From: Phycisphaerae bacterium | GTDB lineage: Bacteria > Planctomycetota > Phycisphaerae > Tepidisphaerales > Tepidisphaeraceae | Direction: 5' to 3' | Length of the DNA stretch: 58,694 nt | NCBI GenBank assembly: GCA_025924315.1 | Contig: JAICIO010000029.1 | Coordinates: 1-58,694 of the forward strand | Part shown: positions 1 through 58,694 of the stretch, one piece after another | Numbering within the stretch: position 1 is the first letter of the stretch | Layout: the number at the start of each line of letters is the position of its first letter | The notes under the pieces: generated by a model | Told to the model about the DNA's origin: nothing | The model's input: only the letters and a program-made list of their open reading frames with translations | Database searches by the model: none | Translations under genes and position numbers: made by a program

Positions 1-1429
1 CATCGGGCAATACGACGATGATGTCGTCGTTGCTGAGCGAACTGAAATCGACGTTGTCATCATCCTGCCACGTCACGTTGAAGTAATACCCGCCGTTGCG
101 ATCAGACGTGATGGGCTTGCCGGCGAACACGCCGCTGGGCCCGTCGCTCTGTTGATACTTCACGAGAAATGCGCTGTTCAATCCGCCGGTGAGCTTTGCG
201 CGCCGATACGACGCAAGGATTTGGCCGTCGTCGGTGATCTGCAGTGTTTCCAGGTCGTCGTTCGAGGTGATGGTGCTCGAATCCTGCGTGAAAGTGGGAT
301 CGACTTCCCCGGAGGCATCGTTCACGCCATACCGATATCGAACAATCGTTCGGCCGTCGTTTTCCCAAAGCACTTGGCCATCCGCCTCTTTCACAGCGAT
401 CGGGTTCGAGGGAGCGAAGGTCAGTGTGTTGTCGAGCAACACGTCCGGACTAAGCGTGCCGTCGTCGCTCACGGTCGAGATCCACTGGTTGTAGCGCTGG
501 ATCGTGTGATTTGGAGGAGTGGCGAAATCGAGAAACTCGATTTGCAACGTGTCGTCAGCATTGAGCGTGACGCCCGCCAGAATCGCACCGCGGCTATCGA
601 TGAAGCCGGTATTGTCGAAGGAGAAATTCGGGTCGGCCGTGCCATCCGCTCCGAAGCGGAACAGCTGCACGGTGTTCGTCTCGAGCGTTCCCGTGGAGTC
701 TCCATTCTGGAAGCTCAGGAATTTCTCGAGATCGCGCGCGTAGATGATGTTGCCGGTACTGTCGAACAAAATCTGGTCACGCGAAACGTTGTACGAGATC
801 GTTGTGCTGTGATTGACCGTGCTGCCGGTCGAAATGATCCCGCGGGTGCCGATCGACGTGTCGATCGATCCGTCGCTCTTGAGCGCGACGAGGCCGGTGA
901 AAGACTCGACGTCGCCGTTGTCCTTGGTCGTGGTCTTGTAAACGCCGGCGAGAAAGATGTCGCCGCTGGGCGCCACGGACATGCTCGTGACACTCAGGAG
1001 CGGAACAACGATCGAGCCATCATTCCCGAATTTGCTGTCGATGTCTCCGCTCGTGGTCACGCGCGTGAGGACGGGGCGCGAATCGCCAAGCTGGCCGGCG
1101 ACGAGCACGCGCTCCTGGCTGTCGATGGCGAACACCTCGCCGCGATCGATCAGCGCATTGAGCTTCGGCAGCAGTTGATTATCGGTATAGGTTAGATCAG
1201 CCGTGCCGAGTGCGCTCGTGCGGAGAAGATAGGGCCGCGCCGGGCCGTCGGTCGTGCGGTTCTGTCCGCCCGCCACGATCAAGCGACCGTCGGAGAGCTC
1301 AAACACCTTATCGACGGTCACGCCGCGCGAGATCGGCAGCACGCCGGTATCGCCGAAGGATTGGTCCAGTCCGCCGCCATTGAGCAGCTGGCGCGACTCG
1401 AGTGATTCGACATCGAATGTGTGATTCAT
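1..1429 (-). CDS. LEPR-XLL delta-60 repeat protein (3' end cut by window)
   Basis: The gene starts at ATG 1429, a few bases after a GGGG ribosome-binding stretch, and is still open at position 1, so 476 residues are visible. Residues 7-16 read VESLESRQLL, the LEPR-XLL tag, and are followed at once by GGGLDQSFGDTGV, a delta-60 repeat. More delta-60 units follow (for example DGSIDTSIGTRGI, EVDPTFTQDSST), which probably form a beta-propeller. The last visible residues (GGYYFNVTWQDDDNVDFSSL) match the start of the C-terminal beta domain of the two genes at 3360-5066 and 5093-6796, so this is the third member of that paralogue set. There is no hydrophobic signal peptide. It is inferred to be exported; no enzymatic function can be assigned. 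Confidence 0.9.
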   Translation of the reverse strand, partial: MNHTFDVESLESRQLLNGGGLDQSFGDTGVLPISRGVTVDKVFELSDGRLIVAGGQNRTTDGPARPYLLRTSALGTADLTYTDNQLLPKLNALIDRGEVFAIDSQERVLVAGQLGDSRPVLTRVTTSGDIDSKFGNDGSIVVPLLSVTSMSVAPSGDIFLAGVYKTTTKDNGDVESFTGLVALKSDGSIDTSIGTRGIISTGSTVNHSTTISYNVSRDQILFDSTGNIIYARDLEKFLSFQNGDSTGTLETNTVQLFRFGADGTADPNFSFDNTGFIDSRGAILAGVTLNADDTLQIEFLDFATPPNHTIQRYNQWISTVSDDGTLSPDVLLDNTLTFAPSNPIAVKEADGQVLWENDGRTIVRYRYGVNDASGEVDPTFTQDSSTITSNDDLETLQITDDGQILASYRRAKLTGGLNSAFLVKYQQSDGPSGVFAGKPITSDRNGGYYFNVTWQDDDNVDFSSLSNDDIIVVLPD

Positions 1430-1531
1430 CGGTCCCCGCAGGTTGACAGGCTGTAAGAGAGACGACACCCTCCGCAAGCTCTTTCGTTTTCGGAATTGTT
1501 CCGCACACCGCGACAACAAAACGGCGGATCG

Positions 1532-2257
1532 TTACTCGGCTCCGTGATCGCGCAGACGCTCGACTTCGGATTGAAGCGCCGCCGCGATACGCTCCCATCC
1601 TTCGCGATCGTTCGCGTGTTCCGTAAACCGCATCGGCTCGCCGATCGATAGCTTGATCCGCCGAGGTCTCGGCCAGCGATGATCTGCCGGTAAGGCTTCG
1701 TGCGTGCCGCGCAAGTAACACGGCACCACCGGGACATCGCTGGCGGCGACGAGCATACCAATTCCCGGCTTGAACGCCTGCAAGTTTCCGTCGCGCGAGC
1801 GCGTGCCTTCGGGGAAGAGTACGTAAACGCACTGCTCGCCCACGAGCCGCTCGCGAAGCGACTCGATCGCATGACGGCCCGCGTGGCGACGACGCATCGG
1901 CAGCGCATTGAGCGCGACGGCCGCGAATGCCGAACTGATTCCCGATTCGAAAAATGTATCCTCCGCGGCGAGCGGAAAGGTGCAATCTCCGAAACGGTAT
2001 GGAACCTGCGCCGCCAGGACCAGGGCATCGAGATGGCTACAGTGATTCGCGATCAAAACGAACGGCGGCTTCGTCGGCATCCGCGCGCGGCCGCGCACGC
2101 GCAGCCGGTGGAACAGTTTCAGATACGCGCGAATGAGAAACCACCACAGCATGTGGCCGATCGTTTCGATCAGCCCGCTCTCGCGCCGCTCGCTGCCGAG
2201 ACGCTGACGCAGCGTCAGATCGAAATCGTGCGCGGGCTCGAGCTTCCACGGGTCCAT
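1532..2257 (-). CDS. plsC: 1-acyl-sn-glycerol-3-phosphate acyltransferase
   Basis: A 241-residue PlsC-family acyltransferase, which adds the second acyl chain to lysophosphatidic acid at the inner membrane to give phosphatidic acid. The acyltransferase signatures are visible: NHCSHLD at residues 71-77, with the H-x4-D catalytic pair H72/D77, and FPEGTRS at 149-155 in the acceptor phosphate site. A hydrophobic stretch around residues 35-50 could hold the enzyme on the membrane. Its ATG directly follows the TGA stop of cdsA, with AGGTGGA just upstream, so the two genes are translationally coupled. They form consecutive steps, since PlsC makes the substrate of CdsA. Length is normal for the family. 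The pair sits between members of a LEPR-XLL paralogue set. Confidence 0.93.
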   Translation of the reverse strand: MDPWKLEPAHDFDLTLRQRLGSERRESGLIETIGHMLWWFLIRAYLKLFHRLRVRGRARMPTKPPFVLIANHCSHLDALVLAAQVPYRFGDCTFPLAAEDTFFESGISSAFAAVALNALPMRRRHAGRHAIESLRERLVGEQCVYVLFPEGTRSRDGNLQAFKPGIGMLVAASDVPVVPCYLRGTHEALPADHRWPRPRRIKLSIGEPMRFTEHANDREGWERIAAALQSEVERLRDHGAE

Positions 2258-3262
2258 TCATCCACCTGTGAAGAGCCGATATTCCGCCGGGTTGCCGATC
2301 CCGCGAAAGTATCCGACGTAATAGAACACCGCCGGCGCGACGAGGATCAGGCTGTCGAAGCGATCGAGCAACCCGCCGTGGCCGGGAAAGGTCTGGCCCA
2401 TGTCCTTGATATCGAGGTCGCGCTTGATCGACGAGATGAGCAGATCGCCGAGCTGTCCGACCACGCTGATGATCAGCCCGAGCATCAGCAGGTGAACTGG
2501 CCGATCGATTTCGCTTGCGCGAAAGACGAAGTGACCGACCACAGCGGCGAGCACTGTGGTCAGCACCAGCGCGCCCAGTGCCCCGCCCATGGTCTTGTTG
2601 GGGCTCGTGTGCGGCGCGAGCTTGCGGTGGCCGAAGCTTTTGCCGCTGACGTATGCGAAGACATCGTTGAGCTCGACCGACATCACGATCCAGAACAGGA
2701 TCGCGCGATAGTTCGGATCGTCGGCGAAGAGTGAAAGGTGGCCGAGGCAGGCGCCGAGCAGCATGAACGAAAGCACGCCGAGCGCCACCCGCTGGATATA
2801 TCCTTTGGGTCGATCGGCGAAGATCGCGACGGCCGCGATCAATCCGACCGTCAGCGGGAAAAGCGCGACGAACAATTCATACCAGTTGTCAAGCGCCGCG
2901 AAGTTCACCAGGACGATGCCGACGACCACGAGCAGCGAAATGAGCTTCTCGCGAAAGAGTCCGGTCGCCCGCGCAAGCTCGCGATAGCAGAGCAGGCTGA
3001 GCACACCCACCGCCACGATCGTGAAAAACGCGCCGAGCAGCACGGGCACAATCATCAGCGGAGCGAGCACGAGCCACGACCGATACCGCCGCTGAAGATC
3101 GCCGCGCAGCGCCGGATCGATCTTCCCGCCGCGTTCGAGCCCGGCGATGACGATCGGCGTGCAGACAAGCAGCCCCGCCGCGGCGATCGTCAACGTCGCC
3201 ACAACCGGCGAGTCGAACATGTGCCTGATTCCAAACAACCGCTGCCGCGCCGATTCGATCAT
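2258..3262 (-). CDS. cdsA: phosphatidate cytidylyltransferase (CDP-diglyceride synthase)
   Basis: An integral membrane enzyme of about 334 residues that converts phosphatidic acid and CTP to CDP-diacylglycerol, the precursor of bacterial phospholipids. The protein is mostly hydrophobic helices. The family signature lies near the C-terminus, around residues 277-304: SSIKRDLDIKDMG followed by PGHGGLLDRFDS, with the K-R, K-D, H-G-G and D-R-x-D residues all kept. ATG 3262 was chosen; an in-frame GTG one codon earlier (3265) is equally possible. The stop codon touches the plsC start, so both are made from one transcript. The upstream neighbour (3360-5066) is on the same strand 97 bases away, so co-transcription with the LEPR-XLL genes is possible, although a palindromic repeat lies between. 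Confidence 0.93.
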   Translation of the reverse strand: MIESARQRLFGIRHMFDSPVVATLTIAAAGLLVCTPIVIAGLERGGKIDPALRGDLQRRYRSWLVLAPLMIVPVLLGAFFTIVAVGVLSLLCYRELARATGLFREKLISLLVVVGIVLVNFAALDNWYELFVALFPLTVGLIAAVAIFADRPKGYIQRVALGVLSFMLLGACLGHLSLFADDPNYRAILFWIVMSVELNDVFAYVSGKSFGHRKLAPHTSPNKTMGGALGALVLTTVLAAVVGHFVFRASEIDRPVHLLMLGLIISVVGQLGDLLISSIKRDLDIKDMGQTFPGHGGLLDRFDSLILVAPAVFYYVGYFRGIGNPAEYRLFTGG

Positions 3263-3332
3263 CACTCGTCTTCTTAATCGACCTCTGCCGATTTCGGAAT
3301 GCTAGACCTGAGATGATCCGTCAGTCTAAAAG

Positions 3333-3360
3333 TTAGCGGCGGAGCGTAGCTCCGCGGGTT
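3333..3360. repeat. single REP-like palindromic unit
   Basis: A 28-base unit beginning TTAGCGGCGGAGCG and ending GCTCCGCGGGTT, with the internal palindrome CGGAGCGTAGCTCCG. It is the same unit as in the pair at 6919-6996 (one base different from its left arm). The TGA stop of the LEPR-XLL gene at 3360-5066 shares its last base. Confidence 0.75.
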
Positions 3361-5066
3361 CACGCTGTAGAGTCCGCTACACCGATCCCCGCGAGGTCGA
3401 GAAGCGATTGACGATCGCTGGAGAACGGCGCCGGGCGCATCACGGTCGCGATCGTAATCGCTTCGGGCGTCGGCTGGATATTCACCTTGAACCGCCCGAT
3501 CACTCGTCCGCCCGCGAATTTGCCGTGAATGTCGCTCACCGCCCCGCGGCGGATTGCGACTTGATACGTTCCGTTGTCCGTTGCATCCCACTGACCATCG
3601 GGAGAGGTGACGCGATATGTCGCGGTGATCTCGGTCGCGTCGTTGACGCCGTCCGTCGAGACGAGCTTCACCGACCGATGCGTTCCGTCGGGAAGGATCA
3701 CGTACACGTCGTCGTTCCCCAGCGACGAAAGATTGACACCATCATCATCCTGCCAATGAACGTAGAAGTAGTAGCCAGAGCGAGCGGCGTGGATGTCATG
3801 ACCTTCAAATCCGCCGCTCGGGGCATCGCTGCGCTGGAGTTTCACGACGAAGCTCGAGGCATCGTGCGGATCGGAATAGTCTCGTATGAAGACCGCCAGG
3901 ATTTGACCGTCCGCTGCCACACGGGTGACCGCTCGTAAGAGGGACGGCACCCGCAATGCGGAGTCGAGCGAGAACGTCGTGTCCAGCCGCCCTTCCGCAT
4001 CCGTGCGAAAGATTGAATCAGACGTTCCGCAAATCAGTAGCCCGTCGTCATCAGCCGCTTGCAGGAAGGCTGCCCCTCCAGGCTGCGCAGTTTGGAATTT
4101 CCGAGTGGAATCCAAAACGACCGTAAAGTCTTCCGTTGTCGTGTCGGTGCTTCCATCCGGCGTCACCTCGGCACTGTAAAACACCTTCAACCGATCGCCG
4201 TCCAGTGGTTGTGGTGGCCCGTTCAGTTGGAAATTTGCCCCGCCAGTCTCTTCAAGATCGAATGTGATGGAACGGCCTTGAGCCGAGAAAATCCAACCGG
4301 TGGTTTTATAACTCGGTGGGAAATCATTGATCTCGTCGCCTGATTGAGACGAAAAGTTCTGCTCGACAGTGTCGAGCAGCGCAAATCCCCCGCTGCTGAG
4401 CGGGGCGAGCTGTTCTGAATACAGACTCTGATACGCGTCCGTGAATCCGTCATCGAACGAATGCAAATCGATGGTCTCCCTGACCGCGCCCCGATTGAAA
4501 GATTTGTCGATCTTCCCCTGCCTGTTCAGAACGAGTACGCCGCGATACTCGTCCGTCGTGGAATCTTCGGAATCAGTTTCGTCTCGAGAAACACCAGCGA
4601 CGACGATCCGGCCATCGGACAGAGGCGTGATTGAATCAATCTTGGCAAGCGGAATTCGCGACAACCCGTCGCCGGCGAAGCGCGCATCGATCGTGCCTGC
4701 GAGGGTGACGCGAAGTATTTCCTCGCCACCGCGCCGAGTGTCGCCGCCGATGAGCAGTCCGCCCCGTGCGTCGATCGCATAGCTGAATACATTTTGAATT
4801 TCGTGGCGGATGGCGGTGACCAATCCACCGTCCGTGAAACTTGAATCAATCGATCCGTCGGCGAAGAGGCGACGAACGTACGGCAAGCCGCCATTCTGAT
4901 TCCCCGCGACGATCATTTCGCCGTTGTCGAGCGTGAAGAGGCTAAAGATATTCGCCCCCTTCGACAGCGTCGCGAAACCGTTATCGCCAAAGGAATGATC
5001 GATATCCCCACCATTGAACAACCGCCGCGGTTCGAGCGCGTCGATCATCGCCGCAGATCTCGTCAT
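3360..5066 (-). CDS. LEPR-XLL delta-60 repeat protein, paralogue 2
   Basis: 568 residues. Start ATG 5066 has GAGGA six bases upstream. The LEPR-XLL tag is IDALEPRRLF (residues 8-17), followed directly by NGGDIDHSFGDNGF, the first delta-60 unit; further units such as DGSIDSSFTDGG and GTIDARFAGDG fill residues 20-410. A beta-rich C-terminal domain (about 430-530; DDDGVNLSSL, VTSPDGQWDATDNGTYQVAI, GGRVIGRFKV) is nearly identical to that of the next gene upstream. There is no dockerin. The last 20 residues contain QSLLDLAGIGV, resembling the hydrophobic tail of the dockerin-bearing proteins here. The gene follows 5093-6796 by only 26 bases, so they are probably one operon and a tandem duplication. 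The TGA stop overlaps the last base of a palindromic repeat. Extracellular location is inferred. Confidence 0.93.
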   Translation of the reverse strand: MTRSAAMIDALEPRRLFNGGDIDHSFGDNGFATLSKGANIFSLFTLDNGEMIVAGNQNGGLPYVRRLFADGSIDSSFTDGGLVTAIRHEIQNVFSYAIDARGGLLIGGDTRRGGEEILRVTLAGTIDARFAGDGLSRIPLAKIDSITPLSDGRIVVAGVSRDETDSEDSTTDEYRGVLVLNRQGKIDKSFNRGAVRETIDLHSFDDGFTDAYQSLYSEQLAPLSSGGFALLDTVEQNFSSQSGDEINDFPPSYKTTGWIFSAQGRSITFDLEETGGANFQLNGPPQPLDGDRLKVFYSAEVTPDGSTDTTTEDFTVVLDSTRKFQTAQPGGAAFLQAADDDGLLICGTSDSIFRTDAEGRLDTTFSLDSALRVPSLLRAVTRVAADGQILAVFIRDYSDPHDASSFVVKLQRSDAPSGGFEGHDIHAARSGYYFYVHWQDDDGVNLSSLGNDDVYVILPDGTHRSVKLVSTDGVNDATEITATYRVTSPDGQWDATDNGTYQVAIRRGAVSDIHGKFAGGRVIGRFKVNIQPTPEAITIATVMRPAPFSSDRQSLLDLAGIGVADSTA

Positions 5067-5092
5067 AAGTTTCCTCGTCGTTCAGCGAGTTC

Positions 5093-6796
5093 TCATTCCG
5101 CGAGGCCCGCAAGTTCGACAAGCGATGCCTGATAGATCGATTCAACGCGAGTGTCAGCCGCCGCCATGGAGATCGCTTCGGGGATGGACTGAATCACGAC
5201 CTTGAACCGCCCGATCACGCGCCCGCCCGCGAGTTTTCCGTGAATGTCGCTCACCGTCCCACGCCGAATCGCAATCTGATACGTTCCATTGTCGCTCGCC
5301 TGCCAGCTTCCGCTGGGCGACGTCACGCGATACGTGGTGGTAATTGACTTCGCGTCTGTCGACCGATCCGTCGACACGAGCTTCGCCGAGCGATGAATAC
5401 CATCCGGGGAGATAGCGTACAGGTCATTGTCGCCGAGGGATAAGAAATCCACGCCGTCGTCATCCGTCCATTTCACGGTGAAGTAATAACCGCCGATGCG
5501 CGCTGCGTGGAGGTCATGACCGGCGAACAATCCGCTCGGCGCATCGGTGCGCTGAAGCTTCACGATGAAGGTGGAGGTCACGTCGTGCGAAATCTCATCG
5601 ATCCGCGAATACGCCGCGAGGATCCCGCCATCGTCCGCGATCGCAAGTGCTTTCACCATCACGCCGCTGCTGGCAAGCTCCGGATCGGTTTGAAAGCTGT
5701 TGTCGATCGTGCCATCGGACCCGGATCGGGTGATCGTGCTCTCACCCGTGATGAAGAATGAACCATCAACATCCCTCGCGGAGACGATTCCTTCCAGCCC
5801 CTCGGAAACGGCAACCGGATGCAAGGTGCCATCGGCATCGAACTTCGCCGAATAGGTTTGGAACGATTCGGATTGACCATCAGAAGATGGAGTGCCCACG
5901 TCGTAGATCAGGAGCGCCCCGCCATCGGGCGACGGCTCGAGCCAGTCCAAGTAGACATCACCCTGGTATGGGAGAACATTCGTCCGATCGAACTTGAAGC
6001 TGGAATCGTGCGCGCCCTTGATGAGAAAGAGCTTCGCTTCGATCCAGGTCTGCGAAGTGCTGGAAGAACCATTATCGGGGTCGAAGGTCGTCGCGCGGTC
6101 GTTCATCTGATTGACGTAGAGGAGCTTTCCATCATTGAGTGCGACGAAGCGTTCTTGATCGAGGGTTGTCGTGCCAGTGAATTGCACGTCGTTTCGTTCG
6201 CTGGTCAGGGCCGTGGGAACGAGGTATCGGCCGAAGACGTTGTCGCCTCGCCCTTTGGCGGTGAAGACATAAAATCCGTGCGTTTCGCTGGAGACGGAAA
6301 GGTCCGGGTCGTAGTCCGAACTAGCGATTCCCGACACCACAATTCGGCCGTCGGGCAATGCGGTGACCGAATCGATCGATTGAAGTGGCACGCGCTCCTC
6401 GGAGTTGATGCCGAAGTGCGGATCGATCTCGCCGGAAGGTGTGACACGCAGCACCTGCATCACACCGTGGTGATCAGCGCCCGCCACAATCAAGCCACCC
6501 CGGTTGTCGAGTGCATACGCGCCGTAGGCAAGAACGTGCCGAACCGACGGAATCAGGCCCGACGCGGTGAAGCTTGAATCGATCGTCCCATCGGCGAATA
6601 ACCGCCGCACGTACGGCCCCGCATCAGGCTGATTGCCGGCGAGCAGAATCTCACCGTTCTCAAGCGGAAAGATATTCGAGATCTCAGCGCCCTTCGTCAG
6701 CGTGACGAAGCCGTCGTCGCCGAAGGAATGATCGATATCCCCACCATTGAACAGCCGCCGAGGCTCCAGTGCTTCCATGCCCGCCCGTTCGCCCAT
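5093..6796 (-). CDS. LEPR-XLL delta-60 repeat protein, paralogue 3
   Basis: 567 residues. Start ATG 6796 is preceded by AGGTGG at seven bases, a good ribosome-binding site. Architecture matches the downstream paralogue: tag MEALEPRRLF (residues 7-16), NGGDIDHSFGDDGF as first delta-60 unit, a run of delta-60 units, then the beta domain with DDDGVDFLSLGDNDLY and GTYQIAIRRGTVSDIHGK. The tail ends QASLVELAGLAE, again a hydrophobic pair, acidic residue and A/V-G-L. This looks like the first gene of the minus-strand block. A possible -10 (TATGAT) lies in the upstream gap but no convincing -35 was found with it. Function is unknown; the fold is likely a beta-propeller plus an Ig-like end domain. Confidence 0.93.
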   Translation of the reverse strand: MGERAGMEALEPRRLFNGGDIDHSFGDDGFVTLTKGAEISNIFPLENGEILLAGNQPDAGPYVRRLFADGTIDSSFTASGLIPSVRHVLAYGAYALDNRGGLIVAGADHHGVMQVLRVTPSGEIDPHFGINSEERVPLQSIDSVTALPDGRIVVSGIASSDYDPDLSVSSETHGFYVFTAKGRGDNVFGRYLVPTALTSERNDVQFTGTTTLDQERFVALNDGKLLYVNQMNDRATTFDPDNGSSSTSQTWIEAKLFLIKGAHDSSFKFDRTNVLPYQGDVYLDWLEPSPDGGALLIYDVGTPSSDGQSESFQTYSAKFDADGTLHPVAVSEGLEGIVSARDVDGSFFITGESTITRSGSDGTIDNSFQTDPELASSGVMVKALAIADDGGILAAYSRIDEISHDVTSTFIVKLQRTDAPSGLFAGHDLHAARIGGYYFTVKWTDDDGVDFLSLGDNDLYAISPDGIHRSAKLVSTDRSTDAKSITTTYRVTSPSGSWQASDNGTYQIAIRRGTVSDIHGKLAGGRVIGRFKVVIQSIPEAISMAAADTRVESIYQASLVELAGLAE

Positions 6797-6918
6797 GAAT
6801 GGCCCACCTTTTTAGAAAGAGGCGACCCCGACCGCACATCAGACGCCGCCGGAATCATAACCATTCCCGAAATGCTGCCGCTCGAATCACGACCGCGCCC
6901 AACAGTTCGGTCGGTTAT

Positions 6919-6996
6919 TTAGCGGCGGAGCGCAGCTCCGCGGGTTTCGGCATCTGAAAGGAAAAGCGAACCCGCGGAGATGCGCTCCGCCGCTAA
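6919..6996. repeat. REPIN-like inverted pair of 28-base palindromic units
   Basis: Two units in inverted orientation (6919-6946 and 6969-6996) match at 27 of 28 positions and enclose a 22-base spacer. Each unit is itself a hairpin (GGAGC...GCTCC). A single copy of the same unit lies at 3333-3360. Confidence 0.8.
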
Positions 6997-8571
<1,575 letters not shown>

Positions 8572-8595
8572 CGCTGCGGCAAATGTTGAATAAAC

Positions 8596-8628
8596 AAAAG
8601 CCACATCGGCCATCGATGTGGCTTTTTT
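8596..8628 (+). terminator. Rho-independent terminator of atpD
   Basis: A perfect 13-base-pair stem (AAAAGCCACATCG pairing with CGATGTGGCTTTT) with a five-base loop runs into six T residues. It lies 25 bases after the atpD stop and ends the transcript before the next LEPR-XLL gene. Confidence 0.9.
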
Positions 8629-8712
8629 CTTGCTCCACTCCGGCTTTTTCGGGACAATCCGACTGCTATCCGGGTTTTCTATTTCCAGAGCGAAAAGCGG
8701 GAAAAAGGGGCA

Positions 8713-10602
8713 ATGAAGCACGTTCATCCACGGAGACGCATCCAAGTCGAGTCGCTCGAAAAGCGCTTGCACCTCACGGTGACACAAATCCGCCAGTTTC
8801 AGGACAATGCTACGCTTGCCCCTCTGGGCACTGTGGGCGATCAATTCCTTTATTTTGCAGATGACGGAACGCATGGCGCCGAGCTTTGGACGACAAACAC
8901 CAAGACGTTGGCGACAGCGTTGGTGAAAGACATTCACCCGGGCACGGGCGGCTCACTAACGAATAACTACAGCGGCGCCGCAGTCGTAAACGGAAAATTG
9001 TTTTTTTCGGCCAATGACGGGTCCGGCGCGACAGTCTGGCAAACCGATGGCACCGCCGCCGGTACTCTGAAACCGCTGAGTTATATTTACAGCGGGTTCA
9101 TCAGGCCGTTTTCGACTGGATTCACCATCAGCAGTACTTTCGACCTCGAGTACTCTGACGGCACGCAGGCGGGCACTCATGGACTCGCGGGCGATGTTCG
9201 AAGCAACGTCGTCGAGTTGAATGGTTACGCCTACTACTCATCGCCGAACCTGTCAGTAGGTAAAGGCATCGAGTTGTACCGCAGCAACATTGCGACGGGC
9301 GCATCATCGCTGGTGAAAGACATCAATCCCGGCTCAGGCAATTCCGCTCCGGGCTCGCTTGCGCGCTTTGGCTCGCAACTATTCTTCTTCGCTTCGCCGA
9401 CCGACTCAGCAGCCTATCCCTTTCGAACCGACGGAACGAGTGACGGCACCGTGCTTTTGACATCAGCTGTTTCGGATGGCAGCAGCTCCGCTTTGCCCAC
9501 AGCAATTGGTAACTTGGTTTATTTCGTGCCCGTTTATCCACAAGGCGTGGGAGGGTTACTCTGGATTACGGATGGCACCCCGAATGGCACACATCTCTTC
9601 AGCAACTTGGCTCCGTTCTGGATGCGCAGTATCAACGGTAGACTGATCTTCTCTTCATACGATGGGTCACTGTACGCCACGGACGGCACAGCCGCCGGAA
9701 CGGTGAAGATCGCTACCACCAAGTACGACGGCGGCTCTGGCCTGACGGGAGATCAATTTTACTTTTCGGGATTTGCGCACAATTCGACATCGGCGTCTCT
9801 CTGGGTGACGGACGGGACTGCCGAAGGTACCAAGCAGATTTTTTCGAGCGCCGGCGGAAGCAACTATGATGGCTGGACCATCGCCTCAAGCAACAACGTC
9901 GTTTTCTTCGGTTCCGGCGGCACAACAGGACGCACACTCTACGCGGTTACTTCCGCTGATACACAACCACCGGCGCTCGTGCAAGCGAAACTCAATCTCG
10001 CGGCCACGCAGCCGACGGTGGCGATGCAATTCACCGAGCCTCTCAATCGCACACTCACTTCGGCCGACATTGATGTGCGCGACATGGTTACAAATTCATT
10101 GATACCGACGGACGCCTACACACTTGCATTTGCCGCCGACAGGTGCACGTGGTCGATCATTTTCAACGGCACCACTCCGCTCAACGACTCATATCGCGCG
10201 ACGCTCAAACATGCAGGGATTGCCGACGCCAATGGAAACGCGCTACCCAATGACGTCACGTACGACTTCTCGCTCCTGGCTGGCGACGGAAACGCGAACA
10301 ACTCCGTCGAGATCACTGACTTCAACGTGCTCGCTGCCAACTTCGGCAAATCGGGGCAGACCTTTTCGCAGGGCAATTACGACTACAGCGCCGACGGGAA
10401 GATCACGATTACGGACTTCAACGTCCTCGCGGCGAATTTTGGGAAGCATCTCGATCCGCCGGCGGGGACGGCGGCGGCGCAGGTTCAGTCATTCTCGGCC
10501 ACCGCGGCGATCGGTGAGGTAAGCCTCACTTCGACGCGACAGACGGGGTCGGGGACTTCGATTGATGATGAGAATTTGCTGCTGCAGAGTGGGTTGATTT
10601 GA
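8713..10602 (+). CDS. LEPR-XLL / ELWxxDGT repeat protein with dockerin-like C-terminus
   Basis: 629 residues. ATG 8713 is preceded by AAGGGG very close by. The N-terminus MKHVHPRRRIQVESLEKRLHL holds a degenerate LEPR-XLL tag (residues 12-21) after a basic stretch. About seven ELWxxDGTxxGT repeats follow (for example LWVTDGTAEGT, LYATDGTAAGT), known from NCBI-annotated ELWxxDGT proteins and probably forming a propeller. An Ig-like domain precedes two calcium-loop repeats at 521-578, each ending TDFNVLAANFGK, which is a dockerin-type-I-like pair with D1/N3/N5/D12 ligands. The protein ends DDENLLLQSGLI, a hydrophobic tail shared with several neighbours. It is probably secreted or surface-bound; no catalytic domain is seen. 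Confidence 0.92.
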   Translation: MKHVHPRRRIQVESLEKRLHLTVTQIRQFQDNATLAPLGTVGDQFLYFADDGTHGAELWTTNTKTLATALVKDIHPGTGGSLTNNYSGAAVVNGKLFFSANDGSGATVWQTDGTAAGTLKPLSYIYSGFIRPFSTGFTISSTFDLEYSDGTQAGTHGLAGDVRSNVVELNGYAYYSSPNLSVGKGIELYRSNIATGASSLVKDINPGSGNSAPGSLARFGSQLFFFASPTDSAAYPFRTDGTSDGTVLLTSAVSDGSSSALPTAIGNLVYFVPVYPQGVGGLLWITDGTPNGTHLFSNLAPFWMRSINGRLIFSSYDGSLYATDGTAAGTVKIATTKYDGGSGLTGDQFYFSGFAHNSTSASLWVTDGTAEGTKQIFSSAGGSNYDGWTIASSNNVVFFGSGGTTGRTLYAVTSADTQPPALVQAKLNLAATQPTVAMQFTEPLNRTLTSADIDVRDMVTNSLIPTDAYTLAFAADRCTWSIIFNGTTPLNDSYRATLKHAGIADANGNALPNDVTYDFSLLAGDGNANNSVEITDFNVLAANFGKSGQTFSQGNYDYSADGKITITDFNVLAANFGKHLDPPAGTAAAQVQSFSATAAIGEVSLTSTRQTGSGTSIDDENLLLQSGLI

Positions 10603-10604
10603 CT

Positions 10605-10619
10605 ACCTCGCCGCGAGGT
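10605..10619. repeat. short palindrome between two ELWxxDGT genes
   Basis: ACCTCG-CCG-CGAGGT lies two bases after the stop of 8713-10602. It could form a small hairpin at the transcript end; there is no T-run. Confidence 0.4.
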
Positions 10620-10689
10620 GTCGTGATTTTCCGGGCCGCCTTTGTATAGTCGAGTAGCTTCTACGGACGTCTCTCCAAGGGGTGATCGA

Positions 10690-13600
10690 GTGCCTTCGCT
10701 TCATCGACCGGGTCGGGTTCAGAACGAACAATTTCAGATCGAAACGCTCGAGTCGCGGCGGTTGCTGGCGGCGACGTTGCTGAAGGATATCAATGCGCTC
10801 CCGTCGCGCGATCAGGGCCCGCAGTTCGACATCACGATCGGTTCGACCACGTATTACACACAGCTCGATTCGACGCACGGGTATGAGTTGTGGAAAACGG
10901 ACGGCACGACCGCGGGAACGTCGCTGCTGAAGGACATCCAACCCGGCCGCGGCGGATCGATCCCTGGAAATTTCGCGAACGTGAACGGCACGCTGTATTT
11001 CTCGGCCGACGACGGCGTGCATGGTTACGAGCTTTGGAAGAGCGACGGCACGACCGCGGGCACCGTGCTCGTGAAGGACATTCAGCCCGGAACCGTCGGC
11101 GCGAGTCCCACGTCCATCACCGGCGCGGGATCGACCGCGTTTTTCTTCGCAGACGACGGCGTGAACGGTCGCGAGCTGTGGAAGAGCGACGGCACAGCCG
11201 CGGGCACGGTGCTGGTGAAGGATCTGCGCACCGGGTCGAGCGGCCAGGCGAGCATCCCGTCGATGGCGGCGCTTTCGAGCAGCGTCGTGCTGTTCGCGGG
11301 GACCGACGGAACAACCATAGGCCTCTATCGCAGCGATGGCACCGCGGCCGGCACGACACTCGTGAAGGCGAACAGCAGCACGCTTTCCGGAAGCTTTGTG
11401 GGAAGCCCGACGCAGCTCACAAAGGCCGGCCTTTGGGACTACTTCTCCGACGCGATCGGATATTTGTATCAGAGCGACGGGACCGCCGCCGGCACCGTGC
11501 TGATGCAGAACACCAATTCGTCGATCACCGGCATGCTCAACGTGTCGGGTGCGCTGTACTTCACTCGATCGACCGGACTGTTCACCGTCGGAACCACCGG
11601 CACGGGCGTGACGCAAATTCTCGTTTCCGGTTCGACGATCTCGAACCCGGGAAGTCTCGCCGCCGCGGGAACGAGCGTTTATCTCGCGGGCACCGTGACC
11701 TCGAGCGGGATCAGCGGCGTGCTGCGCCACGACGACGGCAGCAACTTCGCCACGTCGATTACCGGATCGACAAACATCACCGCGAAGAACGTCGTTTACG
11801 TGAATGGGACGATCTTCTTCACTGGGACCGATTCGACCGGATTCGGTTTGTGGAAAAGTCTCGGCAACGTCGCGAACACTTCGAAGATTTACAACTTCGT
11901 TCCCGACGGCACGGTGAATGGGCCGACGCTCGCGACGGCGACGGGAAATTTCTACGTCTTTGCCAACGACGCAACCGCGACCGGTCTGGAAATGTGGAAG
12001 AGCGACGGCAGCCTCAGCGGCACCAGCATCCTCGCCGACACCTCTCCGGCGACGCAATCCGCATCGCCCTTCGGATTGAACCTCGATCCGGCCGGCGGAT
12101 TCTTCAATGCTTTTGACGGCGTGCATGGCACCGAGTTGTGGCACACCGACGGCACATCGGCCGGCACCGCGCTCGTCAAGGACATTAACCCCGGCAGCAC
12201 TTCGTCCGCGCCAGGCTTATTCACGACCTTCAAAGGCCGCACGTACTTCTCCGCATCGGACGGTTCGAGCGGTGCCGAGCTCTGGGTGACCGATGGCACC
12301 AGCACCGGAACCGTTCGCGTGGCGGACATTCAATCCGGCTCGGGGAATTCCAACCCGAGCGGATTCTTCGTCTGGGGAGACTGGCTCTATTTTTCCGCGA
12401 CAACCGCCACGCTCGGCACGGAACTGTATCGCGTGAACGATGCGGGCACGGTGCAGCTCGTCGCGGATATTTTCAGCGGCTCGTCTTCATCTTCTCCAGT
12501 GATGCTTGGCGTGGTCAATGGAAAACTGTTGCTCAGCGCCACCACGTCATCCGGAACGGAACTGTGGCAAACGGACGGAACGTCAGCGGGCACTTCGCTC
12601 GTGCTCGACATCGCCGCTGGCGCATCCAGTTCGTCGCCGGGAAATGCGCTGGTTGTGAACAACGTGCTCTACTTCGCGGCGACCACCACCGCCGCGGGAC
12701 GCGAGCTCTGGCGCTCGGATGGAACGGCCGCGGGCACCGTGCTCGTAAAAGACATCAACGCGGGATCGTCATCGAGCTCGCCCGCGAACCTCGTTCAAAT
12801 TTCTGGCACGCTCTATTTCTCCGCGACGACCAGCGCGAATGGAACGGAACTGTGGAAGAGCGACGGCACGTCGGCCGGCACCTCGATGGTCGCCGACATC
12901 AATCCTGGCACGACCTCATCGTCGCCGTCACGCATTCAGGTTTTGAACGACAAGCTGATCTTCACCGCAAATGACGGCGTGAACGGCTCCGAGCCGTGGG
13001 TGAGTAATGGGACCGCGCCAACGACCGCGATGATCCAGAACATCAATCCGTTTGGCGATTCGACTGTGCCGGCGAATTTCTTCAGCCTGGGCGGTCGGGT
13101 TTTCTTCATCGCCAACGATTCCGTGCACGGTGCCGAACTCTGGGTAACGGACGGCACCTCCGGGGGAACATCGATGGTCTACGATTTCAACGGCGGATGG
13201 CCTTCGGGCGGAGTCGGTTTCCCGGCTATGGTGAATGGCCGAATGATCTTTCCCGCTGCATCGTTCGAGGCCGGGACGGAATTGTGGGTCGTCGATGACA
13301 TCTACGCGCCGTCGACCTGGAGCTCGACCTTCGATCTGCAGAAGACCGGCGCGATGCAGTATCGCTTCAGCGAAGACGTTTCCGCGACGCTTTCGATCGA
13401 TCAATTCACCGTGCAGAACCTGGGCACCGGGCATACCTATCTGCCCGACGAGCTTTCGTTCAGCTACGACACCACAACGAACATCGCAACGATCGCGCCC
13501 GCGAGCGGACGGTGGGACAACGGCAATTATCACGTCGATTTCGATTCCACCGGCACGACCGACGGCGTCGGGAACGCGCTGACGAATGCGCCCGGGATGG

Positions 13601-13914
13601 ATTTCAGCTTCCTGGCCGCGGATGGCAATGGGAACGGCACCGTGGAGATTACTGACTTCAACATCCTCGCCGCGAACTTTGGGAAATCGGCGCAGACGTT
13701 TTCGCAGGGGAATTACGACTACAGCGCGGATGGGGTCGTGAGCATCACGGACTTCAACATTCTCGCGGCGAATTTCGGGAAGCATTTGGATCCGCCGGCT
13801 TCGCCGCAGTCGATTGCGGCGACGTCTTCGTTTTCAATCGGGATGTCCCCGATCCCCTCGACTGCACTGGCGGCGAAGGACGATTCGCGGATGGTGGACT
13901 GGGTAATGGTGTGA
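10690..13914 (+). CDS. LEPR-XLL / ELWxxDGT repeat protein (long) with dockerin-like C-terminus
   Basis: GTG 10690 is chosen as start because AAGGGG lies seven bases upstream; a TTG at 10642 is in frame but lacks such a site. The resulting protein has 1074 residues. Residues 17-26 are IETLESRRLL, the LEPR-XLL tag, followed at once by the first repeat. About 15 ELWxxDGTxAGTxLVKDI units follow (YELWKTDGTTAGTSLLKDI is typical), enough for two propellers. An Ig-like domain leads into dockerin-like loops at about 974-1033 (VEITDFNILAANFGK, VSITDFNILAANFGK). The tail ends SRMVDWVMV. It starts 87 bases after the previous ELWxxDGT gene, and a short palindrome at 10605-10619 sits in the gap. The two genes share repeat type and C-terminal module and are probably tandem paralogues. 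Confidence 0.93.
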   Translation: MPSLHRPGRVQNEQFQIETLESRRLLAATLLKDINALPSRDQGPQFDITIGSTTYYTQLDSTHGYELWKTDGTTAGTSLLKDIQPGRGGSIPGNFANVNGTLYFSADDGVHGYELWKSDGTTAGTVLVKDIQPGTVGASPTSITGAGSTAFFFADDGVNGRELWKSDGTAAGTVLVKDLRTGSSGQASIPSMAALSSSVVLFAGTDGTTIGLYRSDGTAAGTTLVKANSSTLSGSFVGSPTQLTKAGLWDYFSDAIGYLYQSDGTAAGTVLMQNTNSSITGMLNVSGALYFTRSTGLFTVGTTGTGVTQILVSGSTISNPGSLAAAGTSVYLAGTVTSSGISGVLRHDDGSNFATSITGSTNITAKNVVYVNGTIFFTGTDSTGFGLWKSLGNVANTSKIYNFVPDGTVNGPTLATATGNFYVFANDATATGLEMWKSDGSLSGTSILADTSPATQSASPFGLNLDPAGGFFNAFDGVHGTELWHTDGTSAGTALVKDINPGSTSSAPGLFTTFKGRTYFSASDGSSGAELWVTDGTSTGTVRVADIQSGSGNSNPSGFFVWGDWLYFSATTATLGTELYRVNDAGTVQLVADIFSGSSSSSPVMLGVVNGKLLLSATTSSGTELWQTDGTSAGTSLVLDIAAGASSSSPGNALVVNNVLYFAATTTAAGRELWRSDGTAAGTVLVKDINAGSSSSSPANLVQISGTLYFSATTSANGTELWKSDGTSAGTSMVADINPGTTSSSPSRIQVLNDKLIFTANDGVNGSEPWVSNGTAPTTAMIQNINPFGDSTVPANFFSLGGRVFFIANDSVHGAELWVTDGTSGGTSMVYDFNGGWPSGGVGFPAMVNGRMIFPAASFEAGTELWVVDDIYAPSTWSSTFDLQKTGAMQYRFSEDVSATLSIDQFTVQNLGTGHTYLPDELSFSYDTTTNIATIAPASGRWDNGNYHVDFDSTGTTDGVGNALTNAPGMDFSFLAADGNGNGTVEITDFNILAANFGKSAQTFSQGNYDYSADGVVSITDFNILAANFGKHLDPPASPQSIAATSSFSIGMSPIPSTALAAKDDSRMVDWVMV

Positions 13915-13962
13915 GCCGCGGCGTTGGGCATATCGGAATCTTGTCCGAGAGGGTCGTCTACA

Positions 13963-14000
13963 CGACAGCCGCATTTGTTCACCGCTTGTCGGGCCTTTTC
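13963..14000 (+). terminator. weak terminator candidate after 10690-13914
   Basis: CGACAGC and GCTTGTCG can pair with one bulged base around a 14-base loop, followed by GGCCTTTTCTGTT. The stem is short and the T-run is interrupted, so this is tentative. Confidence 0.3.
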
Positions 14001-14128
14001 TGTTGCGATGGCCTATCGCAGTTCATAGCATTTTGGCCGATCAGTCTGCACTTTCTCACGCAGGCATCGGTCGATGTGCAGCGGGGAATGCGCCTGACTT
14101 ACCACACTTCTCGTGTACCGGAGGAATC

Positions 14129-17100
14129 ATGCTGTTCGGCGGACGCCGCGGAGTTTTCACGCGCCGGGATTCTCGAATTTCTCAGTCGCATCGTGCGCAT
14201 GATTCGATCGAGCGCGCCGTTTTCGGCGTGATCGAACAACTCGAGCCGCGGCGGTTACTGACGGTCGCGGGGACTCTGGACACATCGTTTGGCGCGAGCG
14301 GGACGGCCGAGATTAATCTCGGCTTCGTCACGCTCTCGCCGAGCGATGTCGCGGTGCAATCCGATGGCAAGGTGATCGTTGCGGGCACCGCCACGCTCGG
14401 GACGCAAACGCAGATGGCCGTCGCACGCTTCAATGTCGACGGCACGCCGGACAAAAGCTTCGGTGGCAACCAGACCGGCGTGGCATTTGTCGGCGCGAAG
14501 CGCGCGAGCGCGGTTGCGATGGAACCGGACGGCTCGATCATCGTCGTTGGCACGCGCGAAAGCCTTTCCTCCCCGTTTGAGGAGGGCATTGCGGGGCTGC
14601 GCCTGGACACCACAGGTAAAGTCACCGGCGCATTCGGGTTTGATTTCAACGAAATCAACGGCCAAGGGTCGCCGTCGCGTCCGACCGACGTCGTTATCCA
14701 GAATGATGGAAAGATCGTCGTCGTCGGCAGCGTGGACACGGTCGAAAACGACGGCACTTTGTCCAGCGAGAACTTTGAGATCCTCCGATTCGCGGACGAC
14801 CAGAGCATGCAGTTGGACGATACGTTCGACTCCGACGGAATCATGACGGTGGATTTCGGGAAGTTCGACTTCGCGACGGCGGCCACGATCGACTACACCG
14901 GCACGCCCGCGACCAATCCGCATTACGGTTCGATCGTTGTCGTGGGAGAATCGACCCCCGGATTCACGCCATCCGATCCGACCGAGATCGCGATCGCGCG
15001 AATCAAGCCCGGCGGGGGTTTGGATTCCACCTTCGACGGCGATGGTAAACTCGTCATGCCCTATCGCACCGGCTACCAGTTTTCGGACGCGTCAGCCGTC
15101 GTGGTGCAATCGACCGGCAACTACGTCGTTGCCGCCACAGTCAGCCCGAGTTCGGACAACTCCAACACCGGACTCATTCGATTCTTCGCTGACGGCAGCA
15201 TCGATACGAGTTTCGGGGGTGGTGGCGACGGCAGGGCCGAATTCGACTTCAGCAAAAGCTTCGAGGGGGCCACCGACATGATCCTCGGCCAGACCGGAAA
15301 GCTGCTGGTCTGCGAGCCCTCGAAAGTGCTTTGCCTCGACACGGATGGAAATCTGGATCCCTTGTTCGGTGGAGGCGACGGAATCGCAACCTCGCCGATC
15401 GGATTGAACAGCTCGATGGCGCTCGCGCCGAACGGGCGTTTCGTCATCGCGGGAAATTTCGACTTCACGGTTGCGCGGTTTTTCGACCGAGCGCCCACCA
15501 TCGCGCTGGCGCCGCTCGATCCGAGCGCGAGCGAATCGGGCCCGGATCAAGCTTCGTTCTTCGTCACGCGAACCGAGCGACTGCCCTATCCGACGACCGT
15601 TTATTTCAACGTCACGGGCACGGCGACGGCGTTCCCGAGTTTCCCGACCGACCAAGTCGATTACTCCGTCAGCGGACTGAACGATTTCCATCAGTTTCAA
15701 ACGCCGTACGTCACCATCCCCGCGGGCGAAACGTTCGCGATTGTTTCGCTCACGCCGTTCGATGATTCCAAAATCGAGCCGACGGAATCTGCAACGTTCA
15801 GCATCATTCCGCAGGATCCGGGGCAGATCGATCTCATCGATCCGACAAGCGAAACACTGACGATCGCCGATAACGATCACCAGATCAGCGGAACCGTGTT
15901 CGACGACACCAACGGCGACGGCGCGTTCGAGCTCGGCGAATCAGGCATCGGTGGCCGCGGCGTGTATCTCGATACGAACAACAACGGCGTGCTCGACAGC
16001 GGCGAAACCGAGACGTTCACCAATAGCGACGGCGGATATGCTTTCGGCAATCTCGCCGCCGGCACCTATCACCTTCGCGAGGTGATGCCGAGTGGCGTGC
16101 GCCGCACGTCGCCTTCGCCCGACAGCTCGTACACCGTCACGCTCGCGCCGGGCGACGTGGTGGACAACCTGAACTTCGGCAACACAACATCCGTCGGTGT
16201 GACAGGGAATGTTTTCATCGACAACGACGGCGACGGCTTCAAAGACGCCAGCGACATCGGCTACAACAGCGCGATCGTCTACGACGATGCCAACAACAAC
16301 CAGGCGCTCGATCCGGGCGAGCCGTTCGCGGCAAGTAATGCCAGCGGGAACTATTCGCTCAACCTCGCGCCGGGCGTCACGCACCACATCCGGATTTCGC
16401 TGCCGCCGAACTATCGGCAGACGCTTCCGCTGAATAATGCCTCGTACGACCTCACGCTCGGATCAGGCCAAACCGCCAGCGGAAAGGATTTCGGCATCCG
16501 CCTGAACACGATCGCCGCGACGGACACGAGCATCGTCGGTTCCGTCTTCAACGATCTCGACGGCGACAAAACGCGCGATCTTTCCGATCCGATCGAGCCG
16601 AACCTTTCCGGCTGGACGGTCTATCTCGACCTGAACAAGAACGGCAAGATGGACAGCACCGATCCGCGGCAGGTGACCGATAGCGACGGCAATTACGCGT
16701 TCACGGGCCTCACGCCGGGCGTGTCGTATCGCGTGCGCGAGATCGTGCAGAGCGGATGGAAGCAGACGACGGCGAATCCGGCGGACATCGTCCTCGCGGA
16801 CCATGAAGTCCGCACCGTGACCTTCGGCGATCGTTTTGCCGCGCCCATCCTCGCGGGCGGATATCTCGTCGTGCAGGGCACGTCGGCGAATGACAACATC
16901 AAGCTCGACCAGCCGAAGGCCGGAAAAATCAAGGTCACAGTCAACAACGCGAATCTTGGCACCTTCAACGTTTCGAACGGCGTGATCGTGTTCGGCTACG
17001 ACGGCAGCGACAAGATCACCGCGACGGCAGCCGTCACGAAGACGGTGATCGTCCTCGCCGGCGCCGGCAACGACAGCATCGCAGGCGGAAGCGGCGCGGA

Positions 17101-17500
17101 TATTCTCGTCGGCGGATCGGGCAACGATTCGATCGCGGGCAACAAAGGCCGCGATCTCCTGATCGGCGGCGCCGGCGCCGATTCACTCGATGGCGGCGCC
17201 GATGATGACCTGCTGATCGCCGGCAGCACACCGCTAGACGACAATCTCGTGGGCCTAAGCGCGATCCTCGCCGAGTGGACCAGCAGTCACACGTACGCCG
17301 ACCGCACGAGCAACATCCAAACCGGCAGCGGCGCGACGAACGGCTTCTTCTTCGACACGACAACAGCAATCGACGACGCCGCGAACGACCATCTCACCGG
17401 CGGCAGCGGCCAGGACTTCTTCTACCGCAACACCGACGCGGGGGTGCTCGATACGACGACGGACAAAGCGAGCAATGAACTGGCGGTGGAGATTGAGTGA
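14129..17500 (+). CDS. LEPR-XLL giant protein: delta-60, Calx-beta, SdrD-B, RTX
   Basis: 1123 residues from ATG 14129, which has GGAGG four bases upstream; a TTG at 14003 would add 42 residues without support. The tag VIEQLEPRRLL is at residues 34-44. Domains in order: delta-60 repeats (about 48-470, starting GTLDTSFGASG), a Calx-beta domain (about 475-600, with the VDYSV and ADNDHQISG edges), three SdrD-B-like domains (each with NGDGxFELGE- or DLDGD-type loops and a LREVMPSG- or VREIVQSG-type end), then RTX nonapeptide repeats (GAGNDSIAGGSGADILVGG onward, about 985-1035) that would bind calcium. There is no dockerin. Its architecture is the same as that of 26928-30323 on the other strand. 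Probably a calcium-stabilised surface protein. Confidence 0.93.
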   Translation: MLFGGRRGVFTRRDSRISQSHRAHDSIERAVFGVIEQLEPRRLLTVAGTLDTSFGASGTAEINLGFVTLSPSDVAVQSDGKVIVAGTATLGTQTQMAVARFNVDGTPDKSFGGNQTGVAFVGAKRASAVAMEPDGSIIVVGTRESLSSPFEEGIAGLRLDTTGKVTGAFGFDFNEINGQGSPSRPTDVVIQNDGKIVVVGSVDTVENDGTLSSENFEILRFADDQSMQLDDTFDSDGIMTVDFGKFDFATAATIDYTGTPATNPHYGSIVVVGESTPGFTPSDPTEIAIARIKPGGGLDSTFDGDGKLVMPYRTGYQFSDASAVVVQSTGNYVVAATVSPSSDNSNTGLIRFFADGSIDTSFGGGGDGRAEFDFSKSFEGATDMILGQTGKLLVCEPSKVLCLDTDGNLDPLFGGGDGIATSPIGLNSSMALAPNGRFVIAGNFDFTVARFFDRAPTIALAPLDPSASESGPDQASFFVTRTERLPYPTTVYFNVTGTATAFPSFPTDQVDYSVSGLNDFHQFQTPYVTIPAGETFAIVSLTPFDDSKIEPTESATFSIIPQDPGQIDLIDPTSETLTIADNDHQISGTVFDDTNGDGAFELGESGIGGRGVYLDTNNNGVLDSGETETFTNSDGGYAFGNLAAGTYHLREVMPSGVRRTSPSPDSSYTVTLAPGDVVDNLNFGNTTSVGVTGNVFIDNDGDGFKDASDIGYNSAIVYDDANNNQALDPGEPFAASNASGNYSLNLAPGVTHHIRISLPPNYRQTLPLNNASYDLTLGSGQTASGKDFGIRLNTIAATDTSIVGSVFNDLDGDKTRDLSDPIEPNLSGWTVYLDLNKNGKMDSTDPRQVTDSDGNYAFTGLTPGVSYRVREIVQSGWKQTTANPADIVLADHEVRTVTFGDRFAAPILAGGYLVVQGTSANDNIKLDQPKAGKIKVTVNNANLGTFNVSNGVIVFGYDGSDKITATAAVTKTVIVLAGAGNDSIAGGSGADILVGGSGNDSIAGNKGRDLLIGGAGADSLDGGADDDLLIAGSTPLDDNLVGLSAILAEWTSSHTYADRTSNIQTGSGATNGFFFDTTTAIDDAANDHLTGGSGQDFFYRNTDAGVLDTTTDKASNELAVEIE

Positions 17501-17541
17501 CGAGCAGCGGCATTGCGTTGTAACGCAACAATTGTTCGATT

Positions 17542-17580
17542 ATCCGCGCAGTCATCCGGCCGCGCGGATGTTCTATTTTT
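17542..17580 (+). terminator. probable terminator of the 14129-17500 gene
   Basis: An eight-base-pair GC-rich stem (ATCCGCGC / GCGCGGAT, 12-base loop) is followed by GTTCTATTTTT. It stands 41 bases after the stop. A second palindrome, TTGCGTT-GT-AACGCAA, lies just before it at 17513-17528. Confidence 0.55.
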
Positions 17581-17656
17581 GCGTTGCTCTCGCCACATGC
17601 AGTTTTTAAGATACTTCCGCGGCGGGGCTGCCAGCACATCAAACAGAGCGGGGAGC

Positions 17657-20600
17657 ATGAGTACTTTTCGATCCATGGCGATGACGGCCATATCCAAGTC
17701 TCGAGTGAGCTCTCTGGTTTCAATTCCATATGCAGTTGAGCCCCTCGAGCCGCGCCTATTTCTTAGCGCGTCAGCGCCCGTGGGTGCGTATGCAGTTCCG
17801 CTGTACACGATGGACCTACTCGGTGGTTCTCTTGCTGGAACCTCAACACCGGGCGGAATAACCCCCTCGAAACTCCGTCACGCTTACGGCATCGACGGGA
17901 TCTCCTTCAGTGGCATTGTGGGCGATGGTGCCGGCCAAACGATTGCAATCATCGTCGCTTATCACGATCCGAATATCGTCTCCGATCTGCACCAGTTTGA
18001 TCAGACATTCGGGTTGGCGGACCCAATCCTGAGCGTCGTGAACCAGGACGGCGGCACTTCGCTGCCAGACGTCGACCCAGTAGGACCCGCCGGTCATAAC
18101 TGGGAAGTCGAGGAAGCGCTCGACGTTGAGGCCGTTCATGCCGTCGCCCCAGCGGCGAAGATTCTCGTCGTTGAGTGCGATGACTCCTTCTTCGACAGCC
18201 TCATTCAGCATGGCGTGAATTGGGCGCGGTCGCAACCGGATGTATCAGTCATCTCGATGAGCTTTGGCTCGCTGGATAATGAGTTTGGCGCCGAAACATC
18301 ATTGGACCCGTATTTGACAACACCACAGGGTCATCCCGGCATCACGTTTGTTTCCGGTACCGGAGATACAGGCGCCAACAGCAAACCAGGCGGATGGCCA
18401 GCCTATTCGCCCACTGTCGTTGCGGCTGGTGGAACAACCCTGGTGACCGACTCGTCGAACAATTACCAGGTCGAGAGCGGTTGGAGCGGCAGCGGCGGCG
18501 GAGTCAGTCAGTACGAGGCACAACCGCCATACCAACAGGGATTCGTTACACAAAGCACGACGCAACGGACTAATCCGGATGTCGCTTGGATCGCCGGGAG
18601 CGGCATTGCAGTCTACGACTCGTACAACAACGGAAACGATGCTCCTTGGTCGGTGATCGGCGGTACCAGTCTCGCTACACCGCTTTGGGGCGCGCTGTTC
18701 GCCATCGCAGACCAGGGCCGCGCACTCGCAGGCGCCGGCCCGCTGGACAGCTCAGACCTTGGTCCGGGTGGAACGCTTCCGCTTCTTTACTCATTGCCCG
18801 ATTCCAGCTTTCACGACATCACGTTGGGCAACAACGGCTATCCCGCCGGTCCGGGTTACGATCTCGTCACGGGCCGCGGAACTCCGATCGCAAACCTTTT
18901 GGTTCCGAAACTGCGCAGTGGATTCTACGTCACCAGCACAACGCCCGTGGGGACGCAAACGACGCCGGTCACTTCCGTCACCTTCGACTTCAACGTCCCC
19001 GCCGATCCATCATCGTTCTCTCTGCCGAACTCCGTCGACCGCTTCACCGGTCCCGGCGGGATTGATCTTCGCTCTTCGTTGAACGGCTTCAGCTTCTCCA
19101 ACGGCAATAAGCGATTGACGATCACCTTCGCGGCGCAGTCGACCAAAGGCTCGTACGAGATGGTGATCGGCCCGAACATCCTCGCGGCCGGGTCGGGCGC
19201 CGCGATGGATCAGAATGGCAACGGCATTGCCGGCGAGGCGGGCGACACCGCCTTTGCCAGTTTTGATTTGGATCCGAGCCCGATCCCCACCGCGCCCGTC
19301 CTCTCGGCCGCCAGCGATTCAGGCATCCCGAATCACGACCGCATCACGAACTTCAACAACGCAACCGCCGCAACGGCGTTGCAGTTCACCGTCGGCAGCA
19401 CCGTGGCGGGCGCGACCGTGACTCTCTACGCGGACGGGACGGCGATCGGCAGCGCGACGGCGAGCGGGTCGACCACAACGGTCAACAGCAATGGCACGCT
19501 CATGCTGACCGATGGCACGCACTCCTTCACGGTGCGACAACTGGTCTCCGGCTATCCGCAGACGATCGACTCGCCAGCGACTGTTGTGACCATCGACACG
19601 CTCGCGCCGAGTGCGCCGGCTGCCCCGAACCTGCGATCATCCAGCGACAGCGGCGCCAGCGACAGCGACAACATCACCAACAACGGCAACCCCACATTCG
19701 ACGTGACGGCAACGGAGGCGGGCAGCGTTCGCCTGACATACGGCGGCGTATCCACGCCTTATCAGAATGTCCCGAGCGCCGGGAATTACGGAATCACCCT
19801 CGCACCTTCGACCGGCGACTTTCTCCCGCTGACCTCGTACGGCACAAACCAATACCCCTACTTCGTTACAACCGGCGACTTCAACGGCGACGGCAAGCCG
19901 GATGTCGTCGCAACGAACGTCGTCGTTTTTGCGCTCACGATCTTGCTGAATGATGGCAATGGCGCGTTCACCTCTGCGGGTAGTTTCTCGACGGCAGGAA
20001 ATCCCACGGGAATTTCGTCCGCCGACTTCAATCACGATGGCAAGATCGACCTGGCATGTTGCGACAACGGCAACGTCGTCGAAGTCTTTCTGGGCCATGG
20101 CGACGGCACGTTCGCCGCGGGTTCACAACTCTCGTCTGGTGCCCCTAGTGCCGGGTTTCTTCGCACGCCCGATATCAACGGCGACGGCAACGCCGACATC
20201 CTCCTTAGCACATTGGGTGGCCGCGGCGTCCAAGTCTTTTTGGGCAACGGCGACGGCACCTTCGGTTCAGCCATCACAACCTCGACTGGTGGCGCACGTG
20301 CCTTTGATGTCGCCGTTGCGGATCTCAATGGCGACGGCAAGCTGGACGCCGTTACGACGACTGATTCAGACGCGCTGATCCTGCTTGGGCACGGCGATGG
20401 GACATTCGATATTGCCGGCTCGGTCACCGATGGCATTGAAGTGCTTGGCTTGGCGCTCGGCGACTTTAACAATGATGGCAAAACCGATATCACGATCAGC
20501 GATCGTTCGAACAACACGTATGCGGTCTTCGCCGGCAACGGCAATGGCACGTTTCAAGCGCCGGTCGTTTCGCCGTCGAGCTCCCCGCCCTACCAATTCA

Positions 20601-21571
20601 TGGCCGCGGGCGACTTCAACCACGATGGCAAGCTCGACCTCGCCGCCACGGGCGGTTTCTCCGGCAGCAACGTCATCGGAATCGAATATGGAAACGGCGA
20701 CGGCACGTTTCAGCCGACGGTGGTCATCGGCGTCGGAGACACGCCTGAAGGCGTCGCCGTCGCCGACTTCAACAACGACGGCTACGACGACATCGTGAAC
20801 ACGAATGAGTTTTCGTACACGGTGTCCGTACTGATGTCGAAACCCACGCCGCTCGCGGATGGTTCGTACAACGTCTACGCCACCGCGACGGACGTTGCGG
20901 GCAACGTTTCTCTGCCTGGTCCCGCGCTGAGTTTCGTGATCGACTCGGCGCCCCCGGCGGCTCAAGCTGGTCATTTCGCCGACGAAGTTTCCGCGCAAGC
21001 CGTCGCGATTCAGTTTAATGAAGACGCGGATCCTGAAACCATCGCCGCATCGGATCTGGAGGTTCAACCATCGTCTGGCCCCGCATTCTCCGCCGACAGC
21101 GTTGATTACGAATCGGCCACGCACACAGCGACGTTCGAATTTTCCCACCACCTCGCGGATGGCGATTATCATGCATCAATTGCAGGCGCGAGCATGACGG
21201 ACGTTGCGGCTAATGCGCTAACGCAACCGTTCGCGTTCGACTTCTTCATCCTCGCCGGCGATGGCAATCGGAATCGCACTGTCGAGATCACTGACTTCAA
21301 CGTGCTCGCCGCGAACTTTGGGAAGACTGGGCAGACTTTTTCGCAGGGGAATTACGATTACAGCGCGGATGGAAAGATTGATATCCTCGACTTCAATATC
21401 CTCGCGGCGAATTTTGGGAAGCATCTCGATCCGCCGGCGGGGACGACGCAGCCGGCGACTCAAGTTCAATCCGCTTCGCTTGGTGAGATAGGTTCCACTG
21501 CAACGACATCGCGCTGGCTCAATCCTCAATTCGGCGATACAAACCTTTTGTCCGATGTTGGGCTGATGTAA
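17657..21571 (+). CDS. LEPR-XLL sedolisin (S53) protease with FG-GAP propeller and dockerin-like C-terminus
   Basis: 1304 residues from ATG 17657; the start is uncertain because GGGGAG lies only one base away. The tag VEPLEPRLFL is at 27-36. Residues 45-460 match peptidase family S53 (sedolisin): likely catalytic E152 and D156 in WEVEEALDVE, S338 in GGTSLATP, oxyanion D237 in SGTGDTGA, and the calcium-site sequence YDLVTGRGTP at the domain end. Such enzymes are acid-acting endopeptidases. Then come an Ig-like domain, a second Ig-like domain apparently split by seven FG-GAP units (DFNGDGKPD-type, about 735-1055), a further Ig-like domain, dockerin-like loops at about 1197-1256, and the tail NLLSDVGLM. 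No typical pro-domain of about 150 residues precedes the protease. It is the clearest enzyme among the surface proteins. Confidence 0.93.
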   Translation: MSTFRSMAMTAISKSRVSSLVSIPYAVEPLEPRLFLSASAPVGAYAVPLYTMDLLGGSLAGTSTPGGITPSKLRHAYGIDGISFSGIVGDGAGQTIAIIVAYHDPNIVSDLHQFDQTFGLADPILSVVNQDGGTSLPDVDPVGPAGHNWEVEEALDVEAVHAVAPAAKILVVECDDSFFDSLIQHGVNWARSQPDVSVISMSFGSLDNEFGAETSLDPYLTTPQGHPGITFVSGTGDTGANSKPGGWPAYSPTVVAAGGTTLVTDSSNNYQVESGWSGSGGGVSQYEAQPPYQQGFVTQSTTQRTNPDVAWIAGSGIAVYDSYNNGNDAPWSVIGGTSLATPLWGALFAIADQGRALAGAGPLDSSDLGPGGTLPLLYSLPDSSFHDITLGNNGYPAGPGYDLVTGRGTPIANLLVPKLRSGFYVTSTTPVGTQTTPVTSVTFDFNVPADPSSFSLPNSVDRFTGPGGIDLRSSLNGFSFSNGNKRLTITFAAQSTKGSYEMVIGPNILAAGSGAAMDQNGNGIAGEAGDTAFASFDLDPSPIPTAPVLSAASDSGIPNHDRITNFNNATAATALQFTVGSTVAGATVTLYADGTAIGSATASGSTTTVNSNGTLMLTDGTHSFTVRQLVSGYPQTIDSPATVVTIDTLAPSAPAAPNLRSSSDSGASDSDNITNNGNPTFDVTATEAGSVRLTYGGVSTPYQNVPSAGNYGITLAPSTGDFLPLTSYGTNQYPYFVTTGDFNGDGKPDVVATNVVVFALTILLNDGNGAFTSAGSFSTAGNPTGISSADFNHDGKIDLACCDNGNVVEVFLGHGDGTFAAGSQLSSGAPSAGFLRTPDINGDGNADILLSTLGGRGVQVFLGNGDGTFGSAITTSTGGARAFDVAVADLNGDGKLDAVTTTDSDALILLGHGDGTFDIAGSVTDGIEVLGLALGDFNNDGKTDITISDRSNNTYAVFAGNGNGTFQAPVVSPSSSPPYQFMAAGDFNHDGKLDLAATGGFSGSNVIGIEYGNGDGTFQPTVVIGVGDTPEGVAVADFNNDGYDDIVNTNEFSYTVSVLMSKPTPLADGSYNVYATATDVAGNVSLPGPALSFVIDSAPPAAQAGHFADEVSAQAVAIQFNEDADPETIAASDLEVQPSSGPAFSADSVDYESATHTATFEFSHHLADGDYHASIAGASMTDVAANALTQPFAFDFFILAGDGNRNRTVEITDFNVLAANFGKTGQTFSQGNYDYSADGKIDILDFNILAANFGKHLDPPAGTTQPATQVQSASLGEIGSTATTSRWLNPQFGDTNLLSDVGLM

Positions 21572-21716
21572 CGATTCCTCGCGGATTGCCCATACTTCTG
21601 TCCGCGGGAGATGTGGTTCTGTTCTGCCCTTCCTGTAATTGAAACCTGATCCGTGTCGTCCTTTGGCGTTGGGAATGTCCGCGCCGTCCTGCGCGTTTTT
21701 GATCGAAGCAGTACCC

Positions 21717-24227
21717 ATGAATTTCACGCGCCGTCATCGTTTGCCTTATTTCTTTGAGCGGCTCGAGCCGCGGCGGTTGCTTTCTGTTTCGCTCGATTCC
21801 AACGGCTGGTATCAGTTCACGCCCTCCTCCGACACGCGCATCGTTTATGTCAGCAGCAGCGCCGGGCTCGATACGAACGATGGATTGAGCCCCGATACGC
21901 CGGTGCAAACCATCGCCGCGGGCGAGGCGCTCATTCGCAATAACTCGGCGGATTGGCTGCTGCTGAAGCGCGGCGACACCTTTGATGGCGGGTTTGGCAC
22001 GTGGCGCATGTCCGGGCGCAGCAGCGATGAGCCGCTGCTCATCGGCGCGTATGGCGACGGCGATCGTCCGCTGATCGACAGCGGCGTGCTTGAAGGCTTC
22101 TTCACCGACTACGGCGGAAGTCCGGTCAACAACATCGCGCTCACCGGCGTGCACTTCGTCGCCAACACCTACGACGGCACCAACGGGACCTTCGAAACCA
22201 CCGGCATTCGTCTGCTGCGGCAGGGGCAGAACTACATCATTCAGGATGTGAAGGTCGAGGGGTACAAGGACAACATCGTCCTGCAGGGCGATGGCACGGG
22301 CATCACAAATTTCGAGATCAACCGCGTCATCAGCATCGACGCCTACAACCACGGCAACGCCGGCAACGGTCACGCGCAAGGGCTCTATGCATATGAATTG
22401 ACGAACGGCCTCACGATCGAGCGGAGCGTTTTTGATCACAACGGCTGGAACACCACCAACGCCCCGGCGAATGTGTTCAATCACGATCTGTACATCAACA
22501 CCGGCGCGCAGAACGTAATCGTGCGGAACAACATCATCTCGCGCGGGGCGAACAATGGTTTGCTGTTGCGCGCGGGCGGAACGGTTCAAGACAATCTGTT
22601 CCTGAGCAATTCGGTCGGCGCGATCGTGGACAACACGGCGAGCATCGTCACCGGCAATGTGGTCATCGGCAGCGTGCCGGTGCCGGGCGCGGCGCAGGGT
22701 GTAGGCTTCAACATCGAAACGGATGTGTCGGGCGAAGTCGCGAACAACATCGTCGCGCACGACCAGAACTCCGGCACGAGCGGCATCGCCGGCATATCCA
22801 TCAACACCGACGCGGCGCACATCACGGTCGAGAATAACACCGTGTACGACTGGCGCAACGGCATCAGCAACAGTGGGAATCGAAAGATCACGATCCGCGA
22901 TAACGCATCGCAGGCGCCGACGGATACGACCAAGCCCATCATGCTGAACGTGCCCGCCGCGAACCCGTCGACATACTTTTATTCGAACAACATTTACTAC
23001 AGTAAAAAGAGCAAACCGTTCCAAATCAACGGCGTCGATCAGACGTTGTCGAGCTGGATCAGCGCGACAAAGGAGACCAACGCGCAGTTCCAGCAGCTGA
23101 ATTATGTGGATCCGAATCGCACGGCAGCCACGTACAACGCAACGCTCGGCGGCGATGCGACGCTCGACGCGTTTCTCACGGCCGCGCGAAACCAGACCGG
23201 CGCGTGGGATCCGAACTACGCCGCCGGCGCAGTGATCCAATACATTCGCGCCGGCTTCGCCGCGGCCGCGCCGACTGGGCAGCTCCGCGGCAGCGTTTAC
23301 AACGACGTCGACGGCGACGGCCTTCGCGACGGCGCCGACACATCCTTCGGCGGTGGCGTCACGGTGTATCTCGATTCCGACAACGACGGGCAGCTGGAAA
23401 CAGGCGAGCCGACAACGACGACTGATTCGAGCGGCAACTACAGCTTCATCAACCTCGCCGACGGCGCCTATCACGTTCGCGTTGTCGTTCCATCGGGACG
23501 ACAGCAAACGGCCCCGCTGAGCGCGACATCCAATGACATCAACATCGGGGGCGGCGCGACTTATGCGGGCAGAGATTTCGGCATCACCGGGCCGCCGTTG
23601 TATGGCAGTCTGGTGGTCAATCTGCAAACCGCGCAGCTGATCACGGCGTCCTTCAACACCGATGTCTCCGCGAGCCTCGACGCATCGGATCTGCAGGTTC
23701 GCAACGTCGACACCGGCACGCTTGTCGACTCCAGCCTCTTCACGTTCAACAAGAGCGCCGCCGGTTCGCGCACCATCGCGACCTGGAGCACCATTTCGCT
23801 GCCCGATGGGAACTATCACGTCACCCTGCCGAAAGACAGCGTCAGCAGTGTGTTCGGTGGACTGCCGGCGGATCTGACTTACGACTTCTTTGTTCTGGCC
23901 GGCGATGGGAACAACAGTCGCATCGTCGACATCCTCGACTTCAACATTCTGGCCGCCAATTTCGGTAAGACCGGGCAGACGTTCACCCAGGGTAATTACG
24001 ATTACAGCGCTGACGGCCTGGTCAACATCACCGACTTCAACGTGCTGGCGAGGGAGTTTGGAAAGCAAGTTCCCGCGCCGCCTGGGTCAGCTGCGTCATC
24101 GAACACAACAGTGGTTACGGATCCTGCCGCAGCGACACAGGACGTGTCCGCCGCGAGCATCCAGACCTCGTCGACTCGGTCGTGCCCTGATCCTCTTGAG
24201 GCAAACGTTAACGATTGGGCGGATTAA
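21717..24227 (+). CDS. LEPR-XLL right-handed beta-helix protein with SdrD-B and dockerin-like C-terminus
   Basis: 836 residues from ATG 21717; an in-frame ATG at 21675 is an alternative, as neither has a strong ribosome-binding site. The N-terminus is basic and aromatic and ends in FERLEPRRLL (residues 14-23). Residues 40-480 carry repeated short strands such as LTIERSVFDHNGW, NVIVRNNIISRG and ITVENNTVYDW, typical of right-handed parallel beta-helix proteins (pectate-lyase-like, PbH1 repeats). This fold often binds or cleaves polysaccharide, but no catalytic residues can be pinpointed. One SdrD-B-like domain (YNDVDGDGLRDGAD) and an Ig-like domain follow, then dockerin-like loops at about 725-783; the second ends LAREFGK instead of LAANFGK. 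The tail ends EANVNDWAD and carries a cysteine, unusual in this set. Confidence 0.9.
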   Translation: MNFTRRHRLPYFFERLEPRRLLSVSLDSNGWYQFTPSSDTRIVYVSSSAGLDTNDGLSPDTPVQTIAAGEALIRNNSADWLLLKRGDTFDGGFGTWRMSGRSSDEPLLIGAYGDGDRPLIDSGVLEGFFTDYGGSPVNNIALTGVHFVANTYDGTNGTFETTGIRLLRQGQNYIIQDVKVEGYKDNIVLQGDGTGITNFEINRVISIDAYNHGNAGNGHAQGLYAYELTNGLTIERSVFDHNGWNTTNAPANVFNHDLYINTGAQNVIVRNNIISRGANNGLLLRAGGTVQDNLFLSNSVGAIVDNTASIVTGNVVIGSVPVPGAAQGVGFNIETDVSGEVANNIVAHDQNSGTSGIAGISINTDAAHITVENNTVYDWRNGISNSGNRKITIRDNASQAPTDTTKPIMLNVPAANPSTYFYSNNIYYSKKSKPFQINGVDQTLSSWISATKETNAQFQQLNYVDPNRTAATYNATLGGDATLDAFLTAARNQTGAWDPNYAAGAVIQYIRAGFAAAAPTGQLRGSVYNDVDGDGLRDGADTSFGGGVTVYLDSDNDGQLETGEPTTTTDSSGNYSFINLADGAYHVRVVVPSGRQQTAPLSATSNDINIGGGATYAGRDFGITGPPLYGSLVVNLQTAQLITASFNTDVSASLDASDLQVRNVDTGTLVDSSLFTFNKSAAGSRTIATWSTISLPDGNYHVTLPKDSVSSVFGGLPADLTYDFFVLAGDGNNSRIVDILDFNILAANFGKTGQTFTQGNYDYSADGLVNITDFNVLAREFGKQVPAPPGSAASSNTTVVTDPAAATQDVSAASIQTSSTRSCPDPLEANVNDWAD

Positions 24228-24233
24228 ACCGCT

Positions 24234-24269
24234 TTGCGTGGTCAGTTTGCCGCTCCGCAAATCACGCAA
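24234..24269 (+). terminator. nested hairpin after 21717-24227, possible terminator
   Basis: TTGCGTG and CACGCAA form an outer stem and TTTGC/GCAAA an inner one, seven bases after the stop of the beta-helix gene. No clear T-run follows, so it may be only a transcript-stabilising hairpin. Confidence 0.3.
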
Positions 24270-24354
24270 GATCGCTTAAAATGCCCCGTCGCCGGATTAG
24301 CATAAGCGTTACTCCGTAATCCTCCGGCCGCTCAATTCGTTGCGGGAGATCTTT

Positions 24355-26874
24355 GTGACATTCGTTGACGTCGTGAACGGAAACGGTGCGCGCTTTCGAT
24401 TTTCTCTGCGCCCGCGGAGCATGATCGAACAACTCGAAGCGCGCGTGTTGCTGTCGGGCGATGATTTCGCGTTGCTCGGGACGATCGCTCTCGCGCGCGG
24501 AGGGGCTGGAGTCAGCGCCTTTGATTTCTATCGCGACGCGCATGCGCGGGCGCACTCGCCGCACCTTCAGACCAACCAATTCGTCATCAACGAGGCCGAA
24601 GAGGAAGACGACGCGCCCCCGATTCCGCTCGATCCCGGGGCCGACATTGGACCGGATGCACCGGCGGTTTCCGGCACAATCGAAGCCGCGAATTTCAATA
24701 CCAACCCGCCGTTGAATAACAACCTTCTTTTCATCCCGCCGGATCCGAGTGGCGCGGTCGGTCCGAACCATGTGGTGAACGTCGTCAACGCGGTGATTCA
24801 ATTCTTCACCAAGACCGGCACGGCGCAAAACTCGCAAAGCCTCTCGTCGTTTTTCGCATCGCAGAGTCCGGCGAATTCGCTGTTCGATCCGAAGGTGATC
24901 TACGACCAGTACAACGGAAGATTCGTCGTTGAAGCCGACGAAAAGGTGGACAACGGCGCGACGTCTTCGTCCAGCACCTCGCGCGTACTCATCGCAGTGT
25001 CGGACGATTCGGATCCAAACGGCACGTGGTATGAAACCGCGCTCAACACCAAGCTCACGATCAACAGCACAACGCGGTGGCTGGATTACCCCGGCCTCGC
25101 TGTCGATGCCAATGCCATCTATCTGACCGGCAATATGTTCGGCTTCAGCGGCGGAGGCTACGGCGGGTCGCGCCTGTGGATCATCAACAAGTCCGGACTC
25201 TATACCGGTGGCTCGCCATCGTCCGTGAATGTTTATGATCCCTCCACCGCCTCCGGCTCCGGTTTGAACCTGTTTACGCTTCAGCCGGCCCAGATGTATG
25301 GAACCGCGCCCGCGGGCGTCGGCACTTTTCTGATGGCTGCCGATGTCGTCGACCTCAACACTCACAACGACTTCCTGGGCGTCATCAAGATAACCAACCC
25401 GCTTTCGTCGCCGAGCTTCACCTATAACTCCATCGCGCTCGGCAATACGCACAATGACGCGGTCGCAATTCCAACGGCGCCGCAGTCCGGCACCACCACG
25501 AACGTCGCGACCAACGACGACCGGCTCATCAACGTGGTCTGGCGCAACAACAACCTCTACACCGCGAACACCACCAATCCTCCATCCGGGCCCGAAGCGG
25601 GACAGGCCACCGCGCGGTGGTATCGCATCGCGGATAATGGGTCTTCAACACCGACGCTCGCCGATACCGGCATCGTCACCGGTGAAGATATTGCGCCCTC
25701 GACATACACGTTTTTCCCGTCGGTGAACGTCGATAGCTCGGGGAACATGGCGATCAACTTCGCGGCATCGGCTTCCACGATTCATCCGGGCGCGTATTAC
25801 ACCGGACGGCTCGCGACGGACGCCGCCGGTACCGTGCAAACGCCCACTCAAACACTCGCCGCCGGGCTCGACTATTACGTGCGAAAGTTCAGTGGGACCT
25901 CCAACCGCTGGGGCGATTACACCTCCGTCGCGATCGATCCCACCGACAACAGAACCTTCTGGCTATACAACGAATACGCCATCACGCGAGGCAGCGCAAC
26001 CAACGGCCAGGACGGCCGCTGGGGCACGCGATGGGGAGATTTCGCCTTCCCGCTTCCGGTCAGCGCAACGCCCGGGACGCCGGATCTTGTCGCCGCCAGC
26101 GATACCGGCACCAGCTCCACGGACAACACGACCAAGCTCGACAACAGCGCTGCGGGCTCGACACTGCAATTCAGCGTCACGGGAACCGTCAGCGGCGCGA
26201 CGGTCACGATATATTCCGACGGCACCGCGATCGGCAGCGCGACCGCCGCGGGAACAACGACCACGGTCACGACTAATGGCTCTTTCGATCTGGTCGATGG
26301 GACGCATTCGATCACCGCGAAGCAGACCGAGTCGGGCAAGGCGCAATCGGCGGCGTCGGGCGCACTTTCCATCAAGGTAGATACCGTCGCACCGACGATC
26401 ACCAACACGTCGTTTCAGTTCGACGTCGCGCCGCAGCAGTTGATCTACACGTTCAGCGAAGATGTTTCCGGGACGCTCGCTGCGAGCGACATCGCGGTGG
26501 CTTCGGTCCCCGCAGGAACGAATCCCGCGCTTTCGGCGCCATCGTGGAATGCTGCAACCAACACCGCAACGTTCAACTTCTCGTCGAGCCCGGTCGCAAA
26601 CAACAACTACACCGCCACGCTCACCGGTTCAGGCGTGACGGACGTCGCCGGCAACCCCATCTCGGGCAATCCGGTGTTCCCGTTCTTCTTCCTCGCCGCC
26701 GACGGCAATCGCAACAAGACGGTCGAGATCACCGACTTCAACATCCTCGCCGCCAACTTCGGCAAGACCGGCCAAACGTGGTCGCAAGGCAACTACGACT
26801 ACAGCGCCGATGGCACAGTCACGATCACCGACTTCAACATCCTCGCCGCGAATTTCGGCAAATCGCTGCCGTGA
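24355..26874 (+). CDS. LEPR-XLL sialidase-like propeller protein with dockerin-like C-terminus
   Basis: GTG 24355 is taken as start because GGGAG lies six bases upstream, giving 839 residues; a TTG at 24340 is less likely. The tag MIEQLEARVLL is near residues 23-33. A negatively charged linker (INEAEEEDDAPP) precedes a large beta domain (about 100-570) with PPDPSGAVGPNHVVNVVN and NRWGDYTSVAIDPTDNRTFW, features seen in sialidase/BNR-like six-bladed propeller proteins; no sialidase arginine triad can be confirmed. An Ig-like domain (YSDGTAIGSATAAGTTTTV) is closely similar to one in the sedolisin gene. A second Ig-like domain and dockerin-like loops at about 779-837 follow. Unlike the others, it ends two residues after the last loop (NFGKSLP), so the hydrophobic tail is missing. 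Confidence 0.9.
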   Translation: MTFVDVVNGNGARFRFSLRPRSMIEQLEARVLLSGDDFALLGTIALARGGAGVSAFDFYRDAHARAHSPHLQTNQFVINEAEEEDDAPPIPLDPGADIGPDAPAVSGTIEAANFNTNPPLNNNLLFIPPDPSGAVGPNHVVNVVNAVIQFFTKTGTAQNSQSLSSFFASQSPANSLFDPKVIYDQYNGRFVVEADEKVDNGATSSSSTSRVLIAVSDDSDPNGTWYETALNTKLTINSTTRWLDYPGLAVDANAIYLTGNMFGFSGGGYGGSRLWIINKSGLYTGGSPSSVNVYDPSTASGSGLNLFTLQPAQMYGTAPAGVGTFLMAADVVDLNTHNDFLGVIKITNPLSSPSFTYNSIALGNTHNDAVAIPTAPQSGTTTNVATNDDRLINVVWRNNNLYTANTTNPPSGPEAGQATARWYRIADNGSSTPTLADTGIVTGEDIAPSTYTFFPSVNVDSSGNMAINFAASASTIHPGAYYTGRLATDAAGTVQTPTQTLAAGLDYYVRKFSGTSNRWGDYTSVAIDPTDNRTFWLYNEYAITRGSATNGQDGRWGTRWGDFAFPLPVSATPGTPDLVAASDTGTSSTDNTTKLDNSAAGSTLQFSVTGTVSGATVTIYSDGTAIGSATAAGTTTTVTTNGSFDLVDGTHSITAKQTESGKAQSAASGALSIKVDTVAPTITNTSFQFDVAPQQLIYTFSEDVSGTLAASDIAVASVPAGTNPALSAPSWNAATNTATFNFSSSPVANNNYTATLTGSGVTDVAGNPISGNPVFPFFFLAADGNRNKTVEITDFNILAANFGKTGQTWSQGNYDYSADGTVTITDFNILAANFGKSLP

Positions 26875-26927
26875 ACCCGATTTCTGCCGGCGCCGGCGCG
26901 CTCCTGTTCGGTTCTGCCTGAGCCAAG

Positions 26928-29900
26928 TCAAACGTCCACGACGACCTCATCGGCGGCTTTGTCGCTGAGCAGGTCTGCGACGAGACCTCCGCCGCTGTCG
27001 GTGTTGGCGTAGAACAAATCGTTCCCGGCGTTTCCGGAAGCGGAGTCCGCCGCGGTGTCGTCGAACGCGGTCGTTTCATTCAGTGTGATCTGAACGTTGC
27101 TGCTCCGCGTGCCGTAATCGTCGCTGCTCGACCACTGCTGCTGAAGCGACACGAGCGCGGAAAGATCATCGTCGAAGACGGTGGTGCCCGCGATCAGCAG
27201 ATCATCTTCGCCTCCACCGCGCAGCACGTCGGCGCCGTTTCCGCCGATGAGCAGGTCGCGCTGTGATCCGCCGGTGAGTACGTCGTTGTCGTCGCCGCCG
27301 AGGATGATGTTGCGGCCGGAGCCACCGGTGAGTTTGTCCGCGCCAGCGCCGCCGTAAATGACTGCGTCGCGCGTCACAGCGTCGGTCAGGGTCACTTCAT
27401 CCTTTCCATCCAGCGCATAGATGACGAGTTGGCCGGTCGGACTGAAATTATTGAACAGCACGTCATTGACGGTCACTCGCAGTTGGCCCTTCTTCACATC
27501 CACGCGAATCGTGTCGTTGCCGCCGGTGCCATAGATGAAAAGATTCCCACCGCCGTCGAGGAACGGCGCGGTTGAGCGATTGCCGAATTGCACCGTAGCG
27601 GCTTCACCATCGGCGAGCGTGATGTCCTGCGGATTGAGGGTGGATTGCACCCAGCCCGCCTGCAGCACCTCGCGCACGCGATACTTTACGCCGGATGTGA
27701 GATTGGCAAACGTGAAGTTCCCGCTGTCGTTGGTGACCTGCGTCGGCTCGCCAGCGTCGAGTTTGCCGTTCTTGTTGAGGTCGAGGAAGACGGTCCAGCC
27801 GACGAGGTCCGGTTCGACCGGATTCTGCACGTCGCGGGTTCGATCGCCGTCGAGATCGTTGAAGACGTTTCCGCTGATGCTCGTGAGCGTGCGTCCGGTG
27901 GTCAGCGGCTTGAGACCAAAGTTCCGGTTGTTGGTCGTCTGGCCAGCCGCGAGCGTGATCGCGTAGGAGCCGTTGCTCACGGGCAACGTTTGCACGAAGC
28001 TCGAGGTGGAGACTGGCGCCGCGACGCGGATGCGTAGTGCGCCCGCGGGCAGGTTGAGCGCGTAGTCGCCGGTGACCGCCGAAAGCGAGAACGGCTCGTC
28101 GGTATCGAGCGTGTTGTTGCCGTTCGTGTCGTTGTAGACCCGCGCGCCCGCCAGCGGATCTTCGTTGGCGTCCCACACGCCGTCGCCGTCGCTGTCGCGG
28201 AAGACTTTTCCATAAACCGCGACGAGCTGCGTGTTCCCGAAGTTCACGTTGTTCTTCTGATCGGTGGCCGTCGCGAGGTTCACGAGATACGACGGTGCGG
28301 CAAAGCTCGGATCCTGCGAACCGATGGGCAGCGTTTGTCGCCAGCCGCTCTGCCGCACCTCGCGAATGAAGTAGCTGCCGGGCGCGAGTCCGCCGAAGGC
28401 GTATTGGCCAGTGGGGTCGCTGAGCGTCGTGCGCTCGCCGGCGTCGAGGATGTTGTTGCTGTTGGCATCGATGTAAACCGTCCACCCGCTCAGTCCGCTC
28501 TCGTTGTTGTCGAAGCTCGTGCTTGCGTCGGCATCGTTGAAAACAGATCCTCCGATCTGGTGATCGTCGTCGCGAATCGAAAGCGTGACACTCGTCGGCG
28601 TGCTGAGATCAACGACGCCGGGAATGTTTTCTGGAATCGTGAACGTCGCGGTTTCGTCGGTTTCAACGCGCGTGTCGTCCACGGCCGTCAGAAACACTGG
28701 GGCGAAGGTTTCATCGGCGGGGATATCGACGTACGCCTGGATCGGATCGATATCCGTGAAACCATCCAACGTGTAATCCGGCCGATCGAGCACGCGAAGC
28801 GGGAAGAGCGTCGCCGTCCCGCCGATGGTGAAGTAGACGCGCGTCGGATACGGCAGGCGCTCGGCGCGTGTGACGAAGAAGCTCGCCTGCGTCTCGCCAG
28901 CTTCCGTCGCAATCGAATCGACGGATGTGACCGCGACGGTCGCCCCGCGATCGAAGAAACGCGCGGCGGCAAAACCTCCGTCACCTCCGACGACGAATTT
29001 TCCATCCGGCGCCAGCCCCATCGCTGTGGCGGCGCTGGAACTGCCCACGCTTGTTACGACCACTCCATCGCCGCTGAACAGCGGGTCCAGTTTGCCTTCG
29101 GTATCCATGCAGGCAATTCCGGTCTCGAACGTCGAGCTTGAAACGATGAGCTTGCCCGTGTGACCGATGATCAAATCGCCCGAACCCTCATCGGTGTGGC
29201 CGAAGTGGATTTCCGTTTGGCCGTTCGTATAGCCGAAACTCGGATCACCTGAGCCATCCTCCGTTAGACGGATGAGACCAACGTGTGTGTGATCACGATC
29301 AACCCCAACGGTTCCGGCGATCACGTAGTTTCCGGTCGGCTGAACAACGACGCCGGTCGCGACGGAATAGTTGTACTCGCCGACAAACGGCACGGAGAGT
29401 TTGCCGTCGCCCGAGAAACTGCTGTCGAGATGGCCGTCGGGGGTTATGCGCGCAAAGGCAAATTTCTCCGACCCGAGGGAGAAGTCATCGCCGGTCTCGC
29501 CGACCATGACGATCGAGCCCCAATGCGTGTTTGTCGCCGGGGTGCCGCTGTAGTCGATCGCCGCAGCATGGACAGTGTCGAACGCGCCGAAGCTGAAGCG
29601 CGTGCCACTCCCAAAGTCCCCGTCGGCGCCGAATGTTTTGTCTGCCGTTCCATCCTCATTCAGCCGCTTGATGGCGAAGTCGGAATCGTTTCCGTCGAGG
29701 TCGAATTTGGTGCAACTGCCCGTGACGATGATTTTGCCATCATCCTCAATCAGCAGATCGCTGATGTCGGAGTAAACCGCGCCGCGGGTATCGAATTCAT
29801 TGAAGAAGCCGCGCACGGCGCCACCACTAAAGGAAGGGTCCAGCGTCCCGTTCGGCAAGTACCGTGCGATAAAAAGCTCATCCCAACCGAAGCCGCTTTT

Positions 29901-30323
29901 CATGACCCCACCGACGAGAATTCTTCCGCTATGATCAATCACGACGTCGGTCGCACGGATCGGGTCGAGCCCCTGGAAGCTTGAAAACAACAACACGCCA
30001 TTGTGGCCCCAGGTGCCATCGGGCGTTCCATCAGCGTTATAGCGCGCGACCGCCCATTGCTCTGAGGTGCCAAACGTGGCGCTTCCGGCCACGACGACTT
30101 TGCCGTCCGCCTCAACGGCGACGTCGTTTCCATGAAGTGTCACCTGATCCAGCGACGTTGTGGCTTCGCCATCGCCGCCGAACGTCGTGTCGAGATCACC
30201 GGCGCCCGTCAGCAGTACACGACCCTCGAGCTGCTCGATGACCTCGCGGAGGCGCGGCGCATCATTTAGCCTAAAGACATTGGAACACCGTCGACCCAAG
30301 TCACGAAGTGCGACGCGTAACAT
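26928..30323 (-). CDS. LEPR-XLL giant protein: delta-60, Calx-beta, SdrD-B, RTX (paralogue of 14129-17500)
   Basis: Start ATG 30323 has GAGGGAG five bases upstream; the reading 21 codons longer has no support. 1131 residues. The tag is VIEQLEGRVLL (28-38), followed by TGAGDLDTTFGGDG, the first delta-60 unit. Then come delta-60 repeats to about 470, a Calx-beta domain (RVYFTIGGTATLFP to RDDDHQIGG), three SdrD-B-like domains (FNDADASTSFDNNE, FRDSDGDGVWDANE, FNDLDGDRTRDVQN) and RTX nonapeptides (GGAGADKLTGGSGRNIILGG), ending DEVVVDV. This is the same order of domains and nearly the same length as 14129-17500, so the two are paralogues on opposite strands about 10 kb apart. It converges on 24355-26874 with only 53 bases between. 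Calcium binding through RTX is likely. Confidence 0.93.
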   Translation of the reverse strand: MLRVALRDLGRRCSNVFRLNDAPRLREVIEQLEGRVLLTGAGDLDTTFGGDGEATTSLDQVTLHGNDVAVEADGKVVVAGSATFGTSEQWAVARYNADGTPDGTWGHNGVLLFSSFQGLDPIRATDVVIDHSGRILVGGVMKSGFGWDELFIARYLPNGTLDPSFSGGAVRGFFNEFDTRGAVYSDISDLLIEDDGKIIVTGSCTKFDLDGNDSDFAIKRLNEDGTADKTFGADGDFGSGTRFSFGAFDTVHAAAIDYSGTPATNTHWGSIVMVGETGDDFSLGSEKFAFARITPDGHLDSSFSGDGKLSVPFVGEYNYSVATGVVVQPTGNYVIAGTVGVDRDHTHVGLIRLTEDGSGDPSFGYTNGQTEIHFGHTDEGSGDLIIGHTGKLIVSSSTFETGIACMDTEGKLDPLFSGDGVVVTSVGSSSAATAMGLAPDGKFVVGGDGGFAAARFFDRGATVAVTSVDSIATEAGETQASFFVTRAERLPYPTRVYFTIGGTATLFPLRVLDRPDYTLDGFTDIDPIQAYVDIPADETFAPVFLTAVDDTRVETDETATFTIPENIPGVVDLSTPTSVTLSIRDDDHQIGGSVFNDADASTSFDNNESGLSGWTVYIDANSNNILDAGERTTLSDPTGQYAFGGLAPGSYFIREVRQSGWRQTLPIGSQDPSFAAPSYLVNLATATDQKNNVNFGNTQLVAVYGKVFRDSDGDGVWDANEDPLAGARVYNDTNGNNTLDTDEPFSLSAVTGDYALNLPAGALRIRVAAPVSTSSFVQTLPVSNGSYAITLAAGQTTNNRNFGLKPLTTGRTLTSISGNVFNDLDGDRTRDVQNPVEPDLVGWTVFLDLNKNGKLDAGEPTQVTNDSGNFTFANLTSGVKYRVREVLQAGWVQSTLNPQDITLADGEAATVQFGNRSTAPFLDGGGNLFIYGTGGNDTIRVDVKKGQLRVTVNDVLFNNFSPTGQLVIYALDGKDEVTLTDAVTRDAVIYGGAGADKLTGGSGRNIILGGDDNDVLTGGSQRDLLIGGNGADVLRGGGEDDLLIAGTTVFDDDLSALVSLQQQWSSSDDYGTRSSNVQITLNETTAFDDTAADSASGNAGNDLFYANTDSGGGLVADLLSDKAADEVVVDV

Positions 30324-30487
30324 GGCCACTCCCTCGGTGAGATGTGTGATGAAGGTGAAACGCCGCCCTGAACGGCAGTTCCACAAAGTTGCGGCCCGAT
30401 CTTACCCCCCGGCCCTGAGCAACATAGGGAAAAATCTGATGTGATCTAACTTAAATTCGATTACCGATCTGACTCGGGTAAGGCGGA

Positions 30488-32755
30488 TTACGCGAGAACG
30501 CTGTCCACTATGCGATCGGTCGCTTCTTTCCGACTGAGCGTCAGCGGCGACGCATTGGCGATGCCGATCATGGAAGCCCCGAGAGGCGTCGATAGCGCCA
30601 TCGTCGCCGGCGCTTCGATGTGTTTGCCGAAATTCGCGGCGAGGACGTTGAAGTCGGTGATCGTGATCGTGCCATCGGCGCTGTAGTCGTAATTGCCTTG
30701 CGACCACGTTTGGCCCGTCTTTCCGAAGTTGGCGGCGAGGATATTGAAGTCCTGGATATCCACAGTTTGGTTGTGGTTGCCATCGGCAGCGAGGATCGTG
30801 AAATCGTAGTTCGACGCCGAACCGTTCTTTCTGCCGGTCGCATCCGCAACCGAACCCGGCAGGACTTGAAGCCGATACGCGCCGTTGGCGAGCAGCTGTG
30901 GCAGCTTGAGCACGACAGTGGATTGTCCGTTCGCCGTTGAGGTCGTCATCGAAAACGGCGTGGCGACCGGCGCCCAAATGCCATTGAGATATTCGAATAG
31001 AACGAAGTCGCCGTTCTGAAGCGACGCGCCGAGGTCGTAGGTGAAAGTGACGTTCAGCGCCTGCTGGTCGTCGACATCAAGCGAAGCGGAAGCAACGCCC
31101 ACATCCGGCGCGGCGTAGATGCCAACATCGACCAGCGCGCCCTGATTTGCGTAGACCTGAACGCTGCGGCCGTCAAAGCCTCTGCGCGTATTGAGCCAAC
31201 CGTCAGTCGTGTCAACGCGGATGTCGGTCGAGGTGCTGCTTCCGGTGCTGGGCATGTCCGCCAGGATGTATCGCCCATCCGCACCCGAAACCGCGAAGGC
31301 CTCGCTCGAATCGCGAACGCCGTTGTGGTTGTAGTCGATGTAAACGATCTGTCCCGGCATGAGCGCTTCGCCGACATCCCAGCGCGAATTGCGGTTCACG
31401 TCGTTAAAGATGACGCCGGTGACATGGGCGTGCGTGCGCGACGACGGCGCATTGTCGATCATGCCGAGCGACCCGAGCGGGATGTTGCTGTTGTTGTTCG
31501 TCCAGGTCTTGCTGGCGAAGGCGGGAAAGCTGGGATTGACCGCGTAGTTGTTCCCATCGAGCGGGCGCACCGCGAACGTGCCGTTGGGGACGGCAAACGA
31601 GAAATTGCCGGTCGTGTTGGTCGTCGTGGTCGGCTCGCCGCTATCGAGCGCGCCGTTGCCGTTGACGTCTGCGTACACCGTGATGTTGGGGATGAAGTAC
31701 TCGCCGGTGTTGAAGACGTTGTACCCGTTGAGGTCGGCAAAGATGCGTCCGCTGGCGATATTGCTGGCCGGGACCACCAGGTCATCGCGCCCGAAACCGT
31801 TGTAGGTGGTGGCGCCGCCATAAACCCGGAAATACGAGATCACCTGCCCCGATGGAGTTCGCACACGGAGGTTGAATGAATTGGCAAGCTGGTTGTCGAT
31901 GAGCGCGTAATTGCCGGACGAATCGGTCACGGCAGACGGCTCGCCCGTGTCGAGTGCGCCGTTTTTGTTCATGTCGGCAAAAACGGTCCATCCGGCGAGC
32001 ACGCTGTCGGCGGGATCCAGCAATCCGTTGCCGTTCACATCGTTCGCGAGCGTTCCCGCGAGGTTGTACGTTCCGTGTTGGCCCAGCGGATCGGGGAAGT
32101 TTCCGATGCCGCCCTGAATCGTGCGCGTCACGCCGTCCGGTGCGGTGGTGTTCACCCAACCCAACGGTGGCGCCAGGCGCATCGTGTACGTCCCGCCGCG
32201 GAGGTCGAGCTCCGCCGAAGATCCGTCGGACGCGGATGCCGGCTCGTTCGGATCCATGACGCCGTCGCCGTCGAGATCGGCCCAGAGCGTGCGATTGTAC
32301 GTGCTATTCTCGTTCGAATCCTGAGTGCCGTTGCTGTTGGTATCGTCGAACGAGCGCGCGGAGTATTTACCAATCCGCCAAGCGCCGAAATTCACGCCGA
32401 GAATACCGAAGCCGTTTTGCACCGTTACGATTTGATATCCCGTGGACGGCGCGCTCGCGACGTACCCGCCGGGAATGATTGCCCGGATCATGTACGTCCC
32501 ACCCGTGGCAAGCGACAGGTGGTAACTCGTCGCGTACGGCGCTTCTGTGGCGGAGGGTTCACCGCTGTCCAGCACGCCGTTGCGATTGAGGTCGGCGTAA
32601 ATGGTGGTCGTCCAGACCGGCGCGGTTTCGCCGCTCTCGAGCGTGCCATTGGCATTCACGTCTTCCATGATCGCGCCGCTGACCGATGCCGTCAGCAAGC
32701 GGCGCGGCTCGAGCAGTTCGACGAATTGGCGTTGAAATGTGCGCTGTCGATGCAA
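30488..32755 (-). CDS. LEPR-XLL SdrD-B repeat protein with dockerin-like C-terminus
   Basis: TTG 32755 is taken as start: GAGGGG lies six bases upstream, and translation from here gives MHRQRTFQRQFVELLEPRRLL, the usual short basic N-terminus and tag. The longer frame to 32956 would overlap the next gene and begins with unrelated sequence. 755 residues. Five SdrD-B-like domains fill residues 25-540 (MEDVNANGTLESGE, FDDTNSNGTQDSNE, ANDVNGNGLLDPAD, FADLNGYNVFNTGE, FNDVNRNSRWDVGE), each a beta-sandwich with a calcium-type loop. An Ig-like domain and dockerin-like loops (about 654-711) follow, then the tail TDRIVDSVLA. In Gram-positive adhesins SdrD-B domains act as rigid stalks; the same structural role is inferred here. 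Confidence 0.91.
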   Translation of the reverse strand: MHRQRTFQRQFVELLEPRRLLTASVSGAIMEDVNANGTLESGETAPVWTTTIYADLNRNGVLDSGEPSATEAPYATSYHLSLATGGTYMIRAIIPGGYVASAPSTGYQIVTVQNGFGILGVNFGAWRIGKYSARSFDDTNSNGTQDSNENSTYNRTLWADLDGDGVMDPNEPASASDGSSAELDLRGGTYTMRLAPPLGWVNTTAPDGVTRTIQGGIGNFPDPLGQHGTYNLAGTLANDVNGNGLLDPADSVLAGWTVFADMNKNGALDTGEPSAVTDSSGNYALIDNQLANSFNLRVRTPSGQVISYFRVYGGATTYNGFGRDDLVVPASNIASGRIFADLNGYNVFNTGEYFIPNITVYADVNGNGALDSGEPTTTTNTTGNFSFAVPNGTFAVRPLDGNNYAVNPSFPAFASKTWTNNNSNIPLGSLGMIDNAPSSRTHAHVTGVIFNDVNRNSRWDVGEALMPGQIVYIDYNHNGVRDSSEAFAVSGADGRYILADMPSTGSSTSTDIRVDTTDGWLNTRRGFDGRSVQVYANQGALVDVGIYAAPDVGVASASLDVDDQQALNVTFTYDLGASLQNGDFVLFEYLNGIWAPVATPFSMTTSTANGQSTVVLKLPQLLANGAYRLQVLPGSVADATGRKNGSASNYDFTILAADGNHNQTVDIQDFNILAANFGKTGQTWSQGNYDYSADGTITITDFNVLAANFGKHIEAPATMALSTPLGASMIGIANASPLTLSRKEATDRIVDSVLA

Positions 32756-32831
32756 CAAATTCCCCTCGTGGAAACAACAACCGCGAATAGTACCAGAACG
32801 GTCAATTGTTGGCGCATTTCCCGTGGTTTTT

Positions 32832-35800
32832 CTAAAGAACTTGATCGACCCATCGTTGGTCGTCTGGCTCACCGAATGAAGTCGCCTGAACGACAGTGCC
32901 GGGAACTTGCGATCCGAGCGACTGCGGTAGCGTCGGCGCGTCAAGATGCTTCCCAAAATTCGCAGCGAGGATGTTGAAGTCGGTGATGCTTACGACGCCA
33001 TCGGAACTGTAGTCGTAGTTGCCTTGCGCGAAGGTCTGTCCGCTCTTTCCGAAATTGGCGGCGAGGATGTTGAAGTCCTCGATCGCGACCGTGCGGTTGC
33101 CATCACCGTCGGCGGCGAGGACGTAGAAGCTAAACGTGTAATCCGACTGCATCGCGTTCGGCACTGTATCGTGAATGCCGCTCGCACTGATTATTGCCGA
33201 GTAATTATCGTCCGGCAGCAAGGCGTTGCTCGGGAACGTCCAGGTCGCGGTCGCGTTTGCGTATGCGAAGGTTGCGTTGGCGAGCGAGACGATCTGCGCG
33301 GATGAGTTCTGGAGCTGCAGGCTCGATTTTGTGACAGTCGTCCCGACGTCTTCGCTGAACGTGACCGCGATGGTCATCTGCGTTGAACCGGCAGGATCGA
33401 ACGCCGACGAGATCACGCGCGGGGGGAAGACATCGGGCACCGTTTCGATCCCGCTGTAGGTAACGGTCTTGCGGTTGCTCGACGTGACCTGCCCCGCGCC
33501 GGTGGCGCCCGGAATGAGCGTGAGATCCGTCGCGCCGCCGGCCGTGATGTTGAGCTGATCGCCAGGCGAGGTCGGCGGCGTCGGAGAACTTCCGCTGATC
33601 GAGATTGCGGCGCCGGCGCGCGGCGTGATGTCGAAGATGTCGCTTCCGGTTCCGCCGTTGAGCGAGATCGCTTCCACGTTCGAATCAAAGACGTGCCTGG
33701 AGTCGTGGATTTCGGTGTCATTCACCGTGTAGTGAGACGCCGAGGTGCTGGAGTTGAAGACGACGCTGTCGGAATCGGCGCCGCCGTCGAACGCGAATCT
33801 CCCGGTTGTCCCGACGCTGACGGTAAGGGTGTCGTTGCCTCCCTCGCCATTCAGGGTCGGCATTGGTGAAGATGGATTGGGACCGAGGGTAAACGTATCC
33901 GCGCCGTCGCCGGCGTTTGCGGTGAGCGATATCGTTGAAGAGTTTCCAAGATCCACGTCGAAATTCTCGGCCGCCGATGTGCCGCTCAGGGCAATCTGCT
34001 CGATCGTCGCGTAGCTGACGCTGTTCCCGTTGTTGCTGAAGCCGTTGAACGTCACCAGGATGGTGCCGGTTTCGCGGACGAGATCGGTTCCGGCGCCGCC
34101 GATAATTGACGCGTAATTCTTCGAAGTATCCGTGATCGTGTTTGGTGATGGCACGTCGAACGTGTCGTTGTCGTTTCCGCCCTGCAATGAGACGCGTACG
34201 GTGCCGTTTGATCCGCCGCCATGCGCCGAGGTGAGCGTGTCGTTTCCGTCGCCGCCATCGAGCGTGTAAAGCGTTGGATCGATGAGCTTATCGCCGGAGA
34301 GGTTGTCGTCGCCGGCTCCGCCGCTCACGGTGACGCGCTCCGCCGAGAAGGTTGCGCTCCGCGTTCCACTGATCAGGCTCGGTGTGACGGCGAGCGTGTC
34401 ATTTCCCGTGGTCGCCGTGTAATTGAACGTGTCACTCCCGGCGCCGCCGGTGAAGTTCACTTGCTGCGCACCGGTCGCGGTGATGATCCCCTGATCGGCG
34501 TCATCGCCTCCATCGATGCTCAGCGCGCGCAGCAGATCATCGCCGGCGGTGACATTCAGCGTGTCGAAGCCCGCGCCGGCTTCGATCGTTCCGCCTGGAA
34601 TTCCACCGGCGCCAACTGTGATGTTGTCGTTGCCACCTTGCATGAGCACTTCGACGCGATTGATCTGGGCCGCCGTATACGTCCGCGTCACACCATTCAG
34701 CGTGGCCGTCAACACGCCCGCGCTGGTTGAAAGATTCACCGTATCCGCCGCGGAACTGCCGATCACCGAGAGCGCGCCGCCTGAGTCGAGGTTCTGTCCC
34801 GTGACCAGGATTTCCGAGAGCAGCGAAGGCATGCCGGTGGCCGTATCGGTCACCGTAATGGACTGCCGCCCCGGCGTGTTCAGCGGGATGTTGAACGTGT
34901 GTTGCCCGGCATCGGCCGCGGTAAAGGTGTAATCGGCTGGAAGACCCGCCGCTGCGTCCGTGCTGTCGAAGTGGATCATGCCACGATAGGAAGCGTCGGT
35001 TGTTCCGTCCGGCTTCTGTGCGGCGACGACAACTGTCTCGGTCGCGCCCGGCACAATGCTCGTGGCGGAGCTCGTGATGACCGGGCGGGTGATCAGCGGA
35101 TAGATCGAAGTCGCTGTCGCGGACGGCAAGACCATCCACTTCCCGTCGTCGCTTAACCCGACCCCGTACACCGCCGGCGCGCTGATCGGGAACTGCGACA
35201 TCAGCGTCCAGTTCGTGGTGTTGTAGACCGAAACGAGCGTGTTCTGAAACTGGTAAAGGATATCGCGCACCGGATCGAAGATTCCGCCCGTCACGCCGTT
35301 GGAATTGACCGGCTGTAGCGACGCATCGACAATCCCTTTTGACGAAGAGAGCAGCGTTCCGTTGTGGTTGATTGATCCGACATAAAATGGCGACGACGGG
35401 GAGCTGCTTCGAATGGGAAACGTGTTCGTCTTCGCGTCGTAGACGCCGTATGGATAAGCGCTGCTGTTCGGCTCGCTGATGAAGACGATGCTTCGGTCGC
35501 CGCCGCGGACAAAAGACGTGTCTTGCTCGATCGACCCGAAGTCCGTGCGGACTGTGATCGCGCCGGTCGTAAGATCCAGCTGTCGTAGCGGCACACTTCC
35601 CGAGCCGTTGAAATCCGAGCTGAAGAGAACGATGTTGCTCGACGGAATGACGACGTCGTATGACCCGCCTTGAAGCTCGCCAAAGGCGGGGAATGAGTAG
35701 GTGTCCTGCTTGAATGTGCCGGTGGCGAGATCGACTTCGTCAATCCATCCTTGCGTGACCGATCGATAATCGATTCCGACGAACAATCGCGAACCGTCGG

Positions 35801-37277
35801 GCGTAATGTCCATCCCGTTGATCGGGTTGCCGATCACGATCGGAGTGAGCAGCTGCTGCGCGTTTGGATCATATCGCTCGATCGTTCCGTTTGCCGTCGC
35901 GAAGTAGAACAGGTTGCGGGTTGGATCGAAGAGCCCTGACTGCACAACAACCGGGATGTCGAGCCGGGCATTGAGCGCGTGCAGCGTGATTGAAGCGGAT
36001 GCAGTGAAGTTGCCCGCCGTATCGGACGCCTGCAGTTGCTGAGTCCCCGTCGAACGAAACGTCGTGGTGAACGTATGAACGCCCGCGTCCGCCGCCGTGA
36101 ACGTGTACGCCGGCGGAAACGATGCGCGCACGTCCGACGACGTCAGCTGAACCGTCCCACGATAGCCCGTCGCGATATTTCCCCCGGCATCCTTGACCGT
36201 CAGGGTGAATGACTGCGTTCGACCGGCAATACCATAGGTCGTCAGATTTGAAATGAAAGCTTGCGCCGCGATTCCATCGCTAATGGGAAGATCGACAAGC
36301 TGAACCGTTTTGCCGTCAGCACTGACCACCGCCGCCTCGGTTCCGGCGCTATTGATGCTCATCGAGCCGAGCGGACCGCCCCCGCCATTCACGGCGGTGA
36401 CGCCCGAAAGCGTGTAGAGCGCATTCCAGGTGTTCGTGTCGTACGCCGTCAGCACGCCAGCGCCTGCGGGCGCGACATAGAACTGATTGCGTGCGGGATC
36501 AAAGGCGAACGCGGTGTTGATGAAATTGAAATTTCGAACCGCCGACAGGTCTTTTGTGACGATCTGAAGTCCGTTTCCAAATGTCTGCGTGGCAAAGAGC
36601 GATCCGTCTGCGTTGGCCATCGGAATCAGCGAAGCGCCGACCGTGTCCGTCTCGGTGCCCTTTGCGAGGATTGTGCCGGTGGCGACGGAGTACGTTTCCA
36701 GCCCCGAGGTCGTATATCCGATCGCGAGATAGTTCCGATCCTCGCTTCGGCCGAGCATCGTGCGATATTCGAGACTGAGCACCGGGCTGCGCGAGACGGC
36801 GTTGGTTGTTGTGTTGATGATCGCGACGCTGTACGTCGTCTGCGATGTCCCCGCGTCGGCTGTCACATACGCGTTGCCATCCGATCCAATCACCAAATCC
36901 CAGGATGCTCCTTCGTATTGCAGCTTTGGATAAACGATGTTGGTCGTCTGCCCCGTTGTGAGATCGATCTTGTGAACGGTATCGTTGGTACCGTTGAATT
37001 GGCGCTCGGTGAGAAAGAGCGCGGATCCATCAGCGGTGATGTCGCCGGGCCCGAGTGATCCGCCGATCGTCCACGGCGCCAGCATTGTCTTCGCTGCGAT
37101 GTCGTACCGCTCGACGGTGCCGCTCGACGTGGGGATGTAGATCAGGTTCCGCGCATTGTCGAAGATCGCCGCCTGCGCACCGGTGACCGGCAGCGTGGTG
37201 ACGCTGAGCAAGACGCGGCATTCCAGCTTCTCGATGAGGAATGGTTTCTTCTTCCCCAGAACGCTTCGATACGGCAC
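32832..37277 (-). CDS. LEPR-XLL double-propeller protein with RTX-like repeats and dockerin-like C-terminus
   Basis: GTG 37277 has AAGGGG six bases upstream, so it is preferred to the ATG 17 codons earlier. 1481 residues. The tag is LIEKLECRVLL (14-24). Two copies of a block follow, each a YVTN/WD40-like propeller (NLIYIPTSSGTVERYDI; NLFYFATANGTIERYDP) and an Ig-like domain (YTFTAADAGVHTFTTTF; YTFTAADAGQHTFNIPL), which is an internal duplication covering most of residues 25-850. A long glycine/aspartate-rich stretch (GGNDNITVGAGG, GGAGDDNLSG, GGTGSDIFDI) resembles RTX repeats. An Ig-like domain and dockerin-like loops (about 1386-1443) follow, then the tail DQRWVDQVL. It is the only clear case here with both RTX-like and dockerin-like modules. 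Confidence 0.91.
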   Translation of the reverse strand: MPYRSVLGKKKPFLIEKLECRVLLSVTTLPVTGAQAAIFDNARNLIYIPTSSGTVERYDIAAKTMLAPWTIGGSLGPGDITADGSALFLTERQFNGTNDTVHKIDLTTGQTTNIVYPKLQYEGASWDLVIGSDGNAYVTADAGTSQTTYSVAIINTTTNAVSRSPVLSLEYRTMLGRSEDRNYLAIGYTTSGLETYSVATGTILAKGTETDTVGASLIPMANADGSLFATQTFGNGLQIVTKDLSAVRNFNFINTAFAFDPARNQFYVAPAGAGVLTAYDTNTWNALYTLSGVTAVNGGGGPLGSMSINSAGTEAAVVSADGKTVQLVDLPISDGIAAQAFISNLTTYGIAGRTQSFTLTVKDAGGNIATGYRGTVQLTSSDVRASFPPAYTFTAADAGVHTFTTTFRSTGTQQLQASDTAGNFTASASITLHALNARLDIPVVVQSGLFDPTRNLFYFATANGTIERYDPNAQQLLTPIVIGNPINGMDITPDGSRLFVGIDYRSVTQGWIDEVDLATGTFKQDTYSFPAFGELQGGSYDVVIPSSNIVLFSSDFNGSGSVPLRQLDLTTGAITVRTDFGSIEQDTSFVRGGDRSIVFISEPNSSAYPYGVYDAKTNTFPIRSSSPSSPFYVGSINHNGTLLSSSKGIVDASLQPVNSNGVTGGIFDPVRDILYQFQNTLVSVYNTTNWTLMSQFPISAPAVYGVGLSDDGKWMVLPSATATSIYPLITRPVITSSATSIVPGATETVVVAAQKPDGTTDASYRGMIHFDSTDAAAGLPADYTFTAADAGQHTFNIPLNTPGRQSITVTDTATGMPSLLSEILVTGQNLDSGGALSVIGSSAADTVNLSTSAGVLTATLNGVTRTYTAAQINRVEVLMQGGNDNITVGAGGIPGGTIEAGAGFDTLNVTAGDDLLRALSIDGGDDADQGIITATGAQQVNFTGGAGSDTFNYTATTGNDTLAVTPSLISGTRSATFSAERVTVSGGAGDDNLSGDKLIDPTLYTLDGGDGNDTLTSAHGGGSNGTVRVSLQGGNDNDTFDVPSPNTITDTSKNYASIIGGAGTDLVRETGTILVTFNGFSNNGNSVSYATIEQIALSGTSAAENFDVDLGNSSTISLTANAGDGADTFTLGPNPSSPMPTLNGEGGNDTLTVSVGTTGRFAFDGGADSDSVVFNSSTSASHYTVNDTEIHDSRHVFDSNVEAISLNGGTGSDIFDITPRAGAAISISGSSPTPPTSPGDQLNITAGGATDLTLIPGATGAGQVTSSNRKTVTYSGIETVPDVFPPRVISSAFDPAGSTQMTIAVTFSEDVGTTVTKSSLQLQNSSAQIVSLANATFAYANATATWTFPSNALLPDDNYSAIISASGIHDTVPNAMQSDYTFSFYVLAADGDGNRTVAIEDFNILAANFGKSGQTFAQGNYDYSSDGVVSITDFNILAANFGKHLDAPTLPQSLGSQVPGTVVQATSFGEPDDQRWVDQVL

Positions 37278-37351
37278 ATGCGACCCCTTCCGGAACCGAG
37301 GCAGTTGATCCCTGCCCGAGCGAAGCACAATGGTACCGTGACGATCGCGGA

Positions 37352-39643
37352 TTACATCAGTCCAACCGCGGCAAGAAGGCTCGAATCATCTGCTTTAAGG
37401 AAGCTTGCGGAATTAATCACTTCTGTGCCGATCGCGCTGCGGTTTTCCGGTGTTTGAAGTGATTGCGGCTGCGTTGGCGCGTCGAGGTGCTTCCCAAAAT
37501 TCGCGGCGAGGACGTTGAAGTCGGTGATGGTGACTTTCCCGTCAGAACTGTAATCGTAATTGCCTTGGGAGAAGGTCTGGTTGCTCTTCCCGAAGTTGGC
37601 GGCGAGGAGGTTGAAGTCTTTGATGTCGACAGTGCGACTGTGGTCGCCGTCGGCGCTTAAGACGAAGAAGTCGGAGGTGAGATCGGCTCCGAGCAAATGA
37701 CCCCCGGCGCCGTCGTCGGCGCTGCCGGCGGGGAGCGTGACGCGATAGTTTCCGTCGGGCAGCACGCCGTTGAATATGAAGGTGCCGGTGCTGCCGGCGA
37801 AGCTTGCGCTCTGCGGATGGAACGGCGTGCCGCTGGGGAGAAGTTGGACGGAGAGATCGGAGGCGGCGAGCGACGCGCCGACGTTCGCGGAGAAATCGAC
37901 CGTGAACTTCTGCGGCGATTTGGAATCATCGAACGTCGGATTGCTCGCGCTGATGGGTGGATCGACCTGGATGGTGAGCGCGTAGGCGCCCGTATCGCCG
38001 TCGCCGGAAGAGGCGACCACGTAATACACGCCGGTTGTGAGCGCGGTTGCGCTGAGGTTTGCACTTCCGCCGTCTGTTGCTGCCACATTACTGCCGAGCG
38101 ATTGGCCAGCCGGATCGAAAATGTCGATCCGTGATTTGAGTGGCGTCGACGGCGCGCTCATCGTGGCCGAAAGTTTTCCGCCGTACGACGCGTTGATCGC
38201 ATAAACATCGAAATCGGTCGAATCGGTCGTGCCGTTGTTCGCCGCGCCGCTTGTCGCGTTTGTGACGGGCGCGCTGGCCGTGAAGTTCAACATTTGCGGC
38301 AGATACATGAAACGCGTCTGGCCATTCGCGTCGGTGATCTTCGCGTAAAGGTAGTGATCGCTCGTTGAAATCCCCGCGAGCGAACCGTGGTACAGGTTGA
38401 ACTTCAGCGCGGCGCCGGTGCTGGCGAGCGATTGCGTGTTCGAGAGTGCCTGGCCGTTGCTGTTGTACGGGTTTTTATCCTGATCGGCGTAGAGCGTGAG
38501 CGTGTCGCCGCTGTCGAAATCCTGGTAGCGATAGGAGAGAAAAAGCTGCCCCGCCGTCGATAATGTTCCGGAACTATCGTAACGCAGGCTCAGATGGTCG
38601 ATGTTCGGCCACTGGGTGCCCGCGCGCGTGAGCGATTGTCGCGTGGCGGTGCCACCGTCGTTGGGCCACAATCCATCCGTCGGTCGAGTTCCACCTATAT
38701 TGCGACTGTAGTAATAACCACTTGTTGTGCGCGATGGATGCGGCGCGCTGTACCAAGTATTCGGATCGAGCGTCGCGCTGCCGTCGGTGTTGGAATACGG
38801 CGGGATCGTGCCGTGGTACCACAGGTGCACGTCGCTGTGTTCGAGGTCATATCCCGGGTCGTTCGGATCGTGGCTGAACAAGCTGTCGCCGGCGGTGCCG
38901 GTCAGAATTGATTCGCTAAACTGCACATTGTGCGCGCCGGCGACGGCTTCACCGTCGAAATCGTACTGGTCCGAATCCTGCCGCCAATAGCTGTCGGAGA
39001 AGATCGTGTTCTCCGGCACGCCCATCTCGGCGTCCCCGAAATTGAAGTTGAATAACTCATTGATGCCATCGACCGGATGCGAATCGAGCAGCGTGAGCTG
39101 ATCGACCCAGATCCCGGATTTGCCGAGGTCGCGCGCCAGCTCATTCACCAGCGATGCCCCGCGGCTGTGGCCGATCAACTGCATCGGAAGCGCCGCCAGC
39201 GCGGTGCCACCCAGGGCGGGAAGATAGCTCGGGTCGACCATCTTCGCCTCAACCGCCGCGGCGACATCACCTGTGCTGCGCGTATGTCCGCCGAGCAATG
39301 TACCGGCCATCGTGTGCCAATCGAGCAGCAGCACGATCTCCGGATCCGTGTTGGTTGAAGCGTTCGGCTGCGGCCCACTGAGAAGCGTCGGCGCGCCGAG
39401 CGTAATCGGATTGTTGCTCGATCCGCCATCGCTCGCGACGATCGAATAAATCGACGCGGGCGTCGAGTCGGCATTGCTGATGGCGTTCGCCATCGCCGTC
39501 ACCCAGTCACCAATCCCGCTGTTGAAACCGTGGACAATCATCGTCACGCCGGTCAGCAGGATCCGGCGCTCCATCGGTTCGACGATGTAAAACTCACCGC
39601 GCATGAATTGATCAAAAGGCCCGGGAATTGATCGTGACAGCAT
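37352..39643 (-). CDS. LEPR-XLL alpha/beta hydrolase with dockerin-like C-terminus
   Basis: 763 residues. The tag is altered to VEPMERRILL (21-30) and runs straight into TGVTMIVHGFNSG, the first strand and oxyanion loop of an alpha/beta hydrolase. The nucleophile is S160 in GHSRGAS; a likely acid is D187 or D192 in LLDSHPVDG, and a histidine in DVHLWYHG could complete the triad. This is a lipase- or esterase-like serine hydrolase; the substrate cannot be read from sequence. After the catalytic domain (to about 310) come a beta region, a pre-peptidase-like domain (FDVYAINASYGGKLSATM, VYYVVASSGDGDTGAYAL), an Ig-like domain and dockerin-like loops at about 661-718. The tail is DSSLLAAVGLM. Start choice (39643 or ATG 39604) is open, as neither has a good ribosome-binding site. 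Confidence 0.9.
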   Translation of the reverse strand: MLSRSIPGPFDQFMRGEFYIVEPMERRILLTGVTMIVHGFNSGIGDWVTAMANAISNADSTPASIYSIVASDGGSSNNPITLGAPTLLSGPQPNASTNTDPEIVLLLDWHTMAGTLLGGHTRSTGDVAAAVEAKMVDPSYLPALGGTALAALPMQLIGHSRGASLVNELARDLGKSGIWVDQLTLLDSHPVDGINELFNFNFGDAEMGVPENTIFSDSYWRQDSDQYDFDGEAVAGAHNVQFSESILTGTAGDSLFSHDPNDPGYDLEHSDVHLWYHGTIPPYSNTDGSATLDPNTWYSAPHPSRTTSGYYYSRNIGGTRPTDGLWPNDGGTATRQSLTRAGTQWPNIDHLSLRYDSSGTLSTAGQLFLSYRYQDFDSGDTLTLYADQDKNPYNSNGQALSNTQSLASTGAALKFNLYHGSLAGISTSDHYLYAKITDANGQTRFMYLPQMLNFTASAPVTNATSGAANNGTTDSTDFDVYAINASYGGKLSATMSAPSTPLKSRIDIFDPAGQSLGSNVAATDGGSANLSATALTTGVYYVVASSGDGDTGAYALTIQVDPPISASNPTFDDSKSPQKFTVDFSANVGASLAASDLSVQLLPSGTPFHPQSASFAGSTGTFIFNGVLPDGNYRVTLPAGSADDGAGGHLLGADLTSDFFVLSADGDHSRTVDIKDFNLLAANFGKSNQTFSQGNYDYSSDGKVTITDFNVLAANFGKHLDAPTQPQSLQTPENRSAIGTEVINSASFLKADDSSLLAAVGLM

Positions 39644-39673
39644 ATCGCCACGCCGGTGACAAGCGCAGAGAAA

Positions 39674-40384
39674 TTATCGATTTCCGTGGCGGACAAGATC
39701 AACCAGTCGCGAGGCGAGCTTCGCTCGAGGGACCCATTCGGGGTCCTTGTCGCTCAGGAGATACGCGCCGGCCTCGGCGCCGTGGACCATGTCGAGCGTA
39801 TTCGCGACGAGATAATCCGCCGCACTTGCAACACGGCTCGCGGAGGCGACCCGGATCAACTCCTCGCGCGATAATCCGACTTCGAGTTTGAATTTGACGA
39901 GAATGCCTTTGTAGTTCCACGCGCCGCGGAAGAGATCGATGAGCTTTTCCGTCGGCTCGCCGAGGATCGCGATCTGCTTGTGCGTGCTCTTCACCTTGCC
40001 CGCCTGCACGTCCTGGACGATCCATCGCTCTTCACCCGGCCGATCGCCCTTCTCCTGTTTCACCACCGCGAACGTGCGCACCGGCCGGTAATCCGCAATG
40101 GCGGCGGTCATGAACACCGCGTCGTATTTTTCGTTCGTCATCCGCTCTTCGAGCAGCGATCGAAGATCCGCGTGCGAGTGAAATTCGAACGCATGAAACG
40201 TCGGCAGCCCTTCCGCATGCACCTGCGCCAGATGCGCGGGATTGCTCGTCACCAGATCAACTTCGCCGAGCTTCACGAGCGCCTGCGCAATCGCGAAGCC
40301 GGTGTTGCCGGTGAAGATATTCCCCCAATCGCGAACGTCATCGATCCGCTCGCGCGTGTTTCCCGCCGTCACCAGAAATCGCAT
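39674..40384 (-). CDS. coaB: phosphopantothenate--cysteine ligase (stand-alone CoaB)
   Basis: 236 residues matching the DNA/pantothenate metabolism flavoprotein domain that joins 4'-phosphopantothenate and cysteine in coenzyme A synthesis. The nucleotide-binding start VTAGNTRERIDDVR (5-18) and GNTGFAIAQAL are clear, as are AAIADYRPV (94-102), GKVKS and LVANTL. Most bacteria carry this as the C-terminal half of a CoaBC fusion; here the decarboxylase half (CoaC) is absent, so a separate coaC must lie elsewhere. FKLEVG, where fused bacterial CoaB usually has GFxxET, resembles the eukaryote-type ligase. It starts seven bases after the stop of 40392-42404, suggesting co-transcription with a LEPR-XLL gene. 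Confidence 0.88.
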   Translation of the reverse strand: MRFLVTAGNTRERIDDVRDWGNIFTGNTGFAIAQALVKLGEVDLVTSNPAHLAQVHAEGLPTFHAFEFHSHADLRSLLEERMTNEKYDAVFMTAAIADYRPVRTFAVVKQEKGDRPGEERWIVQDVQAGKVKSTHKQIAILGEPTEKLIDLFRGAWNYKGILVKFKLEVGLSREELIRVASASRVASAADYLVANTLDMVHGAEAGAYLLSDKDPEWVPRAKLASRLVDLVRHGNR

Positions 40385-40391
40385 GAGGTCA

Positions 40392-42404
40392 TCATACCGT
40401 CCCGCTGGAGTGCACCAACTCCGCGTCGTGGAGGAGGTCGATGCGCGACCAAGTCGACGCGATCGGTTTGCTTGTCGTTGAGATCGCGAACATCATGGCC
40501 CGTGCGCCTGGGGCCGGCACGGCCTTGCCGAAGTTCGCCGCGAGGATGTTGAAGTCGAGGATGCTTACGTTATCGACGTAGTCAAAGTTGCCCTGAGTAA
40601 AGTTGCTGCCGAAACCAAAATGCGCGGCAAGGATGTTGAAGTCTTTGATGTCGACGATGCGGTTGCGATCGGCGTCGCCGGCGAGGACGTAACCGTCGAT
40701 CGTGAAGCCGTCGCGGGTGACCACGCCCGCAGGATTCGCAAACGCGCCCGGCGCGAGCGTGAAGCGATAATTGCCATCCGGCAGTATTCCGTTTGGACAG
40801 CCCGGAAAATTAAATCCCAGCGTGTGCAAGCTGGATCCGAAGAAGGCCGAGATCTTCGACGGATCGAGCACTTCGCCGGTGTCGAGATTGGTGACCTGCA
40901 GATCGTTATCCGTCGCCGTAGCCGGGTCGATCCCGCGGCTGAGGCTGATGCCGATCGAATTGTCGTTGACGATGCTGAAGTTTTCGCCTTTGAAGAGAGG
41001 CGCGCTCGTCGCGAGTGTTTCCTGCGCCCACCGCGACTCACGAAACTCGGCATGTCCGTCGCCGAGCAGAACGTTGATTCCTTCCGGATGCAGCGAAAGC
41101 TTTTCGCTCACGACCAGGTCATACGCCGTCGACGAAATGCGAAGACCTTCACCGACATAAAAGTAATCACTGTGATGATCGATCCAGTCAAGCTTCTCCT
41201 GCGTGCTCGCGGAATCGGATGGCGGCTGCGTTGTGCTTCGCGGATCGATGAACGTGTCCAGATCGGTGATGAGGCCCGCGGTGTAGAGGAAGCTGAGGCG
41301 TTCAGGATCATTCCCACGGTTTTCATCTCCCCAATACAGAATGGCCGTCCCGATCGCGCGGAGATTCTGCTGACTCTGCAGGACCTTCGGATCGGCCGGC
41401 GGAACGGTTGGCCACGGTGGCGGCGGATCGCTTGGCGGCGCATCGGGAAAACCGATCAGCGCCGCCGCTGCCGAACGCGTCATGCTGCTCACGTGTCCGT
41501 CGCCCCAGAGGATGCTGATGTCGCCCGTTTCGCGGTTCGGATTCTCGTACGCGAGCGGCGTGTTTGCAGTCATGTCGGGCGTGCGCTTGCCGGCGCCGAG
41601 ATAAATGTAGTCGTTTCGCGATGCGACCCAGCCGACTCGTTCGACCCGTGTCAATTCACCGCGCGGGAGCAACGTCGACGTTCGCGGGTTTGCATAGAGG
41701 GTGTGCGTGCTCGCTCCAAACGCTTCCACCGCGGCGAAGTCTGACGGGAAATGCCCTTTGAAACTGTCCGCATACAGGAAGAGTGACCGGCCGATCGATG
41801 CGAGCTGCGACTGGCTGATGACGACTCGCGCCGTGTCGTTGGAGTTCAGATTGGAATACGGCGCCGCGACATCCGGGACATCCGTCGGCACAAGCACAAC
41901 TCCAGAGACGATCGCCTCGCCGCCGTTCTCACCTGCGAAGCTGAGATTAAGCTCGCCGTCCGTGATGTTCACATCGAACGCTTTCGCGATGGCGGTGTGA
42001 TTCGCGCCGGCGGCGGCGACGATGTCGAAGTTGTCGAGCGCCGTCGCGCCTTCGAGTGAAACGTCGAACATGCGCTGGCCGACGCTTGTGAATGTTGGCT
42101 CCGCGAATTCAAGCCAGAGCGCGTAATGACCGTTTGGAACAGATTTCGCGAACGTGAACGATTGCCCCGAGCGATACGTGCTGAAGAGCGTGTCGTCATT
42201 TCCGCTGACGTTCGCGACGTCATACGTTGGTGACTGCACTTCACTCCCACCCAAGAAACCGGCATCCGAGGTGAACGTTCGGCCAAGCGAATCGACAATC
42301 TGCAATCCGCCCGCGCTCACGTGCAGCGCCGGCAAATCCCCCGCGAGCAGCACGCGCGGCTCGATTGCTTCAATGACAGATCGGTTTCGAACGCTCATCC
42401 GCAT
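40392..42404 (-). CDS. LEPR-XLL malectin-like / DUF1559-like protein with dockerin-like C-terminus
   Basis: 670 residues. The tag is VIEAIEPRVLL (10-20). Residues 25-175 look like a malectin-type carbohydrate-binding domain (ALHVSAGGLQIVDSLGRTF at the start, SFAGENGGEAIVSGVVLVP at the end). The middle contains two H-X9-DG-type stretches (SILWGDGHVSSM and GINVLLGDGHAEF) and NLRAIGTAILYWGDEN, which are hallmarks of the head domain of planctomycete DUF1559 pseudopilins, but the pilin-type N-terminal helix is missing. An Ig-like domain and dockerin-like loops (about 573-627) follow. The second loop has lost residues (FDYVDNVSILDFN) and probably no longer binds calcium normally. The C-terminus ends AELVHSSGTV. 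Two closely spaced ATGs (42404, 42398) are both possible starts. Confidence 0.88.
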   Translation of the reverse strand: MRMSVRNRSVIEAIEPRVLLAGDLPALHVSAGGLQIVDSLGRTFTSDAGFLGGSEVQSPTYDVANVSGNDDTLFSTYRSGQSFTFAKSVPNGHYALWLEFAEPTFTSVGQRMFDVSLEGATALDNFDIVAAAGANHTAIAKAFDVNITDGELNLSFAGENGGEAIVSGVVLVPTDVPDVAAPYSNLNSNDTARVVISQSQLASIGRSLFLYADSFKGHFPSDFAAVEAFGASTHTLYANPRTSTLLPRGELTRVERVGWVASRNDYIYLGAGKRTPDMTANTPLAYENPNRETGDISILWGDGHVSSMTRSAAAALIGFPDAPPSDPPPPWPTVPPADPKVLQSQQNLRAIGTAILYWGDENRGNDPERLSFLYTAGLITDLDTFIDPRSTTQPPSDSASTQEKLDWIDHHSDYFYVGEGLRISSTAYDLVVSEKLSLHPEGINVLLGDGHAEFRESRWAQETLATSAPLFKGENFSIVNDNSIGISLSRGIDPATATDNDLQVTNLDTGEVLDPSKISAFFGSSLHTLGFNFPGCPNGILPDGNYRFTLAPGAFANPAGVVTRDGFTIDGYVLAGDADRNRIVDIKDFNILAAHFGFGSNFTQGNFDYVDNVSILDFNILAANFGKAVPAPGARAMMFAISTTSKPIASTWSRIDLLHDAELVHSSGTV

Positions 42405-42480
42405 CCGGGATTGAGATCAGTGGTTCACCGAATGCTATCGAGAGATGAGAGGCGCTGTCCAGCCTGCAATTCGCGCAGCG

Positions 42481-45400
42481 TCAAATGATTTCGAGCAGAT
42501 ACGACCGATCGAGCGGCTTCAATAACTGAAGTTGTTCCGGGGTCGTCGAAGTGCTCGCGAACGAGTTCACCGTCGGCATCGCCTGCGTCTGCGTCGCGAC
42601 GCTCTTTCCAAAGTTCGCCGCGAGGACGTTGAAGTCGGTGATCGTTACTGTCTTGTCACTGCTGTAGTCGTAGTTGCCCTGCGAGAACGTCATTCCCGTC
42701 TTGCCGAAATTGGCCGCGAGAATGTTGAAGTCCTTGATGTCGACCTGTCCGCTTCCGTCGCCGTCGCCGGCGAGGACATTGAAATCGAACGTGTAGTCGG
42801 GAGGAGTCGGCAGCCCGCTCGAACCATGGAGTGCCGTGCCCGGGATCGTCAATCGATATGCGCCGTCTGCGAGCTTGTTGTTGAACGAAATGACGATCTG
42901 ATGGTTCGCGGCAAACTGTTTTGAACTGGGCGTGATGCTATTGCCCGCAGAGTCGGTGACACGAAGCGCACTGAGCAGTCCATTGCCACCATTTGGAAGC
43001 ACATCCCACGTCAGCCGGACCTGCAGCGGCAGTTTCGAGGGATCAAACACTCCGCCGGAGATCACGCCATTGGGGCTATAGATCCCGATATCAATCGTCC
43101 GGCTCTGACTACCGGCGATCTCGAAGATGGCGCCGGTCGATTGGTCATACGTGCTCGGATTGAAGCTGAGCAGCGACGCGAGAAACCGCAGGTGATATTT
43201 TCCGGGCGCAAGTCCAGCAAGGTTGTATTTACCGGAAAACGCCGGCGCTGCCGGCTCGTTCTGTTGACGGAAGTTATCGTTGTTCAGATCGACATACACC
43301 TCGAAGTCGTCGCCGGTTGGCGCGTTCTCACCCGAATCGCGAACGCCGTTGACGTTGTCGTCGAGATACAGTGCGCCGGACACGGAATCGTTCCCCGCGC
43401 CGGGCACGGAATCGTTCGCCTGCCAATAGCGTCCGCCGAACTGGAGATCCGTTCGCTGCTCGCCGTCCGCGAGCGTCACGTTGAGCGCTTCTCCGGGATT
43501 CGGCGCGGTCTGTTCAAAGGTCGCGTCGGTAATCTCCTGCCGTAACGAATAGTCTCCCGCGTCGAGGTTGACCATGGCGAAGCGACCGAGCGAATCCGTG
43601 ATGACGGAGGGCTCATTCGAATCGAACGCGAAATCGCCATCGAGATCATTGTACATTCGCACGCCGCTGCGCACTGTCTCACCGGAATCGAAGACACCGT
43701 TGCCGTTGGTGTCGAAAAACGCGACGCCGGCGAGCGTATTACCGCTGGGCGCGGGAACGGCGACACCCATCGGCAGATCGAACGCGCGCTCGCCGGGTCC
43801 GAGTGTCACGATCGGATCGGTCGTGGTCGCGACCCATCCTGGCGGCGCTTGAAAGCGCACGCGATAGGTGCCCGGTCCAGGCAGCAGCGCAGTATACGTG
43901 GATGCGTTCGGAAAGGGCCCTGGTTCGTTGCTGTCCTTCACGCCGTTGTCATTCAGGTCGACCCAGAATTGCGGCAATGCAGCGTTGATTTCACCCGCGT
44001 CGCGGATTCCGTTGCGATTCAGATCTTCGAATGCGGTCGCACTCAGATAGTTGCGCGGTGGAGTCTGGGTGACGGCGAACTTGCCGGGGTTGAACACGCC
44101 ACCGTCAGCGGTCGTGGTGACTTCAAAGCCCGGCGCAATCGGCGCGGAGACATACCATCCTGTCTGAGGCGCGACGCGCACGAGCAACTTCCCGACCGGC
44201 GCATCGTAGAACTCGAACGATCCGTCGGCGGCGCTGGTCGTGTGCGGCTCGCCAGCGTCCACCACGCCGTCGCGATCGAGATCGATGTAGACGGTTTGCC
44301 CCGGCGCCGCGGGTTCACCGGAGTCCGCGACGTCGTTCACGTTCTGATCTACGACAACTGACCCGCGGATGATGTTGACCCGTCGGAAGCCGAAGTTGGC
44401 GCCGGTGATCACATCGCCTTCCGCGAGGTTGAACGAAAGCGATGTCGACGTGGTGGGAACAACGTACTCCACGCTCGTCTTCGCTTGTAGATTGAAGGTA
44501 CCGGGAACGAGCCACTTTGCCTGGAAGAACCCGGTCGATGAGTCGGTCGCAAGCGTCGGAGTGAGCGAGACAGACCCCTCCCCAATTTCGCCTGCGTCGC
44601 GCACGCCGTTCTGATTCGCATCGCGGAAGACGTAGCCCGAAACGCTCGGCAGCGGCGCCTGATCCGGCGACAGGCAGTAAAGCTTGTTGTTCAGCCCATA
44701 GATGATGCCATTGGCGGTCTTGCGGAAGCTGACCGGGATCGGTCCGCCGACGGTGAGATCGCGATCTTCGAGCAGCTGCGTCCCCGCGACCGTGCCATCG
44801 CTCACCGCGACCGCGTCCTGCAGCAGGGTCGGCCCGCGATAGGTGCCCGCGAAGTAAACCCGGTCGTCGATCGTGAACGGTTCGTGCGCGGTATCAAAGA
44901 AAATCTCTGTGGCGCTCGTCGACGTGACGCGGTAGAGCCCGCTGTCGGTCGGAACATACGCAACACCGTTCGAAGCGGCGAAAAAGTTCGCGAAGTAAGA
45001 CGGCAGCGCCATGCCCGTCAGCTTTTTTGTGCCGCTATTCGTGCCGTCGGTCTGATAGACGGTCGAACCCATGTACAGCGCGAAATCCCCCGCCGAAATG
45101 AACTGTGCGCCGCCGGGCTGCGTGGTGATCGTTTGCGTTCCCGCGGCCGTGCCATCGGTTGTCCAGAGAACGTTTGCCGTTCCGTTGTATTGACTGAAGA
45201 CGACGTGGCTGCCCGCGGTGACGAAACCATCGAGCTGACCATATTGCGATCCGGAGGTCGACAACTGCTTCAGCAACGTCGTGCCGGCCTGCGTGCCGTC
45301 GCTCTGATAGACCGCTAACCCATTGGACGCGTTCTCCCCGGCCACGTACAGCGTGTTGTTCGCCTGCCACAGTCCAACGACGGAATCACCGGCGTTCAGG

Positions 45401-45903
45401 TCCACCGAATGCTTCGTCCCTGCGACGGTTCCGTCGCTTTCGAAGAGTTCATAACCGGTCGCGTTCGTGTAGCCAATCACATACGCCTTGTTGTTGAAGG
45501 CAACGAGATGATTTGCACCGTTGTAGCTGCCCGATGGTGAAAGGTCGCCGAGCTTCACGATCGCGGCCGCGGTCGCGTCATACGTGTAGAGCTCGCGCGC
45601 ATAACTTCCGCTCTCACCGGCGAGGAAGAACAGTTTGCCGCCGGAAAGAACAAAACTGTTCGGCGAAGAATTCGCGTTGGCGATCGTGCCGAGCTTCTGG
45701 GTGCCGGCGGCCGAGCCGTCGGTTTTCCAGATGTCCCACGAGTAGCTCGCCGATCCTGGACTGAAGTAGTACGCGGTCGTTCCGTCGGAAACGCTATCCG
45801 TCGCACCGCCCCCGGCGGGCCCGGCCAAACCAAGATCGGTCGAACTCAAGAGTTGCCGCGGTTCAAGCGACTCAACATCGTACAAATGGGATACAGCCTT
45901 CAT
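42481..45903 (-). CDS. LEPR-XLL / ELWxxDGT / SdrD-B protein with dockerin-like C-terminus
   Basis: 1140 residues from ATG 45903; a TTG at 45942 would extend the frame by 13 codons. The tag VESLEPRQLL is at 10-19. Residues 25-420 carry degenerate ELWxxDGT repeats (WDIWKTDGSAAGT, YELFESDGTVAGT, LAVYQSDGTQAGT). Five SdrD-B-like domains follow (FRDANQNGVRDAGE, VVDQNVNDVADSGE, FEDLNRNGIRDAGE, FFDTNGNGVFDSGE, LDDNVNGVRDSGE), then an Ig-like domain and dockerin-like loops (about 1043-1100). In the second loop SSDKTVTITD replaces the usual S-x-D-G. The tail ends RSYLLEII. It combines the propeller type of 8713-13914 with the stalk type of 30488-32755, so it is a clear module-shuffling product. A TATAAT box lies about 60 bases upstream. 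Confidence 0.91.
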   Translation of the reverse strand: MKAVSHLYDVESLEPRQLLSSTDLGLAGPAGGGATDSVSDGTTAYYFSPGSASYSWDIWKTDGSAAGTQKLGTIANANSSPNSFVLSGGKLFFLAGESGSYARELYTYDATAAAIVKLGDLSPSGSYNGANHLVAFNNKAYVIGYTNATGYELFESDGTVAGTKHSVDLNAGDSVVGLWQANNTLYVAGENASNGLAVYQSDGTQAGTTLLKQLSTSGSQYGQLDGFVTAGSHVVFSQYNGTANVLWTTDGTAAGTQTITTQPGGAQFISAGDFALYMGSTVYQTDGTNSGTKKLTGMALPSYFANFFAASNGVAYVPTDSGLYRVTSTSATEIFFDTAHEPFTIDDRVYFAGTYRGPTLLQDAVAVSDGTVAGTQLLEDRDLTVGGPIPVSFRKTANGIIYGLNNKLYCLSPDQAPLPSVSGYVFRDANQNGVRDAGEIGEGSVSLTPTLATDSSTGFFQAKWLVPGTFNLQAKTSVEYVVPTTSTSLSFNLAEGDVITGANFGFRRVNIIRGSVVVDQNVNDVADSGEPAAPGQTVYIDLDRDGVVDAGEPHTTSAADGSFEFYDAPVGKLLVRVAPQTGWYVSAPIAPGFEVTTTADGGVFNPGKFAVTQTPPRNYLSATAFEDLNRNGIRDAGEINAALPQFWVDLNDNGVKDSNEPGPFPNASTYTALLPGPGTYRVRFQAPPGWVATTTDPIVTLGPGERAFDLPMGVAVPAPSGNTLAGVAFFDTNGNGVFDSGETVRSGVRMYNDLDGDFAFDSNEPSVITDSLGRFAMVNLDAGDYSLRQEITDATFEQTAPNPGEALNVTLADGEQRTDLQFGGRYWQANDSVPGAGNDSVSGALYLDDNVNGVRDSGENAPTGDDFEVYVDLNNDNFRQQNEPAAPAFSGKYNLAGLAPGKYHLRFLASLLSFNPSTYDQSTGAIFEIAGSQSRTIDIGIYSPNGVISGGVFDPSKLPLQVRLTWDVLPNGGNGLLSALRVTDSAGNSITPSSKQFAANHQIVISFNNKLADGAYRLTIPGTALHGSSGLPTPPDYTFDFNVLAGDGDGSGQVDIKDFNILAANFGKTGMTFSQGNYDYSSDKTVTITDFNVLAANFGKSVATQTQAMPTVNSFASTSTTPEQLQLLKPLDRSYLLEII

Positions 45904-45961
45904 GCGCGGGTGTCCCCCCGTTTGGCAACATCGAACAGACAATCACGAAAGGTACGAGCGG

Positions 45962-45967
45962 ATTATA
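45962..45967 (-). promoter_or_regulatory. -10 box of the 42481-45903 gene
   Basis: A perfect TATAAT read on the minus strand, overlapping the TAA stop of the TolB-type gene. The -35 region 17 bases upstream (GTCTGA) is poor. Transcription would begin near 45955, about 50 bases before the ATG. Confidence 0.4.
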
Positions 45968-47399
45968 ACGCGGAGGCAGCACGATCAGACAGGCCGACGT
46001 CGTCAAGTAATTGCGGATTTTGCGCGGGCTTTGTGGCCGTCGATAACGTTGACGTTGAATCGATGGACATCATTCGAGAAGCCTGCGACAAAACCGATTT
46101 TCCAAAATTCGCCGCAAGGATGTTGAAGTCGAGGAGGTTTACTTCGCCGTCGCTGCTGTAATCGTAATTGCCCTGCGTGAAGGTTTGGCCGCTCTTGCCG
46201 AAATTGGCGGCGAGGATGTTGAAGTCTTTGATGTCGACGACACGGTTGCGGTCACCGTCGCCGGCGAGTGTGTAAAACGCGCTCGTCTTTCCTTCGACCG
46301 TCGCCTGGTAATTTCCATCCGGCAGCGCGCCGTTCGCGAATCCGGGAAAGGTGAACGCCGCGACGTGGCTGGGCTGGTCGAAGATGCCATGGATTTGTTG
46401 TGTATCGATGGTGTTGCCGGTGTCGAGCGACGTGAGAACGAGGCTGTCGTCTTCAATATTGGTGGTGGCGGTCATCAGCACGTCGAGGCGTTGCTGCGGC
46501 GCATCCACATTAAATGTAGAACTAACCACCGATGATTCGCCCCAGCCGGGATAGACGTCCTGGGCGGGGTTGTTGGTGATGCGCGTCTGGTTCGAGCCGT
46601 CGGCGTTCATGACGTAGATCTCGCCGTCGCCGTCGCGATAGGAAATGAAGCTGATGTATTCGCCGGTTTCGGGGCTGTAGTACGGCACCTGATCGAGATT
46701 CGGATTTTGCGTGAGGTTCACGAGTCCGGTGCCATCGAGATTGCAGCGATAAATCTCACGATTGCCGTCGCGCTCAGTGGTGAAGGCGATTTGCTTTGCA
46801 TCAGGGGTAAATGCGGGATACGAATCTCGGCCGGGGCTGTTGGTCACGCGCGTTTTGCCGGTGCCGTCGGCGTTCATGTAATAAATCTCTTCGTTGTTCG
46901 GATCGCCGGGCGGATCGGTGCCGTAGACGATTTTCGTTCCGTCGTCGCTCCAGCTGGCGAAGTCTCCGCCGAGGCCGTTGGTGAGATTCACCTGGTTCGT
47001 GCCGTCGCTATTGGAAACCCAGATGTCATATGCCCCGCCGCCGGTCTTCGGGCCCATGTAGAGGACCTTGGAGTTGTCAGGACTCGGCGCCGGATCCCAC
47101 CATCCCGCGCCAGGCAGCGCGTTGTGCGTGATGTTCACGAGGCCGGTGCCGTCGATGTTCATCAGCCAGATGTCCATGTCGCCGGGATGTCCGCGATCGG
47201 ATGCGAAGGCAACTTTCGTCCCGTCGTCGCTCACCTGCGGGATGGCGTCGGTGGCGGGATTGTTGGTGAGATTCTTGAGATGCGAGCCGTCGGGATCCAT
47301 CGAGTAAAGCTCGTAGTTCCCGTCGCGATTGGTGTTGAAAACGATGATGCCTTCCGCCACGGCGAAGAGTCGCCGCGGCTCGAGAACCTCGAGCAGCAT
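45963..47399 (-). CDS. LEPR-XLL TolB-type propeller protein with dockerin-like C-terminus
   Basis: 478 residues, the shortest complete LEPR-XLL protein here. The tag comes almost at the N-terminus: MLLEVLEPRRLF (1-12), with no basic leader at all. Residues 15-285 are PD40/TolB-like blades, each with a version of NRDGNYELYSMDPDGS followed by LTNNP (IYYMNADGTGKTRVTNSP, IYVMNADGSNQTRITNNP). This is a six-bladed propeller of the TolB/DPP-IV type, here without a peptidase domain. An Ig-like domain and dockerin-like loops (about 378-435) follow, ending LLDDVGLSDRAASAL. TolB itself is a periplasmic envelope protein, but only the fold is shared. The stop codon overlaps the -10 box proposed for the next gene. 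Confidence 0.92.
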   Translation of the reverse strand: MLLEVLEPRRLFAVAEGIIVFNTNRDGNYELYSMDPDGSHLKNLTNNPATDAIPQVSDDGTKVAFASDRGHPGDMDIWLMNIDGTGLVNITHNALPGAGWWDPAPSPDNSKVLYMGPKTGGGAYDIWVSNSDGTNQVNLTNGLGGDFASWSDDGTKIVYGTDPPGDPNNEEIYYMNADGTGKTRVTNSPGRDSYPAFTPDAKQIAFTTERDGNREIYRCNLDGTGLVNLTQNPNLDQVPYYSPETGEYISFISYRDGDGEIYVMNADGSNQTRITNNPAQDVYPGWGESSVVSSTFNVDAPQQRLDVLMTATTNIEDDSLVLTSLDTGNTIDTQQIHGIFDQPSHVAAFTFPGFANGALPDGNYQATVEGKTSAFYTLAGDGDRNRVVDIKDFNILAANFGKSGQTFTQGNYDYSSDGEVNLLDFNILAANFGKSVLSQASRMMSIDSTSTLSTATKPAQNPQLLDDVGLSDRAASAL

Positions 47400-47463
47400 A
47401 GCCGCTGCCTTTCACCCCGCCGGAGCAATTATTCGGTATGTCCAGTTGAGGATGAGAACATTG

Positions 47464-47535
47464 AGCCGCGGGGCTCGCCCCGCGCGAGGCGTTGTTCGGC
47501 GTCGCGGCTTTCGCGCGGGGCAAGCCCCCGCGGCT
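47464..47535. repeat. REPIN-like inverted pair between two LEPR-XLL genes
   Basis: The arms at 47464-47487 and 47511-47535 (AGCCGCGGGGCTCGCCCC-type) are near-perfect inverted copies, each with an internal hairpin, separated by 23 bases. The element fills much of the gap between the stop of the giant gene (47543) and the start of the TolB-type gene (47399). Confidence 0.75.
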
Positions 47536-47542
47536 AAATGGG

Positions 47543-50500
47543 TCACGCGATTTTCTTCGAGCCGAAGAGTTTTCCGCCGACGCTTTGATTCGTGCTCAGC
47601 GTGACGTTGAGGCCGTAATTGTTTGTCGGCGTCGTCTGCTTCCAGCCGGATTGCAGGACTTGGCGGACTTTGTATGTGCCGGCGGCGAGACCGCTCAGGG
47701 TCCAGTTGCCGTTCGCGTCGGTCGTCGTGAAGACTTCGTTGGAATCAAGCACGCTGTCGTTATCGAGGTCGATGTAAACGGTCCATCCCGCGCCGACGCC
47801 GACTTCATTTGAATCTCTCTGGCCGTCGCCGTCGAGATCATTGAAGATCGCTCCGCTGATCGTTCCGCCGGTGGGTGGCGGCGTGACGGTGCTTTGTTTC
47901 GTGCCGAAATTCTTCCCGGTGAGCTGCTGGTTGCTGGCGAGCGTGATGGTCCAGCCGTAATTGTTCGTGGGCGTGGTTTGCGTCCAACCGCTTTGAAGGA
48001 TCTCACGGATTTTGTACGAACCGCTGGCGAGGCCGCTCAGAACGTAGTCGCCATTCGCATCGGTGGTCGTCGTCTTCTCTCCGCTGTCGAGCTTGCTGTT
48101 GTTGTTGGCGTCGTTGTAGACCGTGATGTTCGCAACGCCGACTTCGTTGTTGTCTTTCACACGATCGCCATCGAGATCGTTCCACACCATGCCCGCGATG
48201 GATCCGCCGGTAGGCGCGGTCACGATGCCGAAATTCGCGATGGCGTTCGAGTCGTGGCTGATGCGGAAGTAAACCGCGCCATTGGACGCGGGGGCGGTTT
48301 GAATGTAACCGCCGGGCACGATCTCGCGGACGTAGAAATCCCCGCCGAGCAATGGCCCGAATTGATACGTGCCATCGCTGGCGGTGAGCATCGACTGCTC
48401 GCCGGAATCGAGCGCGCCGTTGTTGTTCGCGTCGAGGTAAACGCGCACATTCGCGACGCCCGCTTCGCCGCTGTCCTGCGTGCCATTCTTATTTGAATCG
48501 AGATAAACCACGCCGGAGATCGTCGCATTCGGCGGCGCGAAGCCGAAATCGACATTGGTGAAGTTGAAACCTTCCGCCGGCATGCCGACGAATTGATACC
48601 CAAGCGGCGGAGCCGACGCCTCCAGCCCGTTCGGCTGCGTCGGGTCCATGACGATGAGCGTACCGGCGGGGACATTGTTGATGACGTAATGACCTTGCGC
48701 ATCGCTCGTGGCGTTCGGCTCGCCCGAGTCGAATTTCAGGTTGCCGTTGAGATCGATGAAGACCGTGTGTCCCGACAGCGGCGTTTCACCGCTGTCGAAT
48801 GAGCCGTTGTCGTTGGAGTCGATGTAAACGGTGCCCGCGACAGATCCGACGGGTGCGCTGACGGGGCCCTTCGTGCCGAAGTTCTTACCGGCCAGTTGTT
48901 GATTCGACGCGAGCGTGATCGTCCAGCCGTAACCGTTCGCGGGGGACGTCTGGCTCCAGCCGCTCTGCAAAATCTGACGAATCTTGTACGAGCCGCTGGA
49001 GAGGCCGCTGAGGATGTAATCGCCGCTCGCATCGGTGACGGTTGTCTTTTCGCCGCTGTCGAGCTTGCTGTTGTTGTTCGCGTCGTTGTAGATGGTGATG
49101 TTCGCAACGCCGACTTCGTTGCTGTCTTTCACGGCATCCCCATCGAGATCGTTCCACACAGCACCCGCGATGGATCCGCCGGTGGGCGGCGGCGTGACGC
49201 TCTGCCGCGTCCCGAAATCCTTGCCGGTCAACTGCTGATTTGTGGCGAGCGTAATCGTCCAGCCATAGTTATTCGCGGGGATCGTTTGCACCCAGCCGCT
49301 CTGGAGAATTTCGCGGATTTTGTAGGAGCCACCGCTCAAACCCGACAGTGTGTAGAGGCCGTTCGCGTCGGTGGTCGTGAACTTCTCGCCGACATCTATG
49401 TTGCTGTTGTTGTTCGCATCGTTGTAGACGGTGATGCCCGCGATGCCCGCTTCGCCACTGTCGCGCTTGGCGTTGTTGTTGGCGTCGTTGAAAACGGTGC
49501 CGGAGATCGATCCGCCGACGACAGGATTCACCGTGATTGCTGTGGTGTAATTCGTGTAATCGCCGTCCTTGTCGGTGATGCGCGCGGCAATAATCTTCGA
49601 GCCGGTCGTGGAGAGATAGCTCGCCGGCACGGTCGCAGTAGAGCTGGTGCTGTCGGTCACATCGAAAACGCCGTCGTTGTTGAAGTCGTAGCTGCAGAGG
49701 AACCCCGCGGCGGTGTCGGCAGCGACATCCGACGAGTTCGTGAAGCTCACGCTCGCGGACGAGCCGACGGTGACGGGTCCGCTGTTCGAGAAGGTTGCGG
49801 TCGGAGCGACATTCGCGACGGTCAGCGAGGTTGTCGCAAGAGAGACATTGCCGGCGAGATCCGTGACGCGAATTGCGAGCGTGCGGCCCAGCGGCCCGTC
49901 AAGGTTCGCGGCCGAGAAGGTGGGCGTTGCGCCAACTGCATCGGTGTTGAACGTTGCGCCGTCGTAGTCGAAGTCCCATTGAATGCCCGCGATGCCGAAT
50001 GCGTCGGAGGACGCGGATCCATTCAGTTGCGTCGAAGCGCCTTCGTTGACGCTGTAAACCCCTCCCGGCTTCGCAGTGGGAGCGGTTCGATCAACCGTGA
50101 AGTTCAGCGTTGAGGTCGCAGTTCCGGCGGAGGTGAATAAGCCTGCGGCGATTCGATGCGCGCCTTCGCTCAACGCGGAAGGAACAGTGAAGTGCCAGTT
50201 TCCATTGCCGTCGGCGGTGGTCGTGCCGACACTGAGGCCATCAACGAAGAGCGCCACCGTTCCGCCCGCCGCTGCCCCGCTGCCGGAGAACGCGGGAGTG
50301 TTCACCGTCGTGATGTTGTCGGTGCTGGACGAGCCCGTGTCAGAGGCGGCATCGAGATCGGGCGCGGTCGCGCTCGCCGTCGGAGCCTGAACCGAATACG
50401 TGTGAAGAACCCCCGCGCCGTCGGCAATGTAGAGCACGCCATTGGCCAGGCTGATCGCGCCACCGACGGCGATCTTCTGTAGAAGCGTTCCCGACGCGAG

Positions 50501-53500
50501 ATCAAACAAATACGTCGCCGATGATGACGAAACCAATAACCCGTCGTCGGTGACGATCGGCTGTTGCGAGCTGAGCACGGCGTCCGCTTTGTAGGTCTGC
50601 ACGAGCGCGCCGGTGGTGGCATCGAATCCCAGGACCAGCGAGCCGTTGATTGCATAGACGATTCCATTGGCGACAGCAGGCACGCGACTGAAAGAGCCGG
50701 TGACCTGCCATGCGGTGGTGTGCGTGTTAAGATTGATTGCGCTAAGGGTCGAGCCCGTCGCGTACGCGAAGCCATTTGCGATTGCAGCGACCGGATTGGT
50801 GCTGGAGGTCGAGAGCGACCAGTCCACCGCGCCGGTCAGCGGGTTGTGCTGCGTGAAGACACCGTTGACATTGGTGTAGACCTTGGCGTTGTAGTATGTC
50901 GGCGTCCAGCCATCGACCTGTGGCTTCGTGACGAAGAATCGCTGTGTGCCGTTGGATTGATTGAAGCCGTACATTCCGCCATAGGTTCCCCCATCCACGA
51001 AGATGCCGCCGTCGGCGATAGTGGGCGCCATATAGCGCTCCCACTGCGCCGCGTGGTTGGCAGACCAGACGGTGGCGCCGGTCGCCGAGTTGATCGACCA
51101 AAGCTGGGTGTCGCCTCCGTTATCGCCGCGCTGGACGTAGACATTGCCGGCGTCGTAGGTCGGCGGGTTGATCGAATACGCGGACGTGAACGCATGACGC
51201 CAAGACTGCGCGCCGGTCTGCACGTCATACGCGGCGAGAAACGTATCGCCAAAATAGGTATATGGCGTGACGTAGACGCGGCCGTTTGCAACCGCGACCT
51301 GGTTCAGGCTTTGGGTAGTGACGGTCGCGTTCCATCCGTTGACGAGCGTTCCGCCGACGATGGAGCCGGGGAAATAGCCCGTGTGCGCGGCGCCATTGCC
51401 GAAGGTCGCCCAATCACCGGGCAGGCTCGGCTGCCCGAGGGCAACATTCACCGTCGCGGTGGCGTTGCCGCCTTGACCGTCCGTGATGCTGTAGTTGAAG
51501 GAATCTACGCCATCGAAATTCGCATCGCCCGTGTAGGCGACGCGACCATCCTGCAGAACGCTGACGGCGCCATGCTTCGGCTGAGTTACGCCGGTCATGC
51601 TGATCGCGCCGCCGTCGGAGTCGGAATCGTTGAGGAGAAGATTCGGCGAGATGACCATCTGCCCGGGCAGGGCGGTGAAGAAATCGTTCTTGGCGACAGG
51701 CGTCTCGTTCACGTTGAACACAGTGATGCTGATCTTGCCGGTGTTGCTGTCGAGAATGCCGTCGTTGGCGATGAAGCTGATCGAATCCGTGCCGAAGTAG
51801 TTGGCCGTCGGAGTGTAAAGGATGCTGCTCCCCTGGATCACTGCCGTCCCATGCGTCGGTTTTACGCTGATGCGATAGGTCATCGCGTTCTGATTGGGAT
51901 CGCCCACCGACATCGGGATGAGCTCGGAGGTGTCTTCATCGACGTTGGCGGTCGAGTCTTGTGCCACGGGCGCGTCGTCGATGTATAGCGTGATGACGCC
52001 GGGCGTGCCGTTGGCGGTGCCGTCATTCGCGACGTAACCGATCGCATCGATCCCGGTGTAGCCAGCGGTTGGCGTGAACGTGCGCGAGGGGCCGGTTCCG
52101 CCGGTGATCGTGCCGTGCTGCGGCGGAGTTGTAATCGTGTAGGTGAGCGCATCCCCGTCGACATCCGTTGCAGAGAGAGTGATCGGGCTGGCGGGTGCGG
52201 TCGGAATGTATTTCGTGAAGGACGAAGCGACTGGAAGATCATTCACCGGCGTGACATGAACATAGACGTTTCCGGCCGTTTCACCGCCCCGCCCATCGAT
52301 CGCGGTGTAAATGAAGGAATCGGTTCCGTAGAAATCCTTCTGCGGCGTGTAGGTGAGCGTGCCATCGTCGTTGATCGTAACGGTGCCGTGTCGCGCCGGG
52401 CCAAGCTTCAGGTCGCGCACGCGCAGCGGGTCGTTGTCGGCATCGGAATCGTTCGCGAGCACATCGAGCTTGACCGTCGTGTCTTCGGCGAAAGTGTACT
52501 CGTCCTGCGAAGTCACTGGAGCGTTGTTGCCGACTTTCGCAAAGACGTAGGTGTGAAGTGAGTGGTCGATCGACGACGCGATGTAAAGATGGTTGTTCGC
52601 GACCGCGAGTTCTCCGCCGTACGGAACCGACTGCAGCAGCGCTCCAGTTGATCGCGAGAAAACATAAGTCTTGCCGACGGATGTGGCGATAACTGCGTCG
52701 TCGGTGATGATCGGCTGCTGCACTAAACTCTGGTCGGCGGTGTACGTGAGTCCGGCTGCGCCCGTAGCGGCGTCGTAGGCCTTAACCGTCATTCCGCTGT
52801 TGGCGTACACGGTTCCGGCGGCGACCGCAGGACTACCTGTGAAACTACCCGTGACCGTCCACGACGTGGCGCCCGTCGAAAGGTCGATCGCGTAAAGATT
52901 AGGTCGGCCAACGACGTAGGCTTGCGTGCTGTCGAGCGCGGAGATCGTGTTCATCGACCAGCCGGCCCAATCCCATGTGTGGGTGTTGCTCCACACGAGG
53001 CTGCCGTCGGTTGTGGAATATTTGGAAAGCTTCCCTTCTACGTAGGCGTAAACATTGTTGCCCGAAAGTGATGGCGTCCACTGGTCGTACTGCGCCTGGT
53101 TGACGAAGGCGATCTGCGTTCCGTCAGCGCGGAAGCCGTACATCCCGCCGTAATATCCGCCATCAATCCAGATGCCCTGATCGGACACCGCCGGCGCGTA
53201 ATACGATTCCCATTGCGCCGTAAACGGCGTGGACCAGACCGTGTTGCCGTTGGTGGCATCCAGCGCCCAGAGTTGCGTATCGGGCGTGTGATTGCCGCGT
53301 TGAATGTAAATACGACCGTTGTAGTACGTCGGAGCGTTGAGCGAATTTCCAGCCGTAAAGGAATGCGACCAGAGCGTGCTGCCGGTGTTGGCGTCGTACG
53401 CCTTGAGCGTCAGCGACGGGCTTTGGGCAACATAGACGCGCCCATCGGCGACGGCGATGCCGTTATTGACGGTTGTGTTCGCCGCGAGCGACCAATCTTC

Positions 53501-53662
53501 CACCAGCGGCTGAGTGCCGACGGTTCCGGCGAAATAGCCGGTGTGCGCCGGCGATGCGCCGAACGTCGGCCAATCGCCATTCAACGACGCATCGGCGCTG
53601 AGCAGAGTACGGTGTTCGAGCGATTCGACCAGGAGGCGTCCGCCGTGACGAAGAGTGCCCAT
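47543..53662 (-). CDS. LEPR-XLL giant protein: two PQQ-like propellers, cadherin-like, PKD and SdrD-B domains
   Basis: 2039 residues, the largest protein in the window. ATG 53662 gives MGTLRHGGRLLVESLEHRTLL, a standard tagged N-terminus; the frame extends 54 codons upstream through what looks like promoter. Order: a PQQ-like propeller (about 28-395, GDWPTFGASPAHTGYF), four cadherin-like/Big_9 domains (about 396-790, LDVLANDSDADNDPL, LTYTPQKDFYGTDSFIYTA), a second PQQ-like propeller that repeats the first (GDWATFGNGAAHTGYF), an Ig-like domain, PKD-type domains (about 1250-1430), then six SdrD-B domains to the end (FGSKKIA). There is no dockerin and no hydrophobic tail. Despite the PQQ-like fold, no dehydrogenase active site is apparent. 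It is inferred to be a very long cell-surface fibre or adhesin. Confidence 0.92.
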   Translation of the reverse strand: MGTLRHGGRLLVESLEHRTLLSADASLNGDWPTFGASPAHTGYFAGTVGTQPLVEDWSLAANTTVNNGIAVADGRVYVAQSPSLTLKAYDANTGSTLWSHSFTAGNSLNAPTYYNGRIYIQRGNHTPDTQLWALDATNGNTVWSTPFTAQWESYYAPAVSDQGIWIDGGYYGGMYGFRADGTQIAFVNQAQYDQWTPSLSGNNVYAYVEGKLSKYSTTDGSLVWSNTHTWDWAGWSMNTISALDSTQAYVVGRPNLYAIDLSTGATSWTVTGSFTGSPAVAAGTVYANSGMTVKAYDAATGAAGLTYTADQSLVQQPIITDDAVIATSVGKTYVFSRSTGALLQSVPYGGELAVANNHLYIASSIDHSLHTYVFAKVGNNAPVTSQDEYTFAEDTTVKLDVLANDSDADNDPLRVRDLKLGPARHGTVTINDDGTLTYTPQKDFYGTDSFIYTAIDGRGGETAGNVYVHVTPVNDLPVASSFTKYIPTAPASPITLSATDVDGDALTYTITTPPQHGTITGGTGPSRTFTPTAGYTGIDAIGYVANDGTANGTPGVITLYIDDAPVAQDSTANVDEDTSELIPMSVGDPNQNAMTYRISVKPTHGTAVIQGSSILYTPTANYFGTDSISFIANDGILDSNTGKISITVFNVNETPVAKNDFFTALPGQMVISPNLLLNDSDSDGGAISMTGVTQPKHGAVSVLQDGRVAYTGDANFDGVDSFNYSITDGQGGNATATVNVALGQPSLPGDWATFGNGAAHTGYFPGSIVGGTLVNGWNATVTTQSLNQVAVANGRVYVTPYTYFGDTFLAAYDVQTGAQSWRHAFTSAYSINPPTYDAGNVYVQRGDNGGDTQLWSINSATGATVWSANHAAQWERYMAPTIADGGIFVDGGTYGGMYGFNQSNGTQRFFVTKPQVDGWTPTYYNAKVYTNVNGVFTQHNPLTGAVDWSLSTSSTNPVAAIANGFAYATGSTLSAINLNTHTTAWQVTGSFSRVPAVANGIVYAINGSLVLGFDATTGALVQTYKADAVLSSQQPIVTDDGLLVSSSSATYLFDLASGTLLQKIAVGGAISLANGVLYIADGAGVLHTYSVQAPTASATAPDLDAASDTGSSSTDNITTVNTPAFSGSGAAAGGTVALFVDGLSVGTTTADGNGNWHFTVPSALSEGAHRIAAGLFTSAGTATSTLNFTVDRTAPTAKPGGVYSVNEGASTQLNGSASSDAFGIAGIQWDFDYDGATFNTDAVGATPTFSAANLDGPLGRTLAIRVTDLAGNVSLATTSLTVANVAPTATFSNSGPVTVGSSASVSFTNSSDVAADTAAGFLCSYDFNNDGVFDVTDSTSSTATVPASYLSTTGSKIIAARITDKDGDYTNYTTAITVNPVVGGSISGTVFNDANNNAKRDSGEAGIAGITVYNDANNNSNIDVGEKFTTTDANGLYTLSGLSGGSYKIREILQSGWVQTIPANNYGWTITLATNQQLTGKDFGTRQSVTPPPTGGSIAGAVWNDLDGDAVKDSNEVGVANITIYNDANNNSKLDSGEKTTVTDASGDYILSGLSSGSYKIRQILQSGWSQTSPANGYGWTITLASNQQLAGKNFGTKGPVSAPVGSVAGTVYIDSNDNGSFDSGETPLSGHTVFIDLNGNLKFDSGEPNATSDAQGHYVINNVPAGTLIVMDPTQPNGLEASAPPLGYQFVGMPAEGFNFTNVDFGFAPPNATISGVVYLDSNKNGTQDSGEAGVANVRVYLDANNNGALDSGEQSMLTASDGTYQFGPLLGGDFYVREIVPGGYIQTAPASNGAVYFRISHDSNAIANFGIVTAPTGGSIAGMVWNDLDGDRVKDNNEVGVANITVYNDANNNSKLDSGEKTTTTDANGDYVLSGLASGSYKIREILQSGWTQTTPTNNYGWTITLASNQQLTGKNFGTKQSTVTPPPTGGTISGAIFNDLDGDGQRDSNEVGVGAGWTVYIDLDNDSVLDSNEVFTTTDANGNWTLSGLAAGTYKVRQVLQSGWKQTTPTNNYGLNVTLSTNQSVGGKLFGSKKIA

Positions 53663-53789
53663 GTATTCTGTTGTCCTGAACCGATGACGTGAGCGCTGCG
53701 CGCGATGGGGGCAAACGCATTCCCCAGCCCGATTGATTGGAAGTGGAGCCCGTTTCAGCCGCGGCTGTCCCACCCTTATGGGCGGGGGG

Positions 53790-53818
53790 AGTGTAGCAAA
53801 CGCCGTTACGGCAAACAA
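53790..53818 (-). promoter_or_regulatory. promoter of the 47543-53662 giant gene
   Basis: On the minus strand TTGTTT (53818-53813) and TACACT (53795-53790) are 17 bases apart. Transcription would start near 53783, giving a leader of about 120 bases to ATG 53662. This supports the shorter protein start. The spacer contains the palindrome GCCGTTACGGC. Confidence 0.4.
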
Positions 53819-53936
53819 GTTCAAAGCCTGCTGACGAGCGCCCCGCCAGGATCGATCGCATTTACCGAAAATGCGCTATACAACAGCGCTGCTGCCGGTC
53901 GAGGTCGGTTGCCCTTTGCTTGCGGATTGCTGCTCC

Positions 53937-55988
53937 TCATGCCAGGATTTCGATACTCGTATACGGCAACTGGTCCGTCGCGTCGGCGTAGCCTTTGTCT
54001 GTGCCCGGGCCGCCGTCGTAGAGGTCGGAGCCTTTGTTGCCTTGAAGCGTGTCGTCGCCGATGTCGCCGGTGAGGCGATCATTCGAGCTTCCGCCGATGA
54101 GGAAGTCGTTGCCCGCTTCGCCGTAAAGTCGGTCGATGCCGTCGCCGCCGTCGAGGCGATCGTTGCCGTCGCCACCATACAACCGATCGTTCCCTGTGCC
54201 GCCGAAGATTGTGTCGTGCGTGCCGAGGCCGTTGAGGCGATCGTCGCCGCCATTGCCCATGATGAGATCGCGGCCCGAGCTTCCGGTCAGCGTGTCTTTC
54301 CCGTCGCCTCCGCCGAGCGTGTCGTTGCCGTCGCCGCCGAGCTGATACGAAGCCGCAACACCGCTGCCCATGCTCGTCAGGTCGTTGCCTTCGTACGCAT
54401 TGAGTTCGATGCGCGCGACCGAACCATTTGGGAACGTCTTGCGCTTCCCGTTCTCGTTCACCGTCAGGATTCCGCCAACCTCCGTCATGGCGATGTTGTC
54501 TTCGCCGCTCGTGCCGTTGATCGTCAGGATATTTCCGTTGAGCTTCGCGATCGGCAGCACATTCGCGGTGCCGGTCACGGTGTCGATCGCGCCTTTGTCG
54601 CCGTCGATGACCACCTGCAGCGGGAATGAATTCTCGACGTTGTATTGATGGCTGCCCAGAACGCTGAACGTGCCGTCGTCGTTCTTCACGACAACGCCCT
54701 TGCCCGTTCCACCATCGCCCCAGTTGATCGTCGCGGTCCAGTTCGCAGCGGTGCCCGCAGGATCGGAGTCGGTAAAGTTCGCGACGACCGCATTGCGCGT
54801 CGCCGTTTGCGCGGCGGCCGTAATCGTCACACCCGTACCGCTCACCGCCTTGTCGCCCACGCCGATCTGAACGACTTCCGTATCGTAAATCGCCAGCGGA
54901 TCTTGCTGGCTTGCCTGCGTGCTGCCGCGCGAGGTTGCGCCGGCTTGCTTCACGCCGATCTTCACAACGATCGGGCCCGTGTAACCCGCGGCCGGTGTGA
55001 TCGTCACGGTCTTTCCGCTGATCGGCGCGCTCGCGATCTTTCCGCTGATCAGCACGCCCGCCAGTTCATAATCGTCGCCTTCCAGATCCGTCGCGCTGAT
55101 CGTGTAGGTGACGGACTTATCTTTGCCAACGACCTTGTTGCTGATCGGCCCAAGGATCGGCGGATCGTTCACCGTGTCGGCGATGGCACTTGCCTGGAAC
55201 TGCTTGGTGCTCGTTCCGCCATGACCGTCGTCCACCTTCACGGTGATGGTGCCGGTCGTCGCTTTGCTCGCTTTGATCTGCAGCACCGCGTCGGTTTTGT
55301 CCTGGATGATCTGCGCGCTGCTGATCGTGACTTTCGAATTCGGTGCGCCATTCGCATCGGTCGGCACGCTGTTGATCTTCGTGAGCGTGCTGTGGCCGTG
55401 AATGAGCTGGCCGAAGATCGTGTGGTTGAAGTCGAGCGCGCGCTGGTTGCCGATGGTGACGAAGAACTGGCTGCCGTTCGTGTCCTTGCCGCTGTTGGCC
55501 ATCGCCAGCTGTGCGTCGCCGGAGAAGATCACGTTCGGATTGAACTCATCCTTGAACTGGAAGCCCGGCCCGCCAGTACCATTGCCCGCGGGATCGCCAC
55601 CCTGGATCACGAAGTCCTTAACGACACGATGGAACGTCAGCCCGTTGTAAAAGCCCGCGTTCACGAGTCCCTTGATCGTCGCGACGGTCGTCGGCGCGAC
55701 GTCGTCGAACAGCTCGAACGTCATCGAACCGAGATTCGTGTTGAGCTTGAGAAACGTGTTCGTCCGCGGATGCAGCGTCTCGGTCAGGTTCGTGTTGCTG
55801 TCCGTGATCGTGTACGTGAGGGTATCGCCGTCGCTGTCAGCAGCGGTGAGCGGAACCTGAATCGTCTTGCCCGCCGGAAGCGTTTGATTCGGAATCGCAT
55901 CCAGCACCGGCGCCGCGAGCAGCTGGCGCGTTTCGAGCGATTCGACAAGTTGACCAATCACAGTGCGAGCGCGATGAGACAAAAGCAT
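53937..55988 (-). CDS. LEPR-XLL cyclophilin-type peptidyl-prolyl isomerase fused to RTX repeats
   Basis: 683 residues; ATG 55988 with GGAGG about ten bases upstream. The tag is LVESLETRQLL (14-24). After a short cadherin-like strand pair comes a cyclophilin domain (about 78-225): FHRVVKDFVIQGGD carries the catalytic arginine (R121) and the hydrophobic pocket, NGSQFFVT carries Q174 and F176, and NHTIFG keeps the histidine. The tryptophan that binds cyclosporin is replaced by alanine (RALD). It should therefore catalyse proline isomerisation. Two or three Ig/cadherin-like domains follow, then at least eight RTX nonapeptides (GGDGNDTLGGGDGKDTL onward, about 565-670). The end is YTSIEILA. An exported cyclophilin might help fold the other surface proteins; this is inference. 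A good promoter lies upstream. Confidence 0.93.
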   Translation of the reverse strand: MLLSHRARTVIGQLVESLETRQLLAAPVLDAIPNQTLPAGKTIQVPLTAADSDGDTLTYTITDSNTNLTETLHPRTNTFLKLNTNLGSMTFELFDDVAPTTVATIKGLVNAGFYNGLTFHRVVKDFVIQGGDPAGNGTGGPGFQFKDEFNPNVIFSGDAQLAMANSGKDTNGSQFFVTIGNQRALDFNHTIFGQLIHGHSTLTKINSVPTDANGAPNSKVTISSAQIIQDKTDAVLQIKASKATTGTITVKVDDGHGGTSTKQFQASAIADTVNDPPILGPISNKVVGKDKSVTYTISATDLEGDDYELAGVLISGKIASAPISGKTVTITPAAGYTGPIVVKIGVKQAGATSRGSTQASQQDPLAIYDTEVVQIGVGDKAVSGTGVTITAAAQTATRNAVVANFTDSDPAGTAANWTATINWGDGGTGKGVVVKNDDGTFSVLGSHQYNVENSFPLQVVIDGDKGAIDTVTGTANVLPIAKLNGNILTINGTSGEDNIAMTEVGGILTVNENGKRKTFPNGSVARIELNAYEGNDLTSMGSGVAASYQLGGDGNDTLGGGDGKDTLTGSSGRDLIMGNGGDDRLNGLGTHDTIFGGTGNDRLYGGDGNDRLDGGDGIDRLYGEAGNDFLIGGSSNDRLTGDIGDDTLQGNKGSDLYDGGPGTDKGYADATDQLPYTSIEILA

Positions 55989-56017
55989 TGTAGAGATTCC
56001 TCCGGTGGAGCAGCGTC

Positions 56018-56046
56018 AGACTAGTCCGTGAATTCGCGGGTGTCAA
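56018..56046 (-). promoter_or_regulatory. promoter of the cyclophilin-RTX gene
   Basis: On the minus strand a consensus TTGACA (56046-56041) is followed after 17 bases by TAGTCT (56023-56018). The predicted transcript begins about 23 bases before ATG 55988 and includes its GGAGG site. This is the best promoter match on the minus strand. Confidence 0.55.
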
Positions 56047-56053
56047 AGCTTGG

Positions 56054-56107
56054 TTTAGCCGCCCCGCGTGCGGGGCGGGGACTCGCCGCGCACGCGCGGC
56101 GGCTAAA
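56054..56107. repeat. REPIN-like paired hairpins between divergent promoters
   Basis: The element is bounded by TTTAGCCGC and its inverse GCGGCTAAA and contains two GC hairpins (CCCCGCGTGCGGGG and CCGCGCACGCGCGG). It lies exactly between the -35 boxes of the cyclophilin gene and the oxidoreductase gene. Confidence 0.7.
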
Positions 56108-56117
56108 CGCAGAACGT

Positions 56118-56145
56118 TTTACGATTCAGACGATCGGGTTATGAT
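56118..56145 (+). promoter_or_regulatory. promoter of the Gfo/Idh/MocA gene
   Basis: TTTACG (56118-56123) and TATGAT (56140-56145) are 16 bases apart. Transcription would begin near 56152, so the ATG inside the -10 cannot be the start codon and 56186 is favoured. Confidence 0.4.
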
Positions 56146-56185
56146 TTCGCCCAGAATAGAGTGGCCTTCAAACAGCGAGTATTAC

Positions 56186-57184
56186 ATGAATTCAGTGGCA
56201 TTTCTCGGTTGCGCGCACATCCACACGCCCGGCTTCATCAAGATGATCTCGGGGCGCGGTGACGCCAAGGTGAAGACCGTTTGGGATCACGATGCCGCCC
56301 GCGGGCAAAAGCGTGCCGATGATCTTTCCGCCCGATTTATCGGAGATTATCGTACGATTCTATCCGATCCGGAGATCAAAGCCGTCATCATCTCGTCCGA
56401 AACCGATCGCCACGAAGAGCTCGTACTTGCAGCGACGGAGGCGAAGAAACACCTCTTCGTCGAGAAGCCGCTCGGCATGACGGGCAAGGACGCGAACAAG
56501 ATGGCCGACGCCATCGAGCGCGCCGGCGTGATCTTCAACACCGGCTACTTCCGTCGGGGTGATCCGCTTCACCGATTCCTCAAGCAGCAAATCGACAAAG
56601 GCAGCTTCGGCCAGATCACCCGCATCCGCGGAAGCAATTGCCACAGCGGCGCGCTCGGCGGATGGTTCGACACCGAATGGCGCTGGATGGCGGATCCGAA
56701 AGTCGCCGGTTGCGGTGCCTTCGGCGATCTCGGCACGCACTCGCTCGACATCATGCTGTGGCTTCTAGGCGAGGTCGAAGAAGCCACGGCTCTCTTGTCG
56801 ACAGGCACCAAGCGCTACGGCGATTGCGACGAAACCGGCGAAGGCCTGATGCGCTTCAAGAACGGCGCGATGGGAACGTTAGCCGCCGCGTGGGATGACC
56901 TCGCCAACGTCGAAGCGCTGATGATCAGCGGAACCGAAGGCCACGCGTCGATCGTGCGCAACGAGCTCTTCTTCACAAGCAAAAAAGTCGAAGGCGCCGA
57001 CGGCAAATCGCCATGGAAAACCGGCTTGGACGCGCCTCTTCCGCACGCATTTGAACTCTTTCTCGATGCAATCAATGGAAAGAACGTTCCGCTCGTGAAA
57101 CCGCGCGAAGCTGCTTACCGCAACGTCGTCATGGATGCGCTGTACGAAGGCGCGAAGCAGAAGAAGTGGATCGCCGTGAAGTAG
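56186..57184 (+). CDS. Gfo/Idh/MocA-family oxidoreductase
   Basis: 332 residues from ATG 56186. Translation could begin at 56141, but that ATG is part of the proposed -10 box, so it is rejected. The N-terminal Rossmann fold starts VAFLGCAHIHTPG, where histidines occupy the usual GxGxxG positions. FVEKPLG, the family hallmark lysine loop, and GDLGTHSLDIMLWLLG with the conserved histidine in the second domain are intact. Members are NAD(P)-dependent sugar, inositol or related dehydrogenases; the substrate here is unknown. It is cytoplasmic, with no signal peptide. It is transcribed divergently from the cyclophilin gene and converges on the PARG gene, and is not obviously connected with the surface-protein genes. 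Confidence 0.92.
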   Translation: MNSVAFLGCAHIHTPGFIKMISGRGDAKVKTVWDHDAARGQKRADDLSARFIGDYRTILSDPEIKAVIISSETDRHEELVLAATEAKKHLFVEKPLGMTGKDANKMADAIERAGVIFNTGYFRRGDPLHRFLKQQIDKGSFGQITRIRGSNCHSGALGGWFDTEWRWMADPKVAGCGAFGDLGTHSLDIMLWLLGEVEEATALLSTGTKRYGDCDETGEGLMRFKNGAMGTLAAAWDDLANVEALMISGTEGHASIVRNELFFTSKKVEGADGKSPWKTGLDAPLPHAFELFLDAINGKNVPLVKPREAAYRNVVMDALYEGAKQKKWIAVK

Positions 57185-57238
57185 GGTGTGCTTCAGCACA
57201 CCATCGACGCGAAAGCGGTGTGCTGAAGCACACCCTAC
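57181..57238. repeat. 22-bp inverted repeat, bidirectional terminator for convergent genes
   Basis: The arms 57181-57202 and 57217-57238 are perfect inverse copies with a 14-base loop. Each arm contains its own palindrome GGTGTGCTTCAGCACACC. The TAG stops of both the oxidoreductase gene (57182-57184) and the PARG gene (57235-57237) lie within the arms. It probably ends transcription from both sides. Confidence 0.8.
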
Positions 57239-58077
57239 GAAAAGACTTCAACAAACGGCGCGATGTTGTTTCCCTTCGAATCCAGCACCGCAAACGCGAC
57301 GTGTTCGAACGCTTTCGCAAACGCGCCGTCACCTAGAAGCATCTCCCCGAAAATCTGCGCTACAACCTTCGGATCGTTCTTGAATACGCCGCAGCCCCAT
57401 GCGCCCAGCACCAGCGCCGTCTGATCGAACAGCACCGCAGCCGATAGAATCTGCTCCGCGCGACGTCGCAGCGTCGTTTCGACGCTCGGAACGAGCACCG
57501 GATCGTTCTTCGCGACGGCACCCGCGTTCGGCGCGGGAGACGTGATGATCGTCACCTTCCACGGCGCGTCGATCAGGTTGTCGTCTTCATCGCGGAACAC
57601 GGGCACCTGCGGCGAGACGATCATGTGATCGGTGTAGAGCAAGTTCGCTTTGCGGTTCGTGTCGTAGTACGTCGAGTGGGGCAGAAGACACGCGTACAGC
57701 GCGCTGGCGCGGGCAAGGCTTTCTTCCTGTGCCTGCGATCCACTCAGGAATCCGCCGCCGGGATTCTTCGCGGAAGCGAAATTCAGTGCGGCGACTTTGT
57801 CCGGCCCGAAACGTTCCACCAATCGCCTCGCGGTCGTAAACGTCCCCTCGTTCTTCACCTCGAACGTCGTTTGAAAATCGCGTTGCAGTAGCACCCGATC
57901 GGCCCGGTGACGAAGCGCCTTGGCCGCCGCGGGGGTGATCAGCTCACTGCGGTGAATCGCCATCTGAATGTCATCAAGAAACGAAACCTCCGCCCCCGAC
58001 GGCGCGCGGTACGCCCCGCCTTGCACAATAGCCAGCGTCTCCTGCGCGATCCGCGAGCGACTGTCACGAGTTGTCAT
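57235..58077 (-). CDS. bacterial-type poly(ADP-ribose) glycohydrolase (TIGR02452-like macrodomain)
   Basis: 280 residues. The PARG signature GGG-x7-QEE is present: GGG at 107-109 and QEE at 117-119 in NPGGGFLSGSQAQEESL. The catalytic glutamate lies in this QEE. The N-terminal RSRIAQETLAIVQGGAY also fits the TIGR02452 family. Enzymes of this group remove ADP-ribose chains or mono-ADP-ribose from proteins, and act in the cytoplasm. LGAWGCGVFKNDP near 215-250 completes the macrodomain core. Its start overlaps the end of the acetyltransferase gene by 14 bases, so the two are co-translated. The stop codon TAG is supplied by the right arm of the palindrome at 57217-57238. The role in this organism is unknown. 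Confidence 0.9.
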   Translation of the reverse strand: MTTRDSRSRIAQETLAIVQGGAYRAPSGAEVSFLDDIQMAIHRSELITPAAAKALRHRADRVLLQRDFQTTFEVKNEGTFTTARRLVERFGPDKVAALNFASAKNPGGGFLSGSQAQEESLARASALYACLLPHSTYYDTNRKANLLYTDHMIVSPQVPVFRDEDDNLIDAPWKVTIITSPAPNAGAVAKNDPVLVPSVETTLRRRAEQILSAAVLFDQTALVLGAWGCGVFKNDPKVVAQIFGEMLLGDGAFAKAFEHVAFAVLDSKGNNIAPFVEVFS

Positions 58078-58663
58078 GATTCGTCGCCTTTTTCGTCATG
58101 ATCGGATTGTCGAGAATCCCAACGGTTTCGCAAAACATGCCCAGCACATTCCGTTCGCGCCGCATGCCGAGGCGATCCTGCAATTGTCTCGCGGCCATGT
58201 TTGGATCATTGCATCCGGTGACCAACCGCCGAACTTTTAGCTCAGCAAACGCGAAGTCGATCAGCGCACGGCACGCTTCGGTCGCATAACCCTTGCCCCA
58301 CCACGTTCGACCAATCGCGTACGTCAGCTCAACCTCCAGCGGATGATCCGGCCGGTCCGGTTCGCTCTCCATCCGCAACCAATCCGCGACGTACGCCTGC
58401 AGGCCGCACAGGCCGATCACTCGGCTCTCGCTCTTCAACTCAACCGCGAGCAATCCGAAATCATTTCCCCGCGATTGATGCGATCGGTAAATGATCCATT
58501 CGTCCATCGATTCACGATCGCGCGTCTCGCCGCAATAGAACTTGCAGACCGCGGGATCGCTGTAGACGGCTTCGTAAATGTCGTCCGCATCGCGCGGCTC
58601 GAAGTGGCGGAGCAGCAATCGAGATGTTTCGAGCGGTTCCATGCGAGTTGATGAACTTCTCAT
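58064..58663 (-). CDS. GNAT-family N-acetyltransferase (RimJ/RimL-like)
   Basis: 199 residues if ATG 58663 is used; ATG 58642 (MEPLETSRLLLRHF) is also plausible, since the conserved domain begins there and neither has a clear ribosome-binding site. The family start LETSRLLLRHFEPRDADDIYE and the acetyl-CoA binding segment YAIGRTWWGKGYATEA are evident, followed by the ACRALIDFAFAELKVRRL helix. Such enzymes acetylate N-termini of ribosomal proteins or small amines; the acceptor cannot be told. It overlaps the PARG gene by 14 bases on the same strand. The upstream region is outside the window, so its promoter is unknown. Confidence 0.9.
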   Translation of the reverse strand: MRSSSTRMEPLETSRLLLRHFEPRDADDIYEAVYSDPAVCKFYCGETRDRESMDEWIIYRSHQSRGNDFGLLAVELKSESRVIGLCGLQAYVADWLRMESEPDRPDHPLEVELTYAIGRTWWGKGYATEACRALIDFAFAELKVRRLVTGCNDPNMAARQLQDRLGMRRERNVLGMFCETVGILDNPIMTKKATNHDNS

Positions 58664-58694
58664 CTCAACGCGAGCACAAGCGCTCGCAAAATCA

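Follow-up and report, generated by a model that had tools for sequence, protein, structure and literature searches.

The window analysed here, a stretch of 58,694 nucleotides that constitutes contig C29 of the genome G000 (6.57 Mb in 262 contigs), carries a gene in which sequence features of DUF1559-type pilins follow a LEPR-XLL start. The question that this locus raises is whether a pilin head can work as a free-standing module outside the filament, as the initial annotation had suggested, and if so by which route it came to its present position. In the literature DUF1559 figures as a large family of planctomycetes whose function is unknown, with 68 paralogues in Planctopirus limnophila (PMC10632474), and its proteins have elsewhere been termed solute-binding proteins (PMC2754498, PMC4807772).

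Architecture of the gene and its tandem heads

The open reading frame is borne out as real, and its features are as follows.

40392..42404, minus strand: whole open reading frame, 670 aa
42330..42374, minus strand: LEPR-XLL motif (IEPRVLL), from the match to NF012209
41898..42326, minus strand: malectin domain, residues 27-169 (PF11721, E 3.4e-26)
41445..41834, minus strand: pilin-like head 1, residues 191-320 (repeat comparison; trees)
41493..41531, minus strand: H-X9-DG-type hairpin of head 1 with Glu for His, residues 292-304 (read from the sequence; TIGR04294)
41391..41444, minus strand: proline-rich linker between the heads, residues 321-338 (read from the sequence)
41004..41390, minus strand: pilin-like head 2, residues 339-467 (repeat comparison; model; structural matches to pilins)
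41043..41096, minus strand: H-X9-DG motif of head 2 (TIGR04294, 28.1 bits)
40680..41003, minus strand: Ig-like stretch common to neighbouring LEPR-XLL genes, residues 468-575 (phmmer best E 8.7e-14; Big_5 at this place in some neighbours)
40524..40688, minus strand: dockerin-like tail with two loops (75% identity to a composite query from neighbouring tails; loop lengths)

The LEPR-XLL tag and the malectin-like domain had both been proposed from the sequence by eye, and both hold: the former scores 17.7 bits at residues 11-24 against a cut-off of 17, and the latter 92.6 bits against a gathering score of 23. PF11721 is the sole Pfam family listed at E <= 10 for the 670-residue protein, HMMER's filters dropping most matches above 0.1, and thus no prepilin leader (PF07963) is listed at that threshold. 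The H-X9-DG model TIGR04294 reaches 34.4 bits (cut-off 19) over two stretches. Two such stretches had been noted before, and both are indeed present, but the histidine is found only in the second, a glutamate taking its place in the first.

These stretches had been assigned to one head with two motifs. They belong instead to two whole heads in tandem, since residues 191-320 recur in altered form as residues 339-467 (blastp E 2e-14, 28% across 113 residues). When a profile was built from the second repeats of the window protein and its two relatives, it recovered the first repeats of all three, that of the window protein at 2e-19 and the other two at 1.8e-26 and 1.5e-17, where the best of 5000 shuffles gave 0.43. 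On sequence comparison, the two heads are homologous. The DGH of head 1 is kept in all three proteins and that of head 2 in one, having decayed to ANGN and ANGR in the two relatives, so that the original role of the module may be fading in part. The second heads also have a conserved C-terminal segment of their own, EFRExRWAxETL.

The relatives come from a search of 26 genomes of the family, 21 of which contain a match at E <= 0.001 and three of which match over both heads; a search at order level drew the same number of genomes (26). The three are the window's genome, G003 and G004, each from another genus. The two relatives are 44 and 37% identical to the window protein, with both heads free of stops and many invariant columns in each head. 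They too begin with LEPR-type motifs, recognised by eye (PF07595 is weak, E 0.041 and 0.0044), and malectin comes after the LEPR start in all three proteins. At the C-terminus, the G003 protein has another dockerin-like tail (by eye; no Pfam match at E <= 1) and the G004 protein three CBM6/35-type repeats. Because the C-termini differ, the conserved core consists of LEPR motif, malectin, head and head. The dockerin tail was also considered as part of this core and was excluded, since G004 ends in CBM6/35-type repeats instead.

In class and phylum samples of 397 and 392 genomes, no further double head was found at E <= 1e-20; at most six candidates were scored among those shown and the family was covered more deeply, so that further double heads could escape. 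A search of the genome_contigs set with the window domain alone found relatives in none of 48 stretches, and with alignment A1 in one of 29, L052, which is the G003 contig letter for letter. The viral_contigs set gave relatives in none of 32 stretches.

The dockerin-like pair noted earlier survives in part. There is a two-loop tail akin to those of the neighbouring genes, but Dockerin_1 (PF00404, gathering score 22.9 bits) has no match in the window protein at E <= 10, nor at E <= 1 when 40395-41003 is scanned alone, and the tail lies outside the conserved core. The same model gives 24.0 bits on the tail of the neighbour at 21639-24224. We counted 26 such tails in the genome, 11 of them in the window. 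The second calcium loop, previously described as shortened, is of ordinary dockerin length: the short form is common to 10 of the 26 tails, the window protein included, and the other 16, among them the 10 others in the window, are two residues longer. As calcium loops of dockerins usually have a spacing of 12 residues, which is that of the short form, it is the neighbours' loops that are long and not this one that is short. The second loop has no Asp, as read from the sequence, at two positions that usually provide ligands in dockerin loops. No cohesin (PF00963) was found in the genome, which is about 97% complete, at E <= 0.01, a search that divergent cohesins could escape. Cohesin and dockerin modules are known from freshwater planctomycetes (PMC6461901).

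The 11 tails of the window lie between 8713 and 47399, in genes with very different middle parts. The neighbouring genes have the tail in common, while the Ig-like stretch is clear in some and weak or absent in others, and the middle parts comprise FG-GAP, SdrD_B, PD40 and others. The strict pattern of a LEPR-like start occurs in 7 of 12 neighbouring open reading frames, and variant forms were seen by eye in others. Within this array of surface-protein genes, a gene at 39674-40384 starts 7 bases downstream of the head gene; read by eye, its sequence resembles the CoaB half of phosphopantothenoylcysteine synthesis.

The heads compared with pilins

An HMM search with PF07596 (DUF1559), which the initial annotation had proposed as a check, did not reach the gathering score of 23.3 bits on either head. 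Head 1 has no match at E <= 1 and head 2 gives E 0.18 and 12.3 bits. Labelling the heads directly as PF07596 was accordingly rejected. The closest link is found within the same genome, where head 2 shares 42% identity across 114 query residues (E 7.6e-17) with the head of a paralogue on contig C31, an 810-aa frame that matches DUF3352 at E 4.7e-15 and PF07596 at 23.3 bits, exactly its cut-off. Also in this genome, a 239-aa frame whose N-terminal part is hydrophobic contains a head that gives 23.5 bits with PF07596, and the model matches nine of ten scanned heads at E <= 10, the best at 4.5e-9. Among the DUF3352-type frames, two reach the PF07596 cut-off (23.3 and 24.4 bits). In frames of this type the pilin helix is still legible in its second half, as a prepilin sequence of the same genome set beside them shows. 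The DUF3352 cut-off of Pfam itself is reached in 8 of 11 such frames scanned, with one below it and two without a match at E <= 0.001; for the seven frames nearest the LEPR heads the corresponding numbers are four, one and two. As far as sequence goes, the link of the heads to DUF1559 runs through these intermediates and not through the Pfam model.

TIGR04294 has 291 matches in the 26 genomes, and we classified the best 100 of them. An in-frame leader of the form [AG]F[TS]-[LI]-[VI]-E-[LI] precedes the motif in 80, another 14 are leaderless with an upstream stop, and 6 run off the stretch taken around the match. Three of the 14 leaderless frames (L087, L157, L168), being short or unusual, could be prepilins that have been disrupted. 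Since 14 of these best 100 frames are leaderless, the H-X9-DG motif persists without a leader; and because the same type of head is leaderless in other family proteins, the window gene is not the only case, although it is the only one of the LEPR kind among the 14. Leaderless heads also occur in runs of neighbouring genes, at L047 (G020:C519:19500-26000), L046 (G009:C112) and L050 (G023:C6), and at L186 (G011:C250) and L177 (G021:C344) H-X9-DG hairpins lie behind a different N-terminal part.

The 80 prepilins allow the heads to be placed in register. The head profile matches 76 of them, and in all 76 the first residue of the head corresponds to residue 31 of the mature pilin. We then compared the best 15-residue hydropathy within the 30 residues before each head. 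In the prepilins this ranges from 2.91 to 3.69, and before the window heads it is 1.43 (head 1) and 0.65 (head 2). Low hydropathy, together with the lack of a PF07963 match, means that the window protein has neither the prepilin leader nor the hydrophobic N-terminal half of the helix. The medians fall from 3.37 in prepilins (n=80) to 2.39 in small membrane-type proteins (n=17), 1.29 in DUF3352-type proteins (n=19) and 0.48 before LEPR head 2 (n=3). LEPR head 1, at 1.63 (n=3), stands outside this simple downward series because it comes right after the end of malectin.

An AlphaFold2 model of head 2, from an alignment of four rows (two from the window and two from L052), has a mean pLDDT of 89.0 and a pTM of 0.83; of the five models two are confident (89.0 and 88.5) and three are not (66.9, 65.6 and 55.0). 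It comprises one helix of 22 residues, other helices that are shorter, and four strands, and the H-X9-DG motif forms the turn between the last two strands. A model of both heads, built from three rows, has a pLDDT of 71 and was left out of the evidence.

Foldseek with the head 2 model found nothing at E <= 0.001 (best 1.3), with no pilin in the top 50 listed, and a sequence search of solved structures with ten heads had its best match at E 0.13, to an entry that is not a pilin. When the 532 Foldseek chains were aligned with VIA-align, 12 chains from eleven entries had Z >= 2, and eight of the eleven are pilins or pseudopilins: 4noa (5.2), 4d40 (4.8), 9a1f (4.5), 2ope (4.0), 8tj2 (3.8), 3hrv (3.4), 8qqj (3.1) and 8uhf (2.6). 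The other three are 9go6 (3.2), 7cvn (2.5) and 4h45 (2.0). All of these Z values are modest, and even the best match, 4noa (rmsd 3.2 over 82 aligned residues), lies in the range where VIA-align warns of a mere common arrangement. In seven of the eight pilin or pseudopilin matches the model starts at chain residue 31; 4noa and some of the other entries are truncated constructs, for which a start near residue 30 is expected anyway. It is the agreement of the structural and sequence registers at residue 31 that makes these modest matches persuasive. Thus, comparison with pilin heads, which had been suggested as a structural check, is favourable through the eight matching entries and not through Foldseek alone, and a pilin head fold is predicted from the model.

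Because both the structural matches and the alignment of 76 prepilins start at residue 31, what the protein retains of the pilin helix is its outer half, together with the sheet, and the leader and the membrane half of the helix are lost. The earlier reading, in which NLRAIGTAIL was kept and the helix replaced, is therefore right about the first point; as to the second, only the membrane half is missing, and NLRAIGTAIL is the outer half, within the 22-residue helix of the model.

Trees and the origin of the heads

In a tree of 43 heads, which contains no prepilins and has no real root, the six LEPR heads form one clade (support 97/91), within which the first heads (100/98) and the second heads (95/85) are each united. 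The LEPR heads group with seven DUF3352-type heads at 98/92, a label given in the tree to heads that lie beyond residue 450 of their frame, and to the frames of two named loci, rather than from a scan of each frame. A rooted tree was obtained by adding the 20 best-scoring of the 76 matched prepilins, its bootstrap not being fully settled. Its split between prepilins and all other heads has a support of 99/96, a single prepilin being misplaced across it, and the DUF3352-type heads, the LEPR heads and one small membrane-type head are placed together at 92/91. Within these, the LEPR heads form a nested group with the seven DUF3352-type heads of the first tree (13 heads in all), again at 92/91; both of these values are just under the level that the tool marks with a star. 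As the first heads and the second heads each form one clade, one duplication before the split of the three genera accounts for the pair.

The heads also differ in a pair of cysteines. Of these two, one in the helix (KCASN) and one in a loop (FVCP), both are present in 27 of the 43 heads, neither in 14 and one only in 2. In 41 heads, then, the two share the same fate, a count that takes no account of relatedness, and this suggests that they form a disulphide in DUF1559-type heads. Both are absent from all six LEPR heads and from 8 of 19 DUF3352-type heads, among which are the seven nearest ones.

We show here the grouping of the heads in the trees and the absence of the leader and of the hydrophobic helix half, and we are highly confident of the anatomy and of descent from pilin heads. 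The proposal of a free-standing pilin head in a LEPR-XLL protein is upheld in these two respects only: what stands in the protein is a tandem pair, and heads of this type are leaderless in other family proteins too. It is well supported that the domain transfer is real and has a readable path, and that the protein is neither a pilin nor, by score, a member of PF07596, nor unique in lacking the leader.

Proposed role and known systems

The explanation that we favour somewhat over the rest taken together is that of a transferred and duplicated pilin head in a surface binding protein. A pilin head would have shed the prepilin leader together with the membrane half of the helix, most likely spent a stage at the end of a DUF3352-type protein, been inserted behind malectin in a LEPR-XLL protein and been duplicated there before the three genera split, the order of these events being our reconstruction. 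Since the leader and the hydrophobic helix half are absent, the protein would not be processed or packed as a pilin subunit. It would most likely lie outside the cell or on its surface, where malectin and the two heads may form a face that binds glycans or surface polymers, and where the C-terminal Ig/dockerin-like or CBM tails would act as interchangeable parts for anchoring or binding. Its likely, putative role is that of a surface binding protein that does not polymerise. Binding as such we propose tentatively, as somewhat short of an even chance; the CBM6/35 domains of the G004 relative fit the predicted glycan binding. That pilin heads freed from the filament became, via the DUF3352-fused stage, a duplicated and sub-specialised module of a secreted planctomycete protein, with binding predicted, seems to us evenly poised. 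If the heads have been freed in this way, the H-X9-DG hairpin would serve the head's own structure or binding and not prepilin processing.

It is also conceivable that the heads are a putative docking tag which mimics pseudopilin heads and attaches the protein to a type II or type IV filament of the cell, either to be exported or to be displayed on the pilus. The richness of the family in prepilins with the same motif, and the retention of the outer part of the helix in the register of pilins, would suit such a tag. The surfaces differ, however, the LEPR heads being without the cysteine pair and the second heads having their own C-terminal segment, and we regard docking as unlikely. Slightly less likely again is that a repetitive surface protein carries the heads along merely as spacers or as relics that bind nothing, as the decay of the head 2 motif in two of three proteins and the strong variation in the middle parts of neighbouring LEPR-XLL genes might imply; a relic would hardly be expected to keep both heads stop-free in three genera, with many invariant columns, at 44 and 37% identity. 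Lastly, an unrelated alpha/beta domain resembling pilin heads by chance or composition, to which the Pfam results (no match for head 1, a weak one for head 2) and the Foldseek result could be referred, is very improbable given the 42% identity of head 2 to a DUF3352-fused head whose protein reaches the PF07596 cut-off and the coincidence of both registers at residue 31.

Taking the heads as a transferred and duplicated module, the double head separates the H-X9-DG motif from prepilin processing and, being without the membrane helix, is an easier form in which to seek structure and ligands. Tuwongella immobilis is reported to have 91 proteins in which a prepilin domain and SBP_bac_10 occur together, along with a few in which SBP_bac_10 is combined with a Sec signal or stands alone (PMC8567305), so that leaderless DUF1559 proteins are already in print. 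What is new here is the LEPR-malectin double head, present in three of the 26 family genomes. Among the papers listed on DUF1559, LEPR-XLL and planctomycete pilins, no title or abstract opening mentions pilin heads in a LEPR-XLL or malectin protein.

Among known systems, the DUF1559/SBP_bac_10 (PF07596) prepilins share with the window protein the outer helix half with an NLRQIG-like segment, the DG hairpin close to where the head ends and the residue-31 register; the window protein differs in lacking the leader, the membrane helix half and the cysteine pair, in its tandem copies and in falling below the PF07596 cut-off. The DUF3352-type proteins with a C-terminal H-X9-DG head, such as the 810-aa frame on contig C31, are likewise leaderless and supply the nearest heads in both trees, but they have a single C-terminal head and the second half of the pilin helix can still be read in them. 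The leaderless SBP_bac_10 proteins of Tuwongella immobilis resemble it in having a DUF1559 domain without a prepilin motif, some with Sec signal peptides, whereas LEPR-XLL, malectin and tandem heads are not described in the part of that report available to us (PMC8567305). In PilB of Streptococcus sanguinis, a modular pilin, the pilin is also joined to a further module; PilB is reported to remain a pilin (PMC8179133), whereas the head of the window protein would have left the filament. Finally, the other LEPR-XLL/dockerin-tail proteins of the window have the N-terminal motif, the Ig-like stretch and the dockerin-like tail in common with it, but carry FG-GAP, SdrD_B, PD40 or other domains in the middle, where the window protein carries its pilin heads.
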